Assembly (NCBI GenBank): GCA_021202925.1
Contig: JAJQCD010000034.1
Coordinates: 54,146-118,145, forward strand
Reading direction: 5' to 3'
DNA: 64,000 nucleotides
Source of the DNA: Clostridiales bacterium
GTDB taxonomy: Bacteria; Bacillota; Clostridia; Lachnospirales; Lachnospiraceae
The position numbers and the translations under genes are program-made. Shown piece after piece: positions 1-64,000 of the stretch (positions are counted from its first letter, which is position 1; each line of letters opens with the position of its first letter). The notes under the pieces are model-generated. The model did no database searches, was not told the DNA's origin, and saw only the letters and a program-made list of their open reading frames with translations.

Positions 1-366
1 CACCCTGAATTTTGTCTTATCAATATGGTATACATCGTCCGCCGGGGAAAGCACTTCGCTCTCATCGATATAATCAATCTCGATCGCCTCCAGGATCTGC
101 GCTTCCGCGAAATGCCCGATCCGACATTTCGCCATGACCGGGATGGAAACAGCCGCCTGGATTCCCTTAATCATTTTCGGGTCACTCATGCGGGAAACGC
201 CACCGGCTGCACGAATATCCGCCGGAATCCGTTCAAGCGCCATGACTGCACAGGCGCCGGCCTCTTCCGCTATTTCAGCCTGTTCCGGAGTCGTGACATC
301 CATAATGACGCCGCCTTTCAGCATCTGTGCGAGTTGTTTGTTTAACGTGTATCTGTCTTCACTCAT
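1..366 (-). CDS. pdxS: pyridoxal 5'-phosphate synthase PdxS, 3'-truncated by window edge
   Basis: The reverse complement encodes 122 residues from an ATG at 364-366 and runs off the window edge. The residues match the N-terminal part of PdxS (SNZ family), the synthase subunit that builds PLP from ribose 5-phosphate, glyceraldehyde 3-phosphate and ammonia supplied by PdxT. Visible landmarks are [35 protein letters not shown] and [19 protein letters not shown], followed by the [14 protein letters not shown] stretch typical of the family. Full PdxS is about 290 residues, so roughly 40 percent is present. pdxT would lie beyond the left edge. Identification is by recognition of these conserved blocks. 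Confidence 0.95.
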
Positions 367-548
367 TTTTATAATCCTTCCCTTTCATAAATGACAAACA
401 TTGGATTTTATATTTCTCAAACGTATACGTGTGTTCATATTATAGTCAGAAACTGGATTTGGTAAAATGTCCAAATGTTAAAATATTTACCATGCCAGTT
501 TTGGCAAGGACATTTTCTGGCATGAAAAATCTTTGAAGGTTACCAACC
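367..548. promoter_or_regulatory. pdxS upstream region with inverted repeats
   Basis: The gap between divergent pdxS and tcdA is 333 bp. On the minus strand TATAAT lies at 439-444, with a weak TTTTAC 17 bp upstream (462-467). A perfect 10-bp palindrome ACGTATACGT sits at 421-430 in the likely pdxS leader. A perfect 8-bp inverted repeat, CATGCCAG (491-498) and CTGGCATG (517-524), is upstream of that promoter. MocR-type PdxR regulators bind repeated elements at this kind of position, but no pdxR gene is in the window, so this assignment is inference. Confidence 0.35.
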
Positions 549-577
549 TTGACATTGGTTTCATTGTAGGCTATAAT
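549..577 (+). promoter_or_regulatory. consensus sigma-70-type promoter upstream of tcdA
   Basis: TTGACA at 549-554 and TATAAT at 572-577 are separated by exactly 17 bp, a perfect housekeeping promoter pointing toward tcdA. Transcription would start near 584, leaving a leader of about 115 nt before the ATG at 700. I saw no riboswitch in that leader. Confidence 0.8.
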
Positions 578-699
578 TTGTCTGTTCGCCTATCCAATCG
601 ATAGGTGAGTAGGTGTATGATGTTTGCAGAAGAAGCGATAGCCGCCCTTATGTGTCGCTGTGCAGATCGGAGTTATATGTTTGAGAGGAAACACACACC

Positions 700-1452
700 A
701 TGCTGAATCAGTTTTCAAGAACAGAGCTTCTTTTGGGAAAGGATGGAATGGAACGCTTATCGGCGTCCTGTGTCGCCGTATTCGGCATCGGCGGCGTCGG
801 CGGATACGCAGTGGAGGCGCTTGCCCGAAGCGAGGTCGGTTCCTTCGTACTGGTTGACGATGATAAAATCTGCCTGACCAATTTAAACCGGCAGATCATT
901 GCGACCAGAAAAACGGTCGGCCAGTATAAAGCAGACGTCATGAAAGAGCGGATACTCGAAATCAATCCAGATGCGCGGGTGGAAGTCCGGAAGTGTTTTT
1001 ATCTTCCGGAAAATGCAGATGAATTTGATTTTTCACAGTATTCCTACGTTGTAGACGCAGTAGATACCGTTACGGCGAAGCTCGAAATTATCGAACAAGC
1101 GCAAAAATGCGGCGTGCCGGTCATCAGCTGTATGGGAGCCGGAAATAAGCTTGATCCCACAAAATTTCAGGTGGCAGATATTTATGAAACATCAATATGT
1201 CCGCTTGCAAGGGTGATGCGGCGTGAATGCAGAAAACGCGGAATACGCGCATTGAAAGTAGTGTATTCCACAGAAAAAAGCATCCGTCCTCTGGACGATA
1301 TGGAGATCAGCTGCCGGACGCACTGCATCTGCCCACCCGGAACAAAGCGCAAGTGTACGCAGCGAAGGGATATTCCGGGAAGTGTTGCGTTCGTTCCATC
1401 TGTGGCCGGTCTGATCCTGGCCGGAGAAGTTATAAAGGATCTGATTAAATGA
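700..1452 (+). CDS. tcdA: tRNA threonylcarbamoyladenosine dehydratase (TcdA/CsdL, ThiF family)
   Basis: A 250-residue E1-like protein. TcdA uses ATP to cyclise t6A37 of ANN-decoding tRNAs into ct6A. The nucleotide-binding glycine loop GIGGVGG is at residues 29-35, followed by the acidic patch LVDDDKICLTNLNRQ (about 51-65) typical of ThiF/MoeB/E1 enzymes. The TcdA-type SRT-like start (QFSRTELLLG) and the DPTKFQVADIYETSICPLARVMRRE block set it apart from MoeB. Length fits the family. The start is preceded by GAGAGGAAA. The stop overlaps the next open frame in an ATGA arrangement, suggesting translational coupling to the DUF2318 gene. Confidence 0.9.
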   Translation: MLNQFSRTELLLGKDGMERLSASCVAVFGIGGVGGYAVEALARSEVGSFVLVDDDKICLTNLNRQIIATRKTVGQYKADVMKERILEINPDARVEVRKCFYLPENADEFDFSQYSYVVDAVDTVTAKLEIIEQAQKCGVPVISCMGAGNKLDPTKFQVADIYETSICPLARVMRRECRKRGIRALKVVYSTEKSIRPLDDMEISCRTHCICPPGTKRKCTQRRDIPGSVAFVPSVAGLILAGEVIKDLIK

Positions 1453-1469
1453 AAGTTGAGGTATCAATT

Positions 1470-1961
1470 ATGCGCAGAAAAAAATCATGTTTCTTCACCG
1501 GAGTCATTGCAGCAGTTGCAACAATCGCTATGGCCGGTTGTTCTTCCGGTGCTGAATCGAAAGAAATACAGGAAAATACAGCCAGCACAACAGCAGCCGG
1601 GATCGAAATTCGTACAGAAAATATCAGTACCAGCGCCAGTTATTATGATATGACAGTGGATGGAACCAATGTTGAGATCTTTGCGGTTCTTGCTTCTGAC
1701 GGCACGGTTCGCCTGGCAATGAATACCTGTCAGGTTTGCAATGGATCTCCCTATGCCTATTTTGAACAGGATGGCGATGATTTTGTCTGCCAGAACTGTG
1801 GGAATCGCTTCTCATCCGATCAAATCGGACTTACAGGCGGAGGCTGCAACCCTGTCCCGATTACAGACGATGACTATTCCGAGGCGAGTGGAACCATCAC
1901 AGTTTCCGAAGCCTTTTTGAAAAAAAACGCGTATCGCTTTTCCAACTGGAAACAGTTTTAA
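1470..1961 (+). CDS. DUF2318-type lipoprotein with two CxxC motifs
   Basis: The open frame starts at 1449, but the ATG at 1470 is favoured because TGAGG lies nine bases upstream and it yields a clean lipoprotein signal (MRRKKSCFF, hydrophobic stretch, lipobox MAGC with Cys24). The mature 140 residues carry CQVC at 87-90, CQNC at 107-110 and a GGGCNPVP block at about 122-129. This is the signature of DUF2318, a domain also found at the end of FtrD-like Fe/Cu handling membrane proteins. It probably binds a metal outside the cell. It sits between tcdA and the HMA-SafE-cupredoxin gene with a 12-bp gap to the latter, so a joint role in copper or iron handling is likely but not shown. Confidence 0.8.
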   Translation: MRRKKSCFFTGVIAAVATIAMAGCSSGAESKEIQENTASTTAAGIEIRTENISTSASYYDMTVDGTNVEIFAVLASDGTVRLAMNTCQVCNGSPYAYFEQDGDDFVCQNCGNRFSSDQIGLTGGGCNPVPITDDDYSEASGTITVSEAFLKKNAYRFSNWKQF

Positions 1962-1973
1962 AGGGGGCATTCT

Positions 1974-3257
1974 GTGGGTAAGGTTATTTTTCACGTTACA
2001 GGCATGACCTGCTCCGGTTGTGAGCGCCGACTGGAAGGCGCGGTATCCGCACTGGAAGGCGTACAATCCGTAACCGCGGACCACAGCAGAGGTAAATTGA
2101 CAGCTGAATTCGGCCCTCCCTGCACAGAAAGCGTCATCAAGGAAACCATTCAAAAGACTGGTTACGGAGTTTCGGAAAACGCCAAAAAAACTCGTGATCC
2201 CATCGCAATTCTGATTCTCATTCTGGGAGTCTATGTGATCGCCCGGCACATGGGATGGCTGGAGATATTTCAGAACATCCCGACAATCAGTGAAGAACGG
2301 ATGGGCTATTTTGCCCTGTTCGTGATTGGCCTGCTGACCAGCGTCCATTGTATTGCCATGTGCGGAGGATTCAATCTGGCTCAGAGCATTTCTTCCGCAA
2401 ATAGAAAGCCCTTACGCCGCAGTATCCTGTACAACCTTGGGCGGCTGTCCAGCTACACCTTCATTGGTGGGATCCTGGGCTTTATCGGCGAAAAAGCCGC
2501 CATCACCTTGCATGCAAGGGGCGTGATCGGCCTGATCGCCGGCGGTTTTATGCTGCTCATGGGTATCCATATGCTGGGAGGCCTTTCTCTTTCTGTCCGT
2601 CTTTTCCCAAAGCTGTCCCAAACGCTTTCTGCCAGAATACAGAGCACAGGGAAACACAGTTCCTTTGCGGTCGGTCTGGCAAATGGTCTGATGCCCTGCG
2701 GGCCATTACAATCCATGCAGATCTACGCCATCGCCAGCGGCAGTATGCTGACCGGAGCCTTATCCATGTTTTCCTTTTGTTTAGGCACAATCCCTCTTGT
2801 CCTGGCATTTGGCCTGGCGGCGGGGATACTGAACATGCACTGGCGGCAGCGTATGCTTCAGGTCGGTTCCGTCCTCTTGCTTATCATGGGAATCTTTATG
2901 ATACAGAACAATCTTGTTCTGACGGGCTTTACTGTCTCACCGACAAAGACAGACACAGATGAAGCCATCGTCTCAACCATAAAGGGAAACGCCCAGTATG
3001 TGACAACAGCCCTTCATGCCAACGGCTACGACGATATTCAGGTCACCGCAGGGATTCCTGTCGTGTGGACAATAACAGTAGATGAGAAGAATCTGAACGG
3101 ATGTAATAACGAGATTGTACTTTCGGCGTTTGATCAGCAGGTGAAGCTGACTGCTGGTGAAGTGGTGATCGAGTTTACACCGGAGAAAGAAGGAACATAT
3201 ACATATTCCTGCTGGATGGGAATGCTGAAAAATACGATTACAGTCCAAAAGCCCTGA
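1974..3257 (+). CDS. HMA - SafE/TauE-like membrane protein - cupredoxin fusion
   Basis: A 427-residue protein starting at GTG behind AAAGGGGG. There are three modules. The first is a heavy-metal-associated domain (residues 1-68) with MTCSGC at 11-16, the Cu/heavy-metal chaperone motif. The second is a membrane unit (about 75-315) of the SafE/DsbD-like class, with six or more hydrophobic segments and two signature motifs, MCGGF (129-133) and MPCGP (240-244). The third is a C-terminal cupredoxin-like domain (about 340-427) with Cys377 and a CWMGM ligand loop at 413-417. Known relatives are annotated as sulfite exporter TauE/SafE family proteins, but the two flanking metal domains argue for copper handling. 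It is probably co-transcribed with the DUF2318 lipoprotein. Confidence 0.85.
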   Translation: MGKVIFHVTGMTCSGCERRLEGAVSALEGVQSVTADHSRGKLTAEFGPPCTESVIKETIQKTGYGVSENAKKTRDPIAILILILGVYVIARHMGWLEIFQNIPTISEERMGYFALFVIGLLTSVHCIAMCGGFNLAQSISSANRKPLRRSILYNLGRLSSYTFIGGILGFIGEKAAITLHARGVIGLIAGGFMLLMGIHMLGGLSLSVRLFPKLSQTLSARIQSTGKHSSFAVGLANGLMPCGPLQSMQIYAIASGSMLTGALSMFSFCLGTIPLVLAFGLAAGILNMHWRQRMLQVGSVLLLIMGIFMIQNNLVLTGFTVSPTKTDTDEAIVSTIKGNAQYVTTALHANGYDDIQVTAGIPVVWTITVDEKNLNGCNNEIVLSAFDQQVKLTAGEVVIEFTPEKEGTYTYSCWMGMLKNTITVQKP

Positions 3258-3268
3258 GCGCCTGCCCC

Positions 3269-4177
3269 CTAATCCTCCGATCTCTGATATTGTTTCAAAA
3301 TGTTCAGGTAACGCTTCCCCAGACGGCTCAGCGGCATATTCCGCCGCCGGATGTAACCGATCTCCATTTTCTCCTCCGTCACGAGTGGAATCGCCTTATA
3401 CTGATCCCCATTCAGCTCTTCACAGATAATTCCGGAGCAGAGCGTGTAGCCCTGGAGCCCCACCATCAGATTCAGCATCGTTGCACGGTCATCCGCCTTG
3501 ATCGTCTGACGGTACTCCCGCGTACTCAGCACCTCCTCCGCGAAATAGAACGAGTTTTGATCTCCCTGTTCAAAAGAAAGGCAGGGCCACGGCGCAAGCT
3601 CCTCAAAGGTAATCTCTGATTTCCTGGCCAATGGGTGCTCCTTCCAGAGATACACAGATATCCCACAGGTGAACAGAGGCGTGTAGGTAAGCTCATTCCT
3701 CACAAAAATTTTGCGTAAAGCCTTCTCATTGAACGCATTCAGATACAGAACACCAAGCTCGCTGCGTCCGGTCCGCACATTTTCGATCACTTCGCCTGTC
3801 TTCGTCTCGTGTACCGCAAATTCGTATTCATCCATCCCGAATTCCCGCGCCATCTTCATGAAAGCCTCGACAGCGAAAGAATAATGCTGCATCGACACGC
3901 TGAATTTTTTCCTGCTGACCTTATCAAAGCGATAATGCTCCTCCATGAGCCGCGAAAGCTCTACCATCTGCCGCGCGTAACTCAGAAAATCCTCGCCCTC
4001 CGGCGTAATCAGAATACCCCGGTTCGAACGAACAAACAGTTCAACATGCAACTCTTCTTCCAGGTCATGGATCGTACTGGACAAAGCAGGCTGCGAGACA
4101 TAGAGTGCCGCCGCTGCCTTGTTCATGGATTTTTCCTCCGCGATCTTCACGACGTAGCGCAGCTGCTGCAATGTCAT
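3269..4177 (-). CDS. LysR-family regulator of the thiol block
   Basis: A 302-residue LTTR. The winged helix-turn-helix is at residues 1-60 (MTLQQLRYVVKIAEEKSMNKAAAALYVSQPALSSTI in outline), followed by a periplasmic-binding-like effector domain from about 90. The start codon follows a GGGGGAG ribosome binding site. It is convergent with the preceding membrane gene and divergent from the ATP-grasp/gshA pair, the classical LTTR layout. An ATA-N9-TAT box in the shared intergenic region recurs upstream of metQ, so I infer that this protein controls both sulfur units. The coinducer cannot be read from the sequence; CysB/CysL-like regulators use O-acetylserine or other sulfur metabolites. Confidence 0.9.
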   Translation of the reverse strand: MTLQQLRYVVKIAEEKSMNKAAAALYVSQPALSSTIHDLEEELHVELFVRSNRGILITPEGEDFLSYARQMVELSRLMEEHYRFDKVSRKKFSVSMQHYSFAVEAFMKMAREFGMDEYEFAVHETKTGEVIENVRTGRSELGVLYLNAFNEKALRKIFVRNELTYTPLFTCGISVYLWKEHPLARKSEITFEELAPWPCLSFEQGDQNSFYFAEEVLSTREYRQTIKADDRATMLNLMVGLQGYTLCSGIICEELNGDQYKAIPLVTEEKMEIGYIRRRNMPLSRLGKRYLNILKQYQRSED

Positions 4178-4272
4178 AATATTCTCCCCCCCGTCAATAA
4201 TTAATTTGCTGATGTTGTCATCTTAACATACTCCTCTCGTTTATCGATAATCGGAAAAAGAAATACCTGGCT

Positions 4273-4287
4273 ATAAATTTTTCCTAT
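4273..4287 (+). promoter_or_regulatory. LysR box ATA-N9-TAT, copy 1
   Basis: ATAAATTTTTCCTAT is followed by TGCAG and lies about 64 bp upstream of the predicted transcription start of the ATP-grasp/gshA operon. That is the standard position for an LTTR recognition site. The same 15-mer with one change occurs at 12889-12903 upstream of metQ. The ATA-N9-TAT form and the spacing are direct observations; binding by the adjacent LysR protein is inference. Confidence 0.6.
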
Positions 4288-4308
4288 TGCAGACATCTTG
4301 TAAAAAGA

Positions 4309-4337
4309 TTGACATATAATCGTATCGTCCTTATAAT
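4309..4337 (+). promoter_or_regulatory. promoter of the ATP-grasp / gshA operon
   Basis: TTGACA (4309-4314), a 17-bp spacer and TATAAT (4332-4337) form a consensus promoter. Start is expected near 4344, about 40 nt before the ATG at 4383. Because the core promoter is already strong, the LysR box upstream may serve regulation rather than simple recruitment. Confidence 0.8.
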
Positions 4338-4382
4338 CATACTATACCTATTTATTTAGTGTGTTTTAGGAGGCTTAGTGTT

Positions 4383-5594
4383 ATGAACGTCATCTTTCTT
4401 TCTCCGAATTTTCCTTATCATTTCTATCATTTCTGCGATCGGCTGCAGCGTCTGGGTGTACAGGTACTCGGCATTGGGGACTGTCCTTATTCTGATTTGA
4501 ACGATGACTGCAGGCGCTCCCTGACGGAGTACTACTATCTGCCCAGTCTGGAGCAGTACGAAGACGTGTATCGCGCGACAGCTTTTTATATTTTTAAATA
4601 TGGCCGCATTGACTACATCGAGAGCCAGAATGAGTACTGGCTGGAGCTGGAAGCGAGGCTGCGCACAGACTTTCATATTCGAAGCGGCTTTGATGCCACG
4701 AGCCTGGAAAATGTAAAGCTCAAATCACGCATGAAGGCCGGTTACGCGAAGGCCGGCGTAAAAACAGCCCGCTATATACTGGTGAGTGATCCGGAATCCT
4801 GCAGACAGTTTGCGGCGCAGGTCGGTTATCCCGTGATCGTCAAACCGGACAACGGCGTAGGCGCGGCAAACACATGGAAACTGCACTCTGACGCAGAACT
4901 GGACGCGTTTTTTCACGACAAGCCCTCACAGGAATATATCATGGAAGAATTTGTCCCCGGGCATGTCGAGACCTTCGACGGGATTACTGACAGTCGGAGC
5001 AATATCCTGTTCTGCACCGGACAGGTGATGGCGGTGACGCCATTGGATATGCTACAGGGAAACGGCGAGAATGTCAGCTATACCCAGAATATTCAGGAAA
5101 AAGATTTATACGAGATCGGAACGCGAGTCGTGAAGGCTTTCGGTCTGCGGAACCGCTTCTTCCACTTTGAATTCTTCCGCCTGGACACGGATAAAGACAG
5201 CCTGGGAAAGAAAGGGGATATTGTTGGGCTGGAAGTAAACATCCGCGCTCCTGGCGGCTATATCCCGGACAAGATGAATTTTGCCTACAACGTGGATGTC
5301 TACCAGATCTGGGCGGAAAGCCTGGTTTTCGATGAGAACCGTTCCTTCCCCGATTACCGGTTTCAGTCCTATGTAACCCATTTTGCCAGAAGCAGCCCGG
5401 ACGACTATCTCTATTCAGCCGAAGAGCTTCGTGAACGTTATGCCGGTAAAATTCTTCTGGAAAACACCCCGCCACCCTCCATTTCCGGGGGCATGGGAAG
5501 TCATGTGTTTATCCTGCGCGCGGATTCCGTCGAAGAGCTGTGGGAACAGGCAGGCAATATTCTCCGCCACAGGGATGAAAGGAGGCAAGCATAA
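4383..5594 (+). CDS. ATP-grasp carboxylate-amine ligase paired with GshA
   Basis: The start at 4383 (not the upstream ATG at 4359) is chosen because AGGAGG at 4368-4373 lies nine bases before it. The 403-residue product has an N-terminal Rossmann-like domain (MNVIFLSPNFPYHFYHFCDR) and an ATP-grasp core: the lysine-containing YPVIVKPDNGVGAANT strand-loop, the EYIMEEFVPG hinge and the late acidic metal ligands GLEVNIRAPGG. This places it with biotin-carboxylase-like ligases that join a carboxylate to an amine via an acyl phosphate. Its last bases overlap the first of the GshA-type gene, so translation is coupled. A reasonable inference is that it extends gamma-glutamylcysteine, as GshB or the C-terminal half of GshF would. 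It resembles neither in sequence, so the acceptor is unknown. Confidence 0.8.
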   Translation: MNVIFLSPNFPYHFYHFCDRLQRLGVQVLGIGDCPYSDLNDDCRRSLTEYYYLPSLEQYEDVYRATAFYIFKYGRIDYIESQNEYWLELEARLRTDFHIRSGFDATSLENVKLKSRMKAGYAKAGVKTARYILVSDPESCRQFAAQVGYPVIVKPDNGVGAANTWKLHSDAELDAFFHDKPSQEYIMEEFVPGHVETFDGITDSRSNILFCTGQVMAVTPLDMLQGNGENVSYTQNIQEKDLYEIGTRVVKAFGLRNRFFHFEFFRLDTDKDSLGKKGDIVGLEVNIRAPGGYIPDKMNFAYNVDVYQIWAESLVFDENRSFPDYRFQSYVTHFARSSPDDYLYSAEELRERYAGKILLENTPPPSISGGMGSHVFILRADSVEELWEQAGNILRHRDERRQA

Positions 5595-6874
5595 TGCTGC
5601 ATATCGACACACCGGAATTACAGAAACTGCTGCTCCAGGGAAACTTTGGTCTGGAAAAAGAAGGGCTGCGGGTAGATGAAGACGGCTTCCTGGCGCATAC
5701 AGCGCACCCCTTTCCCGGCGACCGATACATTGTCCGGGATTTCTGTGAAAACCAGACAGAGATCAACACGCCGGTATGCTCTGGCTACCACGAAGCTGTA
5801 GAGAGCCTCGCCGCGTACACCCGGCAGATACACCGGACATTGGCAACGCAAAGTCCCGGAGAATATCTCTGGCCCTTTTCCAACCCCTGCTATATCCGAA
5901 ATGAGACGGACATCCCCATCGCGCAGTTCGGCGGTCCCGACTCGTCCAAGACCACCTACCGGAATTATCTTTCCCATAAATACGGGCGCTACAAGATGAC
6001 GCTGTCCGGTATCCACGTCAACTATTCGTTCAACGAGACGCTTTTGCAGGAGGATTTTCGACGCAGCGAATTTGAGAATTTCAAAGATTATAAAAATGAA
6101 CTCTACCTGAGACTGGCCCGACGACTGGTGGCCTATGGCTGGATCCTGGTGGCTGTCACCGCCGCCAGCCCGCTGCTGGACAGCTCCTATGTAGAAAAAG
6201 AATCCTTTGACAGAGATATCTTCCAGGGACTTGCCTCTGTCCGCTGCAGTGAGCTGGGCTACTGGAACGTCTTCGCTCCGGTTCTTAATTATACCGGTAT
6301 TACCGCTTATGCGGACAGCATCCGCGACTACGTGCGACGCGGCTGGATACAGGCCCCTTCGGAACTGTACTATCCCATCCGACTCAAACCGGCCGGCCCC
6401 AACCGGCTCGACACACTCGAAGCAAATGGTGTAGACCATATCGAACTTCGGGTGTTCGACCTCAATCCGTTGACGCCTGCCGGTGTGGAGGAAAAAGACG
6501 TCGCCTTCGCGGAACTGCTGATTGGCTGGCTCGCGGCGTCCCCCGATCAGGGTCTCTCCGACAGAGATCAGGTACAGGCGATCCAAAATTATAAAAACGC
6601 AGCGCACTACGATCTGAAGACAGTCAGTCTTCTGACTCCGGACAATCAGTTTTTCTCTGTGGCACACGCGGCCCGGAATACAATCGGATTTCTGAAAGAC
6701 TTCTATCGCGACTACCCGGCCGAAGTACAGGAAATCCTGACGTTCGAGGACGACAAATTTATCGACGGTGAAAACCGCTACGCCTGGCAGATCCGGAAGG
6801 ATTTTTCAAACGGCTACGCAAAAAAGGGAATGGCTCTTGCCAGAAAGCGCCGGGAGGAGGCTTTGCCCGAGTGA
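5594..6874 (+). CDS. gshA: glutamate-cysteine ligase, GshA type
   Basis: A 426-residue protein with the landmarks of gamma-glutamylcysteine synthetase. FGLEKEGLRVDEDG (residues 18-31) matches the glutamate/metal-binding start of the family. ENQTEINTPV and SGIHVNYSF are the conserved active-site segments shared by Escherichia coli GshA and the N-terminal half of bifunctional GshF. It is shorter than E. coli GshA (about 518) and lacks the C-terminal ATP-grasp of GshF. An unrelated ATP-grasp gene is coupled directly upstream instead. It should ligate glutamate and cysteine (or a similar amine) with ATP in the cytoplasm. The 54-bp gap to the next, convergent gene holds only a weak hairpin. Confidence 0.85.
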   Translation: MLHIDTPELQKLLLQGNFGLEKEGLRVDEDGFLAHTAHPFPGDRYIVRDFCENQTEINTPVCSGYHEAVESLAAYTRQIHRTLATQSPGEYLWPFSNPCYIRNETDIPIAQFGGPDSSKTTYRNYLSHKYGRYKMTLSGIHVNYSFNETLLQEDFRRSEFENFKDYKNELYLRLARRLVAYGWILVAVTAASPLLDSSYVEKESFDRDIFQGLASVRCSELGYWNVFAPVLNYTGITAYADSIRDYVRRGWIQAPSELYYPIRLKPAGPNRLDTLEANGVDHIELRVFDLNPLTPAGVEEKDVAFAELLIGWLAASPDQGLSDRDQVQAIQNYKNAAHYDLKTVSLLTPDNQFFSVAHAARNTIGFLKDFYRDYPAEVQEILTFEDDKFIDGENRYAWQIRKDFSNGYAKKGMALARKRREEALPE

Positions 6875-6928
6875 ATGATTCCCGTCCGGGATTGATCGTC
6901 GTAAGGAAGACTGCGAAAATGACAACTT

Positions 6929-7723
6929 TCAGTATTGTGCTTCTGCGTTGTCTGATCCAAAACTCTGGCAATGCAGTCGCCCCTCCGGACTAACCGCATG
7001 TGCGCCGTATCGTTTCCGGTCCCTTCCGACCGGACATACTGCCGTACAGTAACCGCACGGATATCGAAACTCCCTCTTCAGCTTCTGATGATATTGCGCG
7101 CACAGGTGTTTGTCCATATCCGCGATCAGCTCGCCCCCGCGTGGGGTGAAAACCTGCATCGGACATTTACGCACACAGGTGCCGCATTTCCGGCAAAGTT
7201 CTTCGGTCTTTACGCGATCCGGTGCAACTTCTGCATCCGTAATCACAGATACCAGGCGAATGCGCGGGCCATATTCCTCTGTGATAAGCGTGTGATTCAT
7301 ACCGATGGTTCCGAGCCCTGCATACTTTCCGGCCAGGACATGAGAAAACGCCGCCTCCGGCTTTCTGACGAGAACAGAAATGTCTCCATAACAGTCTCTG
7401 GGAAAGAAATGGGCGCGGAACCCTTCCCTGTTCAGAAAATTTGCCATCCGATAAGCCGACTCATCCAGATAACGATTCGTCGTATTGTAGAGTTCCGAAT
7501 AAACCACAGAGGGAGTCGTCTCCAGCATGGGAAGATAAATCTGAACGGCCATGGAGATTACCGTTTTGCTCCATGGCCAGATACTTTGCGGATAATATGC
7601 GGGTGCAGTCTCCCGGTACTCGTCCCAGCGCTCTACATTCGCAAAGCCGACCAGATTCATCCCCAGTTTTTTTGCTTCCCGTTTTATCCGCTGTTTGAAA
7701 GCACTTTTCTCAGAAACAGCCAT
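6929..7723 (-). CDS. QueG-like protein with two [4Fe-4S] motifs
   Basis: The open frame extends to 7918, but the ATG at 7721-7723, preceded by AGGAGAG, is the likely start. This gives 264 residues and avoids overlap with the upstream lyase gene. The KYAGLGTIGMNHTLITEEYG segment (about 133-152) is the signature shared with epoxyqueuosine reductase QueG and reductive-dehalogenase-like proteins. The ferredoxin part has C177, C180, C183, C187 and a second cluster C208, C223, C226, C230. A full QueG is about 380 residues and is B12-dependent; this one is short. Being last in the metQ operon, it may carry electrons to a thiol, disulfide or sulfoxide substrate. That role is inference. Confidence 0.75.
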   Translation of the reverse strand: MAVSEKSAFKQRIKREAKKLGMNLVGFANVERWDEYRETAPAYYPQSIWPWSKTVISMAVQIYLPMLETTPSVVYSELYNTTNRYLDESAYRMANFLNREGFRAHFFPRDCYGDISVLVRKPEAAFSHVLAGKYAGLGTIGMNHTLITEEYGPRIRLVSVITDAEVAPDRVKTEELCRKCGTCVRKCPMQVFTPRGGELIADMDKHLCAQYHQKLKREFRYPCGYCTAVCPVGRDRKRYGAHAVSPEGRLHCQSFGSDNAEAQY

Positions 7724-7733
7724 TTTACTCTCC

Positions 7734-8933
7734 TCATATACTTTCCAGCGCTGCGGACAATTCTTCGATGATGTCGTCTGCATTCTCCAAGCCGATCGAA
7801 AGCCGCAGCTGCCCATAGGTAATCCCCAGCTTTTCCAGCTCTTCTTTTTTGTAGAAGCGATGGGAGGTCTTCGCCGCATAGGATACCGTGGTCGCCGTTC
7901 CCGCCAGGCTTGGCACATATTTGATCGTGGGAAGCGACCGGATGACTGCGGACGCCTCCTTCTCGGCGCCTTTCAGATTCACGCTCAGCATTCCTCCGAA
8001 GAGCCCTTTCGTAAACTGTGCCGCTGCACGTTCATGGTCAGGAGAAGATGGCAGACCCGGATAATATACTTTTTCAATCTTCGGATGCTTTTCCAGGAAG
8101 ACCGCAACCTTTCCTGCATTTTCTGAGTGCTTTCTGACCCGCAAATCCAGTGTCCGCAGGCTTCTTGCCAACAGCCAGCTGTCCGCTGCCCCCAGAATGC
8201 AGCCGTACAGCACCAGATTTCTGCGGATTTTTTCAATCAGACTGCTGCGGCCGACAGCAGCTCCGCCCACAATATCACTATGGCCTCCCAGGTATTTTGT
8301 AGCGCTGTACAGCACCAGATCTGCCCCAAGCTCCAGTGGTTTCACCACGACAGATGTACCAAAGGTATTGTCCACATAAAAAAGCAATCCGTGCTTTTTC
8401 GCAATGACGGAGATCGCACTCATATCCGGCACCTGCAGCAACGGATTGCAGATGGACTCGGTGTAAAGCAGCTTCGTATTGGGTCTGATATACGCCTCAA
8501 TGTTCTCATTTACAAAGTCCACAAAAGTTACCTCCACACCAAAGCGCTTCAGTTCATTCGTGAAATAATCCTGCACACCGCCGTACAGGATCGGCGAAGA
8601 CAGAATATGATCACCAGAGCTGACGACCGAAAGGACACTGGTCGTAATCGCCGCCATACCCGAGGAAAAGACAAGTCCCTCATCGCCGCCATCTGCCGCA
8701 GCCAAAATTTCTCCAACTGCGTCTGTATTGGGGTGACGCATCCTTGTATAAATATAGCCTTCCGCCTCGTGTTCATAGATGGCGTCCACAGACGGTACGT
8801 CGTCAAACGAAAATACAGAAGTCAGATACAGCGGAAGCGACTCGGGAACCGATTGATAAGCAGCAAATTTTTTATAATTCTGTCCGTCTCCGGTATGTAT
8901 CAGCCTTGTTGAAAGATCCTTTTCACTCATCAT
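7734..8933 (-). CDS. PLP-dependent Cys/Met metabolism lyase
   Basis: A 399-residue fold-type I enzyme. The ATG at 8931-8933 is preferred over the GTG six bases upstream because of AGGGAG spacing. The internal aldimine lysine is in YSATKYLGGHSD (Lys215 counted from the upstream GTG), with the phosphate-binding FSSGMAAITT segment near residue 91 and the DNTFGTSVV strand carrying the pyridine-N aspartate. These features are shared by cystathionine gamma-lyase, cystathionine gamma-synthase, methionine gamma-lyase and O-acetylhomoserine sulfhydrylase. Sequence alone does not separate them. The operon with methionine-type uptake and an M20 hydrolase favours a C-S lyase acting on imported S-substituted amino acids. 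Confidence 0.85.
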   Translation of the reverse strand: MMSEKDLSTRLIHTGDGQNYKKFAAYQSVPESLPLYLTSVFSFDDVPSVDAIYEHEAEGYIYTRMRHPNTDAVGEILAAADGGDEGLVFSSGMAAITTSVLSVVSSGDHILSSPILYGGVQDYFTNELKRFGVEVTFVDFVNENIEAYIRPNTKLLYTESICNPLLQVPDMSAISVIAKKHGLLFYVDNTFGTSVVVKPLELGADLVLYSATKYLGGHSDIVGGAAVGRSSLIEKIRRNLVLYGCILGAADSWLLARSLRTLDLRVRKHSENAGKVAVFLEKHPKIEKVYYPGLPSSPDHERAAAQFTKGLFGGMLSVNLKGAEKEASAVIRSLPTIKYVPSLAGTATTVSYAAKTSHRFYKKEELEKLGITYGQLRLSIGLENADDIIEELSAALESI

Positions 8934-8954
8934 AACCACTCTCCCTATCTTTTT

Positions 8955-10112
8955 TTAGTGTGCGCATATAAACTGCGCGTATGCCACATGCAGTTCAGCA
9001 GCTGTGAACAGCGCCTTCTCATCCGGCTCATAGTAATCGCTGTGCAGCGGACACGAGGATTCCGGTCGGCCATTTGCGGTTCCCACATGTGCATAGACGC
9101 CCTTCGCGTTCTTCAGAAACTCCGCGAAATCATCTCCCGCAAATCCCATGATCAGCCGCTGTTCTTCGATCACATTCTCTTCTCCCAGGGCGCTTCGCGC
9201 CACATTGACAGCCTCTTCATATGCCGTATCGTCATTGACCAGAACAGACGTGCTGCTTTCGAATTCCACATCTGCCTGCGCCCCATACCAGGCTGCAGTC
9301 AGTTCCGCCGTCTGCGCCACCTGGCGCAGGAGTTCGTTTCGTGTCTCCGCCGATACCGTGCGAATCGTCCCTTCCAGAACTGCCTGCTCCGGGATGATAT
9401 TCCAGGCGGAGCCGGAATGCAGAGATCCGACGGCTACCAGCGCATTGTTCTCCGGATTCAGTCTGTTTTTCAGCCCCTGCAGCCTTACGGTAATATCCGC
9501 CGCCGCGGCCAGCGCATCGGTTCCCGCTTCCGGTCTGCTGATGTGTGCGGTCTTTCCCCTGACGCTTATCCGGAAATAATCGCAGGACACAGCATCCACT
9601 CCCCTGGCAAAGGCGGCCTTTCCCGCCGGGTAATTCGGGGAAATGTGGATGCCGAATGCACGGTCACATCCTCTTGCCCATCCTTCTTTCGCAAAACGCT
9701 TCGCCCCTTGCCCCGATTCCTCCGCCTGCTGGAATGCAAATAAAACCGTCCCCATCAACGTTTCGCGTATCCCGCTTAAATATTTCGCCGCACCCAACAG
9801 CGCCGCCGTATGTATGTCATGTCCACAGGCGTGCATCACGCCCTCCCTCTCAGAGCGGAACGGAAGGCGTGTTTTTTCCTGTATCGGAAGCGCGTCGATA
9901 TCTGCCCGCAGCAATACGGTCTTCCCTGGCATCGTCCCATGGAGAATCCCCATCGTCCCGGTTTCCCCCACCTCATGATACCTGATCCCGAAGCTTTTCA
10001 GCTCCCGCCGAATCAATGCAGCAGTCTCATATTCCTGCAGGCTCAGCTCCGGGTGACGATGAAGCTGTCTGCGAATACGAAGCAGATATTCTCTGTCTGT
10101 TACGCTTTTCAT
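8955..10112 (-). CDS. M20 family amidohydrolase (N-acyl amino acid hydrolase)
   Basis: A 385-residue member of the M20D/IAA-amino-acid hydrolase family. The metal-binding MHACGHDIHTAALLG block at about 92-106, the QQAEESGQGA strand with the catalytic glutamate near 130, and the C-terminal MGFAGDDFAEF and PLHSDYYEPDE metal ligand region are all present. Such enzymes release free amino acid from N-acetyl or other N-acyl forms. In Bacillus subtilis, similar hydrolases are encoded with sulfur-compound ABC transporters for salvage of N-acetylated S-alkyl cysteines. The same logic fits here, because it lies between metI and the PLP lyase. The start has a GGAGAGAAGG ribosome binding site. Confidence 0.85.
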   Translation of the reverse strand: MKSVTDREYLLRIRRQLHRHPELSLQEYETAALIRRELKSFGIRYHEVGETGTMGILHGTMPGKTVLLRADIDALPIQEKTRLPFRSEREGVMHACGHDIHTAALLGAAKYLSGIRETLMGTVLFAFQQAEESGQGAKRFAKEGWARGCDRAFGIHISPNYPAGKAAFARGVDAVSCDYFRISVRGKTAHISRPEAGTDALAAAADITVRLQGLKNRLNPENNALVAVGSLHSGSAWNIIPEQAVLEGTIRTVSAETRNELLRQVAQTAELTAAWYGAQADVEFESSTSVLVNDDTAYEEAVNVARSALGEENVIEEQRLIMGFAGDDFAEFLKNAKGVYAHVGTANGRPESSCPLHSDYYEPDEKALFTAAELHVAYAQFICAH

Positions 10113-10136
10113 CCTTCTCTCCTCGCAGCTGTCGCA

Positions 10137-10817
10137 TCAGTGTGTATTTTTCTTTACGACCAGATCGCCGCAGATCTGCACCATACAGACCAGCAGCACG
10201 ATGATCAGGACTGTGACCCAGGTCACATCCTCCTGAAACCGGTTATGACCATAGCGGATCGCAAAATCCCCCAGGCCGCCGGCTCCGATGGCGCCCGCCA
10301 TCGTAGTAAGCCCGATCAGGCTGATCGCCGTCAGAGTCGTCGCCCTCGCAATCGCAGGAATACCCTCCCGCAGATATACCTTGAAAATAATATTCAACGG
10401 GCTCAAGCCGATCGACTGCACCGCCTCGATGACGCCCTCATCCACGGTAGCCAGCGCCGTTTCGATCTGACGGGAAAAAAACGGAACGGTTCCGCAGACC
10501 AGCGGCAGTATGGCTCCCTTTACGCCAATACCAGTACCCACAACCGCCCTGGTCAGCGGAAGAAGCATGGTCAGCAGGATGATAAAGGGAATAGAGCGCA
10601 GGATGTTGATCGCATTGTCGAGGAAGCGATAGACCGGGATATTCTGCAAAATACCTCCTCGTCTCGTCACGGTCACCAGAACTCCGAAAAACAGCCCCAG
10701 GAAGAAAGCAAAAATTCCCGAGACCGCAGCCATAACCAGTGTATCCCAGACAGCCTCCATAAGCTCCGGAATTTTACTCATCACGTTGGGAAGCCACGCA
10801 TTAAGAAGCTCCTGCAC
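10137..10817 (-). CDS. metI: methionine-type ABC transporter permease
   Basis: A 226-residue permease with five hydrophobic segments and the BPD-transport EAA-type loop (EAVQSIGLSPLNIIFKVYL) followed by GLTTMAGAIGAGGLGDFAIRYG, the MetI signature. It forms the membrane channel of the MetNIQ importer. Its start overlaps the last 17 bases of metN, typical of co-translated ABC subunits. Confidence 0.9.
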   Translation of the reverse strand: MQELLNAWLPNVMSKIPELMEAVWDTLVMAAVSGIFAFFLGLFFGVLVTVTRRGGILQNIPVYRFLDNAINILRSIPFIILLTMLLPLTRAVVGTGIGVKGAILPLVCGTVPFFSRQIETALATVDEGVIEAVQSIGLSPLNIIFKVYLREGIPAIARATTLTAISLIGLTTMAGAIGAGGLGDFAIRYGHNRFQEDVTWVTVLIIVLLVCMVQICGDLVVKKNTH

Positions 10818-11877
10818 TGTGTATCACCTCCACCGATATTTCTTTCTCCTTCAGATATGCAAATACCGCTTCCTTATCCGGTTCGCTTCCATGCAAAACC
10901 GCCACCGTTCCTCCGATCGGACACCCGGAAATCATTTCCACATCGCTGAACAATATATTAAATACAACATGGAACTGCACCGACATGGCGGATATCAGCG
11001 GTTCACTGACCCTGGCCCTGAGGTAGCGCATCAGTATCAGACGGTCCCCGGGCCTCATGGGAATGACAGATGGGTTCTCCTCCAGCAGGTCATAAATTCC
11101 GTAAAGGTTCGTCGTCGTATTGATGAACTGTCTGGTAATCTGTTGTTTGGGATTTGCGAAAATGGAAAAAACTTCTCCCTCTTCCACCACGCAGCCGTCC
11201 TCCATCACCGCTACCCGGTCGCAGATTTTCTTGATAACCGCCATCTCATGCGTGATCACGACAATCGTAATCCCCAGCTCGCTGTTCAGGCGAACGAGCA
11301 GATTCAGAATCGAGCGGGTCGTCTGTGGGTCCAGCGCGCTGGTGGCTTCATCACAGAGGAGAACCTTCGGGTCTCCGGCCAGAGCCCGCGCGATCGCAAC
11401 CCGCTGCTTCTGCCCGCCGGAAAGCTGTGAGGGGTAAGCGTCCAGCTTATCGCTCAGCTCCACATAATCAAGGAGTTCCCTCACTCTTTCCTCGATCTGC
11501 CTCCGGCTCCTTCCGGTTCCCTCCAACGGCAGCGCGACATTCCCCGCCACCGTACGACTCTTCATCAGGTTAAACTGCTGAAAGATCATGCCGATTCCCC
11601 GACGAACTCTCCGCAGTTCATCCGGTCTGAGCTTCATCAGTTCGGTTCCGTCAAAAAACACCTTTCCGGACGTCACCCTTTCCAGAAGATTCATACAGCG
11701 CACCAGGGTGGACTTTCCGGCTCCGGAGAAACCTATGATTCCATAGATTTCCCCCTGCCTTATGTTCATGGTCACATGTTTTACCGCCTCTACCCTGCGT
11801 TCCTTCATAAGAAATGTCTTACTGACGTCTTCCAGGCGGATGATCGCCTCGTCTGCCTTCACGCTCAATTCTCCCAT
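10801..11877 (-). CDS. metN: methionine-type ABC transporter ATPase
   Basis: A 358-residue ATPase: Walker A GFSGAGKST near residue 49, Q-loop QFNLM, signature LSGGQKQR, Walker B VLLCDEATSALD and the switch histidine in VVITHEM. The last 100 residues form the NIL regulatory domain that in MetN binds methionine and trans-inhibits uptake. Substrate could be L- or D-methionine, cystine, or related S-amino acids. Overlaps metQ by 13 bases and metI by 17. Confidence 0.92.
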   Translation of the reverse strand: MGELSVKADEAIIRLEDVSKTFLMKERRVEAVKHVTMNIRQGEIYGIIGFSGAGKSTLVRCMNLLERVTSGKVFFDGTELMKLRPDELRRVRRGIGMIFQQFNLMKSRTVAGNVALPLEGTGRSRRQIEERVRELLDYVELSDKLDAYPSQLSGGQKQRVAIARALAGDPKVLLCDEATSALDPQTTRSILNLLVRLNSELGITIVVITHEMAVIKKICDRVAVMEDGCVVEEGEVFSIFANPKQQITRQFINTTTNLYGIYDLLEENPSVIPMRPGDRLILMRYLRARVSEPLISAMSVQFHVVFNILFSDVEMISGCPIGGTVAVLHGSEPDKEAVFAYLKEKEISVEVIHSAGAS

Positions 11878-12779
11878 CCGGCCAGATATGCTCCCTGAAA
11901 ATCATTGGCATAGATTTCCTTAGTCCTGTCAGACTGGTAAGCCTTCACAATATCCAAATATAACGGATTATCCTTATCTTCTGTTCTGGCCGCAATCACG
12001 TTGATATAATCTTCCGTATCATAAAAACCCGGATCATCATGGAAAATGGCGTCGTCCGCCGGAGACAGCCCTGCATCAATCGCATAGCCTCCATTGATAA
12101 TCGCGGCAGCGACATCCGGCAGCAGCGACGGCGTCTGAGAGGAATCAACTACAACGAACTCCAGATTCAGCGGATTTTCAATAACATCTGTAGTATCCGG
12201 GGAGTCTGCATCCGGATCCAGGGTGATGAGGCCAGCCGCCTGCAGCACTCTCAGCCCGCGTGGCAGCGAGATCGCATCTCCCGGAAGTGCGATGGTATCG
12301 CCTTCCTCCAGCTCCTCTACACTGCTGATTTTGGAGGAATACAGATTCAAAGCCGCCAGCATGGTATTGCCGATCGGCACGATATCGTAGCCAAAGGTCT
12401 CTTTCTCCGTTTCCAGATAAATATGCGTCTGGAAGGAGTCGAGGTCAACCTCTCCGTTGTCGAGCGCCGCGTTTGGCTGCGTGTAGTCCGTGAAAAATAC
12501 TTTCTCTATCGTAACACCCAGTTCTGCAAAATCCGCAATGATCGGATCCCACACAACCTCGTCCGAAGGTCCCATAATTCCAAGCTTTACCTTGGTCTGC
12601 TCATAGATCGTCTCTGTGCCGGTTTCCTCCGTCTCTTCTTCCTCTGCCTGTACAATTTCCGTCTCTGTCTCTACGGTCGCTTCCGTTGAACTGGTCGCTT
12701 CCGTCGAACTGCCTGTGCAGGCCGTCAGGAGTCCCGCCAGCGCAAGAGACAGCAGGATTTCCGCAATCGTTTTTTTCAT
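11865..12779 (-). CDS. metQ: methionine-type ABC transporter substrate-binding lipoprotein
   Basis: A 304-residue NlpA/MetQ-family lipoprotein. Signal peptide with lipobox LLTAC, then a Ser/Thr/Glu-rich tether of about 40 residues. The binding domain follows, with family motifs VKLGIMGPSDEVVWDPI, FTDYTQPNAALDNGEVDLDS and the HIYL/NTMLAALNLYSSKI segments. It is first in the six-gene sulfur operon and would deliver the substrate to MetNI. The long acidic tether is unremarkable for Clostridia. Confidence 0.9.
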   Translation of the reverse strand: MKKTIAEILLSLALAGLLTACTGSSTEATSSTEATVETETEIVQAEEEETEETGTETIYEQTKVKLGIMGPSDEVVWDPIIADFAELGVTIEKVFFTDYTQPNAALDNGEVDLDSFQTHIYLETEKETFGYDIVPIGNTMLAALNLYSSKISSVEELEEGDTIALPGDAISLPRGLRVLQAAGLITLDPDADSPDTTDVIENPLNLEFVVVDSSQTPSLLPDVAAAIINGGYAIDAGLSPADDAIFHDDPGFYDTEDYINVIAARTEDKDNPLYLDIVKAYQSDRTKEIYANDFQGAYLAGWEN

Positions 12780-12836
12780 TTCCTCTTTTCCCTCATTTCC
12801 CTGATTTTTCTAAAACACATCTGTTTTACATGTCTT

Positions 12837-12866
12837 AATGTAATTCACAATCGGCTCCTTGTCCAA
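12837..12866 (-). promoter_or_regulatory. promoter of the metQ operon
   Basis: On the minus strand TTGGAC (12861-12866) and TACATT (12837-12842) are 18 bp apart, placing the start near 12830. It is weaker than the promoter of the opposing thiol genes, in keeping with activator dependence. Confidence 0.5.
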
Positions 12867-12888
12867 TACGTAAATTTTTGAACCGGTT

Positions 12889-12903
12889 ATAAGTTTTTCC
12901 TAT
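12889..12903 (-). promoter_or_regulatory. LysR box ATA-N9-TAT, copy 2
   Basis: The plus strand reads ATAAGTTTTTCCTAT, followed by TGCAGGCAGCCTGCA. It differs from the box at 4273-4287 by one base in 15, and the shared similarity continues into TGCAG. Its centre is about 66 bp from the predicted metQ start, the same distance as copy 1 from its promoter. The orientation relative to transcription is reversed, which a symmetric LTTR site allows. Confidence 0.6.
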
Positions 12904-13020
12904 TGCAGGCAGCCTGCAAGTCACGAAGATTTCTTCCGAATAATAAAAGCGCCTCATTATAAATATGGAATGATTTGTGATAAAAAGTATCGGTTACGTC
13001 AATTAAATTTCAAGTCGGGC

Positions 13021-13076
13021 TTTACAATTCCGATAGAATTGTGTTATGATTCTATATCATATAGCTAACATGTTTC
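13021..13076 (+). promoter_or_regulatory. promoter and GntR operator of the esterase-gntR operon
   Basis: TTTACA (13021-13026) and TATGAT (13045-13050) are 18 bp apart; start is near 13057. CTAACATGTT at 13065-13074 lies just downstream, where a bound repressor would block elongation. It matches ten of twelve positions of the perfect palindrome in the TRAP promoter (14797-14808). Autoregulation by the GntR protein of this operon is inferred. Confidence 0.55.
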
Positions 13077-13101
13077 AATAACATTTTAATGGAGGTGCCG
13101 C

Positions 13102-13905
13102 ATGAACATCATAAACCTTGAGATCGGCGCAATGGGAGCCCGGCTGCGCGGATATCTGCATGAACAATCCGAAAGCTGGCCGGATTACGAACACCGCCCC
13201 TGTGTCCTTGTCTGCCCGGGAGGCGAATATCGTTTTCTGTCCGACCGGGAGGCAGACCCGGTGGCCTTTGAATGGCTGGCGCAGGGCTATCAGGTCTTTC
13301 TCCTGTGGTATTCCGTCGGCGAACAAGCCCGTGATTTCCAGCCGCTAAAGGAATTGTCCGCGGCTGTCACAGCCATTCGCAGGAATTCCACCGAGTGGGG
13401 AATTGACCGGAACCGCGTCGCAGTCATCGGTTTCTCAGCCGGCGCCCACCTGACCCTGAGTCTGGGCGTTTACCATGACGCAGACATCCTGAAGCAGGAT
13501 CACGGCTTCAACCGGCCGGATGCCCTGATTCTCTCCTATCCGGTTGTTACCGCCGGTGAATACGCCCACGAAGGTTCTTTCGAACATCTGTCCGGCGAAA
13601 AGCGGGGCAAGGCATGGGAGCCATACAGCCTGGAACACTTTGTTTCCTCCTCTACGCCTCCCTGTTTCATCTGGCACACAGGAAGCGACGAGACTGTTCC
13701 CGTACAGAATACCCTGTTTCTGGTAAATGCGCTGCAGAACGCGGGCGTACCTTATGAATGTCACATTTATCCGAAGGGAGCACATGGTCTTTCCCTCTGC
13801 ACCGGCCAAGTGCGAAGACCCGGCGCAGACCTCGACCCACACCCGGCGACCTGGTTCCCCCTGTGCGTACAGTGGCTGGGACAGCTGTTTGACTTTACAA
13901 AATAA
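13102..13905 (+). CDS. alpha/beta hydrolase, acetyl-esterase type
   Basis: A 267-residue BD-FAE/Axe7-like esterase. The oxyanion segment is VCPGGEYRFL, the nucleophile elbow GFSAGAH is near residue 112, the acid is in HTGSDETVPV and the catalytic histidine is in YPKGAHGLSL. There is no signal peptide, so it is cytoplasmic. Family members remove acetyl groups from sugars or xylo-oligosaccharides. The gene is followed by a GntR regulator (16-bp gap), and the shared operator ties it to the TRAP transporter and a second SGNH esterase. An acylated sugar acid or similar imported substrate is therefore plausible. The AATGGAGGTGCCGC upstream gives a good ribosome binding site. Confidence 0.85.
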   Translation: MNIINLEIGAMGARLRGYLHEQSESWPDYEHRPCVLVCPGGEYRFLSDREADPVAFEWLAQGYQVFLLWYSVGEQARDFQPLKELSAAVTAIRRNSTEWGIDRNRVAVIGFSAGAHLTLSLGVYHDADILKQDHGFNRPDALILSYPVVTAGEYAHEGSFEHLSGEKRGKAWEPYSLEHFVSSSTPPCFIWHTGSDETVPVQNTLFLVNALQNAGVPYECHIYPKGAHGLSLCTGQVRRPGADLDPHPATWFPLCVQWLGQLFDFTK

Positions 13906-13921
13906 CAGAACGGAGAGCTTT

Positions 13922-14638
13922 ATGACAACTGGAGAACGAGCGCCGATTGTAACGGATCGGCAGACCATTCAGGACAACATTTACGCTACGCTGCGTGGGC
14001 AGATCTGCCTGCTGGAACTGACACCGGGAATCATCATGAGTTCCAATGAGGTCGCAGAATCCATGTCTCTTCTGATGCATCGTTCCGTGAGCCGCACCCC
14101 GGTGCGCGAGGCTTTCATCCGCCTTGCCAAAGAAGGGCTGGTTTCCATGCTCCCACAGCATGGTACCGTTGTGACCAGGATCGACCCGCAACGAGCCATG
14201 GAAGAACAGCTTCTACGCTACACACTGGAAACCGCCAACCTCGAGGATTTCCAGCGCAACGCCTCAACGGCCGACTACGACGGGTTGCGCGGCGTGATCG
14301 AAGAACAGACAAACGCAATCGAAGCCGGCCACACGATAGAATACATCCGCCTGGACAATGAATTCCACCACCGACAATTCCGTATCAGCGGTCATACACT
14401 GTACCTGGATATCATCACCACCTTTAACAGCCATTATGACCGCATCCGCAACCTGACCACCTGGGATTACGCCAATGTAAAAAATTCGATCCGGCAGCAC
14501 CAGGAAATCCTCTGTCACCTGGAACAGGGCGAGCTGGAACAGGCGCAAAACCTATTAAAGGATCACCTGACCAAGCTCGAAAATGAAAAACAGTCGCTGT
14601 TCGAACACTATCCGGATTATTTCACAGTCCAGCGATAG
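13922..14638 (+). CDS. GntR-family (FadR/FCD) regulator
   Basis: The ATG at 13922 behind CGGAGAG is chosen; the open frame runs further upstream only inside the esterase gene. The 238-residue product has an N-terminal winged HTH (RSVSRTPVREAFIRLAKEGL at about 58-77, GTVVTRI wing) and an all-helical FCD ligand domain (LDNEFHHRQFRISGH carries the metal-ligand histidines). FCD regulators respond to carboxylates or sugar acids. The palindromes at 13065 and 14797 are the likely operators, giving autoregulation plus repression of the TRAP operon. Confidence 0.88.
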   Translation: MTTGERAPIVTDRQTIQDNIYATLRGQICLLELTPGIIMSSNEVAESMSLLMHRSVSRTPVREAFIRLAKEGLVSMLPQHGTVVTRIDPQRAMEEQLLRYTLETANLEDFQRNASTADYDGLRGVIEEQTNAIEAGHTIEYIRLDNEFHHRQFRISGHTLYLDIITTFNSHYDRIRNLTTWDYANVKNSIRQHQEILCHLEQGELEQAQNLLKDHLTKLENEKQSLFEHYPDYFTVQR

Positions 14639-14674
14639 ATGTAGGCAACGATTACCCATAACAGAAATCTTCGG

Positions 14675-14700
14675 CCCCGGTATCCATGACGATACCGGGG
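14675..14700 (+). terminator. hairpin after gntR
   Basis: A perfect 10-bp stem (CCCCGGTATC with GATACCGGGG) encloses a 6-nt loop 37 bp after the gntR stop. No T-run follows directly, so it may be a weak terminator or an mRNA-stabilising hairpin separating this operon from the TRAP promoter. Confidence 0.5.
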
Positions 14701-14790
14701 TCGAAATCGTATCATGCAACATCTCCCCAGGCAGTTTCAACAAATTCGGAGACTGTTTTTTGTCATGTATTTACAAAATTATTTTTTCGC

Positions 14791-14819
14791 TTGCAACTAA
14801 CATGTTAGTGTGATATATT
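14791..14819 (+). promoter_or_regulatory. TRAP operon promoter with operator in the spacer
   Basis: TTGCAA (14791-14796) and TATATT (14814-14819) are 17 bp apart. The spacer contains the perfect 12-bp palindrome CTAACATGTTAG at 14797-14808. A repressor bound there would cover the -35/-10 region. The matching half-conserved site at 13065 points to the neighbouring GntR protein. Confidence 0.6.
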
Positions 14820-14964
14820 ATATTTGCATGCAAGATATTTTGTCACGAATTCGTGTATTATTCAGACGTTGTTGAAACACCACACCGGGGGGATTTGTGT
14901 AAAGAGGGCAGTTCCTTCCTCACAAGCTATGCCGCAAGTAAGCAGCGGCAGAATGGAGATTATC

Positions 14965-16035
14965 ATGAAAAAGAAAATGTTAACGGCTATTGTCATCACA
15001 GCCTGTGCCATGCTGGCAGCCTGCGCCACATCCGGCACCACAAAAAACGACGGAACTGACGCCACTTCTTCGGAGACAGGCGCATCCACAGGAACGGGCA
15101 CTGAGGCAGCCGCCGGGACAGCCGAGACCATCCATATCAAATTCGGCAACACAGCCGGAGAGGAAGACATCCAGACCATCGCCCTGCGCGACGTTGCCAA
15201 CCGCCTTTCGGAGGAAAGCGGCGGCAGAATTGTCGCCGAAGTCTACTCCAGTTCTTCCCTGGGTGACACCGACGATCTGGCTGAACAGGCCATGCAGGGA
15301 GCCGCCATCCTCACCGTCTCCGATCCCAGCCGTCTCGCCTCGTTTGTTCCGGATTACGGTATGCTGCAGATGCCTTACATCTTCGACGATTACACCGGAC
15401 TTGACAAGGTGATGGAAACCGAGATGTACGCAGAATGGGAGCAGGAATTCTCCGACCAGGGCATCTGGCTCGTCACCTCCAACTGGTTCAGCGGCACCCG
15501 GAATTTCTGCCTGAATAAAGAGGTAAACGTCCCTGCTGACCTGGCAGGCCAGCGAATCCGCACCATCGGCAACGATCTGTGCACCAGTTCCATCAACGCC
15601 ATGGGCGCCGTCGCCACTCCGATGAGCTGGAGCGAAGTCTATACCTCAATTCAGCAGAAAGCGCTTGACGGAGCTGAGGTGCAGACGCCTTCCTTCTACG
15701 CGACCCGCCTGTGGGAAGTCACGAAATATATCAACAAGACCGAACATTTCCAGCTGATCGGTTCCGTCGTGACCGGCACCAAATTCCGCGACAGCCTGAG
15801 CGCTGAGGATCAGGAGCTGGTAGCCCGCATATTCCGGGAGGTCGGCACTGAATATCAGGAGAAATGCATTGCCATGAGTGACGACTATGAAAAGGAAATG
15901 GTCGAGAAATACGGCGTGATCGTCAACACCAACGTCGATATCCAGGCATTTAAGGACGCCGCCGATCCGGTGTATGACAAACTGGGATACCGCGAGGTGC
16001 GCGACGAGCTGATGAAGCAGATGAATGAGAACTGA
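14965..16035 (+). CDS. dctP: TRAP transporter substrate-binding lipoprotein (DctP)
   Basis: The start is set at 14965 (MKKKMLTAIVITACAMLAAC) because GGAG lies seven bases upstream and it gives a proper lipoprotein signal; the open frame begins 47 codons earlier without one. The 356-residue product has a Ser/Thr/Gly-rich tether and the DctP fold. Family landmarks are DVANRLSEESGGRIVAEVYS, GDTDDLAEQAMQGA, the FCLNKEVNVPADLAGQRIR strand with the substrate-carboxylate arginine, and GAEVQTPSFYATRLWEV. It captures an organic acid outside the cell for the DctQM channel. It is first of a three-gene TRAP set. Confidence 0.92.
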   Translation: MKKKMLTAIVITACAMLAACATSGTTKNDGTDATSSETGASTGTGTEAAAGTAETIHIKFGNTAGEEDIQTIALRDVANRLSEESGGRIVAEVYSSSSLGDTDDLAEQAMQGAAILTVSDPSRLASFVPDYGMLQMPYIFDDYTGLDKVMETEMYAEWEQEFSDQGIWLVTSNWFSGTRNFCLNKEVNVPADLAGQRIRTIGNDLCTSSINAMGAVATPMSWSEVYTSIQQKALDGAEVQTPSFYATRLWEVTKYINKTEHFQLIGSVVTGTKFRDSLSAEDQELVARIFREVGTEYQEKCIAMSDDYEKEMVEKYGVIVNTNVDIQAFKDAADPVYDKLGYREVRDELMKQMNEN

Positions 16036-16097
16036 TTACAGATGCAACCATTGATGACGAAACCCGTTTATTAAAAACGATTGGAGGAGGTATTCGC

Positions 16098-16589
16098 ATG
16101 AAAACACTGTACCGCGCATTCTGCCGGGCAGAAGAAGGGCTCAGCTGCGCCATGTTCTTTGCCATGGTCGTACTGGTTCTCTGCTCCGCACTGGCCCGTC
16201 TCCTGAATCACCCTCTGGCCTGGAGCATTGATATCGCCCAGCTTCTTCTGGCCTGGACCTGCTTTCTCGGCGCCGACGTCGCCTTCCGGGATAACAAACT
16301 GATCGGTCTCGATCTCTTCACCCGCAATTTTCCCGGCAAAGTCCAGAAAACACTTACGCTCCTGATCCGGATCATCATGCTGATCGCACTGCTTATTTTC
16401 ATCTACTACGGCATCCGTTTAAGCATCGAGAGCAGGAAGCGTTTCTTCCAGACTCTGCCGATCAGCTATTCCTTTGTTACACTGAGTCTCCCGGTATCCT
16501 CCGCGCTGATGTGTATCACTGCTCTCACAAAAATCCGGGAATCCGTCCTGTCGCTTAGCGGCAACACGCAAAAGGAGGAGGCATTATGA
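16098..16589 (+). CDS. dctQ: TRAP transporter small permease (DctQ)
   Basis: A 163-residue, four-helix membrane protein with the DctQ landmarks WSIDIAQLLLAWTCFLGADVAFRDNKLIGLDL. It overlaps dctM by 4 bases (ATGA type). Preceded by GGAGGAGG. It is the small membrane subunit that pairs with DctM in Na+- or H+-driven uptake. Confidence 0.92.
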   Translation: MKTLYRAFCRAEEGLSCAMFFAMVVLVLCSALARLLNHPLAWSIDIAQLLLAWTCFLGADVAFRDNKLIGLDLFTRNFPGKVQKTLTLLIRIIMLIALLIFIYYGIRLSIESRKRFFQTLPISYSFVTLSLPVSSALMCITALTKIRESVLSLSGNTQKEEAL

Positions 16590-17878
16590 CCATATTATTA
16601 ATTACCTTTGTCGTACTTCTGATCATTGGCATGCCCATATCCTTTGTGATTGGGCTGGCCGGACTGGCCTTCTTCGCCTCGACGCCGGACATCCCCTTTT
16701 CCATCGCGGTTCAGCGAATCGTGGCGCAGACGCAGTCCTACTCCTTTCTCGCCGTTCCCTTCTTCATCTTTGCAGGGAACCTGATGAACGAATCCGGTAT
16801 CACCAGACGGCTTTTGGGACTCGCTTCGATATTAACCCGCCGGATGTACGGCGGTATGGCGCAGGTCTCCGTTGTCATGAGCACACTCATGGGCGGAGTC
16901 TCCGGCTCCGCTACCGCGGACGCCGCGATGGAGACCCGCATCCTCGGCCCGGAAATGATGAAACGCGGTTACCCGAAGGGCTATATCACGGCAGTAAACT
17001 GTCTGACCGGCCTGATCACCGCAACCATACCGCCGAGCCTGGGGCTGATTTTGTACGGCTATATCGGCGAGGTTTCCATCGGACGGCTGTTCTGCGCCGG
17101 GATTTTCCCGGGCGTCCTAATGATGGCCGTCCTGATGCTGACCGTAAATATCACCAGCCGCTTCAAGGGTTACGAAAAGCCAGCCCCCGAAACGCCACGA
17201 GTGTCCGGGAAGGAACTGTTTGACAATTTAAAGGATTCCATCTGGGCCCTGCTCTTCCCCGTCATTCTGATTGTCGGAATCCGCGTCGGTGTCTGCACAC
17301 CATCCGAGGCCGGCGCCTTTGCCGTCTTCTATGCGATCCTCGTCGGAGCGTTCGTCTACCATGAATTCTCCTTTCAGGGGTTCCTGGGCGCGCTGAAGAC
17401 TTCCATGGTTGACACGGCCGCGGTCATGCTGATCGTGACCCTCTCCGGTCCCTTCAGCTATTCCGTCACCTACGAGAATCTGCCGCAGGCACTTTCCACC
17501 TTTATTTTTGGCATTACAGAGAACCCGCAGCTGCTCGTCATCATCATCCTGCTGTTTCTCTTTGTCATGGGAATGTTCCTGGACAGCAACGTAAATTTCC
17601 TGCTGCTGACCCCGATCTTTCTCCCCATGGTGCGTCAGGTGGGCATTGATCCGGTTCACTTCGGCGTGCTGATGGCGACGATCGTCACGATGGGCGTCAT
17701 GACGCCGCCGATCGGCTCCGCGCTGTACACGGTCTGCGGGATTCTTGACTGTCCGGTTGAGGAATATACCAAAGAAGCGATGCCATTTTTCTTCGCGATA
17801 CTTCTGGAAATGATTATACTGGTATTCTTCCCGGATATCGTACTGTTCCTTCCGAACCTGGTCTACGGCAGCTATTAA
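16586..17878 (+). CDS. dctM: TRAP transporter large permease (DctM)
   Basis: A 430-residue DctM/SiaM-type carrier with about twelve hydrophobic segments. Signature stretches are FIFAGNLMNESGITRRLL, MGGVSGSATADAAMETRI, IPPSLGLILYGYIGEVSIGRLF and MGVMTPPIGSALYTVCGI. Full length for the family (about 425-430). Works with DctP and DctQ; the substrate is not evident from sequence. Confidence 0.92.
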   Translation: MTILLITFVVLLIIGMPISFVIGLAGLAFFASTPDIPFSIAVQRIVAQTQSYSFLAVPFFIFAGNLMNESGITRRLLGLASILTRRMYGGMAQVSVVMSTLMGGVSGSATADAAMETRILGPEMMKRGYPKGYITAVNCLTGLITATIPPSLGLILYGYIGEVSIGRLFCAGIFPGVLMMAVLMLTVNITSRFKGYEKPAPETPRVSGKELFDNLKDSIWALLFPVILIVGIRVGVCTPSEAGAFAVFYAILVGAFVYHEFSFQGFLGALKTSMVDTAAVMLIVTLSGPFSYSVTYENLPQALSTFIFGITENPQLLVIIILLFLFVMGMFLDSNVNFLLLTPIFLPMVRQVGIDPVHFGVLMATIVTMGVMTPPIGSALYTVCGILDCPVEEYTKEAMPFFFAILLEMIILVFFPDIVLFLPNLVYGSY

Positions 17879-17907
17879 ATATAATTTTTATATTGGATGG
17901 ACTTGAT

Positions 17908-18558
17908 ATGAAGACAATTTTATGTTATGGTGACTCGAACACGTTTGGAACCAATCCACACGGCGGCAGATGGCCCGAAACGATCCGCTGGACCGGCCGT
18001 CTGCAGCACCTTCTCGGAACGGAATACCGCGTCATTGAGGAAGGCTGCGGCGGCAGGACGACCGTGTGGAGCGATGATCTGGAACGCGATCGCAACGGCA
18101 GGAAATTCCTGCCGGTTGCACTCGCCAGCCACAAGCCGCTCGATCTGGTCATCCTGATGCTCGGCACCAACGATATGAAGACAAGATTTCAGGTTTCGCC
18201 CCGCGAGATCGCCGAGGGCGTCCGCCAGCTGGCCGAACTCGTCCAGCATTATCCCTATGGACCTTATTTTCCTGTTCCGCAGGTTCTGCTCGTCTCGCCC
18301 GTCTACATTGGCGCCGACATTGAAAACAGCCCTTTCCCAGGGTTTGATCATGGCGCCGTCGCCAAGAGCCATGATCTGGCCCGATGGATCGCGAAAGCCG
18401 CCGGAGGACAGCATTGTTCTTTTATGGATGCCGCTGTGTTCGCCCGCCCCAGTGGGACCGACAACCTGCACATGGAAGCCGACAGTCACGAAGCGCTGGC
18501 AGACGCTTTCGCTGCGCGTGTCAGAGAAATACTGGAGAATGGTAACGATACCCACTGA
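17908..18558 (+). CDS. SGNH/GDSL hydrolase (arylesterase type)
   Basis: The ATG at 17908 (MKTILCYGDSNTFGT) is preferred to the in-frame TTG at 17893. The 216-residue product has all four SGNH blocks: GDSNTFG at 8-14, the glycine in EEGCGGRTT, GTND in LMLGTNDMK, and the C-terminal Asp-His pair in TDNLHMEADSHEAL. No signal peptide is present, so it is a cytoplasmic esterase. It follows dctM by 29 bp and probably belongs to the TRAP operon, acting as a second deacylase beside the 13-kb esterase. Confidence 0.85.
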   Translation: MKTILCYGDSNTFGTNPHGGRWPETIRWTGRLQHLLGTEYRVIEEGCGGRTTVWSDDLERDRNGRKFLPVALASHKPLDLVILMLGTNDMKTRFQVSPREIAEGVRQLAELVQHYPYGPYFPVPQVLLVSPVYIGADIENSPFPGFDHGAVAKSHDLARWIAKAAGGQHCSFMDAAVFARPSGTDNLHMEADSHEALADAFAARVREILENGNDTH

Positions 18559-18581
18559 CGGTATGTTCCCGTTTCCGCCAA

Positions 18582-18625
18582 AAAGGGACGAAAACCGACA
18601 GCATCCTGCCGGTTTTCGTCCCTTT
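18582..18625. terminator. bidirectional terminator between SGNH and SLC13 genes
   Basis: A 16-bp perfect stem (AAAGGGACGAAAACCG with CGGTTTTCGTCCCTTT) encloses a 12-nt loop. A-rich sequence on one side and T-rich on the other let it serve both convergent genes. Confidence 0.85.
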
Positions 18626-18650
18626 CCAATCGTATTCCATTTCTGTATGT

Positions 18651-19937
18651 TTACAGCGGGAACACCGTCATAATCCATCCTACGGATACCACGCAGCTGA
18701 TCAGCGCCAGCACCACAGACTGCTTCGCCATCGATTTCTGATCATAGCCGCCATAGCCCATAATGTAGACAACTGCTGCCGTTGCCATCGGGGTCACATA
18801 AGCCGCAAGGCAGGCTGCCTGAATCAGAATCATCAGACCGACCGGGTTTGCTCCAATCGACGCGCAGGTAGCTATCGCAATCGGATAAAAGATCAGCATC
18901 GTTCCACGGTTACTCATAAACTGGGTTAAGATAAACGGCACAATGAAGAAAATCAGTCCTACGATGTAGGAATTTCCACCCACTGCACTCACCACATTCG
19001 ACACATAGCCACCGATCAGTTCACCAGCTCCAGTCGAGCTGAGTGCTCCGGACATCGCAAGGGTACCGGCAATCAGAAGCAGCATGCTCAGCGGAATCGC
19101 CTTCGAAGCTTCCTTTGGTTTCAGGACGCCGCAGATGATCATAAGCAGTGCTCCGATCACCGTGATCTGCCAGCTCGCCAGCCCCAGCTTACCCGCGAAC
19201 ATCAGCGCCAACGCATCTCCAAAGAAGATGATAAGACCGGCATATTCCTGAAAGGTTCCCAGGGACTCCTTTTTCGCCGCTTTTTTCATATCGAAAGACG
19301 GCTCGATGACCGGCTCATTCGGAGCAAATTTCGGACAGACCAGCGCACAGTACAGGACGGCGATAATCAGCATCGGCAGTCTCGCGATCATGGGATCGAT
19401 CAGATTCACTGTATAATCTACATATCCATAGCTTTCCAGATAACCGTTCAGCTCCGTCGCCACCGTAGCACCCGCGCCGACCGGAAGCGCACAGCAGGTA
19501 ATGATCGTAGCCATACCTATGCCGAACATAATTTTACTGGACTTTACCCCGATGCTCTCCGCTGAGGCCATTGCCATTGGAGCTACGATACCAAATACCA
19601 CAACCGGGCTCTGGATAAACTGGCTCAGCAGCACACCGACCAGCACATATCCGAGCATCATTTTTGAGAGACTTCCTTTGGCAACCCTGGAAATCCCATT
19701 TGCCAGATTGGAACAAAACGTTGTGCGGTTAAAACCCTCGGCGACGATACACATTCCGGCAATCATAATAACCGTACTGTTTGAAAAATAGGATAAGCCT
19801 TCCTTCGCTTCCAGGCATCCGGTCAGCACCAGCGCCATCAGAGATGTGATGGAGACCGTGGCCAGACTGTAGATGCCGCTGATATATCCAATAACCGTTA
19901 ATACAAATATGATAAGACAGATCGTTAATTGACTCAT
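18651..19937 (-). CDS. SLC13/DASS family permease
   Basis: A 428-residue polytopic membrane protein of the divalent anion/ArsB-NhaD-like superfamily, with about eleven hydrophobic segments. Landmarks are the re-entrant loops LPVGAGATVATELNGY and TQFMSNRGTMLIFYPIAIA, and the central amphipathic linker VCPKFAPNEPVIEPSF. Relatives carry dicarboxylates, tricarboxylates or sulfate with Na+. No regulator is adjacent; the LysR gene further down the strand is the nearest candidate. Substrate assignment is open. Confidence 0.82.
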   Translation of the reverse strand: MSQLTICLIIFVLTVIGYISGIYSLATVSITSLMALVLTGCLEAKEGLSYFSNSTVIMIAGMCIVAEGFNRTTFCSNLANGISRVAKGSLSKMMLGYVLVGVLLSQFIQSPVVVFGIVAPMAMASAESIGVKSSKIMFGIGMATIITCCALPVGAGATVATELNGYLESYGYVDYTVNLIDPMIARLPMLIIAVLYCALVCPKFAPNEPVIEPSFDMKKAAKKESLGTFQEYAGLIIFFGDALALMFAGKLGLASWQITVIGALLMIICGVLKPKEASKAIPLSMLLLIAGTLAMSGALSSTGAGELIGGYVSNVVSAVGGNSYIVGLIFFIVPFILTQFMSNRGTMLIFYPIAIATCASIGANPVGLMILIQAACLAAYVTPMATAAVVYIMGYGGYDQKSMAKQSVVLALISCVVSVGWIMTVFPL

Positions 19938-19969
19938 TTTCCTTCTCCTGTTCTGAAAACGACTATGCT

Positions 19970-20057
19970 AAGCTCAGCCTGCGCTTGTAGCTTGGCTTCG
20001 CTAAGCGCCGCTGCATACATGAAACTTAGCGCTCAGCTTCGCTTCGCTGAGTTTCAT
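19970..20057. repeat. intergenic hairpin cluster
   Basis: Between the SLC13 and UlaG-like genes several short inverted segments built on AGCTTCGCTTCGCT and CTAAGC cluster together. The clearest hairpin has ATGAAAC (20019-20025) and CTCAGC (20032-20037) pairing with GCTGAG (20046-20051) and GTTTCAT (20051-20057). This looks like a REP-type intergenic element rather than coding sequence. Only one cluster is visible in this window. Confidence 0.4.
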
Positions 20058-20071
20058 AGTAAACGGGCGCA

Positions 20072-20122
20072 AAAATAAAAGCCTCCGCCCCCGAGTGGCA
20101 TCCCGACATGGAACCGAGGCCC
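20072..20122 (-). terminator. probable terminator of the UlaG-like gene
   Basis: On the minus strand GCCTC pairs with GAGGC across a GC-rich loop and is followed at once by TTTTATTTTT, about 25 bp after the stop codon. The stem is short, so the call is tentative. Confidence 0.5.
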
Positions 20123-20145
20123 TGCGCCTGTATAGATTTGTATGT

Positions 20146-21063
20146 TTATTCTGTGACGATTGACGTATTGATTCGATACCAGCGATACGGTTCCGGATTG
20201 AATGCTCTGGCCGTACTCGACTGGGAAATCAGAATTTCATTCACCTTCCGGAAATATGCATTCAGATCCTCCCCCAAAGCCCGGGCATTGTTGTGATGAA
20301 GCGGCATAATCAGCTGCGCCCCCATCTCCTCTACCATATCTGCATAATGCTCGGCCATATAGCTGCGAATCCGATGGCACAGCATCAGATTCGGACATTC
20401 TGCCTTCACATGGCGTACATGGTCTTCAAAATCTCTTCCCGCCGAAAAATCAATCCGATAATTGTTCTTAGTCTCGATCAGATAATTCAGATTGTACATC
20501 GACCCCAGCGGTCCCAGTTGGCAGGGGCAGGGAATTCCAAACCCCTCACTGCCGACAAAAAGCGACTGCGGGTCACTCGGACGCTGGAAGTGTCCCTCGC
20601 GAAACGCGCGGTTATCATGAGCGCCCGGATACACCTTCAGCGTAAAGTCGTCAAAATAATAAGTGTTGCCCGGATAAAGCGGGTAAATTGCCGCATAGGG
20701 AATGTCATATACCCGCGCCACTTCCGCCGCGCACTCTGCCGGTACCAGCACTCTCCCGTAAAAGCGGTTCCACAGCTCCCCCACCAGGTTTGAATGATCG
20801 CCGTGCACATGATTCAGCAAGATGTAATCCGCTCCGGTAAAGTCATCCACGGAAAAACCGGTCTGGGCATAAACCTGTTTCTCCATCTTCTGATTCTTCG
20901 TCAGATCTTCCTCTGCGATCCCGTCAAAATGGCTCATATCCCAGTAAAACGGATCCGTCACCAGCACCTTTCCTCCCGGCAACCGCATCTCATAACACTG
21001 GACAGAAATCCATCGCAGACTCAATGCTTCGGAACTGATCTGTGATACATAAGCCTCTGCCAT
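20146..21063 (-). CDS. UlaG-like metallo-beta-lactamase-fold hydrolase
   Basis: A 305-residue MBL-fold protein. The metal motif is NHVHGDHSN (near residue 83), with further ligands in PGAHDNRAF and the late LMLCHRI/PLHHNNA histidines. UlaG is the L-ascorbate-6-phosphate lactonase; this protein resembles that branch in layout (CPCQLGPLGSMYNLNYLIET segment), but no ula transport genes are near. It is the last gene before the SLC13 carrier on the same strand, about 210 bp apart. A lactonase or phosphodiester role is inference. The start follows an AGGAGGGTT ribosome binding site. Confidence 0.75.
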   Translation of the reverse strand: MAEAYVSQISSEALSLRWISVQCYEMRLPGGKVLVTDPFYWDMSHFDGIAEEDLTKNQKMEKQVYAQTGFSVDDFTGADYILLNHVHGDHSNLVGELWNRFYGRVLVPAECAAEVARVYDIPYAAIYPLYPGNTYYFDDFTLKVYPGAHDNRAFREGHFQRPSDPQSLFVGSEGFGIPCPCQLGPLGSMYNLNYLIETKNNYRIDFSAGRDFEDHVRHVKAECPNLMLCHRIRSYMAEHYADMVEEMGAQLIMPLHHNNARALGEDLNAYFRKVNEILISQSSTARAFNPEPYRWYRINTSIVTE

Positions 21064-21135
21064 CTGTAACCCTCCTGTCTTGTTTTGCTGATCTTATTTT
21101 AACCGAAACCACAGGTGAAAACAAACGGCGTCTTG

Positions 21136-21149
21136 TCATATAAATATGA
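21136..21149. promoter_or_regulatory. 14-bp palindrome between LysR and UlaG-like genes
   Basis: TCATATAAATATGA, a 6-bp inverted repeat with a 2-bp centre, lies between the LysR coding end and the UlaG-like start, in the only gap before the UlaG-like gene. It is a candidate operator for the adjacent LysR protein. Confidence 0.35.
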
Positions 21150-21194
21150 GTTTTTGTCATATTCCGGCTCCCAATATTCTCACGGTTTCATTGT

Positions 21195-22097
21195 TTAAAG
21201 CGGCTTTCCCAGAATCAGTTCTGCCAGATACCGCATGGCGGGGGAAAGCTTTTTGTCCGAGCGAAAGACCAGATACGTCGACTGCTCAGGCAGTTCCAAT
21301 CCCTCAATGCTGAAATATTCCAGACTGCGGCTGCCCCGCGGCACGGAAATAAACATTCCCGCGCCAAGTCCTTTTTCTACTGCATCCATCAGGCTCCTCA
21401 CATCACTGACCTCCAGAATGATGCGAAGGTTCAGCCGGTACTGCGCCAGCACCCTCCTCACCAGGTTTCCGGAACGGGTCGTGCTCCGCATAATGATCAG
21501 CGGAACCTGTTCTAACGTTTCTCTGGAAATCACCGGGTACGGTGCCCCGTCCACATGTTTCGCGTGTACAGCCAGAGACGATCCAGGCGGCGCCGCTACG
21601 ACCAGACTGGCTACATCCACGATTCGATATTCCAGGCCGGAAAGTCGTTCCAGATCGGAAAGCAGTCCCAGATCCAGACGATTGTGCTGCAACTCATCCA
21701 GCTGAACCTGTCCGGTCTCCGAACGGGTATAAATCTGAATATCCGGATATTTCCGGTAGAACGCCGGAAGAATATCCCCCAGGATAAAGCTGGTTCTGCC
21801 CATTCCGCAGCCGAGACGAATCTGTCCCTTCTGACGGGCCCGCTCCATGGCCATCTCATCCTCCAGTTCCTGATCCAGCAGGATGATCTTTCTTCCCGTC
21901 TCCACATACTGGCGTCCGATCTCCGTCAGCACCAGATGATTCCCCTGCCGCTGAAACAACCGCAGGCCAAGCATCTGCTCCGTCCTCTGCAAAAATTTAC
22001 TCAGGGCAGACTGCGTGATAAACAACTGTTCTGCTGCCCGGCTGATGCTGCCGTGTTCTGCGATTGCTACCATGTACTCATAACTCCGTATATCCAT
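21195..22097 (-). CDS. LysR-family regulator
   Basis: A 300-residue LTTR: HTH at residues 1-60 (MDIRSYEYMVAIAEHGSISRAAEQLFITQSALSKFL in outline) and an effector domain from about 90 with the LGCGMGRTSFILGDILP segment. It is oriented with the UlaG-like and SLC13 genes downstream (131-bp gap) and could activate them. CynR/CysB-like in general layout; the ligand is unknown. Confidence 0.9.
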   Translation of the reverse strand: MDIRSYEYMVAIAEHGSISRAAEQLFITQSALSKFLQRTEQMLGLRLFQRQGNHLVLTEIGRQYVETGRKIILLDQELEDEMAMERARQKGQIRLGCGMGRTSFILGDILPAFYRKYPDIQIYTRSETGQVQLDELQHNRLDLGLLSDLERLSGLEYRIVDVASLVVAAPPGSSLAVHAKHVDGAPYPVISRETLEQVPLIIMRSTTRSGNLVRRVLAQYRLNLRIILEVSDVRSLMDAVEKGLGAGMFISVPRGSRSLEYFSIEGLELPEQSTYLVFRSDKKLSPAMRYLAELILGKPL

Positions 22098-22226
22098 CCA
22101 AACCCCTCCACCCTGATTTTCTGATTCTTATTCTACCTGAAAATCTCCTGTTGCGCCAGCAGAATCCGACAACATGCGTCAGGAACGATTACCTGGGCGC
22201 ATGTTTCTTCCTTTCCCATGTAAAAA

Positions 22227-22244
22227 GGCAGGCCGAAGCCTGCC
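22227..22244 (-). terminator. intrinsic terminator of the P1B ATPase gene
   Basis: On the minus strand GGCAGGC-TTCG-GCCTGCC is followed by TTTTT: a 7-bp GC stem with a stable TTCG tetraloop and T-run, 36 bp after the stop. A textbook rho-independent terminator. Confidence 0.9.
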
Positions 22245-22279
22245 GATCGTTCGTTTCTCTGTTTGATTTTCCGGATCCC

Positions 22280-24373
22280 TCAGACCCGCTCGTCCTCCCC
22301 GAGCAGATTGGTCATGCTCTGCAGACTGACGGCAATTGTCGACATATTGTGAAGCAGTGCCGAGGTCGCGGGCGCAAGGATACCGCCCACGCCCAGCAGA
22401 ATCAGCCCCAGATTGAAGCTGATCACAAAACGATAATTACGGTGAACACGCTTCATCAGGCTGTTGCTTAACATCTTCAACATCACCAGCCCGGCCAGAT
22501 CATCCTCAGAAATCGTGATGTCTGCAATCTCGCGCGCAATTTCCGCGCCTTCGCTGATCGCGACGCCGACATCCGCCGCAGACAGCGCCGGAGAATCGTT
22601 GATGCCATCACCGACCATGATTACTTTGTGTCCCTGTTTCTTCTGTTCCTCGACAAACCGTGCCTTGTCCTCCGGCAGCACCTCCGAAAAATATTTGTCG
22701 ACGCCAACCTTCCTGGCAATCGCCCGCGCCGCCCGTTCGCTGTCTCCGGTCATCATCACCAGATGCCGGATCCCATGCCTGCGAAGCGCACAAAGCACAT
22801 TCTCTGCTTCCCTGCGCACCGGATCTTCAATGCAGATCACTGCGGCCAGCCGCCCGCCAATCGCCATATACAGATGAGAATACGCCTCCGGCAGCGCGTC
22901 GAATGTCTCCTGGCCGCCCTCCGGAATCTCACAGTGTTCATCTTCAAACACGAAATGGAGGCTGCCGATGATCACCCGTTCTTCTCCGATCCGGGTCGCG
23001 ATGCCGTGCGCCACAATATACTCCACCTTCGTGTGCATTTCGTCATGAACCAGACCCCGCCGCAGTGACTCGCGAACCACCGCATTCGCCATCGAATGCG
23101 GAAAATGCTCCTCCAGGCAGGCGGCAATCCGCAGCATCTCGTTCTGGTCTCTGCCCTCGAACGTCACCACATCAACCACTGTCGGCTGCGCCATCGTCAG
23201 GGTACCCGTCTTGTCAAACACAATCGTGTCCGCCTCTGCCACCGCCTCCATGAATTTGCCGCCCTTGACCGTGATGTGATGCTGACTCGCCTCGCGAATC
23301 GCGGAAAGCACCGCCAGCGGCATGGACAACTTCAGCGCACACGAGAAATCCACCATCAGAATTGATAGCGCCTTGGTCACATTGCGCGTCACAAACCAGG
23401 TCGCCGCCGTACCGCCCAGACTCCACGGAACCAGCGCGTCCGCCAGCCGGGCTGCCTTGCTCTCCACGGAGGATTTCAGTTTTTCCGACTCCTCGATCAT
23501 CGTCACGATGCGCTCAAACCGGGTGGCGCCGGCCGCTTCTCTGACGCAGATGGTAATCTCGCCTTCCTCCACAACCGTTCCCGCATAGACGTAAGCCCCT
23601 GCCGCCTTGCGCATCGGAATCGCCTCCCCGGTCATGGATGCCTGATTCACCATCGCTTCGCCGGACACGACAACGCCATCCAACGGAATCACGGTACTCA
23701 CCCGAACCGTGATCCGGTCTCCGGCTTTCACTGTAGAAACCGGGACCAGAATCTCGCCATCCTCCGTATTCAGCCATACCTTGTCCACATGCAGCGACAT
23801 GCTGCCGGCCAGATCGCCCACCGATTTCTTATGCGTCCACTCCTCCAGCAGCTCGCCGATCCCGAGCAGAAACATCACAGAACCCGCCGTGTCAAAATCT
23901 CCTCTCAGGATCGAAACCGTAATCGCAGTTGCATCCAGCACTTCCACCCGCAGCTTTCTCTCCAGAAGAGCCCGCATGCCCTTTCCCACATAGCGGAGTG
24001 CCCGCAACACCGTAGCAGCCGCACGCACCGGCGCCGGGAGAAACGTCTTCATCAGCGCACGGGTACAGAGCCGTCCCACCAGTCTTTCTTTGTATTCGCT
24101 GTTCAGTGCACGCGTGCTGTTCTTCGGAACATTTTCATAAAGCTTCTCATTTTTCCAGGAAAACCGGCGAATCGCCGCAATCAGCGCCTCGCGGCTTCCT
24201 GTATAACCGATCACCGCGTCCGCGGTCCGCTCATAGACCTTCACCAATCCTACGCCAGGCAGGTTTCCCAGGTAGTACGCAAACTGGTCGGCCTGGTCCA
24301 TCGTCAGCATCCTGCGCCACAGATGAATCCGCATCCGACGTCCCCTGATCTCATGCCTTATCTCGAACTTCAT
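22280..24373 (-). CDS. P1B-type metal ATPase lacking the CPC motif (FezB-like)
   Basis: A 697-residue P-type ATPase with the usual cytoplasmic motifs: TGE at 248-250, DKTGT at 387-391 and GDGINDSPAL near the C-terminus. The N-terminus (1-75) is a degenerate HMA-like domain (GRRMRIHLWR...LPGVGLVKVYERT) without CxxC. The membrane metal site that is CPC in Cu/Zn/Cd pumps reads VDFSCALKLSMP, so the first Cys and the Pro are replaced (F343-S344-C345). That pattern fits the P1B-6 group, including ferrosome FezB, better than CopA/ZntA. The DUF6110-like gene and a microprotein lie upstream on the same strand. Metal specificity for iron is inference. Confidence 0.75.
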   Translation of the reverse strand: MKFEIRHEIRGRRMRIHLWRRMLTMDQADQFAYYLGNLPGVGLVKVYERTADAVIGYTGSREALIAAIRRFSWKNEKLYENVPKNSTRALNSEYKERLVGRLCTRALMKTFLPAPVRAAATVLRALRYVGKGMRALLERKLRVEVLDATAITVSILRGDFDTAGSVMFLLGIGELLEEWTHKKSVGDLAGSMSLHVDKVWLNTEDGEILVPVSTVKAGDRITVRVSTVIPLDGVVVSGEAMVNQASMTGEAIPMRKAAGAYVYAGTVVEEGEITICVREAAGATRFERIVTMIEESEKLKSSVESKAARLADALVPWSLGGTAATWFVTRNVTKALSILMVDFSCALKLSMPLAVLSAIREASQHHITVKGGKFMEAVAEADTIVFDKTGTLTMAQPTVVDVVTFEGRDQNEMLRIAACLEEHFPHSMANAVVRESLRRGLVHDEMHTKVEYIVAHGIATRIGEERVIIGSLHFVFEDEHCEIPEGGQETFDALPEAYSHLYMAIGGRLAAVICIEDPVRREAENVLCALRRHGIRHLVMMTGDSERAARAIARKVGVDKYFSEVLPEDKARFVEEQKKQGHKVIMVGDGINDSPALSAADVGVAISEGAEIAREIADITISEDDLAGLVMLKMLSNSLMKRVHRNYRFVISFNLGLILLGVGGILAPATSALLHNMSTIAVSLQSMTNLLGEDERV

Positions 24374-24408
24374 CCATTTCTCCTCCGATCATCCATATCA
24401 GACAAAAA

Positions 24409-24433
24409 CGCCCGAAAGCCATGCCTCCGGGCG
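24409..24433 (-). terminator. terminator-like hairpin between DUF6110-like and ATPase genes
   Basis: On the minus strand CGCCCG pairs with CGGGCG (inner GGC/GCT additions) and is followed by TTTTTG. It sits in the 76-bp gap inside the operon and would reduce read-through into the ATPase gene, giving excess of the small protein. Confidence 0.65.
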
Positions 24434-24449
24434 GTCGGATTCAACCATC

Positions 24450-24746
24450 TCAGGCCTCATCTGTCTCCGTAACATCCTCTTTTGCTTCTTCGCTCTCATC
24501 CTCGAAGACTTCCTTCTCCGCACGCTTCCGGTTGATCTCCTTTGCCTCCGCCAGAATATCCTCCGCATTTTCCTGAATCGTGTTTGCCGTCGTCATCACA
24601 CTGTCCTTCGCACGAAGTCCCGCGGCCAGGCAGCCGACATAACACTTCTTCGCATCGCTGCTTCCCAGCACCTTCATCCCCGCCGTTCCAAACAGAACAC
24701 CGCCCGCAAACAAAGCAATCTGTCTCAAACATTTCTCACTCAACAT
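24450..24746 (-). CDS. DUF6110-like small membrane protein (FezA-like)
   Basis: A 98-residue protein. Residues 1-30 hold a glycine-rich hydrophobic helix (RQIALFAGGVLFGTAGMKVLG), then a conserved-looking SSDAKKCYVGCLAAGLRAKDSV segment. A long charged helix (NTIQENAEDILAEAKEINRKRAEKE) and an acidic tail follow. This layout matches DUF6110 proteins that accompany P1B ATPases in Clostridia. The glycine-zipper helix recalls small proteins of membrane-bound organelles. The family name is from memory of the pattern; no search was possible. AGGAGG lies upstream of the start. Confidence 0.65.
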   Translation of the reverse strand: MLSEKCLRQIALFAGGVLFGTAGMKVLGSSDAKKCYVGCLAAGLRAKDSVMTTANTIQENAEDILAEAKEINRKRAEKEVFEDESEEAKEDVTETDEA

Positions 24747-24767
24747 CGTCTTATCCTCCTCATTTTC

Positions 24768-24848
24768 TCACTTATGATGATAACCCGTATACAACGTCAT
24801 TGCCAGGCAGAAGACCATGGCCCAGGCCCAGAATCTGTGCTGTTTCAC
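24768..24848 (-). CDS. 26-residue membrane microprotein
   Basis: Too short for routine gene finding. A GTG at 24846-24848 opens 26 codons ending in TGA at 24768-24770, 22 bp before the DUF6110-like ATG. GGGAGAGGTG lies at proper distance upstream. The peptide is a short basic start (MKQHRFW), a hydrophobic helix (AWAMVFCLAMTLYTG) and a YHHK tail. Position, ribosome binding site and membrane-helix composition all support translation. A role as a small subunit or regulator of the ATPase is inference. Confidence 0.6.
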   Translation of the reverse strand: MKQHRFWAWAMVFCLAMTLYTGYHHK

Positions 24849-24900
24849 TCCAGTTCACCTCTCCCTGCAAATTTATCGTGAATCTGTCTTCACTGCACTC

Positions 24901-24937
24901 ATCATAGCACTCTGCCCCCTTGTTAGTCAATTGTAAC
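24901..24937 (-). promoter_or_regulatory. promoter and operator of the FezAB-like operon
   Basis: On the minus strand TTGACT (24925-24930) and TATGAT (24901-24906) are 18 bp apart. The palindrome GTTAGTCAATTGTAAC (24922-24937) covers the -35 hexamer. The related GTTAGCCCGTTGCAAC lies exactly 100 bp away over the divergent promoter. Confidence 0.55.
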
Positions 24938-25021
24938 TTTTTCGAATTGGTGTGTTTTTTTGAATATATTTTTTTGAATTCCGAAAATTCGGTAGCCGTT
25001 GCTAACGTTTCTTGACAACTT

Positions 25022-25059
25022 GTTAGCCCGTTGCAACCGGACTGGTTTTACGCTATACT
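25022..25059 (+). promoter_or_regulatory. promoter and operator of the rlmI-like/MATE unit
   Basis: TTGCAA (25031-25036) and TATACT (25054-25059) are 17 bp apart. The -35 hexamer is inside the palindrome GTTAGCCCGTTGCAAC (25022-25037), which matches the one in the FezAB-like promoter (form GTTAG-N6-GYAAC). A third imperfect copy, GTAGCCGTTGCTAAC, is at 24992-25006. Confidence 0.55.
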
Positions 25060-25093
25060 GTAAAAATAAATCAATGAAACAGGAGAACCCAGG

Positions 25094-26293
25094 ATGACAA
25101 CTGTAATTTTGAAAAAAGGAGAAGGCCGTACCCTGAAAGCGGGCGGGGCCTGGATTTACAATAATGAAATCGACCGGATCGACGGCGATTTCACCAATGG
25201 AGACATCATCGCCGTCCACGACTTTGACGGCTACCCCATGGGACAGGGTTTTATCAACACGAAATCGACCATCACGGTTCGTATGCTGACGCGCAGGAGG
25301 GATATCGTCATCGATGAGGCCTTCCTCGAACAGCGTGTCCGTGACGCCTGGACATACCGCAAGGCCACCGTCGACACATCCAGCTGCCGGATCATCTTCG
25401 GGGAAGCAGATTTCCTGCCCGGACTCGTCGTCGACAAATTTTCCGACGTCCTGGTCGTGGAATCCCTGGCTCTCGGTATCGACCGTCTCAAACCGCTGAT
25501 CCTGAACAAACTGACGAATATTCTCGCAGAAGATAACATTTCCATCCGCGGCATATATGAACGCAGCGACGCCAAAGTCCGCCTTCTGGAAGGGATGGAA
25601 CGCGTCAAAGGATTCCTCAGCGCCCCCTTTGACACACGCGTGGAAATTACAGAAAATGACGTTCGTTACATCGTGAATGTGGCGGAAGGGCAGAAGACCG
25701 GCTTCTTTCTGGATCAAAAATACAACCGTCTCGCCGTCCGGCGGCTGTGCAGAAACGCACGCGTACTCGACTGCTTTACCCACACCGGTTCCTTCGCCCT
25801 GAATGCCGGCATGGCCGGCGCATCGGAAGTGCTCGGTGTCGACGCCTCCGAAACCGGTATCCGCCAGGCCGAAGAGAACGCAGCCCTGAACGCTCTTTCC
25901 GACCGGGTTCGTTTTCTCTGCGCCGACGTCTTCGACCTGCTTCCGCAGCTTGAATCAGAAGGCGAACGGTTCGACGTCGTCATTCTCGATCCGCCGGCCT
26001 TCACCAAATCCCGTTCCGCTACCAGACAGGCCGTCAAAGGATACCGCGAAATCAATCTGCGCGGGATGAAGCTCGTAAAAGACGGCGGGTACCTGGCAAC
26101 CTGCTCCTGCTCCCATTTCATGGATCCGGAGCTGTTCGCAAAGACCATCCGCGAAGCGGCCGTGGGCGCCCACAAACGCCTGCGTCAGGTGGAATACCGC
26201 ACCCAGTCGCCCGATCATCCAATCCTGTGGAGCGGCGACCAGGCGTCCTATTATCTGAAATTCTATATCTTTCAGGTGTGCGAGGAGAAATAG
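25094..26293 (+). CDS. RlmI-family class I rRNA methyltransferase
   Basis: A 399-residue protein with an N-terminal PUA domain (1-75), a central EEHEE-type domain and a C-terminal Rossmann methyltransferase. SAM motif I is RVLDCFTHTGSFAL near residue 220, the catalytic DPPAFTKS is near 300, and the motif VI region is ATCSCSHFM. Relatives (RlmI) make m5C1962 in 23S rRNA; the exact target here is not decided by sequence. It starts behind CAGGAGAACCCAGG and is followed at once by the MATE gene. Confidence 0.88.
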   Translation: MTTVILKKGEGRTLKAGGAWIYNNEIDRIDGDFTNGDIIAVHDFDGYPMGQGFINTKSTITVRMLTRRRDIVIDEAFLEQRVRDAWTYRKATVDTSSCRIIFGEADFLPGLVVDKFSDVLVVESLALGIDRLKPLILNKLTNILAEDNISIRGIYERSDAKVRLLEGMERVKGFLSAPFDTRVEITENDVRYIVNVAEGQKTGFFLDQKYNRLAVRRLCRNARVLDCFTHTGSFALNAGMAGASEVLGVDASETGIRQAEENAALNALSDRVRFLCADVFDLLPQLESEGERFDVVILDPPAFTKSRSATRQAVKGYREINLRGMKLVKDGGYLATCSCSHFMDPELFAKTIREAAVGAHKRLRQVEYRTQSPDHPILWSGDQASYYLKFYIFQVCEEK

Positions 26294-26294
26294 G

Positions 26295-27698
26295 ATGAAA
26301 CACGATTTTGACAAATTAACAATTCCCGAACTGGTATTGAAGTTAGGAATTCCTGCCATGCTTGCCCAGTTTTTTAATATTTTATATAGCATTGCAGACA
26401 GAGCTTTTGTAGGGAATATTGCGGTAGATGGAGAGATTGCTCTTGCAAGCATTGGAATCTGCGCTCCTGTTTTAACAGCAATTACTGCTTTTTCATCACT
26501 CGTAGGGATTGGCGGCGCTTCTGTTATGAGCATTTCCATGGGAAAAAAGGATGACAGAACCGCCAGGCTCGCAATGAATCATGCCATGGTACTTTTGTTT
26601 GGCCTGTCAGTCATTCTTACCTTACTTTTGCTGATTTTTACAAAGCCCATGTTGTACGCTTTAGGGTGCAGTGATACCATGTACCCTTACGCAAGCGGCT
26701 ATTTTCGGATTTATGTAACAGGCACGGCTGCCGTGCTGTGCGGTACGGGCATGAATCAGTTTGTTCTTGCGTTTGGAAACGCCAAACGAGGCATGCTCGC
26801 TGTAATGATTGGCGCAATCGTCAATTCGATTCTCGATCCTGTCTTCATTTATGGTTTTCATATGGGGATACAGGGGGCGGCGATAGCGACCGTCATTGCA
26901 CAGGTTTGTGTATTGCTGTATGTACTGTTATTTCTGTTTTCCGATCAGGCTGTTTTCAGGCTGGGCTATACACGTCTTGATGATCGTATCGTGCGACAGA
27001 TATTGAGAATTGGCAGCTTACCGTTTTTTATCATGCTGTTTGATAATTTACTTGTGATATCCCTGAACTTCACGTTGCGGAAATATGGCGGCAGTATCAT
27101 GGGTGACCAATATCTTTCATGTGCCGCTATCGTTCAGAGCTTTATGGTACTCGTGTTCTATCCGGCACAGGGCATTACGACAGGGTGCGGCACGTTATAC
27201 GGCTATCATTACGGCGCGGGACATTATGATAAGGTCATGCAGATTTTCAAATATGTTTTCTGTCTTTGCGCCGGATATATGCTTCTTCTTTGTGTTGCGG
27301 CGCAGCTGATACCAGAAGCATTTGCCCGCATTTTTACAAAGGAAGACCGTCTCATCCTTTTATCTGCGTCCTGCATACAGAAATACACATGCGGGCTGCT
27401 GGGAGTTGCGATACAATATGCCATTGTCGATGGCCTGACGGCAATGGGACAAATCCGTCTTGCGCTGCCAATATCATTTTTCCGAAAGATTTTATATGTT
27501 ATATGCGTCTTTCTGATTCCGATGTTCTGCTCTTTGGAGAACGTATTTTATGCGGAAACCATATCTGATCTGGCAGGAGCAGGCGTTACCGTAATCGTTT
27601 TTATAACAATTATAGTTCCAAAACTACGGCTTAAAATGAAAATCAAAGTCAGCCGGGACGGCCAACGACAGGATGAACCGCCTTCGCAGTCCGTATGA
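26295..27698 (+). CDS. MATE family efflux transporter
   Basis: A 467-residue, twelve-helix multidrug/toxin exporter. The first helices (IPELVLKLGIPAMLAQFFNILYSIADRAFVGNI) and the repeat in the second half are typical of MATE proteins; the conserved FVGN and PVFIYGFHMG motifs are present. Only one base separates it from the methyltransferase stop, with GAGGAGAAATAGG as ribosome binding site. Base composition is visibly more AT-rich than the preceding gene, marking the border to the accessory stretch. Substrate unknown. Confidence 0.9.
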   Translation: MKHDFDKLTIPELVLKLGIPAMLAQFFNILYSIADRAFVGNIAVDGEIALASIGICAPVLTAITAFSSLVGIGGASVMSISMGKKDDRTARLAMNHAMVLLFGLSVILTLLLLIFTKPMLYALGCSDTMYPYASGYFRIYVTGTAAVLCGTGMNQFVLAFGNAKRGMLAVMIGAIVNSILDPVFIYGFHMGIQGAAIATVIAQVCVLLYVLLFLFSDQAVFRLGYTRLDDRIVRQILRIGSLPFFIMLFDNLLVISLNFTLRKYGGSIMGDQYLSCAAIVQSFMVLVFYPAQGITTGCGTLYGYHYGAGHYDKVMQIFKYVFCLCAGYMLLLCVAAQLIPEAFARIFTKEDRLILLSASCIQKYTCGLLGVAIQYAIVDGLTAMGQIRLALPISFFRKILYVICVFLIPMFCSLENVFYAETISDLAGAGVTVIVFITIIVPKLRLKMKIKVSRDGQRQDEPPSQSV

Positions 27699-27778
27699 CA
27701 TCCCCCAGCCTGACCCTCCGACATTTTTTAGTATATATCCACGACATGGAAGGATACTTTCACCCCAAACCTCTCACG

Positions 27779-27812
27779 GAACCGTACGTGATACTCTCGC
27801 ATCATACGGCTC
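27779..27812 (-). mobile_element. group II intron domain V remnant
   Basis: The minus strand reads as a 34-nt hairpin opening with GAGCCGTATGAT, a GCGAGAGT loop region and closing with ATCACGTACGGTTC. It has the length, the conserved AGC triad and the GAGCCGT...ACGGTTC arms of a group II intron domain V. The following CGTGAGAGGTTTGGGGTG looks like the start of domain VI. No reverse transcriptase or 5' intron part is found, so this is a 3' remnant. Confidence 0.7.
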
Positions 27813-27975
27813 TTGTCATCATTTCACTGGCATGTAGCCAACTTTCCAGTGATAAAACATCTCCGGATTTCACATTGCTATACAATGCTGCAAATGCTGC
27901 GCCTTTGTCAAAGATCTTTTTACCGATTTCCGATTTCACATTCATGGGAGCGCCGCAGAGCGGGCAGCGTGGAAT
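27813..27975 (-). pseudogene. SIR2-family fragment
   Basis: An open stretch on the minus strand encodes SNLIPRCPLCGAPMNV, the zinc-ribbon half of a class M sirtuin, closely matching the intact gene at 36.3 kb (SDLVPYCPICGAPMNV). Upstream the frame is closed by a stop and downstream the similarity ends within 20 residues. About 50 further residues are open but unrecognised before the intron remnant. It is debris between the MATE and HxlR genes and accounts for most of this 405-bp gap. Confidence 0.6.
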
Positions 27976-28103
27976 CAGATTTGATCGAAATCATCTTGCA
28001 TTTCCCTCTTGCTGTCTTTATAATAAAGCTGTACAGCGGGTCTATAAAGTAAGCGCATTTCTGTGCCATAGTTACCCGGATGAAACCATAGGAGGTACCC
28101 GTC

Positions 28104-28457
28104 ATGGAAACAAAAAAAGACATTCAGACGAAGCCGACAAAAGAATTACCTGCCTGTCCAGTGGAAACAACTCTGACTTTAATCAGTGATAAATGGAAGG
28201 TATTGATTCTGCGCGACCTGATGCCAGGCACAAAACGATTTGGAGAACTGAAAAAATCCATCGGGCATATTTCACAGAAGGTACTGACCGCTCAGCTGCG
28301 GCAGATGGAAGAAAGCGGCCTCCTTATCCGCACCGTATTCCCTGAAGTGCCTCCTCACGTGGAATATACGCTGACCGACCTGGGCTACAGTCTGAAGCCA
28401 ATTCTTGATGCCATGTGGGATTGGGGTGAAAACTATAAAGCATTAAACAGGCAATAA
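28104..28457 (+). CDS. HxlR-family transcriptional regulator
   Basis: A 117-residue single-domain winged HTH. The pattern CPVETTLTLISDKWKVLILRDL followed by GTKRFGELKKSIGHISQKVLTAQLRQMEESGLL and the VPPHVEYTLTDLGYSL wing is diagnostic. The N-terminal Cys18 is at the redox-sensing position used by YodB/HypR. AGGAGG precedes the ATG by nine bases. Upstream, AGTAAGCGCATTTCTGTG then CCATAGTTACC resembles the segment before the broken copy at 39.4 kb. It probably controls nearby flavoenzymes such as the EFR1 gene downstream. Confidence 0.88.
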   Translation: METKKDIQTKPTKELPACPVETTLTLISDKWKVLILRDLMPGTKRFGELKKSIGHISQKVLTAQLRQMEESGLLIRTVFPEVPPHVEYTLTDLGYSLKPILDAMWDWGENYKALNRQ

Positions 28458-28580
28458 ACGACCAGCATTCCAAAGACTGATCCCTGGATGCTGCAAAACG
28501 AATCCCCACTCTGTCTTTAATCGGGCGGTGGTTTTCAAAAAAACAGGATCATCTTTACTTTATGAAGGAAAGGAAGTTAA

Positions 28581-29345
28581 ATGATGAAATTTTATGAAAT
28601 TACCTTCAGTCCAACCGGAGGGACAAAGAAAGCTGCTGACATTTTAAGCCATGACCTGTCAGAGCAGATTTCAGAAATCGATTTATGTGATCGGAATATC
28701 AATTTTGAAAAAATTGTTCTGGAAGAAGATGCCATCGCGCTGATCGCGGTTCCGTCCTATGGCGGACGAATTCCGCAGGTTGCTGTTGAACGATTAAACG
28801 CTTTATCAGGAAAGCAGGCAAGAGCCGTCCTTGTTTGCGTATACGGAAACCGCGCTTATGATCATACACTGGCCGAACTGATGGATGTCTCCCGCAAAGC
28901 CGGTTTCAGACCAGTTGCGGCTGTTGCAGCTCTGGCAGAACACTCCATCGCAAGAAAGGTTGCGGCGGGCCGACCGGATGCAAAGGATGAAAAAATATTA
29001 AAAGAAATGGCCGCTCAAATTCGCCAAAAGATTGCCGGTGAGGATGTTTCACTTCCTGACGTTCCGGGAAAGGTTCCGGATAAACCAGGACTGCGGACTC
29101 CCGGTATGGCGCCGAATCCTTCAGACGCCTGTGTGAAATGCGGTCTCTGCGCAGCAAAATGCCCGGTTGGCGCAATTGATCCGGTATCTATGAATCCGGA
29201 TTCCAAAAAATGCATTAGCTGTATGCGATGCATATCGGTCTGCCCTGCCGGTGCCAAAAAGCTGGGGCGAGCGATCACCAGCCTGGGCGGTGTCGCACTT
29301 GGAGTGCTCTGTGCAAACCGAAAAGAATGTGAACTGTTTTTATAA
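28581..29345 (+). CDS. EFR1-family flavodoxin-ferredoxin protein
   Basis: A 254-residue fusion of a flavodoxin-like domain (1-150; FMN phosphate loop SPTGGTKKAAD at 10-20, PSYGGRIP at about 58-65) with a two-cluster ferredoxin (CVKCGLCAAKCPVGAID and CISCMRCISVCP at about 188-235). EFR1 proteins shuttle electrons in anaerobes; the partner is unknown. It follows hxlR by 123 bp on the same strand. AAGGAAAGGAAG gives the ribosome binding site; a second ATG one codon later is equally possible. Confidence 0.88.
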   Translation: MMKFYEITFSPTGGTKKAADILSHDLSEQISEIDLCDRNINFEKIVLEEDAIALIAVPSYGGRIPQVAVERLNALSGKQARAVLVCVYGNRAYDHTLAELMDVSRKAGFRPVAAVAALAEHSIARKVAAGRPDAKDEKILKEMAAQIRQKIAGEDVSLPDVPGKVPDKPGLRTPGMAPNPSDACVKCGLCAAKCPVGAIDPVSMNPDSKKCISCMRCISVCPAGAKKLGRAITSLGGVALGVLCANRKECELFL

Positions 29346-29427
29346 AATCACGTCTTTTCCTTTGATATGATTTCACTTATTCGGGGTACGCTTCTCCATG
29401 ACTATTTTATGCCACAGGAATGAAGGC

Positions 29428-29500
29428 GTGAAGCCCGGCGTATGGGAATGGCAAAAGTTATTCTGCGGATATTTTTTGAGAACAAGGTGGCAGAATCTGG
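29428..29500 (+). pseudogene. AlkZ-like gene scrap (third copy)
   Basis: AAGCCCGGCGTATGGGAATGG and, after a gap, ATTTTTTGAGAACAAGG match the EPGVWEW and FFENK regions of the intact AlkZ-like gene at 62.25 kb. The intervening part is missing. It lies in the 245-bp gap between the EFR1 and YjbR genes, whose other half holds a flavodoxin remnant. Confidence 0.4.
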
Positions 29501-29519
29501 ATAAAAGCTGCATCCACTA

Positions 29520-29640
29520 CGAACAATATTGAATTAAGCAGGATAAGAGTTTCCCGGTTACAATCTCTGTCTGAGCGGAAACAGATGGTTTCAGAGCATC
29601 CGCTGTACGGCCAGAGCCGGGCGGCTGGAAAGATCCTTCA
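29520..29640 (-). pseudogene. flavodoxin remnant fused to yjbR 3' end
   Basis: In the flavodoxin frame the minus strand encodes [20 protein letters not shown], the usual flavodoxin C-terminus. It joins straight onto LSSRPAL from the middle of the same family. The intact-looking middle segment at 44 kb shows what was lost (about 45 residues). The join shares GCC with both parental sequences. The YjbR frame runs into it and ends as [15 protein letters not shown]. Confidence 0.6.
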
Positions 29641-29998
29641 CTTTCTTTGCCGTCATCTGAAAACTCAAATCCAGTAAATCCAGGATCTGTTCGTCCGATA
29701 TCATTCCATTAAGAAGGACACTAAGCCAGTTTACTTTATTCATATGATATCCCGGCAGAAAACCAGGAGACTGGCGCAACACATCGATCATCACCGGATC
29801 GCATTTCACATCCAGGATATCAACAACATCCGTTCCCTGCAATCCCAGCTTGTTTTTCGGAACATCCATCACAATGCCATACCATTTTCCATTATCTTGA
29901 TGACGCAGGACAGCATAGAATGGGTACCGCGCCCACAGATACTCCGGCATTGTTCCGTATTTTTTCTTTACATAATCAAAAATCTGCTGTCTGTCCAT
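29591..29998 (-). CDS. YjbR/MmcQ-family protein with foreign C-terminus
   Basis: A 135-residue protein. Residues 1-118 are the CyaY-like YjbR/MmcQ fold (MDRQQIFDYVKKKYGTMPEYLWARYP, VMIDVLRQSPGFLPGYHMNKVNWLSV, LLDLSFQMTAKK). The last 15 residues derive from the flavodoxin remnant read in a different frame. The domain itself looks complete, so the protein may still fold. Family function is a putative DNA-binding or uncharacterised small protein. Confidence 0.8.
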   Translation of the reverse strand: MDRQQIFDYVKKKYGTMPEYLWARYPFYAVLRHQDNGKWYGIVMDVPKNKLGLQGTDVVDILDVKCDPVMIDVLRQSPGFLPGYHMNKVNWLSVLLNGMISDEQILDLLDLSFQMTAKKVKDLSSRPALAVQRML

Positions 29999-30123
29999 TT
30001 TCTGCTCCGGTTATAAACCATACTTTACTCATGTCGTGTTCCTCCAAATTCCGCTTTCGCCATTCATACTCCATTGTTGTATTCGAGCTTAGCAGCCATC
30101 CAAAATCAGGTCAGAAATCCAGG

Positions 30124-30717
30124 TCATCGACTATCTTCCGGTACATAAAGCTTGCACAGCAGGCCATAGACCGGGCGATAGATTTCCCGATATAATTCTT
30201 CTATCGCGCAGTGCAGCTGTTCCGGTTCAGAATCAGTGCCATCAATCCGGCCAATATACAAAATATTATAATCCACGCCAAACAGCAGGCATTTCGTATT
30301 CGTCAGTACAGCGCCGTTTGAAAGATAAAAATGGATTCTCCTCTGGCGGAGTGCTGCTTCCTCTTTGGACTTTGCCGAATCAGGGCTTTCTACCTCAATG
30401 AACGCGCCTTTATTTGCCTGCAGTATACCTTCCAGCTTCTGCAGAAATTCGCTGCCGGTTCCGTGGCCGCGCAGTTCCGGTATCACCGCAAAATAATCCA
30501 GCAGCGCGTACATCCTGTCTTCTGTCAGAATATAGCAGGCATAAGCCAGCAATCTGCCATCGTCGTAATAACCAAAGCTGACGTACTTCCCTGTGTTTGT
30601 CATTTTCTCCATGGATGAATAAGGGCGGCGCTCACTGCGGGGAAAATCTTCCCTGACATGCGCTTTGTAAATCCGCTTCAATTCATTCAGTTTCAGTTCT
30701 TTTATCTGTTTTATCAT
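30124..30717 (-). CDS. GNAT family N-acetyltransferase
   Basis: A 197-residue acetyltransferase. The acetyl-CoA loop is in DYFAVIPELRGHGTGSEFLQKL (about 76-97: the R/Q-x-x-G-x-G/A motif), after the MYALLDYFAV strand. The C-terminal part, with HFYLSNGAVLTNTKCLLFGVDYNILY, fits GNATs acting on small molecules. It stands alone; substrate unknown. Confidence 0.82.
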   Translation of the reverse strand: MIKQIKELKLNELKRIYKAHVREDFPRSERRPYSSMEKMTNTGKYVSFGYYDDGRLLAYACYILTEDRMYALLDYFAVIPELRGHGTGSEFLQKLEGILQANKGAFIEVESPDSAKSKEEAALRQRRIHFYLSNGAVLTNTKCLLFGVDYNILYIGRIDGTDSEPEQLHCAIEELYREIYRPVYGLLCKLYVPEDSR

Positions 30718-30754
30718 ATTCCCGATATTTCCATCAATGGTTTCTGTTCACTTT

Positions 30755-30904
30755 TTATATTCCAAATGCCGCGCAAATCATTTTCATCCGCTCACTCTGG
30801 CGGACATGAAACGGACAGCGACTGTCGCAGTGGCCGCAGCTGATACAGCCCTTCGCCGTTTTGTCCAGTGTCAGATAATGTTCTCTGGCCAGATTATCTC
30901 CCAT
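30755..30904 (-). pseudogene. aldo/keto reductase C-terminal fragment
   Basis: About 48 codons encode DKTAKGCISCGHCDSRCPFHVRQSERMKMICAAFGI. This is the CX2CX2CX3CP iron-sulfur tail of the ferredoxin-like aldo/keto reductases. It is joined in frame to the RecD2 scrap next to it. The catalytic barrel is absent. Confidence 0.7.
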
Positions 30905-31205
30905 GCCCAGATACTTTTCAATGCCGTAAGTTGTCGCGGGAAGCGTTTCCTCCCATTTTTCCGCAGAAAACTGCCTGCCGTACAAAATGCTTGCCCCCGG
31001 CAGCCATTTTGCATACTTAGGCATATTTGCCGTCATTCCGCCACTGGCCCTGCATGGTCAGGACAGAACCGACGTGGACATCCGGCATACTTCCGACCAC
31101 CGTCACCAGGTCATTGTAACCTTTCGCACGGCATTTGATCACCGAGAAGCCGTTCTCCGCGTTCTGATATGTAATTCGCTCCACGACACAACGGAGATGA
31201 TCCAT
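30905..31205 (-). pseudogene. recD2 5' fragment (duplicate)
   Basis: The minus strand from ATG at 31205 repeats the first 85 residues of the recD2 gene at 50.7 kb (MDHLRCVVERITYQNAENGF, then QFSAEKWEETLPATTYGIEK). After GQWRNDGKY an extra segment of about 41 bp (encoding PKYAKWLPGASI) breaks the frame. The copy then fuses to the aldo/keto reductase tail. Confidence 0.8.
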
Positions 31206-31334
31206 AAAAATCAGCCTCCCGTCATTCTTCTTCCGTTCTTTTCCGATTCAGATACTCGTTATATTTTGCGTTCGTATACTCCAGTTCTTTCTTTTGCATA
31301 ATCCGGTTCCGGTCACTGAGGATTGCAAGCATCA
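31206..31334 (-). pseudogene. fragment of the small ORF preceding recD2
   Basis: The last 35 or so codons of the 95-residue protein at 50729-51016 (ILSDRNRIMQKKELEY, NAKYNEYLNRKRTEEE) recur here immediately before the recD2 scrap. The whole 30.9-31.33 kb block is therefore a partial copy of 50.45-50.84 kb. The match stops at 31334 within the nitroreductase stop region. Confidence 0.75.
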
Positions 31335-31913
31335 TCTGATATAATCCACCTGCATTCCGGTCCGTGGCTTCACAGGCTGCTTCTCATCATAATTTCCCAG
31401 TGCCAGCGCGCCGCATATCGTTTCCTCCGCCTTGATTCCCAACGGCTCCAGGAACTCACGAATGGACGGATTTTCATCCAGCCAGTGCAGCTGATTGATC
31501 CAGCAGGAGCCGACGCCCAGGCTTTCCGCTTCCAGCATCATGTTCTGCAGTGCGCAGGCCGAGTCCGCGATTGCATTCGGGTATCCTTTCCGGTTTGCAA
31601 CCACGACCAGGATCGGTGCATGGTAATCAAACGCATAATTCCCGCGCTTGGACAGTTTAATGGAATTCTGGATGCTGGCGTATTGATCATCGGAAAGCTC
31701 CATCTGTAGAAAAGCTTCCTGAACCAACCCCCGCAGGTTCTCTCTGATTTCTGCATTCATAAGCACAACAAAGTGAACCGTCTGGCAGTTGCCTCCGGTC
31801 GGAGCATAGCGCCCGGCCTCCAGAATGTCGGCCAGCTGTTCCTCCGTGACTGGTTTGTCATTATATTTCCGTGTGGAACGACGTTCCATGATTGTCTGCA
31901 GCATCTCGTTCAT
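31332..31913 (-). CDS. nitroreductase family protein
   Basis: A 193-residue FMN-dependent nitroreductase. The N-terminal MERRSTRKYNDKPVTEEQLADILEAGRYAPTGGNCQ holds the FMN-phosphate RRS/RKY residues, and GVGSCWINQLHW and CGALALGN form the second FMN region. It overlaps the upstream PNPOx-like frame by four bases (ATGA), showing an operon. It may reduce quinones or nitro compounds; the physiological substrate is unknown. Confidence 0.88.
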   Translation of the reverse strand: MNEMLQTIMERRSTRKYNDKPVTEEQLADILEAGRYAPTGGNCQTVHFVVLMNAEIRENLRGLVQEAFLQMELSDDQYASIQNSIKLSKRGNYAFDYHAPILVVVANRKGYPNAIADSACALQNMMLEAESLGVGSCWINQLHWLDENPSIREFLEPLGIKAEETICGALALGNYDEKQPVKPRTGMQVDYIR

Positions 31914-32158
31914 TTTGTTTTCCTCCCGTCAAATTTCTGCCCACCCTCTGAGAACATCCAGAATGCACCGTCATGCCAGGCATATTCAATGGGCGTGCAG
32001 CGAATGTAGCTGCCGTTCCCAGTCGCAAGCGCGCAGGTGTTATTGGCCTGGATATAATTCTCAGTAGCCGTCCATAGCTGAGCCGCTGGCATCTTTTTGG
32101 AAGCTGCGTCTTTCTCAATCCAGTGATTTGCTGCTGCTTTATATTCTTCATGTGTCAT
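31910..32158 (-). pseudogene. PNPOx-like flavoprotein, C-terminally truncated
   Basis: From the ATG at 32158 (MTHEEYKAAANHWIEKD) 82 residues match the N-terminal half of a pyridoxamine-phosphate-oxidase-like family. The CALATGNGSYIRCTPIEYAWHDGAFWMFSEGGQKF strands are typical. It then ends as DGRKTK, whereas relatives continue for about 70 residues. It lacks half of the FMN-binding barrel and is probably non-functional, though still coupled to the nitroreductase. Confidence 0.7.
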
Positions 32159-32286
32159 ATTGTCGCTTCCTTTCTGATGAATGCTGTGTTCGCAGAAGCC
32201 ATAAAATACCATTCACTAGCCGAACAACCGTGTCTGCGAAATGACCGCCCTTATTCCACTGCAGGATAATCTTTTTCACGGCTGGA

Positions 32287-32502
32287 TTATTCTTCATACA
32301 ATTGTAGGTTCCTCTGGTACAGTCTCCGACTGTAGATGTTTGAGGATTTTTTCGTCCGTTCTTCTTTGCTGCCAAGGTCAATGATCTGGGGGAAAATATA
32401 CCACATCCAGTGACTTCTCTTTCTTTCGTTCCGGATCTCTGATAACGCTGTCTCATAGCTATTTTTCTGAGCTTTGATGAATCTCTCTAAATTGTATTCC
32501 AT
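32287..32502 (-). pseudogene. DUF1810 family remnant
   Basis: Residues 1-44 (MEYNLERFIKAQKNSYETAL, RKRSHWMWYIFPQI) are the conserved start of DUF1810/YbgA-like proteins of about 140 residues. The frame then drifts into unrelated sequence and stops. The following 130 bp contain no recognisable part of the family. Confidence 0.7.
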
Positions 32503-32548
32503 ATTCCGGCCTCACTGATTATACTGATTGCTGGATTTGCTTACCTGA

Positions 32549-33070
32549 TTACCATTTCTCGAAATGTACCTGACTCTCTTCATAGTCAGGATGTTCTCCA
32601 GTCTTTTCTTCAGCAGGATATCCAAATGCGATGACAGAGTGCGGGATTACCATATCCGGCAAAGAAAAAAGCTTTCTCTGCTTTTCCACACGCTCCATCT
32701 GTGGCCAGGTTCCAAGCCATACAGAACCGATGCCAAGCCCTTCCGCTGCAAGTATCATATTCTGTCCTGCGATTGCACCGTCAATCACCCAGTAATCCTT
32801 CGCAGGCGGAAACGCACGATCCAAATCGCCGAGAATAAGAATCCCAACATCGCAATTTCGGAGAGGCTCCGCCGGCCTGCCATTGGCATCTGCCATTTTC
32901 CCCAGCGTTTCTTTGTCTCTCACAACAAGGAAACTCCAGTCACGCGTATTCGCGCAGGTAGGCCCTGTCATCGCAGCGCGAAGTATTGTATGAAGTTCTT
33001 CATCTGTTATGTGACCGTCCGTAAATTTACGAATGCTTCTTCTGTTTAAAATCCCTTCTACTAATTCCAT
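32549..33070 (-). CDS. nitroreductase family protein
   Basis: A 173-residue second nitroreductase (MELVEGILNRRSIRKFTDGHITDEELHTILRAAMTGPTCANTRDW in outline), with the late FMN segment GLGIGSVWLGTWPQ and PHSVIAFGYPAEEK. Compact NADH-oxidase-like form, full length. It is monocistronic between the DUF1810 scrap and the sortase scrap. Confidence 0.88.
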   Translation of the reverse strand: MELVEGILNRRSIRKFTDGHITDEELHTILRAAMTGPTCANTRDWSFLVVRDKETLGKMADANGRPAEPLRNCDVGILILGDLDRAFPPAKDYWVIDGAIAGQNMILAAEGLGIGSVWLGTWPQMERVEKQRKLFSLPDMVIPHSVIAFGYPAEEKTGEHPDYEESQVHFEKW

Positions 33071-33176
33071 TGTCGATCCTCCATAAAATTCTCATTTCTT
33101 CCCGCGCTCCTTTCTGAATTATACCCTCTGCACCCATGAATCACAAGCATTTTCCTTACGTAAGGGCGGCTTTCCG

Positions 33177-33591
33177 TCACTCTGACGCTTCATTCAGTTC
33201 TACCAGCCGCCCATGAACCACATATCCTGCGCTCTCAAAGGAGAACGCGCACGTAGACAGTGTGATGATCCTATCTTCTGTAATCAGTCGGATGTTTGCT
33301 GTGAAATCAGACTTTGCACTGATCTCCAGCATTTGGTCATCTGTTGGAACCTGCATACTGAACCGCGACATATTGGCAACGATAGTAAAAGCAGTGTAAT
33401 CAATATATTGTGAAAAAGTCGGTCTCCGTCAGTGAAAGGTATTCTAGCAAATCCGCGACACGGGAATCATTTCCTGCATTGTAGTGATAATCATTTCGCA
33501 GAAGATCCAGCTTCAGATATTCGCATTTTTTTGATACTGTATGGTAATCCCGTAAATCGAAAAGTTCTTCGATCAATCCTTCTCCGGCCAC
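33177..33591 (-). pseudogene. class B sortase-like remnant
   Basis: The stretch 33177-33371 encodes RIITLSTCAFSFESAGYVVHGRLVE. It contains the TLSTC active-site cysteine motif and the downstream arginine region of class B sortases. The frame upstream (33400-33591) is shifted by one base, and its first 60 residues are not clearly sortase. The catalytic histidine region is not seen, so the gene is broken. Confidence 0.6.
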
Positions 33592-33743
33592 ATCAACGCG
33601 AACCTATTCTAACACGACATTTATAAAAATGACAGGACAGGATCTTCCATTGGATTGTTTTTTGAAAACAACAGATCACTTTTTACTGTCCATTCTCCGA
33701 AGGATATGCTATACTTCTCATCATAGAAAGAAAAGGTGACGCT

Positions 33744-34184
33744 ATGTCAAAACAATATTACTTTTACGGATGGGGAAACGCAACCGTTCCTGCATTTACG
33801 GATCAATATACAGGCATCCGCACGCCGCAGGATCTGTATGATGCATTATCAGAACTCTGGTGTGCGGACACATGCGCGCCCAGAATGCGTTCGGACTGGA
33901 CGCCGGAGAATAAAACGTTGGGGCAGTGCTCCATCACGGCGTTTCTGGCACAGGACATTTTCGGCGGCGATGTCTATGGAATTCTTCGTCCAGGCGGCAA
34001 CTATCATTGCTATAATGTGATCGGAAACTGTGTCTTTGATCTGACCAGTGAACAGTTCGGAGAGGAGACGCTGAATTATTCTGGCAATCCTCTGCAGTCA
34101 AGAGAGGTTCATTTTGCCAAAGAGGAAAAGCGGCTGCGCTATGAAAAGCTGAAAGCGGATCTGCAGGCGTTCTGTAAAAAATAA
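33744..34184 (+). CDS. YunG-like small protein
   Basis: A 146-residue protein (MSKQYYFYGWGNATVPAFTD start; LGQCSITAFLAQDIFGGDVYGI with a central Gln-Cys; HCYNVIGNCVFDLTSEQFG). The pattern with a QCS and HCYN pair resembles YunG-type proteins, possibly with a papain-like fold; function unknown. A TATACT -10 at 33710-33715 and the AAAAGGTGACG ribosome binding site are conserved in the truncated copy at 62.1 kb. Confidence 0.65.
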   Translation: MSKQYYFYGWGNATVPAFTDQYTGIRTPQDLYDALSELWCADTCAPRMRSDWTPENKTLGQCSITAFLAQDIFGGDVYGILRPGGNYHCYNVIGNCVFDLTSEQFGEETLNYSGNPLQSREVHFAKEEKRLRYEKLKADLQAFCKK

Positions 34185-34214
34185 TCGAGTCGTCTGTGTG
34201 GAAATGGGAAGGGA

Positions 34215-34631
34215 GGCTGTGCCTACGGAAAATTTTTTGAGAACAAAGCGGCATTCATCAGCGCGGAGTGGTTCCCGGACTTTGCGAATTACCGCAGGGA
34301 TGGCTACGACTTCGACGCACGATTTGATGATGAACTGGCCTCTTACAAAGATAAACAGCTTTTTGAACTGCTGGACGCCCGCGCGCCAGTGCTTTCCAAA
34401 ACACTGAAACGCGACGGAAATTATAGAAAAGGCGGCGCGACCGGCTTCGATACATCCATCAATCGGCTGCAGGCGCAGGGCTATGTGATTATCAGCAACT
34501 TCATTTATCTGCAGGATCGCCATGGAAAAGAATACGGTTGGGGCGTTGCGGAAATTTCTCAAGTAACATATTTGCCGATGCCAAATAATATGGAAATAGT
34601 GAATGTTTTGCTGTACCTCCCTGTCCTTTGA
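34215..34631 (+). pseudogene. AlkZ-like gene lacking both ends
   Basis: This matches residues about 68-176 of the intact protein at 62.25 kb (KFFENKAAFISAEWFPDFAN; KGGATGFDTSINRLQAQGYV). The 5' third is deleted at an AGGCTG that occurs at both borders of the missing segment in the intact copy. The 3' end is deleted at TGCGGA in the same way, after which the frame reads into unrelated sequence. Confidence 0.75.
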
Positions 34632-34658
34632 TGATGTCAGTTTACCAGAAAACAAAAA

Positions 34659-34694
34659 GGAAGTGGTCGTCCGCAAAGCGACAAAACCACTTCC
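34659..34694. terminator. hairpin after the AlkZ-like remnant
   Basis: GGAAGTGGT (34659-34667) pairs with ACCACTTCC (34686-34694). An A-run on the left side would give a T-run on the minus strand, so it could terminate in that direction. Confidence 0.4.
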
Positions 34695-34711
34695 ATAGCT
34701 AACCTCCAGAT

Positions 34712-34738
34712 AAGTACCTTACAAAAATGTAGGTACTT
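34712..34738. promoter_or_regulatory. HxlR-type palindrome upstream of flavin reductase gene
   Basis: AAGTACCT and AGGTACTT form an inverted repeat around TTACAAAAATGT, with further TAC/GT pairing inside. Spaced AGTAC/GTACT palindromes are typical of HxlR/YodB-family operators. It lies about 100 bp before the flavin reductase ATG. Confidence 0.5.
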
Positions 34739-34841
34739 GTATGTCTGTTTGTACCATGTTATCATATATTCAGCTTCAGGACAAGAAGGATACAGAGTTC
34801 CTTTGTCCCTGAAAAAACAAAAATCACAGAAGGAGTACATC

Positions 34842-35405
34842 ATGAGAAAAAATATTAAGACGACGGAAGCCATTTTCCCGATGCCGGTGCTGATGATAGC
34901 GACCTACAATGAAGATGGAAGCGTGGACGTTATGAACGCCGCATGGGGCACCATGCTCGAAAGAGATCAGGTAATTCTGAACCTGACAGAAACGCATAAA
35001 ACAGTAAAAAACATCAAAGCAAGAAAAGCTTTCACAGTAAGCATCGCGGACGCGGCACACGTAGTGGAAGCTGATTATTTCGGCGTCGTATCCGGAAACA
35101 ACACGCCTGACAAATTTGCAAAAAGCGGCCTGACCACAACAAAGTCTAAGCTCGTGGATGCCCCGATTATCAATGAATTTCCTCTTTGCATGGAGTGCGA
35201 ATTCATACAGTACCAGGACGATGAATATGGCTGCGGAGTCATCGGAAAGGTAGTCAATACTACAGCGGATGAGTCCGTGATGAATGGCGACAACGTAGAT
35301 ATCACAAAGGTCGCGGCCATTGCATTCGATCCATACACGCATGGCTACTATAAGGTCACAGAGCGAGTCGGAAATGCATTTAAGGATGGTCTGAAGCTGA
35401 GATAA
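34842..35405 (+). CDS. flavin reductase family protein
   Basis: The start at 34842 follows AGGAG (34831-34835); the open frame extends upstream without support. The 187-residue product has the split-barrel FMN fold (TEAIFPMPVLMIATYNEDGSVDVMNAAWG, RKAFTVSIADAAHV, YFGVVSGNNTPDKF), typical of anaerobe flavoredoxin-like proteins. It may pass electrons between ferredoxin-like partners and FMN. HxlR-type control is suggested by the palindrome upstream. Confidence 0.87.
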   Translation: MRKNIKTTEAIFPMPVLMIATYNEDGSVDVMNAAWGTMLERDQVILNLTETHKTVKNIKARKAFTVSIADAAHVVEADYFGVVSGNNTPDKFAKSGLTTTKSKLVDAPIINEFPLCMECEFIQYQDDEYGCGVIGKVVNTTADESVMNGDNVDITKVAAIAFDPYTHGYYKVTERVGNAFKDGLKLR

Positions 35406-35406
35406 A

Positions 35407-36333
35407 TCAGAACAGACTCATCTGCCGGTCAATCCAGCTGACCTGCTTCGCTTCGTGGATCTGGTCATCCGGATGCCCCTCTCCGATCAGGAACGGGGAC
35501 TCCGGATTATGTAGCTTCATGTTTGGGCGCGCCGCCGCTGCATTTACATTGGCATAACAATAACGGCACAGGTGCCCGCAGGTATCGTATGCTCCTATAT
35601 CATTTCCCAGATAACAGGCGCATTCACTGCGGGCTGATTTCCGTCTGGGTGCGTCCAGCCTGCAGTGCAGAGCAGTTTCAAAAGTTTCAATCGTCATGCA
35701 GCCGGAGCAGTCGATTCCATAAGGAGCCAGGTCATTTCCTTCCGCACAGGCTTTGACTGTCATGCCATATCTGCGGCCGATCTCAGCAAACGCTTTTCCG
35801 ATTTCCACCCGTTCTGCAAAGCGAACCGGCCTTGCCTGCGGAAAGTTGCGTTCAACCTTTTTATAAATATCAATGAAGCTGATAACGCAGGTCTTTGTAT
35901 ATCCGGACAGGTATGCTGCCATCTTTTCAAAATCAGAGATATGCTGCTCCACAGGATAAACATCCGAAACCAGGATCGGGTCATACCGCCAGCCCACAGA
36001 ATCAACGCCGACCATACCTGAAAGTTTTCGGAAATAATCCATCACAGTTCCTTTCTCAGGGACATTTGTCTCTATATCTTTCCCGTATGGTGTGATCGTG
36101 ACAAACCAGTACTGGCCGTAGGGCGCAAGCAGATCCATGTATGGAAACATCGGCGCGGGATTTTTGGTGCAGAAACCGATCAGATCAACGACATCCGGAG
36201 ACAGCATGTAGCGAGTCACAGAGACAGGATTATATGGGTTCCTCACGCACACAAAACCAGCTCGAAGCCGGTTTGCAAACCATCTGGAATAAAATGCCGG
36301 AATATCCGTCCGAAGCCCTGTCTGTAAAATCAT
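35407..36333 (-). CDS. DUF1848 protein with C-terminal CX3CX2C
   Basis: A 308-residue protein of DUF1848. The body has features of a TIM-barrel-like radical-SAM relative (FCTKNPAPMFPYMD, YGQYWFVTITPYGKDIE, GWRYDPILVSDVY). Unusually, the cysteines are near the C-terminus: CSGCM, CACYLG and CGHLCRYCYAN, the last being CX3CX2C. It begins 15 bp after the sirtuin stop and is probably the last gene of the riboswitch-led operon. The reaction is unknown. Confidence 0.8.
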   Translation of the reverse strand: MILQTGLRTDIPAFYSRWFANRLRAGFVCVRNPYNPVSVTRYMLSPDVVDLIGFCTKNPAPMFPYMDLLAPYGQYWFVTITPYGKDIETNVPEKGTVMDYFRKLSGMVGVDSVGWRYDPILVSDVYPVEQHISDFEKMAAYLSGYTKTCVISFIDIYKKVERNFPQARPVRFAERVEIGKAFAEIGRRYGMTVKACAEGNDLAPYGIDCSGCMTIETFETALHCRLDAPRRKSARSECACYLGNDIGAYDTCGHLCRYCYANVNAAAARPNMKLHNPESPFLIGEGHPDDQIHEAKQVSWIDRQMSLF

Positions 36334-36348
36334 ATACCTGTCACCTTC

Positions 36349-37269
36349 TTACAGTTCTTTTATCTGTTTTACCACAGATCCGATATCCCCATCAATACAG
36401 ATTGATTGATTTTTTATCTCACACGGGCACATAGCTTCCCCTTTGTTGACACAGGCATATACGGCCTTCGGATTCTTTGCTGTCATCCGCCAGAACGGAT
36501 ACTTGATAATCACAGGGGTATTTGCGCCTACTCCCAGTTCCAGAAACAGAATGTGCAGATTCTCATGCCGACGGATAAAATCATTGTATCGTTCCGCTGC
36601 CTTATGCCATCCATCATCCTCGACAAAAGTATCATCGCAGCGCAGATTTACATTCATGGGAGCGCCGCATATCGGACAGTACGGAACTAAATCTGACGGA
36701 ATTGTCATTTTAGGAGCCGTGTTGTCGGACAGCCTGAAATCACCGGTTTTCGTTATCTGATATCCCTGCGATTCAACCATCTGCCGGACAGCTTCTTCAT
36801 TATCGTAAGTCCTGTCATGACAGGGTTTGGAACATTGCCACAGCCCGTAATCACCCTGCGTATAGAACAGCCGCTTTTTGTCAAACCCGGCAAGCTGAAA
36901 CTGATGATCCACGTTGGTGGTCAGTACAAAATAATCTTTGTCCTTTACCAGTTCCAACAGGTCAATGTATGGCTTGCCAATGCCCGCTTCGTAGCGGTTG
37001 ACCAGAATATGCCGTGACCACCATGCCCAGTATTCCTCAAATGTGTCAAACGGATAAAACCCGCCGGAATACATATCAGTGATGCCGTATTTTCTGTGAA
37101 AATCTGAAAAGTATTTTTCAAACCGTTCCCCACTGTAACTCATGCCAGCCGAAGTGGAAAGCCCTGCGCCGGCACCGATGACAATGGCGTCTGCCGCCTC
37201 AATTTCATTTTCCAACTGTAATAATTGATCCGGCACTTTCGTTTGGGTGGAGAATGCTTTGCTTACCAT
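36349..37269 (-). CDS. class M sirtuin (SirTM-like)
   Basis: The ATG at 37269 is chosen because it follows the macrodomain stop by one base (TGAAATG, translational coupling); the open frame extends 17 codons into the macrodomain gene. The 306-residue product has the NAD-binding GAGAGLSTSAGMSYSGERF, the TTNVDHQFQLAGF segment and a zinc ribbon with CPICGAPM. SirTM enzymes act as ADP-ribosyltransferases paired with a macrodomain hydrolase, usually beside GcvH-L and LplA2. Those two are absent in this window. Here the partner upstream is a PNPOx-ferredoxin. Confidence 0.85.
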   Translation of the reverse strand: MVSKAFSTQTKVPDQLLQLENEIEAADAIVIGAGAGLSTSAGMSYSGERFEKYFSDFHRKYGITDMYSGGFYPFDTFEEYWAWWSRHILVNRYEAGIGKPYIDLLELVKDKDYFVLTTNVDHQFQLAGFDKKRLFYTQGDYGLWQCSKPCHDRTYDNEEAVRQMVESQGYQITKTGDFRLSDNTAPKMTIPSDLVPYCPICGAPMNVNLRCDDTFVEDDGWHKAAERYNDFIRRHENLHILFLELGVGANTPVIIKYPFWRMTAKNPKAVYACVNKGEAMCPCEIKNQSICIDGDIGSVVKQIKEL

Positions 37270-37270
37270 T

Positions 37271-38044
37271 TCACCGAAGGATATCCCGGTAGATTTGTAA
37301 GTCGATGTCTTTGAAAACATTGAAGATCACCTCGATTTCGCTGTTGGTCTGTTCTTTATAATCCTTTACCGTACTGACGGCAACCTGTGCTGCCTTGTCA
37401 TTGGGAAAGTGAAATTCCCCGGTAGAGATGCAGCAGAACGCAACACTTTTGATGTTATTCTGGTCTGCCAGCTCCAGGCAGGAACGATAGCAGGAAGCAA
37501 GCAGCTCCTTATCTTTTCTGGTAAGCCAACCACTGACGATGGGACCGACGGTATGCAGTATGCAGTCACAGGGCAGATTGAATGCCGGAGTAATTTTTGC
37601 CCTGCCGATTTCCTCCTCATGCCCCTGCTTTTCCATCAGATCCGCGCAGGCGGCGCGAAGCTGAACACCTGCGTAGGTATGAATGGCGTTATCAATACAG
37701 CCGTGATTTGGGCAGAAGCAGCCCAGCATCTGAGAGTTGGCTGCGTTGACAATCGCTCTGCAGCGAAGTGTGGTGATGTCTCCTTGCCAAAGATAAATCC
37801 CCTCCTGCATCGGCGTCAGGTCTGCAAAATCCGTAATGCCTTTGCGCCGGGTTTCTTCCTACAAATAAGCGTCCTGTACTTCCAGAAACTGACCACTGAC
37901 CGGCTTCGGCATCCGCACATTGAACAGCGCCCGCAGGAGTCGTTTCTGCTGCTGTTTGTCAGATGGAATTTCCATATCCCGATATTGTGTTTCCTCCGAA
38001 AGAAGTGCCCTGATTAAATAAATTCTTCGCTCATCCTGTGTCAT
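37271..38044 (-). pseudogene. SirTM-linked macrodomain gene with in-frame amber codon
   Basis: Reading from the ATG at 38044, 61 codons (MTQDERRIYLIRALLSEETQ, FLEVQDAYL) match the N-terminal extension of the SirTM-linked ADP-ribose hydrolase. A TAG at 37859-37861 follows. The same frame then continues EETRRKGITDFADLTPMQEGIYLWQGDI through the whole macrodomain (NAANSQMLGCFCPNHGCIDN, GVQLRAACADLM) to 37271. A single C-to-T change (CAG to TAG) explains it. Options are a recent null allele, a sequencing error, suppression, or reinitiation at Met 37810. The zinc-type CFCPNHGCIDN loop is intact. Confidence 0.85.
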
Positions 38045-38046
38045 GG

Positions 38047-38655
38047 TTATCCTCTCTTTTCGATGGTCTGTTTCGGGCAGATTTCCGCGCAGCGACCGCA
38101 GTGCAGGCAGCGGCTCTGGTCAATAACCACTGGCTTTACAGAAATATCAATGCACTTCTGGGGACAGACAGAGTAGCACAGCTTGCAGCCAATGCAGGCG
38201 CTGCCCACGAAGTAGCCGCTCATTACGGATTCCGGCTGACCGATCACAATGCTGTCTCTCGTCACATGGGAGGGGTCGCTGATGTCGAAGTATTCCCCGC
38301 TGGCCTCATACAACCAAAACACCTCCAGAGCGCTGCGGGTGTCGCCGGGATAGATCTTCTGCATATATGGATTCTTTTCAAAAATCTCATCCAGTTTTTC
38401 GCTGCCGATGTTCTGAATCCTTCCCCGCAGCGAAACAGACTTTTTATCCTTGGTTGCGGACAGAGCAATATATTTCTGTTCCATCAGCTGGCTGTAAAAG
38501 GCTTTGCCTTTTGCCGTCAGGAAGTACACGCCTTTTTCGTCCCACAGCATCATATCAATCGTGCGGGTCTGGGGATGACCGTCTGCGCCGATGGTGGCGA
38601 CGGTAGTGGAATGAATGTCCTCCACCAGCATTTTCAGATAATCCAGATTTGTCAT
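38047..38655 (-). CDS. PNPOx-like flavoprotein fused to a two-[4Fe-4S] ferredoxin
   Basis: A 202-residue protein. Residues 1-135 form a pyridoxamine-phosphate-oxidase-like FMN barrel (TTVATIGADGHPQTRTIDMML). Residues 145-200 form a ferredoxin with CIGCKLCYSVCPQKCI and CLHCGRCAEICP. It is probably an FMN/Fe-S redox carrier or sensor in the cytoplasm. It is first in the operon, two bases before the macrodomain start. An FMN riboswitch and an SD-sequestering hairpin precede it. Confidence 0.88.
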   Translation of the reverse strand: MTNLDYLKMLVEDIHSTTVATIGADGHPQTRTIDMMLWDEKGVYFLTAKGKAFYSQLMEQKYIALSATKDKKSVSLRGRIQNIGSEKLDEIFEKNPYMQKIYPGDTRSALEVFWLYEASGEYFDISDPSHVTRDSIVIGQPESVMSGYFVGSACIGCKLCYSVCPQKCIDISVKPVVIDQSRCLHCGRCAEICPKQTIEKRG

Positions 38656-38660
38656 GATTT

Positions 38661-38685
38661 CTTTCCTCCCTCCGGGATAGGAAAG
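38661..38685 (-). promoter_or_regulatory. hairpin sequestering the ribosome binding site
   Basis: On the minus strand CTTTCC and CCC pair with GGG and GGAAAG, folding the Shine-Dalgarno GGAGGGAGG into the stem just before the ATG at 38655. It lies directly downstream of the FMN aptamer, so it is the likely expression platform for translational control. Confidence 0.6.
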
Positions 38686-38719
38686 CCCGACGATACAATA
38701 ACTTCAATCATCTGGCTTC

Positions 38720-38840
38720 CTGCTATCCTCTTTTATCCGGACTTTACCGTCGGTACTGGAATTGCACCAGCTCATGCCTTTCAGCTTGCGGACTATACCG
38801 CCGGTGGGGAATTGCACCCTCTCCACTCCGTTCCTACCCG
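38720..38840 (-). ncRNA. FMN riboswitch (RFN element)
   Basis: The minus strand carries the RFN blocks in order: AGGGTGCAATTCCCCACCGG, CGGTATAGTCCGCAAGC, GAGCTGGTGCAATTCCAG, ACCGACGGTAAAGTCCGGAT and AAAGAGGAT. These match the conserved FMN aptamer core (GGGTG-AATTCCC-ACCGGCGGT, GGTG-AATTCC-CCGAC-GT-AGTCCGGAT). RFN elements normally control riboflavin synthesis or uptake. Here it precedes a PNPOx-ferredoxin and sirtuin operon. Confidence 0.9.
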
Positions 38841-38861
38841 CAGGGCATGCTGTGCAGGTAG

Positions 38862-38897
38862 GCGCCTGACAGGTGCCACCGGCACCTGTCAGACGCC
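38862..38897. terminator. strong hairpin between PNPOx gene and riboswitch
   Basis: A stem of about 17 bp built on CCTGACAGGTGCC and GGCACCTGTCAG, with one mismatch near the base. It lies between the 38.9-kb PNPOx gene and the FMN riboswitch on the same strand, a logical place for termination. No T-run follows, so the function is tentative. Confidence 0.5.
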
Positions 38898-38928
38898 CTC
38901 AAAGATTGTGTTATGAAATTCGTTTCGC

Positions 38929-39324
38929 TTAGAATTCGTAGGGCGGATTGCCGGAGAAATCAGCAATCAGGCCATGCGCATTCTCCAGATAGAACACCTC
39001 GAAAATCGGGTTGTCAGCAGTCTGATACTGACCCTTCACGATGGGATTCTGGATGCACATTTCTTTGGCAGCCATATTGTTCTCAAAAACAGCCTTGCCA
39101 TGCAGACGAATCCATGCATATTCCGGGCTGGAAACAGAAATCTCGATCTCCGGATTCTCCTGCATGTCCTTGTAGACATCCTTGGTATTATTGGTGCAAA
39201 ACCACAGCTTGCCGTCCAGTTCGCCGGCGAACATAAACGGACGACACTTTGCCTTTCCGTCACGGCCGACAGTAGCCAGGTACTGAACAGGATTTGCGTT
39301 TAAAAATTCGATGACTTTCTTCAT
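38929..39324 (-). CDS. PNPOx family protein
   Basis: The ATG at 39324 behind GGAGGTAATCATC is used; the longer open frame is in the upstream region. The 131-residue product is a single FMN-binding split barrel (VIEFLNANPVQYLATVGRDGKAKCRPFMFAGELDGKLWFCTNN in outline), common in gut Clostridia. It is divergent from a broken hxlR copy whose operator-like region (GCACAA-TT-TTGTGC at about 39410-39423) lies between them. Confidence 0.87.
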   Translation of the reverse strand: MKKVIEFLNANPVQYLATVGRDGKAKCRPFMFAGELDGKLWFCTNNTKDVYKDMQENPEIEISVSSPEYAWIRLHGKAVFENNMAAKEMCIQNPIVKGQYQTADNPIFEVFYLENAHGLIADFSGNPPYEF

Positions 39325-39461
39325 GATGATTACCTCCAATTTTGATTCCCTGTATGGGTTTTTCTTTACTGGTTTTATCGTATCAGTATTTTTGTGACCT
39401 GTGAAGTACGCACAATTTTGTGCCATAGTTACTCGAAAGAAACTATAGGAGGTGCATACCA

Positions 39462-39600
39462 TGGAAACAGTCTTTCACAGAAGGTACTGACTGCTCAGCT
39501 TCGGCAAATGGAGAAGAGCGGGCTCCTGATCCGAACCGTATTTCCGGAAGTGCCTCCTCATGTGGAATGTACCCTGATACGGCACCTGGCTTGGTGATGA
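39462..39600 (+). pseudogene. hxlR copy with internal deletion
   Basis: The ATGGAAACA start, the AGGAGG site and about 60 bp of upstream sequence match the intact hxlR at 28.1 kb. After three codons the gene jumps to TTTCACAGAAGGTACTGACTG, losing about 160 bp that encode the recognition helix, in a shifted frame. The 3' end breaks off at CTGATACGGCACC. The operator-like region before it is retained. Confidence 0.75.
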
Positions 39601-39633
39601 TAAACCTCTGACCAACCGGCAGAAGCTGGCGCA

Positions 39634-40188
39634 GGCCAACTCTTCGGTTATGAGCGGTGGGCAAAGCGATATAACCTGAAAGAGATGGCGGAAACCATGG
39701 TCTGGCTTCAAGAGCGTAGGCTTGACAATACTGAAAAACTTGCGGCTACCTATGAGGCTGCGGTCGAAAAATATAATAATCTGTCTGAAAAGACAAAGGC
39801 CAATCAGGCACGCATGAATGAGATCGCTGAGCTGCAAAAACAGATCGGCGCTTACGGCAAGACAAAAGATATTTATGTCCAGTACCGAAAACTGCCAAAG
39901 AATAAACAGGAAAAGTTTTACGAAGAACATCGGTCGGACATCACTGTCCATGAGGCGGCGAAAAAATATTTTGATTCCCTTCACTTGCAAAAGCTGCCAA
40001 CGATCAAAGAATTAAAGCAGGAGTACGCCGTGCTGAGCGCGGAGAATAAGAAACTATATCCGGAACAGAAAGCGGCCCGGAAAGAAATGATCGACCTGCT
40101 CACAGCAAAAAATAATGTGGAGCGTTTTCTGGAAATCAAAATCGAACAGCCTGATCGGGAAGAAAAGAAAAAAGAAGAAAGTCGTTGA
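39634..40188 (+). pseudogene. relaxase/mobilisation protein C-terminal fragment
   Basis: The frame encodes GYERWAKRYNLKEMAETMVW, LQERRL and a long coiled-coil region with LQKQIGAYGKTKDIYVQYRK and FYEEHRSDITVHEAAKKYFD. This is the C-terminal helical part of relaxases carried by Lachnospiraceae integrative elements. The nuclease domain is missing. The segment just after 40188 still reads like element backbone before the LysR scrap. Confidence 0.6.
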
Positions 40189-40289
40189 CAAACGAACAGC
40201 AGACGCCGAAGGCGGCTTAAAACTCCGACCAGAAACGGTCGGGGTTCACAGGGGTTTGGGAGCGGTCAGCCACCAACAAGCAGCAGAGG

Positions 40290-40710
40290 TATATACCGAG
40301 GCATTGCTTGCCAAAATTATACCGAATTCAACATAAAACTCGCAAGCCATCCGCTCGTCGGCGAGGACACCCTGGACGATGAAGCTTTATTCGGACTGCC
40401 CATGATCAGCTGTGATTCCTATTCCATCCCGGCCAGAGCGGCCAATCTGCAGAATTATTTTACCAAACGGCTTCCGGCCGACCAGACTTATGTCTGTGAC
40501 AATATGCAGGTTCTTCTGATGCTGGTGCGTTCCGGCTACGGCTGTTCGATCCTGCCCCGAATCAGCCAGATTGGTCCCGATCTCGTCTGTATTCCCATCA
40601 GCGGGCATCCGCCTTTATCCTATGGATTTTTTTACAAAGACGGAACGGTTCATCCGCTGTTGAAAAAAATGATTTCCATTGTGAAAGAGATTTCCATGAC
40701 TCAGTCATAA
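40290..40710 (+). pseudogene. LysR regulator C-terminal fragment
   Basis: About 130 codons encode the second half of an LTTR effector domain (IKLASHPLVGEDTLDDEALF; NMQVLLMLVRSGYGCSILPR; LSYGFFYKDGTVHPLLKKM). The HTH half is absent and the upstream frame merges with relaxase debris. Confidence 0.75.
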
Positions 40711-40854
40711 TATAACTTATCGGAAGTTGCGTTAGCAACTGCCGATAAAAGGGGCGATAGCCCCGTCCATCGATTATGAGGTTCTGCGTCAGCAGGTTCT
40801 CATAATATAACTTATCGGGAAAAGAGGAAGTACCGTCTGCGGCACTTCCTCTTT
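40708..40854. repeat. repeat and hairpin block ending in a terminator
   Basis: CATAATATAACTTATCGG occurs twice (near 40709 and 40801). Between them are hairpins TTATCGG/CCGATAA with an inner AGTTG/CAACT pair, and GGGGC/GCCCC. The block ends in an 11-bp stem AAAGAGGAAGT (40821-40831) / ACTTCCTCTTT (40844-40854), a likely bidirectional terminator facing the LysR gene. Confidence 0.6.
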
Positions 40855-40902
40855 GCTCAGAAAATGCAGAAAGTGAAGTGATAAATAATCATTTTTGTGG
40901 GT

Positions 40903-41781
40903 TTAAGGAAGCTCTTCGATATGCTCAAGCAAATATTTGATAAAATACTGGCTGGCTATCGGCAGGCTGCTCTTGTCTTTGTAACAGATTGCGAGGCTGC
41001 GGTAAACCGGTGGGTCAATGGGCAGACAGACAATGTTGTAGTTGGTACGGCGCACCATTAACTCAGCAAGGATGCTGACCCCAAGTCCCGCCTCCACCAT
41101 CGTCATAATGGCATAATCATCGTGTATCCGGTATTGAATGTCCGGCGTCAGTCCGGCTTCTGCGAAAGCGTTCATTGGTTCGCTGTAATTTCCTTCTTCC
41201 AGCAAAATAAATGGGGATTTTGTCAGCTCTTGGATGGGAACGCTCTTTTCATTCGCAAGGGGATGATTTGATGGAAGGATTGCCAGCATTTCGCCGTCCT
41301 TAATGGGGACGGTGTTCATATCGCTGACCGCCTGGGGTGTCACGAAACCGAAATCAATGGCTCCGGTTCTGATCCATTCCGGGATTAGTTGGTAATCCCC
41401 CTGATGAAACAAAAACTGCACATGGGGATAGCGCTCCTGAAAGCCTTTGATCAGCCCCGGCATCCAGTGGCAGGTAATGCTGGAGATTGTGCCGACACGG
41501 ATAATGCCGGATTCTAAGCCTTTAATCTCATTTGCCTTTTCCTGCATGGCCTGATACTGGTAAATGGTTCGCTCGATAAAGGGATAGAGTTCAGCGCCTT
41601 CTAACGTGAGCTTTACGCCGTGTCGGGAGCGGTTCAACAGCTTGATGGACAGCTCATTTTCCAACGAGGCGATCATCTGGCTGATGGAGGACTGCGTATA
41701 ACCTAACATTTCCGCAGCCTTTGTGAAGCTGCCAAGCTCCACGATTTTCTTCAGGGCAATATATCGGTTCATGGTTTTCAA
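40903..41781 (-). CDS. LysR-family regulator divergent from phzF-like gene
   Basis: A 292-residue LTTR (MNRYIALKKIVELGSFTKAAEMLGYTQSSISQMI HTH in outline; effector domain with VRVGTISSITCHWMPG in outline). Divergent from the PhzF/MFS pair. The perfect inverted repeat at 41790-41809 between them is the likely operator, 53 bp before the phzF-like start site. Confidence 0.9.
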   Translation of the reverse strand: MKTMNRYIALKKIVELGSFTKAAEMLGYTQSSISQMIASLENELSIKLLNRSRHGVKLTLEGAELYPFIERTIYQYQAMQEKANEIKGLESGIIRVGTISSITCHWMPGLIKGFQERYPHVQFLFHQGDYQLIPEWIRTGAIDFGFVTPQAVSDMNTVPIKDGEMLAILPSNHPLANEKSVPIQELTKSPFILLEEGNYSEPMNAFAEAGLTPDIQYRIHDDYAIMTMVEAGLGVSILAELMVRRTNYNIVCLPIDPPVYRSLAICYKDKSSLPIASQYFIKYLLEHIEELP

Positions 41782-41789
41782 ATCGTCCT

Positions 41790-41846
41790 TTCTAATAATA
41801 ACATTAGAAACATTTGTTTTACTTATTATACAGGGACGGGTATAAT
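41790..41846 (+). promoter_or_regulatory. LysR operator and promoter of the PhzF/MFS operon
   Basis: TTCTAAT (41790-41796) and ATTAGAA (41803-41809) form a perfect inverted repeat. Downstream, TTTACT (41818-41823) and TATAAT (41841-41846) are 17 bp apart. The operator centre is about -53, the usual LTTR activation position. Confidence 0.6.
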
Positions 41847-41880
41847 GGTGTCAACACAAAAAAGAAATGAGGGAATGACC

Positions 41881-42687
41881 ATGAGACAATTTGTAGTGGA
41901 TGCTTTTACAGATACCGTGTTTAAGGGCAATCCGGCAGCCATTTGCGTAATGGAAGGCTGGATACCGGAAAGTCTGATGATGTCTATCGCATTGGAGAAC
42001 AATTTTTCGGAGACTGCATTTGCAGTGAAGGAAGGATCATCCTATCATCTGCGGTGGTTTACGCCCGGTGGGGAGATCGACCTTTGTGGTCATGCCACCC
42101 TTGCTGCTGCGTATGTGATCCTGAGATTTTATGAGGTGGGACAAACGACTGTGATCTTTCAGACTATGAGTGGTCAGCTGACGGTTGAAAAAGATGGCGA
42201 ACTCTACAAAATGGATTTCCCTGCGTATGAATTGAAACAGGTTCCTGTCTCACAGCAGATGATCGAAGCGACAGGAGCCGTCCCGGTTGAAGCGTGGATG
42301 GGCAGAGATCTTCTGTGTGTGTTCGATGATGCCGAAATCATCCGAACCATGAAACCGAATCAGAAATGCGTTAAAAATCTGGATGGACTGATTTTACAGG
42401 TAACAGCGCCCGGAAAAGACGTTGACTGCATCTCACGTTCTTTTGCGCCAAAGTGCGGGGTGGCCGAAGACCCTGTTTGTGGTTCCGGGCATTGCCACAT
42501 TGCTCCTTATTGGGCAAAACGTTTGAATAAAAGCAATATCATAGCTGTCCAGGCATCTGCAAGAGGCGGAAAGCTCTATTGCAGTATGAACGAAAGCCGG
42601 GTAACGCTGGCGGGGAAAGCAGCCCTGTATGCAATCTCAGATCTGGTGATGGAAGGAATCAGCGTAAATTCGAAGGGAACGTCATGA
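41881..42687 (+). CDS. PhzF family isomerase/epimerase-like protein
   Basis: The ATG at 41881 (MRQFVVDAFTDTVFKGNPAA) is the family start and follows GAGGG; twelve extra upstream codons are ignored. The 268-residue product shows the two-lobed diaminopimelate-epimerase-like fold signatures FKGNPAAIC, LRWFTPGGEIDLCGHATLAAAYV (catalytic Glu is expected in the preceding SETAF) and EDPVCGSGHCHIAPYW. Substrate unknown. The stop overlaps the MFS start (ATGA), so the two are coupled. Confidence 0.88.
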   Translation: MRQFVVDAFTDTVFKGNPAAICVMEGWIPESLMMSIALENNFSETAFAVKEGSSYHLRWFTPGGEIDLCGHATLAAAYVILRFYEVGQTTVIFQTMSGQLTVEKDGELYKMDFPAYELKQVPVSQQMIEATGAVPVEAWMGRDLLCVFDDAEIIRTMKPNQKCVKNLDGLILQVTAPGKDVDCISRSFAPKCGVAEDPVCGSGHCHIAPYWAKRLNKSNIIAVQASARGGKLYCSMNESRVTLAGKAALYAISDLVMEGISVNSKGTS

Positions 42688-43892
42688 TACAGAAACAGAA
42701 AAAAACAAGCCCGGTCTTCCAATCCGTGATCGCGGTTACGGCGGCCTGTCTGGTCTTTGCCATCATGCAGGGTATCCATGATAACTATGGGATCATGCTG
42801 ACAGGCGTTGTGGAACACACCGGGCTCACTTATGCCTCGGTCAGTTTTGTGATCGCAGTCGGTCAGATTTTATATGGGGCAACGCAGCCATTGTTTGGAA
42901 TGCTGGCGCTGCGAAAAAGCAATGCGTTTGTGATGCTCTGTGGCGTTTTACTTATGGCGGCTGGCCTTATCACAACTCCTTTCTGCGGCAACTCATTGAC
43001 GCTTTTGCTTTCCTTCGGGATTATACTCCCGGCAGGAACGGGGGCGCTGTGTTTCGGTATCATCATGGGCGCAATTTCCCCGATCATCGGAGAAGAAAAA
43101 GCGGCTGTTGTGTCCGGCATTTTGCAGGCCAGCGCCGGAATTGGCGATGCGCTGATGTCTCCTGCGCTGCAATCTCTGATTCAGTGGAAAGGGATCAGTT
43201 TCACAATGCCCGTTTTCTCTGTGCCGATTTTGCTGACAATTCCGGCAGTGATCTGGCTCGGAAATAAGGGGAAGAAAGCTGCCGTCGTGCAGTCCACGGA
43301 ATCGGCACGGAAGGAGAAACTATCTCAGATTTTGGGGGCTGCGTTTCATGATCCGGCGTACTGGTGCCTTTTGGTCGGCTTTTCTACCTGCGGTTTCCAT
43401 ATGGCGATCATCGAGACGCACCTGTACTCTCAATATGTTTCAAACGGCATTCCCGGAAGAATCGCTTCTCTGACCCTTACAGTCTATGGAATTATGACGA
43501 TGATCGGAGCTGTGATAACCGGATTTCTGGGGCAAAAATTCCGGATGAAGAATGTGCTGGCAAGCGTTTACGGCATTCGGGTTATCATAGCGCTTGCGTT
43601 TTTGCTCCTGCCCAAGACCAGCCCATTTGCATTTGCGGCAACCGCAATGCTGGGACTGACCGGAGACTCCACGGTTCCGCCTACCACTGGAATCATCAGC
43701 AAAAAGGTCGGTGTTGCCCGTATGGCAGTGGTCTATGGCTCCATTTTTATCGGACACCAGATCGGCGCTTTTTTCAGCGCATGGCTGGGCGGTGTTCTGG
43801 TCGGGACTTCGATGGGATATAACGGCCTTTGGGCAGTTGATTTGTGCCTTGCCTCTGTTGCAGCGATTGTAAGCTACAGGATTAAAGAATAG
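42684..43892 (+). CDS. MFS transporter, OFA-like
   Basis: A 402-residue, twelve-helix major facilitator protein starting at the ATG overlapping the phzF-like stop. Helix 1 (QSVIAVTAACLVFAIMQGIHDNYGIML) and the helix 2-3 loop ATQPLFGMLALRK fit the oxalate/formate antiporter-like branch. It probably exports or imports the PhzF-related compound. The region after its stop holds a flavodoxin remnant. Confidence 0.87.
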   Translation: MIQKQKKTSPVFQSVIAVTAACLVFAIMQGIHDNYGIMLTGVVEHTGLTYASVSFVIAVGQILYGATQPLFGMLALRKSNAFVMLCGVLLMAAGLITTPFCGNSLTLLLSFGIILPAGTGALCFGIIMGAISPIIGEEKAAVVSGILQASAGIGDALMSPALQSLIQWKGISFTMPVFSVPILLTIPAVIWLGNKGKKAAVVQSTESARKEKLSQILGAAFHDPAYWCLLVGFSTCGFHMAIIETHLYSQYVSNGIPGRIASLTLTVYGIMTMIGAVITGFLGQKFRMKNVLASVYGIRVIIALAFLLLPKTSPFAFAATAMLGLTGDSTVPPTTGIISKKVGVARMAVVYGSIFIGHQIGAFFSAWLGGVLVGTSMGYNGLWAVDLCLASVAAIVSYRIKE

Positions 43893-43940
43893 CGTGAAAT
43901 CTGTTCTCCGAACACACATTGACAAATTTTATCTCATTAT

Positions 43941-44210
43941 TTATTTCAATATGTGGATACGGGAGCGAGATAGCTCTGGCCGAGCCGAAACCGATGGCTT
44001 CAGAGCATCCGCTGTACGGCCGAATCCACTGCCGCCTGAGGTAGCAAAAAGGACAATCTTCTTTCCTGAGAAATCATAACTTTCAAGGAAAGTATTGATG
44101 ATCGTTGACGCGATTCTCCACCAGATCGGGAACCCCAGGAAGATAGTATCGTAACCAGCCACATCAGCATCTGTATCTGCCAGAGCCGGACGGCTGGAAA
44201 GATCGTTCAT
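43941..44210 (-). pseudogene. flavodoxin internal fragment
   Basis: The codons from 44210 give [20 protein letters not shown], then [20 protein letters not shown] and [20 protein letters not shown]. This is the central part of a flavodoxin whose N-terminal FMN-phosphate loop and last strand are missing. It shows the segment lost from the yjbR-linked remnant at 29.5 kb. Confidence 0.75.
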
Positions 44211-44322
44211 TTCAATGGAACTGCGCGACCTTTTATTTCCGCGAAGCAACGAGCCAAGTAGCCATGCTTACACAAGGTACGCCCTACGGGTGTGCACGGA
44301 TATTTGGCGACTGCCGCGAGAG

Positions 44323-44442
44323 TCAAATACCCCGATGCCCGCTTCGGGGTATTTGACGAGTCCAGTCCAGGTCAGCATTGGTATAAGGCACTTGCGGCTT
44401 GATTTCATGCGCCGCCTGTTTTAAATCTTTCAATATCCTCAT
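44323..44442 (-). pseudogene. 39-codon truncated ORF running into a hairpin
   Basis: GGAGGAAATAGAAG precedes an ATG (44440-44442) that opens MRILKDLKQAAHEIKPQVPY, TNADLDWTRQ and then ends inside a perfect 13-bp hairpin (TCAAATACCCCGA at 44323-44335, TCGGGGTATTTGA at 44344-44356). It looks like the start of a real gene cut off by an inserted or rearranged terminator. The family is not recognised. Confidence 0.4.
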
Positions 44443-44574
44443 CTTCTATTTCCTCCCACAAAAGGAATCTGCTTCCGTTTTGCCCACCTCATTAACAGTA
44501 AAAAATGGGGCAGTAAGGCGTCGCCGGATCCTGTTATGGAGTTCATCAGGATTTTATTCTCACCTTTTTACAAC

Positions 44575-45615
44575 TCAGATTCTGACATAAGCAGTTGCCG
44601 GTCCTGACCCGACCTTTGCAATATAACCTCTCTTGACCAGGTCGGTAAGAGTACGCTCAACTGTTGTCTTACTTATGTCCGGACAGGCTTCCATGATTTC
44701 CCTCTTTGTGATTTTTCCTACCTTCTGGTCGATCATAGCCCTGATCCTTTCCGGTTTAGAAAGAGTACGGGTTTTCAGATGTTCCACACGATTTTCAAAT
44801 TCATTGTATGCTTTCAGTATAATACCAAGATAGTATTTCAGGAAAGGCTCATAGCTGTTTGCGTTTTCATGCCAGCCGGCCGAACTCGCCTGTAATGCTT
44901 CATAATAGGTTTCTTTGGTTTTTTCAATCAGCATTTCCACACTGATATACTTACCAACAATATATCCCGCTTTATAAAACAGCAAAAGGGTCAATAGTCG
45001 GCTCATACGACCGTTTCCATCGTTGAAAGGATGGATGCAGAGAAAGTCCAGAATAAACATCGGAATCAAAATCAGTTTATCAATATGATCTGCTTCCCAG
45101 GCCTGTAAAAACCGGCTGCATAGTTCTTCCATCGCATCTGCGGTCTGAAACGCAGGAACCGGAATAAATCTTGTTTTCTGGTGTCCTTCTGCATCTGTTT
45201 CAGCGATTACATTATCAGAATTTTTATAGTTTCCACCTGAACCAGCATAGGAGTACAAATCACGATGAAGCTGCAAAATAATATTAGGTCTTGGATTGAT
45301 ATATTCGTAGCTTTCATGTATTGTGGAAAGTACTTCTCTATATCCGGCGATTTCCTGCTCCGAACGGTTTCTTGGTTCAGCCTTTTGACTGACCAATTCT
45401 TCCAATCGTTTGTCTGTAGTGTAAATACCTTCAATTCGGTTGGATGCACCGGTACTCTGAATCAGCGCAACTTCTAACAAGGTTTTTAATTCATCCATAT
45501 TCGCTTCGAGAAACAATTCCTGTTTCCCCTTATGCTCATGAATGCTTCCGATCATTTGGACGATTTCAGGTGTTAAGAGTTTTACTGGCTCTTTTATATA
45601 ATCAAATGTCCTCAT
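44575..45615 (-). CDS. Fic domain protein with C-terminal HTH
   Basis: A 346-residue Fic/DOC protein. The catalytic motif HPFNDGNGR is intact near residue 199. The inhibitory helix motif is N-terminal (SNRIEG, about 58-63), making it a class II Fic AMPylator kept off by its own helix. The flap IYTTDKRLEEL and the C-terminal winged HTH (ISKTTVERTLTDLVKRGYI) are present. It probably AMPylates a protein and represses its own promoter through the repeated sites at 45640-45692. Confidence 0.9.
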   Translation of the reverse strand: MRTFDYIKEPVKLLTPEIVQMIGSIHEHKGKQELFLEANMDELKTLLEVALIQSTGASNRIEGIYTTDKRLEELVSQKAEPRNRSEQEIAGYREVLSTIHESYEYINPRPNIILQLHRDLYSYAGSGGNYKNSDNVIAETDAEGHQKTRFIPVPAFQTADAMEELCSRFLQAWEADHIDKLILIPMFILDFLCIHPFNDGNGRMSRLLTLLLFYKAGYIVGKYISVEMLIEKTKETYYEALQASSAGWHENANSYEPFLKYYLGIILKAYNEFENRVEHLKTRTLSKPERIRAMIDQKVGKITKREIMEACPDISKTTVERTLTDLVKRGYIAKVGSGPATAYVRI

Positions 45616-45639
45616 TATTATCTCCCTGTTTTTTAAAAT

Positions 45640-45692
45640 ATCTCCGTCATTTTAAACTAAAATGACGGAGATTTCAATAGAATGACGGAGAT
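45640..45692. promoter_or_regulatory. triple AATGACGGAGAT operator of the fic gene
   Basis: The 12-mer AATGACGGAGAT occurs at 45661-45672 and 45681-45692 in direct orientation 20 bp apart (two helical turns), and inverted at 45640-45651. It lies just upstream of the fic ATG. The likely reader is the HTH of the Fic protein. Confidence 0.65.
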
Positions 45693-45731
45693 ATTTTCTT
45701 ATACAGAATCTCCCAGCAGCAAAAGAACAGC

Positions 45732-46247
45732 TTACTCATCCAAGCTACTCTGCGTTTTTTTATCATCCATTTCTGATTGGATCATTCTAATAGCGGATAT
45801 TCTCACCTTTCCTGGGAGAAAATGTGGGCAATGAATATATTTCAGTAGCGCAGGAGCGCTCATTTTTTCTGCAAACCAGATCTGGTCTCTGCGCAGAAAG
45901 CTCAGGTCAAGCAGCATGGCATCGTGCGTAGTGAAAAGAAGCTGTGCGCCTTTTGCATTGATACTGCCATCCTGTATCATCTCGATCAGCCGCCTGGTAA
46001 GCAGCGGATGCAGACTGTCCTCAATTTCATCCACAACAAGAAGTGAACCATTCTCCAATGCCTGCAGCCAGCAGCCAATGCGGGAAAAAAATCGCTGCGT
46101 ACCGGCGGATTCTTGTTCCATGAGCAGCTGAAAATAGCTGACGCTGCCATCTTCACCCTCAACCCGGTGGGTTGTTGTAATAACCGGTGCATTGCCGTTT
46201 GTTTTTTTAACAGTAACATCTGAGATGCCCAGATCTGCTATTAACAA
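45732..46247 (-). pseudogene. AAA ATPase (OLD-like), 5'-truncated
   Basis: The 171 residues hold the second half of an AAA_21-type ATPase: Walker B SLLVVDEIEDSLHPLLTRRLIEM and the switch histidine LLFTTHDAMLLD, plus a C-terminal region typical of abortive-infection-like ATP-binding proteins. The Walker A half is missing, cut near the 33-bp repeats. Probably non-functional. Confidence 0.75.
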
Positions 46248-46257
46248 CTCTTGCTGT

Positions 46258-46361
46258 AAAAGTCGTTTGAAAAAGTTTGTATTTTCAATAAAAAGTCGTT
46301 TGAAAAAGTTTATGCCTATGTCGAAAAGTCCCTTGAAAAAATTGACGCCTGTGCGTATACT
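46258..46361 (+). repeat. three 33-bp tandem repeats overlapping a promoter
   Basis: Units begin at 46258, 46291 and 46324 with AAAAGTCGTTTGAAAAAG, identical over 21 bp in units 1 and 2 and diverged in unit 3. The third unit contains the -35 TTGAAA (46333-46338) of a 17-bp-spaced promoter with TATACT at 46356-46361, serving the AAA/DUF4143 gene. The regular period and overlap suggest repeated repressor sites. Confidence 0.6.
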
Positions 46362-46391
46362 ATATGATAGATGACAGGGAGGTAGCTATCA

Positions 46392-47711
46392 ATGCTGAAA
46401 AGAAAAATGGAACAGACTCTTTTGGAGTGGAAAAACACTGCGAATCATAAGCCTCTGATCGTGAAGGGCTGCAGACAATGCGGAAAAACATTTTCCGTGC
46501 TGGATTTTGCCCATAAGAATTATAAGAATGTGGTCTACCTGAATTTCTTTGAAAATCCGGATTATGCTTCTGTATTTGCCGGATCTCTGGAGATTGATCA
46601 TATCGTTATGATGCTTACTGCATTGTTGGGAAACTCTGCTGTGTTTGAAGCTGGAGAAACCGTGCTGGTGCTGGATGAAATTCAGGATTGTCCGGAAGCG
46701 AGAACGGCTTTGAAATTTTTCCAAATCGACGGACGATATGATGTGATCGGAACAGGCTCTCTGCTGGGAGTTAAGGGATACGGCAAAGAACCAAAGTCTA
46801 TTCCGGTAGGGTTTGAAACGGTAGTAGATATGTATCCTTTGGATTTTGAAGAGTTTCTGTGGGCGAATGGCATTACTGATGGCATCATAGATATACTCAA
46901 AAAAAGTATGGACACGGAATCTCCCGTGCCGGAAGCGCTTCATAATCGTATGCGCCAGCTCCTGCTGCAGTATACGGTTGTTGGCGGCATGCCGGATGCT
47001 GTGCAAACCTTTGTCGATACCCGGCAGATGAATGAAGTATTGCAAATACAGCGGGATATTGTGCGCTCCTATGAAGATGATATGGTTAAATACGCCGAGA
47101 GGAAGGATAAATCCAGGATCAAAGAGTGTTTTCAATCAATTCCCAGGCAGCTCGGCAAAGAAAACAAGAAGTTCCAATATTCTGTAGTAAAGAAGGGTTC
47201 TACCGCTGCTAAGTATGCCGGCAGTTTGCAGTGGATCGAGGATGCAGGTATGATTTCCCGGTGCTACAATCTCTCCATTACGGAATTGCCTTTGGACGGC
47301 AATGCAGAAGAAGACTGCTTCAAAGTCTATATGCGTGACTGCGGTTTATTTGTCAGTATGCTGGAGGATGGCACACAATACGACATTCTGCAGGGCAATC
47401 TCTATGGATACAAGGGTGCTATATTTGAAAATCTGGTTGCAGACATCTTTGCCAAAATGGGCAGAAAGCTATATTATTTCCATAAGGACAGCGGTTTGGA
47501 AGTGGATTTTGTTATCCGCTATCATGGCGAATGTGTGCTTGTAGAAGTCAAGGCCAATACCGGCAATACCAAAAGCACAAAAACCATCCTGCAACATCCT
47601 GAAAAATATCATGTACAGCAGGCCATTAAACTGGGAGATTACAATGTAGGTCGTAACGGACAAATTCTGACCCTGCCACTATATATGGCTTTCCTGTTGA
47701 GAAGTCTTTGA
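46392..47711 (+). CDS. AAA-ATPase with DUF4143 domain
   Basis: A 439-residue AAA_14/DUF4143 protein. Walker A KGCRQCGKT near residue 24, Walker B VLVLDEIQDCPEART near 95, and a sensor-like ITGTGSLLGV analogue (DVIGTGSLLGVKGYG). The C-terminal half carries DUF4143 with an archaeal-HJC-like nuclease core (FENLVADIF, SGLEVDFVI, VLVEVKANTG: E-D-EVK pattern). Such proteins are common accessory, sometimes defence-linked, ATPases of unknown substrate. GGGAGG precedes the start. Confidence 0.88.
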   Translation: MLKRKMEQTLLEWKNTANHKPLIVKGCRQCGKTFSVLDFAHKNYKNVVYLNFFENPDYASVFAGSLEIDHIVMMLTALLGNSAVFEAGETVLVLDEIQDCPEARTALKFFQIDGRYDVIGTGSLLGVKGYGKEPKSIPVGFETVVDMYPLDFEEFLWANGITDGIIDILKKSMDTESPVPEALHNRMRQLLLQYTVVGGMPDAVQTFVDTRQMNEVLQIQRDIVRSYEDDMVKYAERKDKSRIKECFQSIPRQLGKENKKFQYSVVKKGSTAAKYAGSLQWIEDAGMISRCYNLSITELPLDGNAEEDCFKVYMRDCGLFVSMLEDGTQYDILQGNLYGYKGAIFENLVADIFAKMGRKLYYFHKDSGLEVDFVIRYHGECVLVEVKANTGNTKSTKTILQHPEKYHVQQAIKLGDYNVGRNGQILTLPLYMAFLLRSL

Positions 47712-47732
47712 TTTAGCATAATCGAGGTTTAT

Positions 47733-47771
47733 ATGCCACAAATCAGGAATTTTTCTGAATTTGTGGCACAT
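47733..47771 (+). terminator. terminator after the DUF4143 gene
   Basis: TGCCACAAAT-CAG pairs with CTG-A-ATTTGTGGCA around a loop rich in T, 20 bp after the stop. It faces the recD2 end on the other strand. Confidence 0.6.
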
Positions 47772-47816
47772 AAACGCAATACAGATGAAATGATGGGCTG
47801 CTGGAACCGGCAGCAT

Positions 47817-47972
47817 TTACATTTTCTGAATCATGGCCTCCAGTTCTTCCTTCTGGGTTGCCGATAAGATAGAATCATTCTCTTCCAGAAGTCTGGAAGC
47901 CATGTCCAGACGCTGTGCAATAAGCAGAAAACTCTCCCCGTGCGATCTCTTATGCAGTTCAGCTGTATTCAC
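47817..47972 (-). CDS. 51-residue hypothetical peptide or remnant
   Basis: A GTG at 47970-47972 opens 51 codons ending MASRLLEENDSILSATQKEE, LEAMIQKM. The helical, charged ending resembles small proteins of Clostridial mobile elements, but I do not recognise the family. There is no convincing ribosome binding site, so it could be a fragment. It fills the 315-bp gap between the DUF4143 and recD2 genes. Confidence 0.3.
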   Translation of the reverse strand: MNTAELHKRSHGESFLLIAQRLDMASRLLEENDSILSATQKEELEAMIQKM

Positions 47973-48026
47973 CGATTTTGTCTCAGTCTATGTAAGCACC
48001 CTGTAAAAGCTGGTTGTTCATTTGTT

Positions 48027-50712
48027 TTACCTCATCTGCCTTTCAATCCACTCCATCAGTACATTCACCACATATTCCTGCTGCTCCGCCGTCAGTTCAG
48101 CACCTTTCGGAATTCTGTGCCATTTCTCCAGGCAGCCTCTGCAGCAGGTGGCGGTGGCGTGCTGGGCGATGAACACCGGATGTCCCTTCATCGGCGTCTG
48201 TTTGCCGTCATTTGCAGGTTCCGCAGGAGCAAGACGCTTGCTTACAAAATCCTGCGCGTGGGAACAGATCGTGTCCATTCCCTTTTCTCTCACATAGGCT
48301 ATGTCATTTGCTTTCAGAGAAAAACTGCTTCGGAATTTCGACTTGCCATAGCATGCGTAAGAAACTGCCGGTGGCAGTTTCTGTAGCTGTGCGAGGCGGT
48401 TGAATAGATTGCTTTCGCCGTATTGTAAGGAAGGTTCCGCGACCATCAGGGGCTCGGTATTCTGATCCTGGAAATATGTGACCTTGTTCCTTCCGGCACT
48501 CTGAATCTGCACAGGCTGCTGAGTGGTAGTGGTTTGCTTTGTATCTGCAGTCTGCACAATCTGCCGCGCAACTGTCGGCGCAACAGAAGTATCGCGGAGC
48601 CTTTCTGCGAGTTTCGTATTTCTTGATGTAGTTGTCTCATTCCTGACAGCATAGGAAATTGCTTTTTTCTCACCAATCAGCACCAGAATCTTCTTTGCAC
48701 GTGTGACACCGGTATACAGAAGATTACGCTGCAACATGACATAGTGGCTCATCGTAAAAGGCATGACCACGATAGGATATTCGGAACCCTGCGCTTTATG
48801 GATTGTTGTGGCATAGGCCAGCACCAGTTCATCCAGTTCAGTCACGTCGTAAGTCACTTCACGTCCATCGAAGTCAACAGTGAGTTCTCCATCTTCTGTA
48901 TCCACACGGACAACGATCCCGATGTCCCCATTGAAGACTTCCTTGTCATAGTCATTTTTGATTTGCATCACCTTATCATGCAGCCGATACTGTATGCCGC
49001 CGCGCTTCAGGAAAATATGAGTCGGATTCATGGCTTCCTGCAGAAGCTGATTTAAATTTGCCGCCCCACAGACGCCGCGCTGCATAGGCGTCAGTACCTG
49101 AATGTCGCGGAAGGCGTCCGCGTGATAATAGCGCGGAAGATTGTGTGCAATATTTTACCACCAGATCAGCGGCAGCCTCATTGGTTTCCTGCGCTGCGAA
49201 GAAGAAGTCGGAGTTCCGGCCACCGCGCAGGTCCGGCATCTCTCCGTGATTGATCCGATGCGCGTTCATAATAATCCGGCTTCCCTGTGCCTGCCTGAAA
49301 ATGCGTGTCAGACGCACAACAGGAACAGCGCCAGATGCGATAATGTCTTTGAGCACATTACCTGCTCCTACGCTGGGTAGCTGATCCGTATCCCCTACCA
49401 GAATCAGCGTCATGGAATCCGGCAGTGCTTTCAGCAGATTATACATCAGCATAATATCAATCATGGAGCACTCGTCCAGGATCAGGACGTCGGCCTGCAG
49501 AGGATTTTCCTCATTTTTCTGATAGCCTTCCGCAGGCTGGTATTCCAGCAGACGGTGAATGGTCTTTGCTTCCATACCGGTTGCTTCGGACATCCGTTTT
49601 GCCGCACGGCCGGTGGGTGCTGCCAGAAGTATCCGGCAGCCTGCCATCCGATATGCGGAGATAATACCAAGTGTTGTCGTGGTTTTACCGGTTCCCGGTC
49701 CACCGGTCAGTGCCATTACTTTGGAAGAGACCGCCTGACGAATGGCCAGAAGCTGCACCTCGTCATAGGTGATTTTAGAGTTTTTCTCCACACGCTCCAT
49801 AACCTTATCCACATCGAGACGGGTATTTCGATCCGATGACAGCAGTTTCAGCAGACGCTTCGCACAGCCGGTCTCCGAAAAATAAAAAGGCGGGAGATAA
49901 ATAGCTTCCTCGTCCTTTATCACATCCGAAGTGCGCAGCATCTCATCCAGTGTAATTTCCAGCTCCGGTGCTTCCACCTCCAGCAGCTTTACCGCCGTTT
50001 CAATCAGCTGATCCCGGACAGCGTAGCAGTGGCCGTTCTCGGACAGCTTATTCAGTGTATAAAGGATACCGCTGCGCAGACGAATAAAACGATCTTTCTC
50101 AATGCCGAGCTTTGAGGCAATCTGATCAGCCGTCTTAAATCCGATTCCCCAGATATCATCTGCCAGACGATACGGGTTTTCCTCCACGATTTTAATACTG
50201 TCATTTCCGTATGTTTTATAAATTCTCGCGGCGTGAGCGGTACTGACATCATGGCTCTGCAGAAAGAGCATGATATTCTTGATTTCCTTCTGCTCCTGCC
50301 AGCCCTTTTTGATGCGCTCCACGCGCTTCTGACCGATGCCTTCCACCTGGATCAGGCTGTCCGGATCGGTCTCAATCACTTCCAGCGTATCCTTGCCGAA
50401 TTTCTGCACGATACGCTTCGCGAACTTCGAGCCTACGCCTTTAATCAGGCCGCTGCCCAGGTATTTTTCAATGCCATAGGTTGTCGCTGGGAGTGTTTCT
50501 TCCCATTTCTCCGCAGAAAATTGTCTGCCGTATTTGCCGTCAATGCGCCACTGGCCCTGCATGGTCAGGACAGAGCCGACATGCACATCCGGCATATTCC
50601 CGACCACCGTCACCAGGTCTTGAAATCCTTTGGCACGACACTTGATTACAGAGAAGCCGTTTTCCGCGTTCTGATATGTAATTCGCTCCACGACACAGCG
50701 GAGATGATCCAT
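48027..50712 (-). pseudogene. recD2: recD2 with frameshift, fused to a DUF4186 domain
   Basis: Residues 1-550 (to about 49140) form RecD2: OB-like start, HhH region (VEGIGQKRVERIKKGWQ), Walker A LTGGPGTGKTTTT, DECSMID Walker B and GDTDQLPSVG. At about 49135-49145 the frame shifts (one extra or two missing bases at ACACAATCTTCC). The other frame continues QRGVCGAANLNQLLQEAMNP through motif VI (AYATTIHKAQGSEYP, LYTGVTRAKK). After a linker, the last 105 residues (KFRSSFSLKANDIAYVREKG, HATATCCRGCLEKWHRIPKG) are a DUF4186 domain not normally part of RecD2. RecD2 is a 5'-3' helicase in repair; here it would be cut short without frameshifting. Confidence 0.85.
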
Positions 50713-50728
50713 GGAAATCAGCCTCCTG

Positions 50729-51016
50729 TCATTCTTCTTCTGTTCTTTTCCGATTCAGATACTCGTTATATTTTGCGTTGTTGTACTCCAGTTCCTTCTT
50801 CTGCATGATCCGGTCCCGATCGCTGAGGATTGCAAGCATCTCATCCACGATCTCCCCTTCCGGCAATTCGCTGTAGTGAGAGAGATAGTAGATCATTCTC
50901 TGTGCTGTAAAGTCCGTATTCAGGTTCTGTGTGACCAGGTCACAGAAGCGCTCCTGATATCCCCTGTCCAGCATTATTTGATACAGTTCCTTACTGACTT
51001 CCGATTTTGGCTTCAT
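50729..51016 (-). CDS. small protein upstream of recD2
   Basis: A 95-residue, helical, charged protein (MKPKSEVSKELYQIMLDRGY, ILSDRDRIMQKKELEYNNAK). It ends 16 bp before the recD2 start and shares its message. A partial copy of its 3' end is next to the recD2 scrap at 31.2 kb, so the two genes moved together. Family unknown; likely an element-borne accessory gene. Confidence 0.6.
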   Translation of the reverse strand: MKPKSEVSKELYQIMLDRGYQERFCDLVTQNLNTDFTAQRMIYYLSHYSELPEGEIVDEMLAILSDRDRIMQKKELEYNNAKYNEYLNRKRTEEE

Positions 51017-51058
51017 ATCACATAATCACTCCTATATTTTACCAGGTATAGGTTCTTA

Positions 51059-51160
51059 TTTCGCAGTTCCCGATACCGAACGCGGCAAACTCTTCATTCG
51101 TCATACCATGGCCACACTCGTCGCTCGCCAGAAACACGTAAACGTGCTCCTTTCTCGCTT
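51059..51160 (-). pseudogene. C-terminal remnant of an unidentified gene
   Basis: The minus strand encodes VFLASDECGHGMTNEEFAAF, GIGNCEIRTYTW and a stop. The ending looks like a conserved C-terminus, but upstream sequence is unrelated. It sits in the 203-bp gap between mcrC and the small pre-recD2 gene. Confidence 0.3.
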
Positions 51161-51219
51161 GCACTCGTGATATCTTAAAAATAAGTGTCAGCACGGTAAA
51201 GCAATCCAAATATGGCTGG

Positions 51220-52530
51220 TTACAATGCCATTTTAAAGTCCTGCTCATTCGCTTTCATTTTTTCAACGAAACAATCGTAATCACAGACTTCACATGGGAT
51301 TTTGAGACCATGCTTTGTAACACAGATATTTTCCCTTGGCGCTACGTCCTTTTCATAGGTTGAACCCCTATTCAACCATAGCTTTCTATCCTTAGCCTGT
51401 CCTGCTTCTGGATAGAGGTAAAAACCTTCCTGTGCATCGAAGCGAAACATATACGCAAGCACCTGTAGATAATCCCTGTTTCCAATATTATCAATCGGCT
51501 TGTATTTGGCGTCAGCGATGATTCGCCTTTCACTATTCCGGCTGATGAAATCTGGGTAGATCAGGCCAACATTCCCGGCGAAAAGCCGTTGCGCTCCGTG
51601 TCCAGCCTTATTCATCGGATGATAGAACATATCGCCAATCAGAGAGTTCACGTATTCTTCCCATAGCCAGGCACCGTCAAACAAAATTCCATATATGCGT
51701 TTGGTTCCCATGCCAATCTGATGTTTTTGCTGCTGTAATATCAGAATACACAGGTGTTGCAGAGCGCGATATTCTCGATAATAAGCATGGCCGACTACAT
51801 TATGCTTGTTTTCCGTGATTACTTTTGTCCTGTCGTGAGGCTCATAATTCGGGGTGGCATCAATGACAAGTTTTACCTCATCCCTTACTTTCGCAAGGAG
51901 ATAATAGCCGTAGGGTTTTCTTTTGATAAACTCGATTGTATGGCGTATCAATTCCATCAACGGATTATCATAGGAATATTCTCGCTGACTGTATGCCACC
52001 TTTCCTGTAAATGGCGTATTCTTGGTTATGTGTTTTGCAATATCTATGGTACCCTTTACAGCACTGTTATTATAATCATAACGGATATAAGTCTTAAAGA
52101 TTCCTTTCCGCATTGCTATTCTGAGATAATAGGGAAACAAAAATAGCAATAGGTTGAACAGTCGGCTATCCTGATCTGCATCTGTTTCCAGATCAACGAT
52201 ATTCGGAAAATCCATCACCCGTTCCAACAGATATTGAAAGAAGAAATCATTTCCATCTTTCGCAAACCGGGATTCGATCACAAGTCTTTCATTACCACAG
52301 CCCAGAAAGCCCATGACATTTCCTGACCGGTAGGAATCGTTAAAGCTCTGAAGAATAAGCTGGTCTTTTGTAATATCCTCCGCATCATCAATGACCTCAG
52401 GAAATACAAAGATTCCCTCACGTTCGAGCTGTTCAAGTGTCTTATCCGCGATTTTAGTGGTCAGGTTTGGTATTTCAGAAAAACTCTCTTTCCGTGTCTG
52501 CGAATTGTCCTTAATCCTGAATTGCTTCAT
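51220..52530 (-). CDS. mcrC: McrC-like subunit of a modified-DNA restriction system
   Basis: The ATG at 52530 (MKQFRIKDNSQTRKESF) overlaps the mcrB end by about 20 bp; a second ATG two codons upstream is possible. The 436-residue product has the McrC N-terminal adaptor (NDSYRSGNVMGFLGCGNERLVIESRF) and a C-terminal PD-(D/E)XK nuclease core LIYPDFI...RIIADAKYKPI (D and DAK ligands). McrC docks on the McrB hexamer, stimulates GTP hydrolysis and cuts DNA. It is last in the restriction run. Confidence 0.88.
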   Translation of the reverse strand: MKQFRIKDNSQTRKESFSEIPNLTTKIADKTLEQLEREGIFVFPEVIDDAEDITKDQLILQSFNDSYRSGNVMGFLGCGNERLVIESRFAKDGNDFFFQYLLERVMDFPNIVDLETDADQDSRLFNLLLFLFPYYLRIAMRKGIFKTYIRYDYNNSAVKGTIDIAKHITKNTPFTGKVAYSQREYSYDNPLMELIRHTIEFIKRKPYGYYLLAKVRDEVKLVIDATPNYEPHDRTKVITENKHNVVGHAYYREYRALQHLCILILQQQKHQIGMGTKRIYGILFDGAWLWEEYVNSLIGDMFYHPMNKAGHGAQRLFAGNVGLIYPDFISRNSERRIIADAKYKPIDNIGNRDYLQVLAYMFRFDAQEGFYLYPEAGQAKDRKLWLNRGSTYEKDVAPRENICVTKHGLKIPCEVCDYDCFVEKMKANEQDFKMAL

Positions 52531-54617
52531 TGACATCACCATCATTCGGCTTCTTATAGCCGTATGCCTTTGCAAATTTGTCCATGATGCCTTTTTCGTC
52601 ATACATTCCCTGAATGTAATCCTGCAGGAGCGGCTGGAGATAATCTGTCCATAGTTGATCAAAGTTAAGCGTTTTGAGCTTCAGGAAATATGAAGCGCCA
52701 ATCTGATAGTTTTCATTCAGTTCCGCTACGCCTGCAATTTCTTTGTTCAAAGCACTCATGCGGCGAATTGCTTCCACTTCAAGCTCATCATCGTCAAGGG
52801 AGGCCAGCATTTCAAGATGGTCGTCAGCGCGCAGCTCAATAAAGCGGAACCGGCGGCGCATTGCAAAGTCAAAGCTATCCACCGATCTGTCAATGTCATT
52901 CATGGTTCCAATAATATAGACATTCTCCGGAATGTAAAATTTTTCATCCGGGTTGTCATGAAGATTGGAATATTGTGTAGAGACTTCGCCAGCACGTCCA
53001 CGATAGCCGGGATCAATAGCGAAAAACAGTTCCCCGAAAATCTTGGACATTTCACCGCGGTTGATTTCATCAATGATGAAAATATACTTTTTCAGTTCTA
53101 CGGAGCCGGTTCCGGTCACAGGTTTGCGATGCTTCTTGGCCTGGATAGCACGACAAATAGGTAATTCGTAGGAATATCCCTGTGTACCAAATCTTTTGCC
53201 AAAGAATTCAGTGACCTCCTTGACCTTGGTAAACTTCTTGCCGGACTCAAGCATTTTCTGAATATTGTCTCTGCTGACGGAAAGTCTGTCCACAGTCTCA
53301 TTATCCGGTATGTATACGAAAATATGCTTCTCGTCATATCCTGTGATATAGAAGATGTGCCCATTGACCGTTTTCAAAGCGGTAGAATCGTTGTTACCCA
53401 AATCCAAATCATCCAGATAATCTTCGATCATCTTCTGAGCAGATACTTCCTTTTCGATTTCTTCTTTGGATTTCTTCTTTGGATTTCTGGGAATCTTCAT
53501 AGTTTTTCCTGGCACGGGCAACAAATTTCTTGAACACACCGTCCTGTAGCTCAAATCCCATAGACCCGTCTTCATTTACTCTTGGACGCAAGCCCTCCAC
53601 AAAATCTGTATAATCGTAGCTTGGATGGAATTGTACAAATTCCACTTGCTTGCGCTGTTCATCCGTCAACATTGTATAATCATCAAAATAGCCGTTGCTG
53701 ATAATGTCCGTGGCGATCTCCTTCGCAAGATATGATTTACCGGTTCCCGGAGCACCACGGAAAATAATGTTTTTTGATTCTATCAGAACAGAGGAGTACG
53801 GGTTCCTGTATCCCTTGAATTGCTGGACAAGTTCCTCCTGAACGGTAGCCTCTGATTCTGCTTCGGATTCCTTTTCATCTTTTTCCCGGTAGGTCAAAAT
53901 GAATTGGTCACCGGCATCCCCGAAGCGCCTCAAGCATTCCTGGACGAAAATAACAGTTGAAAAAATATTCCAGCAATAAATGACAAACTGTCTGCCGTTA
54001 TCGTAGCCGTATGTCAAATACTCTAAGGTGTTTCGATGTTTTTTGTACTCATCCACACTTGCATAGATACCGCAAATCATTTCACTCTCCGGATTATATT
54101 TGCAGACCGGAAAGCCCTCTTTTTCTTCAATGGATAATGCTGAAATTTGCTTTTCAAATATCTGGCAGGCAATTCTGGGCATCGTCTGATTGGAGTTCCT
54201 TCTTTCGCCCTTGCTGTAAGAACGCTTGACAACTTCCCCATTCGCTCTTTTGAAATAAGCATCAAGAGGCTTGTAACCATCACCAAGAGACAGGTTATCC
54301 ATCGTAAAGCGTTCATCTGTGGATGTAACTGCTTCAGCGGTGATCGTCAATTCGTATTTTTCCTGTTTTATCTGAATATCAAACCCCTGCCCCTGAAGGT
54401 ATGTCTTGGCCTCCACAGCATTAAATCCTTCTACAGAAATATCCGTGCCATTTGCAATGTGATCGGCCACAGCGATAACATATTTCGGGGGATATTTTTT
54501 CCCTTCCTCTGACACAAGTTCGTATTTTGTACTCTGATTATGGAACGGAACGCCATTCTCATCAATATACTTTAAGGCATCCAGGACATCCTGTTTCTTG
54601 ATTTTAGGTATAGCCAT
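52511..54617 (-). pseudogene. mcrB: McrB-like GTPase gene interrupted by a 13-bp tandem duplication
   Basis: The start at 54617 follows GAGGTGACAAAT. The N-terminal 250 residues form a DNA-binding part unlike E. coli McrB. The AAA+ core follows: Walker A FRGAPGTGKSYL, HPSYDYTDFVEGLRP, then a linker NYEDSQKSKEE. There the frame is lost: CTTCTTTGGATTT (plus strand) is present twice, at 53461-53473 and 53474-53486. Removing one copy gives a continuous 707-residue protein (EDSQKSKEEIEKEVSAQKMI) that includes FIIDEINRGEMSKIFGELFF, GTMNDIDRSVDSFDFAMRRR and the C-terminal helices. The stretch downstream is otherwise intact, so the event is recent. Confidence 0.92.
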
Positions 54618-54660
54618 ATTTGTCACCTCAGTTATTTTCCTCGCCATATGCCGTTTGGCG

Positions 54661-55983
54661 TTATTCTAGTGTTCGCTTCAACAGTTCCTCCGCACTTTCA
54701 TCCTCTGGATTATTCGTTCCCAATTCACCTCGGAAGGCTTTGGCCAGAATTGATTTCTTCATGCTGTCTATAGCGTCAAGAGTGGCTTCAACTTTGGCTT
54801 TCGCCTCTGCTTCTTTAGCAAAAAAGTCGTCAAGGATACGAACGATTTCGGCCTGTTCAGCCATAGAAGGGAGTTTAACCGAAACATCTCTTATAGCTTG
54901 AATAGATATGCTTTCCTGCGCTGTCGCTTTCTTTTTCTTGGTTAATTCCGCATATCCAAAATCGCTACGAAGGTAATACAACAGATATTCTTCGGTTGTA
55001 TCTGAATTAACCTCTATTTTTCCAACATTAGAGCCTAAGTGTGCTTCAAACGAACCATCAAATATAGCTATATTGCCAATCGTTCCAACATATGGCGTAA
55101 GAAGGCATTTCCTAGAAAGCTTGCTACGCTCTAATCCATCAGAGACTGATTTCGGTATAAAACTCTCAAATTCGAGGACCAATTTCCCTTTCTGAACATT
55201 TTTACCCTTGAATAGAGGAATTCCGTTTTTCGTTAAGTTTGGCGCAATAGTATCTGTGTATTCAAACCCAGCAAGTTTCGTAACAAAACAGAAATCTCCA
55301 ATATTCTTGTTGTTCCAATCTTTGAATTCATCGTACATCCTTCTCCATGATACAGTCAATTCGCCCGAGAAAGCTTTATGAAGCATTGCCGCTTGTCTTT
55401 CCTCAAAACTTTCCAGCGCCTCCTGCACCTTTTCTTTAGTCTCATCCAGCTTGGCAAATAAGCTTTCAATGCGGGCGACAATACGTTGCTGTTCAAAAAA
55501 AGGCGCAAGTGGAATGGGAATTCTATTCATATTTGCCTGAGTTAACTTCAATCGGGTTGTTCCATTTACATAACCCTTGTAATCAAAACAATTCAAATAA
55601 TGAACTAAATACAAATTGCCAGTGTTTCCATAATATGAACGCAAGATATGAGCATGATTATTTACCCACGCCTTTCCTTCGATCAAGTACGCTTTGTCTT
55701 TAAGCATATCAAGAAACGGCGCTCCATCCTCACCCAAAAGAACAAGTTGCTCTTCTGTAAGATAATCATTTATCCAACCGACTTGACCTGTTGCACCATA
55801 GTAAGGCACGTCTCCTAAAAGATTCGCCCTTTCAGTTGCATTTATCGGTTTCCTAAAAGAGTCGCAACATTCTGCAAATCCGTTCGTCAAATATACCCAG
55901 CACCAATTCTCCGGCACCTGATATGGCTGTTCCTCCACTGGCACAAACGGAGATGCTTTTTCAGCCTTTTTCTTTGCCATCAT
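54661..55983 (-). CDS. hsdS: type I restriction specificity subunit HsdS
   Basis: A 440-residue protein with two target recognition domains (about 20-165 and 235-375), each followed by a conserved helical spacer: EQQRIVARIESLFAKLDETKEKVQEAL near 185 and EQAEIVRILDDFFAKEAEAKAKVEATL near 390. The TRDs fix the two halves of the bipartite target, which cannot be read from sequence. Its start overlaps the hsdM stop (ATGA). Confidence 0.92.
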   Translation of the reverse strand: MMAKKKAEKASPFVPVEEQPYQVPENWCWVYLTNGFAECCDSFRKPINATERANLLGDVPYYGATGQVGWINDYLTEEQLVLLGEDGAPFLDMLKDKAYLIEGKAWVNNHAHILRSYYGNTGNLYLVHYLNCFDYKGYVNGTTRLKLTQANMNRIPIPLAPFFEQQRIVARIESLFAKLDETKEKVQEALESFEERQAAMLHKAFSGELTVSWRRMYDEFKDWNNKNIGDFCFVTKLAGFEYTDTIAPNLTKNGIPLFKGKNVQKGKLVLEFESFIPKSVSDGLERSKLSRKCLLTPYVGTIGNIAIFDGSFEAHLGSNVGKIEVNSDTTEEYLLYYLRSDFGYAELTKKKKATAQESISIQAIRDVSVKLPSMAEQAEIVRILDDFFAKEAEAKAKVEATLDAIDSMKKSILAKAFRGELGTNNPEDESAEELLKRTLE

Positions 55984-57401
55984 TCCCCCTCCGTTTCCAA
56001 AGACTTCAACTCATTCACAACACCCTTTAGTAAATCCATCGCTTCCTCCAGATTGGCGATACATTCCTCTGCACTTTCAATCGGATCAGGAAGTTCGTTA
56101 TAGTCTACCAGAGAATCATCGCGGATAAGACCGAGGTCTAAGCTATTGCCCTTTGCTGCAATTTCCTCTCTTATGAACCTGCTCCATCTCTCGTCCGTCA
56201 CAGCGCCGCGGTCTTCCGCGGTATAGGCAGCTTCAAATCCGACAAAATGTTCTTTCTTGAGAGGATTGGTCTTGCCGAATGACGGCATATTAGTTCTCAG
56301 GTCATAGAACCAGACTTCGCTGGTATTCCTCTTATCTGTTTTGCCACGGGTAAAGAACAGGACATTCGTTTTAACACCCTGTGCATAGAAAATGCCGGTA
56401 GGCAGGTGCAGAATCGTATGCAGATTACATTTATCCATTAAGTCGCAGCGAATCTTTTCACCGTCGCCGTCTTGGAACAGGACGTTATCCGGCAAGACTA
56501 CAGCAGCACGGGCTTTACCGTCAGCTTTCAGGCTGCGATAAATGTGCTGGAGAAAGTTCAACTGCTTGTTGCTGGTCGGGAAAGTGAAATCGTCACGGGT
56601 TGCGCGTTCACCGCCTTTCTTTGTGCCGAAGGGAGGATTCGTCAACACCAGATCATAGCCCTTCATGGACTTGCCCACATTGGAGAGCGTGTCTCCCAGA
56701 ATGATTTCTCCGTCAATGTCGTGGAGCATAGCATTCATCAAGGCCAAGCGGTGGGTGTCGTGAACCAATTCGCAACCGGTGAAGGCTTCTTCCCGCTCGA
56801 ATTTGGCCGTATCTGCGTCCAGTGTGAAAAAGTCATCGCTGTTATCACGGACATATTGACTTGCAGCGATCATAAACCCGAAAGTTCCGCAGGCTGGATC
56901 ATTGCAGCGTTCCCCAGGCTGCGGCTTCATCATGCGTACCATGACATCAATCAGAACACGAGGGGTAAAATACTGGCCCGCACCAGATTTTTTCTCATTC
57001 GCATTCTTCTCCAGCAGTCCTTCATAGAGGTTTCCCAGCCCTTCTTCACGGGCAGAGAACCAATCAAGGCCGTCGATGGTAGTAATGATTTTTTCCAGGT
57101 TCTTAGGCTCGTCGATATTGGTAGCAGACCCCTGATAGATTTCCCGAACACGCCCGGTGCAGTTTTCTCCCAAATAGGTAAGCAGTTCCTTATAAAATTT
57201 CTTTAATTCCACGCCGCTTTTTGCAGTGAGCTTGTCCCAGCGATAGTCTTCCGGAATCTGAATTTCCGCACCAGTTTCTTTTGCCATTTTCAGGAACAGG
57301 ATATATGTCAATTCCGTAACATACTGATGGTATGTAATGCCGTCATCTCTAAGTACGTTACAGAGATTCCAGAGCTTCGATACGATTTCCTGTGTTGTCA
57401 T
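55980..57401 (-). CDS. hsdM: type I methyltransferase subunit HsdM
   Basis: A 473-residue N6-adenine methyltransferase. SAM motif I is DPACGTFGFMIAASQYV and catalytic motif IV is LTNPPFGTKKG. The N-terminal helical domain (LWNLCNVLRDDGITYHQYVTELTYILFLKM) is typical. It works with HsdS for modification and with HsdR for restriction. ATGA overlaps on both sides show tight translational coupling. Confidence 0.93.
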   Translation of the reverse strand: MTTQEIVSKLWNLCNVLRDDGITYHQYVTELTYILFLKMAKETGAEIQIPEDYRWDKLTAKSGVELKKFYKELLTYLGENCTGRVREIYQGSATNIDEPKNLEKIITTIDGLDWFSAREEGLGNLYEGLLEKNANEKKSGAGQYFTPRVLIDVMVRMMKPQPGERCNDPACGTFGFMIAASQYVRDNSDDFFTLDADTAKFEREEAFTGCELVHDTHRLALMNAMLHDIDGEIILGDTLSNVGKSMKGYDLVLTNPPFGTKKGGERATRDDFTFPTSNKQLNFLQHIYRSLKADGKARAAVVLPDNVLFQDGDGEKIRCDLMDKCNLHTILHLPTGIFYAQGVKTNVLFFTRGKTDKRNTSEVWFYDLRTNMPSFGKTNPLKKEHFVGFEAAYTAEDRGAVTDERWSRFIREEIAAKGNSLDLGLIRDDSLVDYNELPDPIESAEECIANLEEAMDLLKGVVNELKSLETEGE

Positions 57402-60400
57402 GCTACTTGTCCTCCATCATCGTAAAGGTATTCGTTTAATTCGAGTACGATATTTTCCAGCTGATTTCCGAAAACCTTGTTTATCTTCGTAAATCCTCCC
57501 TGTGCCTTAAACCGGCTATCCTCATCAAACACCTGCACATTCAGCACGGATTCATTCATAAGATAATCTTCCATGCGGCGTATCCAGTTCAATTCCTGCC
57601 TGGAAAAATTGTGTGCCTTACGGAGCTTGTCTACAGCCCGTCTTATTCTTGCTTCATGGCTGATCAGAACTGAGCCGATTGCGTATCGTCTTATCAAGCT
57701 GATAATGTCTGCCGCCATTTCTTCGTTTGTCAGTTGCGAAATGGCCGTATTCAGCTGCTGCGTTGTATAACCTTCGCGGTCAAGCGTCAGCATCAGTGAC
57801 TTTAAGGCATCACGAGTCAGGTCACGCGGCCTTGTACATATGATATTCAGCGCGGCAATCTCGTTAAGATTGCTCTTGACATATGCTGAAAATTCGTCCA
57901 GATAATCTTCCGGCCTCACCTCGGAATTGCCATAGCCGCGCGTATGTGAAATCAGTTCATCTTCCTTGTCAGAGATAACAACCGGATTTCTACCGCCAGA
58001 AGAAGAATTCTGCAACATTTCAAACATATCATAGTAAGCAAGCAAACGATTTCTGGCATCGCCGGGAGTTCGAGTTTCAATGTCTACAATAAACTGGTCA
58101 GGGTTCATTCCGCCGGACATATCAACAAAATGATCGGTTGTCTTTTTATCCATGCGCCGTTTCTTACGCTGCAGCTTGGCAATAATCTGGTTGATCTGAT
58201 TTTTAACCTGCTCATCGTTCTCCATTTCGCCCAGTCCATCAAGCAGTTGCGTAAAGGTAGTGGTGGGGCTTGTAACGACGGGCTTCATCGTATTCACTGC
58301 CTCCAGAGAATCGTAAACGCCTACTGGATCATAAATCTCAAAATGCGTCTTATGGATTTCCGGACAAAGCCTCGTGGCGCGCCCCATCATTTGCTCAAAC
58401 AGGATACGGGATTTCACGCGGCGCATAAAAACCAGCGTCGTAATCGAAGGCACGTCAATGCCTGTGGTCAGCAAATCTACCGTAACCACAACAGAAGGAT
58501 AATCCTCATTCTTAAAACGCTTAATGGCTTCCTTAATCTTTTTCTTATTGCCACCTGCGACACTGCCGGTTATTTTCATAATGGCGCTGTTATCAACACC
58601 ATACTCAGAGTAAATATCTTTCAGTATCGAAACGATCAAATCAGCGTGATCGTCATTGACTGCATAAATAAGGGCTTTTCCGGTTTCTTTTGGACTTTCA
58701 GGGTCAATATTGCGGGCAATCTCCTTAAGAACAGCCCGGTTGAATGGCTCTGTGATCACCTGTCGATTGAAATTCTCCACATCAAAGTCAAGCTCATCAT
58801 TCAAAAGCTCACTGTTTGTGATTTCTCCCGTAACCGGATCGTAAATGGTTACAGTGTCCCCAGAACGATAATGAATACCTTCCGTACTGAGTTTTGTTTT
58901 CAGCGAGTGTGGAGCATCGTGATCCACCAGATAGCCTTCGATGACAGCTTCGCGGTAGGTGTATTTGAACACCGGTTGTCCGAATATTTTCGTAGTCTGT
59001 AATGCCGGAGTTGCGGTAAGAGCGACTTTCACTGCATTGAAGTATTCGATGACACTGCGGTACTTGCTTTGATAGTCGCGCTGGTCACGGTAGAAGATTT
59101 CCTCATCACTCATTTCCTTATCGAGAATGTATCCCCTGTGCGCCTCATCAACGATAACCAAATCATAGTCTGATACAGCAGGCATTGTTTCTCCATCGTT
59201 GTAGAGGATACGTTTAATCATGCCCTGAACAGTTGATACATGAATTCGCGTCTCCTTATCGATGGATTTGTCCTCCAGCCCCTTGATGGTATAAATGTCA
59301 TCCAGGGTCAAAAGGTCTTCCATTTTTACTTCTTTAAACACGTCCAGAGCCTGGTCACCGAGGGCATTTCTGTCTACAAGGAAAAGCGCCCTGCGGAAAC
59401 GGCCAGTTTTCAAAAAACGGTAAATCATGCCGAGGATTGTTCTGGTCTTGCCCGTACCTGTAGCCATTGCCAGAAGGACAGTCTTCTGGCCGTCTACAAT
59501 GGCTTTTTCAGCAGCTTTTATGGCATTCAGCTGGTAAGGGCGCAGATTTAATCCGTCCTTGTCTGTTAACATGTCATACGGCATGGCGGAGAGGTCCTTG
59601 TTCTTGCTTTCGATATCGGCAGCCAGCAATTCTTCGATGCCGTCCGGGCTCATCCATCCGCGCAGCGCACGGGATGTGTTGTCAGGTTTTCTCCAATCAT
59701 GGAACCATATTCCTGATTTCTGATGGTATTGCTCCAGATACGGCCTGCCGTTTGTCGCAAACGTAAACGGCACCTTAAACTCGCCCCATGTGCCGACGAG
59801 ATATTGAGAGTCCTCATCTCGAATATATCTGGAGTAGTCCTTGCACTGATAATCAATAACAGAAGAAACGTCTGTATCGTATTTCTTTGCTTCGACCGTA
59901 GCCACAAGCCGGAGACCAATAAAAAGCGCATAGTCAGCGTACCCTTTTGTCGCGACGGTCGAATCGGTCGGATATTCGGCGATCGCCAGATTACGCCCTT
60001 TTGTGGGGCGCGTTCCCTTTGAATAGCGTATATGTTCCGTATCTGCCTCCCAACCGACCATACGGAGCTGTTCGTCAATAAGAAAGCGTGTCTCGGCTTC
60101 TGTTTTGGGCCTTTGCGTGGCAGCCTTTCCAGCCTGTTTTTTGCGCTCAGAGTATGAAACGGTGGGAGCCGCGGCAGCCGTTGTCTGCGCTTCTTCTGTA
60201 AGTTTTTCTTCCTTAGCTTTTTCCTGTTCTTTATCCGATGGCTGTGCTTCAGGCAATTCTTCTGGCATAACAAATTCCTGGTGCTGGTAATCCCAGTCAC
60301 CGTAAGTCTGCATGAACCACTCACATAAGCTGTGTGCCATCTGAAGAAAAGATTTACCCTCTGCTACAGAAGAATAGTTTTCATGCACTGCCTTGTTGCG

Positions 60401-60667
60401 AATCTTTCGTAAACCGTGCAGAATAGTCGCCAGATCACTGGTAAGTAACCCTTCTCTTAAAAGGGTATTGATCCTTGTTGCAGCGGTATTATCATAAGGC
60501 AAAGGTATCCTGTCATAGGTGAACATCAGATTTACAATCGTTTCTCCAATCATTCCTAGTTTCATCAGGCATGAATTGGAGTCGCTATAACAGTATTTTT
60601 CCGCAAGCTCTCCGAAATTTCCCAACACGGGGAAGCGTTCATTTAGAAATTCAAAATTCGATTGCAT
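57398..60667 (-). CDS. hsdR: type I restriction endonuclease subunit HsdR
   Basis: A 1089-residue motor-nuclease. An N-terminal DUF4145 domain (1-135; ETIVNLMFTYDRIPLPYDN, RKIRNKAVHENY) precedes a linker. The HSDR_N nuclease core follows (RNLAIAEYPTD, RLVATVEAKKYD: D..ExK). The SF2 translocase has Walker A LLAMATGTGKTRT, VIVDEAHRG and FMRRVKSRILFEQMMGRATR. It translocates DNA and cuts at a distance when the target is unmethylated. The frame is intact, so the type I system appears functional. Confidence 0.93.
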   Translation of the reverse strand: MQSNFEFLNERFPVLGNFGELAEKYCYSDSNSCLMKLGMIGETIVNLMFTYDRIPLPYDNTAATRINTLLREGLLTSDLATILHGLRKIRNKAVHENYSSVAEGKSFLQMAHSLCEWFMQTYGDWDYQHQEFVMPEELPEAQPSDKEQEKAKEEKLTEEAQTTAAAAPTVSYSERKKQAGKAATQRPKTEAETRFLIDEQLRMVGWEADTEHIRYSKGTRPTKGRNLAIAEYPTDSTVATKGYADYALFIGLRLVATVEAKKYDTDVSSVIDYQCKDYSRYIRDEDSQYLVGTWGEFKVPFTFATNGRPYLEQYHQKSGIWFHDWRKPDNTSRALRGWMSPDGIEELLAADIESKNKDLSAMPYDMLTDKDGLNLRPYQLNAIKAAEKAIVDGQKTVLLAMATGTGKTRTILGMIYRFLKTGRFRRALFLVDRNALGDQALDVFKEVKMEDLLTLDDIYTIKGLEDKSIDKETRIHVSTVQGMIKRILYNDGETMPAVSDYDLVIVDEAHRGYILDKEMSDEEIFYRDQRDYQSKYRSVIEYFNAVKVALTATPALQTTKIFGQPVFKYTYREAVIEGYLVDHDAPHSLKTKLSTEGIHYRSGDTVTIYDPVTGEITNSELLNDELDFDVENFNRQVITEPFNRAVLKEIARNIDPESPKETGKALIYAVNDDHADLIVSILKDIYSEYGVDNSAIMKITGSVAGGNKKKIKEAIKRFKNEDYPSVVVTVDLLTTGIDVPSITTLVFMRRVKSRILFEQMMGRATRLCPEIHKTHFEIYDPVGVYDSLEAVNTMKPVVTSPTTTFTQLLDGLGEMENDEQVKNQINQIIAKLQRKKRRMDKKTTDHFVDMSGGMNPDQFIVDIETRTPGDARNRLLAYYDMFEMLQNSSSGGRNPVVISDKEDELISHTRGYGNSEVRPEDYLDEFSAYVKSNLNEIAALNIICTRPRDLTRDALKSLMLTLDREGYTTQQLNTAISQLTNEEMAADIISLIRRYAIGSVLISHEARIRRAVDKLRKAHNFSRQELNWIRRMEDYLMNESVLNVQVFDEDSRFKAQGGFTKINKVFGNQLENIVLELNEYLYDDGGQVA

Positions 60668-60715
60668 TGCTTTTCACCTTTCTGATGCTCACATCTACGA
60701 TTAAAAACTTATCGC

Positions 60716-61696
60716 CTATCCCAGCACTTCTTCTGCTCGTGCTTTATATTCTTTTACTACTTCATCTGGCGAGATCACCCGCATCTGTTTTCCAAACTGA
60801 AACAGCCAGCCCCAGAAGGTAGGGGAAAGCTGGACTTTAACCGTTGCGATGTTCCTGTCTTCAACGGTGGTCATCATATTCACACCTTCTCCGAACCGGT
60901 CATAAACCACTCCGGTCAGGTTCTTTTCAAATTCCAGCGCAACAGTCTTTCGTTCGCCGCCATACATCTTGAATGCCTGTTCCGTGTACTCCGCGACCTG
61001 ACCGCGCAGCTCAACCGCCTTTTCACAGATGTCCTCGTCGATCACTTCCACTGAGTCCATTCGGTCAACTCGATAGTTGGCCGTATTGTCGTGCCTGGAG
61101 CTGTAGACTACAGCATAATAATTATCTTCGTTGTAGACCAGCGCCACTGGCTCCACCACATAATGATGTCCATCCCGACGGTATACACGCTGCCGGTCGA
61201 TATCTATATCAAAGTATCGGAAAATAACTTTTTTCTGCCGCTGGATAGCATCCTCCAGCGCGTCCACGTTATAGTATATATGTTCGTTGCTGTGCTTCCT
61301 GGTGTTGAAGCATACGAGATTACCTTTTAAGATTTCCGCCCGGTGGGTTCCACCGAGACGGGCCAGCTTGTCAATCAATTCCTCGGACTTTTTATCCGTG
61401 ATAAAGCTGGCAGCCTGCACTGCATCGATCAGGATTTTCAATTCTGGGACGGAGAAACTCCTGTCCTCAACATAGTATGCCTTGCTCTTGACCACCCAGG
61501 TTTCCAGGACTTCAATACCCATCTCATTTAAGAGGGCAACATCATGGCTCACAACCCTGCGGTCACAGGGAATGTCATTGCGGATCATATAATCACAAAT
61601 CTGGTTTGTCGTAAGAGGATGTTGCTCATCGGATTCCTGCCGCAGCAATTCCACGAGCTTTACCAGTTTGATTTTTTGCCAGTTTTTCTGAGCCAT
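60716..61696 (-). CDS. WYL-domain regulator of the restriction island
   Basis: A 326-residue HTH-WYL-WCX protein: winged HTH at 1-75 (TTNQICDYMIRNDIPCDRRVVSHDVALLN in outline), a WYL sensor domain about 150-230 (KKVIFRYFDIDIDRQRVYRRDGHHYVVEPVALVYNEDNYYAVV in outline) and a C-terminal WCX extension. Such regulators (BrxR/CapW type) repress defence operons and release them on nucleic-acid or nucleotide signals. It lies 48 bp upstream of hsdR on the same strand and probably controls itself and the whole run. Confidence 0.88.
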   Translation of the reverse strand: MAQKNWQKIKLVKLVELLRQESDEQHPLTTNQICDYMIRNDIPCDRRVVSHDVALLNEMGIEVLETWVVKSKAYYVEDRSFSVPELKILIDAVQAASFITDKKSEELIDKLARLGGTHRAEILKGNLVCFNTRKHSNEHIYYNVDALEDAIQRQKKVIFRYFDIDIDRQRVYRRDGHHYVVEPVALVYNEDNYYAVVYSSRHDNTANYRVDRMDSVEVIDEDICEKAVELRGQVAEYTEQAFKMYGGERKTVALEFEKNLTGVVYDRFGEGVNMMTTVEDRNIATVKVQLSPTFWGWLFQFGKQMRVISPDEVVKEYKARAEEVLG

Positions 61697-61722
61697 TGTC
61701 TACCTCCGCTGTCCTTGATCCT

Positions 61723-61773
61723 GTAAAGTACAAAAACACCTTACATTATACTTGATGCGGATTCAAATTTCAA
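61723..61773 (-). promoter_or_regulatory. promoter and palindrome of the WYL-restriction operon
   Basis: On the minus strand TTGAAA (61768-61773) and TATAAT (61745-61750) are 17 bp apart, with start near 61738. An inverted repeat with arms GTAAAGTAC and CACCTTAC (61723-61744, 5-bp centre) covers the start site. It is the likely WYL operator. Confidence 0.65.
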
Positions 61774-61779
61774 CAAATT

Positions 61780-62040
61780 GCTGTTTGAAATTCACGACAC
61801 TACAAACTTTAGCCGAAAATATAAAGTTGTCCCGAATTCAATCTTAGAAGTTGCTTTGAGATTCACGCATATACGCACAATATGCTGTCGCAACATTTTG
61901 ACGGTTTCTCATCATGTCACAGTCAAAGGATATAGCATAAATCAAATGAGCAAGATGGCGACATGTTCCGCTTGAAAATCTTCTCACCGATAAAATACTT
62001 ACCTGATCTCCATAGAAATAACAGAACAGTATCTTCCACT
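61780..62040. other. stretch without recognisable gene
   Basis: AT-rich sequence upstream of the WYL promoter. Short open frames exist on both strands but none has a ribosome binding site or a recognisable domain. I see no repeats or RNA structure here. Confidence 0.5.
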
Positions 62041-62144
62041 GTATTGTTTTTTCGATGTTTTTTGACAACACCAGCCTGCTTTTTTTACTGTCCATTCTCC
62101 GGAGAATATGCTATACTTCTCATCAAAGAAAGAGAAGGTGACGC

Positions 62145-62253
62145 CATGTCAAAACAATATCATTTTTACGGTTGGGAAACCGCAACAATCCCTGCAGTTA
62201 CGGATCAGTACACAGGCATCCGCACGGAAATGAAGGGAGGCTGGCAGTTATGA
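62145..62253 (+). pseudogene. YunG-like gene, truncated after 27 codons
   Basis: MSKQYHFYGWETATIPAVTD and YTGIRT match the start of the intact gene at 33744; the promoter TATACT and ribosome binding region are also conserved. The rest of the gene is deleted and the frame ends at EMKGGWQL, overlapping the AlkZ-like start. Confidence 0.75.
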
Positions 62254-62930
62254 GCGACAGGTTGGATTTCATCATAAAGACAAAAGAAGATTTGATTGCC
62301 GTTGTTCACCGGGTCGGTTTCCTTCCACTGTTCCGGAACTCTCTCCCCGGCTTTTCTGTGGAAGATCACGTCGATCCATCGGTATGGTTTACCGATGAGC
62401 CCGGCGTGTGGGAGTGGAAAGGCCCGGTCATTCAGGAAGCAGGCTGTGCTTATGGAAAATTTTTTGAGAACAAGGCAGCGTTCATCAGCGCGGAGTGGTT
62501 CCCGGATTTTGCGAATTACCGCCGGGATGGTTATGACTTCGACGCACGTTTTGATGACGAGCTGGCTTCCTACAAAGATAAACAGCTTTTTGATCTGCTG
62601 GATGCCCGCGCACCGGTGCTTTCCAAAACGCTGAAACGGGATGGCAATTATAAAAAAGGCGGCGCGACCGGCTTCGATACATCCATCAATCGACTTCAGG
62701 CGCAGGGCTATGTGATCATCAGCAATTTCGTTTATCTGACAGACCGCCACGGAAAAGAATACGGCTGGGGCGTTGCGGAGTATTCCACTCCAGAGAAATT
62801 TTTCGGAGACGCATTCACATCCGCAGTGTATCAGCGCGAACCGGCAGAATCTTATCAGCGAATGTTTAATTATTTCCACGAGATTTTGCCCGACGTTCCC
62901 GACAAGGCTCTGCGGAAATTTCTCAGGTAA
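62250..62930 (+). CDS. AlkZ-related protein
   Basis: The start at 62250 overlaps the truncated YunG frame (TTATGA) and follows GGGAGG. The 226-residue product (WFTDEPGVWEWKGPVIQEAG, CAYGKFFENKAAFISAEWFP, TGFDTSINRLQAQGYVIISN, HGKEYGWGVAEYSTPEKFFG) resembles proteins annotated as AlkZ-related, small relatives of winged-helix glycosylases. The assignment rests on motif recognition only. Two damaged copies exist at 34.2 and 29.4 kb. Confidence 0.6.
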   Translation: MSDRLDFIIKTKEDLIAVVHRVGFLPLFRNSLPGFSVEDHVDPSVWFTDEPGVWEWKGPVIQEAGCAYGKFFENKAAFISAEWFPDFANYRRDGYDFDARFDDELASYKDKQLFDLLDARAPVLSKTLKRDGNYKKGGATGFDTSINRLQAQGYVIISNFVYLTDRHGKEYGWGVAEYSTPEKFFGDAFTSAVYQREPAESYQRMFNYFHEILPDVPDKALRKFLR

Positions 62931-62935
62931 CATAA

Positions 62936-63072
62936 AAGAATGACCTTTTTCATCCGTTCATAGCGGTTAGACGCATAACAGTATGATACAATTGGCAGCA
63001 TTCCCTGTGTGATCCCCTGATTGATAGCATACGCAATAGAATCTATTTTACGAACAATCCCAATTCCTGCAA
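62936..63072 (-). pseudogene. MATE transporter fragment
   Basis: About 45 codons encode AGIGIVRKIDSIAYAINQGI and TQGMLPIVSYCYASNRYERM. This is the conserved loop and helix of the second half of MATE exporters. No other part of the gene is nearby. Confidence 0.6.
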
Positions 63073-63163
63073 TTAAATGCGCAAGTTATGAGTCAGGAAC
63101 TGGTTGACAGCAGGTCTTATGCGGCAGCCGTCCAGAATATTTTTCATATCCTCAACCTTGAAG
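63073..63163 (-). pseudogene. aldo/keto reductase fragment
   Basis: FKVEDMKNILDGCRIRPAVNQ matches the strand carrying the P-x-x-NQ substrate/NADPH region of aldo/keto reductases; it stops soon after. Its C-terminal Fe-S tail type is found separately at 30.8 kb. Confidence 0.5.
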
Positions 63164-63166
63164 TTA

Positions 63167-63922
63167 TTATTTCAAAACACCGTACTGCTTGTCGGTAACA
63201 GCTTCCAGCCATTCATTGGAACTATTTTCGCCGGGAACCTCTACTGCCAGATGGCTGAACCAGCTGTCAGGTGCGGCTCCATGCCAGTGCTTCACGCCGA
63301 CAGGAATGTTGATGCAGTCGCCCGCTTTCATTTCCACAGCTTCCTTGTCCCACTCCTGATAGTATCCACGTCCGGCCACACAGATTAAGATCTGGCCGCC
63401 GCCCTTGTCAGCGTGATGGATATGCCAGTTGTTGCGGCAGCCCGGCTCGAAGGTCACATTGAAAATGCCGACCTGACTGGTAGATACAGGAGCAAGATAA
63501 CTCTGGCCGATAAAATACTGCGCAAAGGCGTCATTCGGTGCACCGATAGGGAAGACCATCTCAGCGGCATGCGCCTCTTTGGCATCAGCCGGAACATCGT
63601 CTTCTGCCCAAACCTCCTTTGCCATGTAAAAGACCGCCCATCCCTTCGGCCAACCCACATAAAATGCCGCGTGAGTGATGATCGCAGCGATCTCCTTCCT
63701 TGTCACACCGGCTTTTTTCGCATTTTCCAGATGGTATTTCAGGGAAGAATCTGTTATACCGGAAGACATCAGTGCAACGACTGTAATGATGCAGCGTGTC
63801 TTGTGGTCAATGTCCTGGTTGTTCCAATCTTCGCCAAAAAGAATATCGTCATTAAAGTGCGCAAAATCCGGCGCAAATTCTCCAAGGGTATTCCGTCCTG
63901 CTGTCTGTACGATTTTTTCCAT
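63167..63922 (-). CDS. carboxymuconolactone decarboxylase-like / cupin fusion
   Basis: The ATG at 63922 follows AGGAGATTTTGAAC; a TTG two codons upstream is less likely. The 251-residue product has an AhpD/CMD-like domain (about 20-105; DHKTRCIITVVALMSSGITD, THAAFYVGWPKGWAVFYMAK) and a C-terminal cupin (about 145-235; NNWHIHHADKGGGQILICVAGRGYYQEWG in outline, and the late PVGVKHWHGA histidines). The CMD part lacks the CxxC of AhpD peroxidases. Such fusions are widespread in gut anaerobes; function unknown. Confidence 0.85.
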   Translation of the reverse strand: MEKIVQTAGRNTLGEFAPDFAHFNDDILFGEDWNNQDIDHKTRCIITVVALMSSGITDSSLKYHLENAKKAGVTRKEIAAIITHAAFYVGWPKGWAVFYMAKEVWAEDDVPADAKEAHAAEMVFPIGAPNDAFAQYFIGQSYLAPVSTSQVGIFNVTFEPGCRNNWHIHHADKGGGQILICVAGRGYYQEWDKEAVEMKAGDCINIPVGVKHWHGAAPDSWFSHLAVEVPGENSSNEWLEAVTDKQYGVLK

Positions 63923-64000
63923 GTTCAAAATCTCCTGCTAAAAATATTGTAACTATTCAGAACCCCCATACTGAAAGATATAGTCAGGGTTCCCTGCAAA

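Follow-up and report, generated by a model that had tools for sequence, protein, structure and literature searches.

Regulon surveys report that FMN riboswitches (RFN elements, RF00050) control riboflavin synthesis and transport genes (PMC3766115); a vitamin B6 synthase operon is among the few unusual targets described (PMC4418817). In a 64,000-nt stretch of a Lachnospiraceae genome (contig JAJQCD010000034.1; hereafter the window), an FMN aptamer lies in the leader of a gene for a PNPOx-ferredoxin fusion protein (PNPOx-Fd), and genes of an ADP-ribosylation module follow. How did the aptamer come to stand ahead of these genes, and does it still place them under FMN control? We consider it probable that this RNA is an orphaned FMN riboswitch, derived from a PNPOx-RFN-ribU-PNPOx-Fd-macrodomain-SirTM locus and interrupted in J1/2, in which FMN control is weak or lost. 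The genes around the leader are as follows:

38929 to 39327, minus strand: upstream single-domain PNPOx gene (PF01243, 6.3e-12), the same neighbor as in most RFN loci
38047 to 38655, minus strand: PNPOx-ferredoxin fusion, 202 aa (PF01243 and 4Fe-4S domains)
37859 to 38044, minus strand: N-terminal part of the Zn-macrodomain gene, with an in-frame TAG at 37861-37859 (relatives are open here, with a sense codon)
37271 to 37810, minus strand: Zn-type macrodomain (protein-ADP-ribose hydrolase) without its N-terminal bundle (NF003163, 1e-89; 5KIV residues 91-267, 4.2e-65)
36349 to 37320 (start approximate), minus strand: class M sirtuin (SirTM) with a YTQG motif (5A3A, 2.4e-70)
35407 to 36333, minus strand: DUF1848 protein (PF08902, 4.3e-96)

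These matches agree with the string of genes proposed in the initial annotation (i.e., PNPOx-ferredoxin, macrodomain, class M sirtuin, and DUF1848). The first gene of the string, PNPOx-Fd, begins <80 nt past the aptamer and has a good Shine-Dalgarno (SD) sequence.

An FMN aptamer interrupted in J1/2

The leader contains the following elements:

38901 to 38906, minus strand: P1 5' strand AUCUUU, pairing at 6 of 6 positions with 38730-38725; outside the interval first reported
38895 to 38900, minus strand: J1/2 remnant GAGGGC (compare GGGGCA/GAGGCA in intact aptamers)
38821 to 38894, minus strand: 74-nt insert in J1/2, two hairpins
38731 to 38820, minus strand: FMN aptamer body, P2-P6 (RF00050, 74.9 bits)
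38725 to 38730, minus strand: P1 3' strand GAGGAU, pairing with AUCUUU
38675 to 38728, minus strand: hairpin A of the platform (-22.9 kcal/mol), with the SD sequence outside it; homologous to the terminator hairpin of locus L082 and to a remnant in L006/L085
38661 to 38685, minus strand: alternative hairpin B, over the SD sequence (CTTTCCTatCCCggaGGGAGGAAAG; -11.2 kcal/mol alone); absent from the minimum-energy fold
38665 to 38669, minus strand: SD sequence GGAGG, read from the sequence; PNPOx-Fd ATG at 38655

A cmscan search of the whole window matched RF00050 on the minus strand at 38824-38731 with 74.9 bits (E 3.9e-15), above the gathering score of 66.2 bits, which bears out the earlier identification of an RFN aptamer. 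P2, P3, P5, P6, and the invariant core columns are undamaged, and the conserved P2-P6 core nucleotides are present. The alignment spans model positions 12-128 only; the window RFN is genuine but, as matched, incomplete. Two further RFNs in the same genome (L001 and L002) align over the full model, with 113.8 and 113.2 bits. Riboflavin supply thus has switches of its own, since riboflavin synthesis open reading frames (ORFs) (L121) and an ECF S component gene (L122) are located near these two.

The aptamer had been taken to lie whole within 38661-38840. Its P1 5' strand is located outside that interval, at 38906-38901, beyond the 74-nt insert; two of the six P1 pairs are G-U. This strand lies 22 nt past the stop codon of the upstream PNPOx gene, where the CTTCGGGG motif likewise occurs in intact relatives. 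A total loss of P1 was rejected, because the 5' strand is present upstream of the insert. On the minus strand, the region upstream of P2 consists of AACACAATCTTTGAGGGC, the insert, and AGGGTGCAATTCCCC, and the insert itself is predicted to fold with -43.9 kcal/mol (fold of 38894-38822). The window RNA shares with RF00050 riboswitches the aptamer core, the strand, the position in a 5' leader, and a P1 that overlaps the platform hairpin. It differs from them in its first gene, which is PNPOx-Fd in place of a riboflavin gene (ribU in relatives, lost here), and in the 74 nt that part P1 and J1/2 from P2, where a P1 with a short J1/2 would close the six-way junction. In FMN riboswitches, G11 of J1/2 contacts the FMN phosphate and G12 belongs to a triple (PMC3764141); the insert therefore adjoins the FMN-binding site. 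Both nucleotides appear to be retained in the window copy, and folding suggests that the insert can fold on itself and that P1 can close beyond it. The RNA is thus a member of the FMN riboswitches by descent, but it is structurally interrupted.

Folding of the expression platform

The initial annotation described a hairpin that hides the SD sequence. Such a switch can be drawn, because formation of hairpin A precludes that of hairpin B and the outer stem of hairpin A (38728-38723) is overlapped by P1, which is a textbook layout. FMN would stabilize P1, break hairpin A, and free CTTTCCTATCC for hairpin B over the SD sequence, so that a working translational riboswitch with an extra J1/2 domain would directly control the PNPOx-Fd and SirTM operon. 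The intact core and the P1 strands, which remain complementary across the insert, are consistent with such control. Nevertheless, we regard it as unlikely. The insert occupies a ligand-contacting junction, and the stronger hairpin A (38728-38675) leaves the SD sequence outside it, whereas the proposed hairpin (38685-38661) is not part of the minimum-energy fold. The calculated energies of the leader, which ignore FMN and tertiary contacts, are -109.8 kcal/mol for the minimum, -102.2 kcal/mol with P1 enforced, and -97.9 kcal/mol for a holo-like fold with hairpin B, which is 11.9 kcal/mol above the minimum. Enforcing P1 costs 7.6 kcal/mol here, compared with 0 to 3.0 kcal/mol in four intact ribU leaders and 4.6 and 5.4 kcal/mol in two leaders with ribU remnants, a contrast that is only suggestive.

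Homologous platforms also argue against translational control, as those of L082 and of the ribU relatives are terminators and not SD hairpins. In L082, a strong terminator hairpin is followed by CTTTTCC, and the ribU leaders contain classical terminators. The window platform aligns to that of L082 with a score of 62 (shuffle maximum, 27) and to that of L006 with a score of 69 (shuffle maximum, 24); L006 and L085 carry this platform remnant without an aptamer. A terminator scan of the window found no U-rich intrinsic terminator, and hairpin A has no U-tract. Together, the insert and the loss of the U-tract suggest that FMN control is probably weak or lost, and the interruption in J1/2, along with a broken downstream gene (see below), makes working control doubtful, although some residual control could act through hairpin B. 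Set against this, the core shows no damage outside P1-J1/2 and all six P1 pairs can still form, which points either to recent damage or to continuing selection on the RNA.

ribU in related loci

A search with the PNPOx-Fd protein retrieved 80 loci from genome contigs and more from genomes of the family and order. In many of these relatives, an ORF of approximately 200 aa lies between the RFN and PNPOx-Fd. It encodes an ECF S component (PF12822, 2e-33), and its best match among solved structures is a riboflavin uptake protein (3P5N, E 1.2e-35), which identifies it as RibU, and the gene order is PNPOx-RFN-ribU-PNPOx-Fd-macrodomain-SirTM. For loci with 900 nt or more of upstream sequence (some of them redundant between collections), ribU was scored by tblastn: 20 of the 26 RFN loci carry a full ribU and 3 a partial one. 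The other three are the window, L061 (in which the ribU C terminus remains), and L099 (with half an aptamer). Among the relatives compared, no intact aptamer directly precedes PNPOx-Fd unless a remnant of ribU is present, which further disfavors a working switch. A riboflavin gene thus stands between the aptamer and the PNPOx-Fd ORF in relatives, a finding that the initial annotation had itself named as refuting its reading. A target unrelated to riboflavin uptake, as originally proposed, is a secondary state; the surprise of this target is explained by the loss of ribU.

Decay of this region is recurrent. Tails of ribU without an RFN occur in L018, L020, L028, and L038; the RFN is reduced to half an aptamer in L082, is degenerate in L053, L099, and L088, and has left only its platform in L006/L085. 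On the PNPOx-Fd tree, the presence of ribU changes at least 14 times by parsimony; the tree is unrooted and cannot alone separate gain from loss, but the remnants do. Because ribU and RFN remnants persist in several loci, the losses are repeated. Upstream of PNPOx-Fd, graded states of RFN/ribU decay can be seen in L006, L053, L061, L071, L082, L088, L093, and L099. In many other relatives (L004, L007-L009, L013, and others), a gene for an NADPH-dependent FMN-reductase-like flavodoxin replaces the PNPOx/RFN/ribU region.

These relatives also bear on the idea that ribU was never present here and that the RFN was captured independently ahead of PNPOx-Fd. No ribU sequence was detected by tblastn between the aptamer and PNPOx-Fd in the window, as such a capture would predict; however, the flanking order is the same as in the relatives and many intermediate loci keep ribU tails, and we consider the idea improbable.

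The ancestral arrangement, with ribU deleted here, is the same as that of Firmicutes RFN-ribU units such as ribU1 and ribU2 of Clostridium scindens, each of which has an annotated RFN and is upregulated in low riboflavin (PMC12934955, a 2026 preprint). A C. scindens PNPOx gene, known as a "ydaJ" homologue, is highly correlated with ribU1/2 and also rises in low riboflavin (PMC12934955). By analogy, this response fits an operon reading, although the gene is not equated with PNPOx-Fd.

For the orphaned riboswitch favored here, the following course can be proposed. In intact relatives, FMN binding would form P1, let the terminator form, and shut off ribU along with the genes that follow. Here, ribU has been deleted, which brings the aptamer and platform up against PNPOx-Fd; a small palindromic element has entered J1/2 and parted P1 from P2 beside the FMN-binding junction; and the U-tract of the terminator hairpin is gone. 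PNPOx-Fd, SirTM, and DUF1848 would then probably be expressed with little dependence on flavin.

As to the origin of the insert, a search with the whole leader matched 163 of 392 genomes of the order; among the matches listed, all but one start at query position 109 or later (109 being the first base past the insert) and stop before the platform. This genome contains two copies of the core palindrome of the insert (AGGTGCCNGTGGCACCTGT), whereas a sample of 195 other genomes of the order contains none; a stretch of 27 to 28 nt of the insert is repeated at C26 of this genome. In the RFN of L012, from a related metagenome-assembled genome, a similar palindrome occupies the same junction; the two inserts are modestly similar (pairwise score, 38; shuffle maximum, 32). 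With two copies here, one in L012, and none in the 195 genomes, a common REP or MITE element of the order is unsupported. In L016 (4088-4286) and L012 (1527-1650), a GC-rich palindromic insert expands the P4 region of the RFN, giving a second example of a repeat that has entered the aptamer.

Variants of the FMN riboswitch with altered ligands have reportedly been described (Atilho et al. in 2019), and the shared junction in L012 would suit an insert adapted to alter ligand or dynamics (e.g., for sensing another flavin), but this is very improbable given that the L012 aptamer has lost its 3' half, that the second palindrome copy of this genome is located within an AAA-ATPase-like gene, as would be expected of a mobile repeat, and that the ligand-contacting core shows no change outside J1/2.

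The SirTM/Zn-macrodomain operon and flavin

The sirtuin encoded downstream is homologous to SpySirTM and reads QG, within YTQG, in place of HG. The macrodomain gene adjoins that of SirTM, and the TAG splits off its N-terminal three-alpha bundle; the simplest reading, given the sense codon in relatives, is a nonsense mutation. Deleting this bundle abolished zinc coordination in the Staphylococcus aureus macrodomain protein (PMC11490716). As relatives are open at this site, this genome may encode a broken ADP-ribosylation eraser alongside SirTM. The operon resembles known SirTM/Zn-macrodomain operons (PMC4518038, PMC11490716) in its adjacent genes, with the SirTM homologous to 5A3A and the Zn-macrodomain to 5KIV. 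It differs from them in that GcvH-L and LplA2 are absent and PNPOx-Fd and DUF1848 take their place, in the truncation of the macrodomain, and in the link of its relatives to riboflavin uptake. DUF1848 is also linked to SirTM in L004, L014, L057, and L113. The DUF1848 protein of the window (35407-36333, minus strand) contains a cysteine cluster, CGHLCRYCY, similar to a radical SAM motif. Elsewhere in the window, 27746-27814 (minus strand) matches a group II intron domain (RF00029, 46.9 bits).

Of the 59 loci with 2.5 kb or more of downstream sequence, 46 carry both SirTM and the macrodomain behind PNPOx-Fd. The proposal that FMN level is tied to an ADP-ribosylation module thus holds for the family, as the gene order of ribU operons, whereas working control by the window copy is doubtful. 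As gene order, the pattern is real: SirTM/Zn-macrodomain pairs in gut Clostridia repeatedly lie behind an FMN riboswitch-ribU unit, and we found no prior description of it; the literature searched contained no paper that combines FMN riboswitches with SirTM. The targets and triggers of such pairs outside GcvH-L operons are unknown (PMC11490716).

Locally, the main lesson concerns the decay of riboswitches: an aptamer has outlived its own target gene, and relatives show graded intermediates. Such a series in one gene neighborhood offers a natural experiment on how riboswitches are lost. The wider FMN/SirTM pattern matters more. We tentatively suggest, as a possibility raised by genome organization, that SirTM/Zn-macrodomain modules of gut Clostridia belong to the FMN riboswitch regulon through RFN-ribU-PNPOx-Fd-macrodomain-SirTM operons. 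If so, riboflavin import would increase under flavin starvation, and a flavo-ferredoxin protein and a protein-modifying sirtuin would rise with it. The placement of SirTM behind an FMN riboswitch and an importer gene would thereby give it a testable trigger (flavin limitation) and, in PNPOx-Fd, a candidate partner or target.
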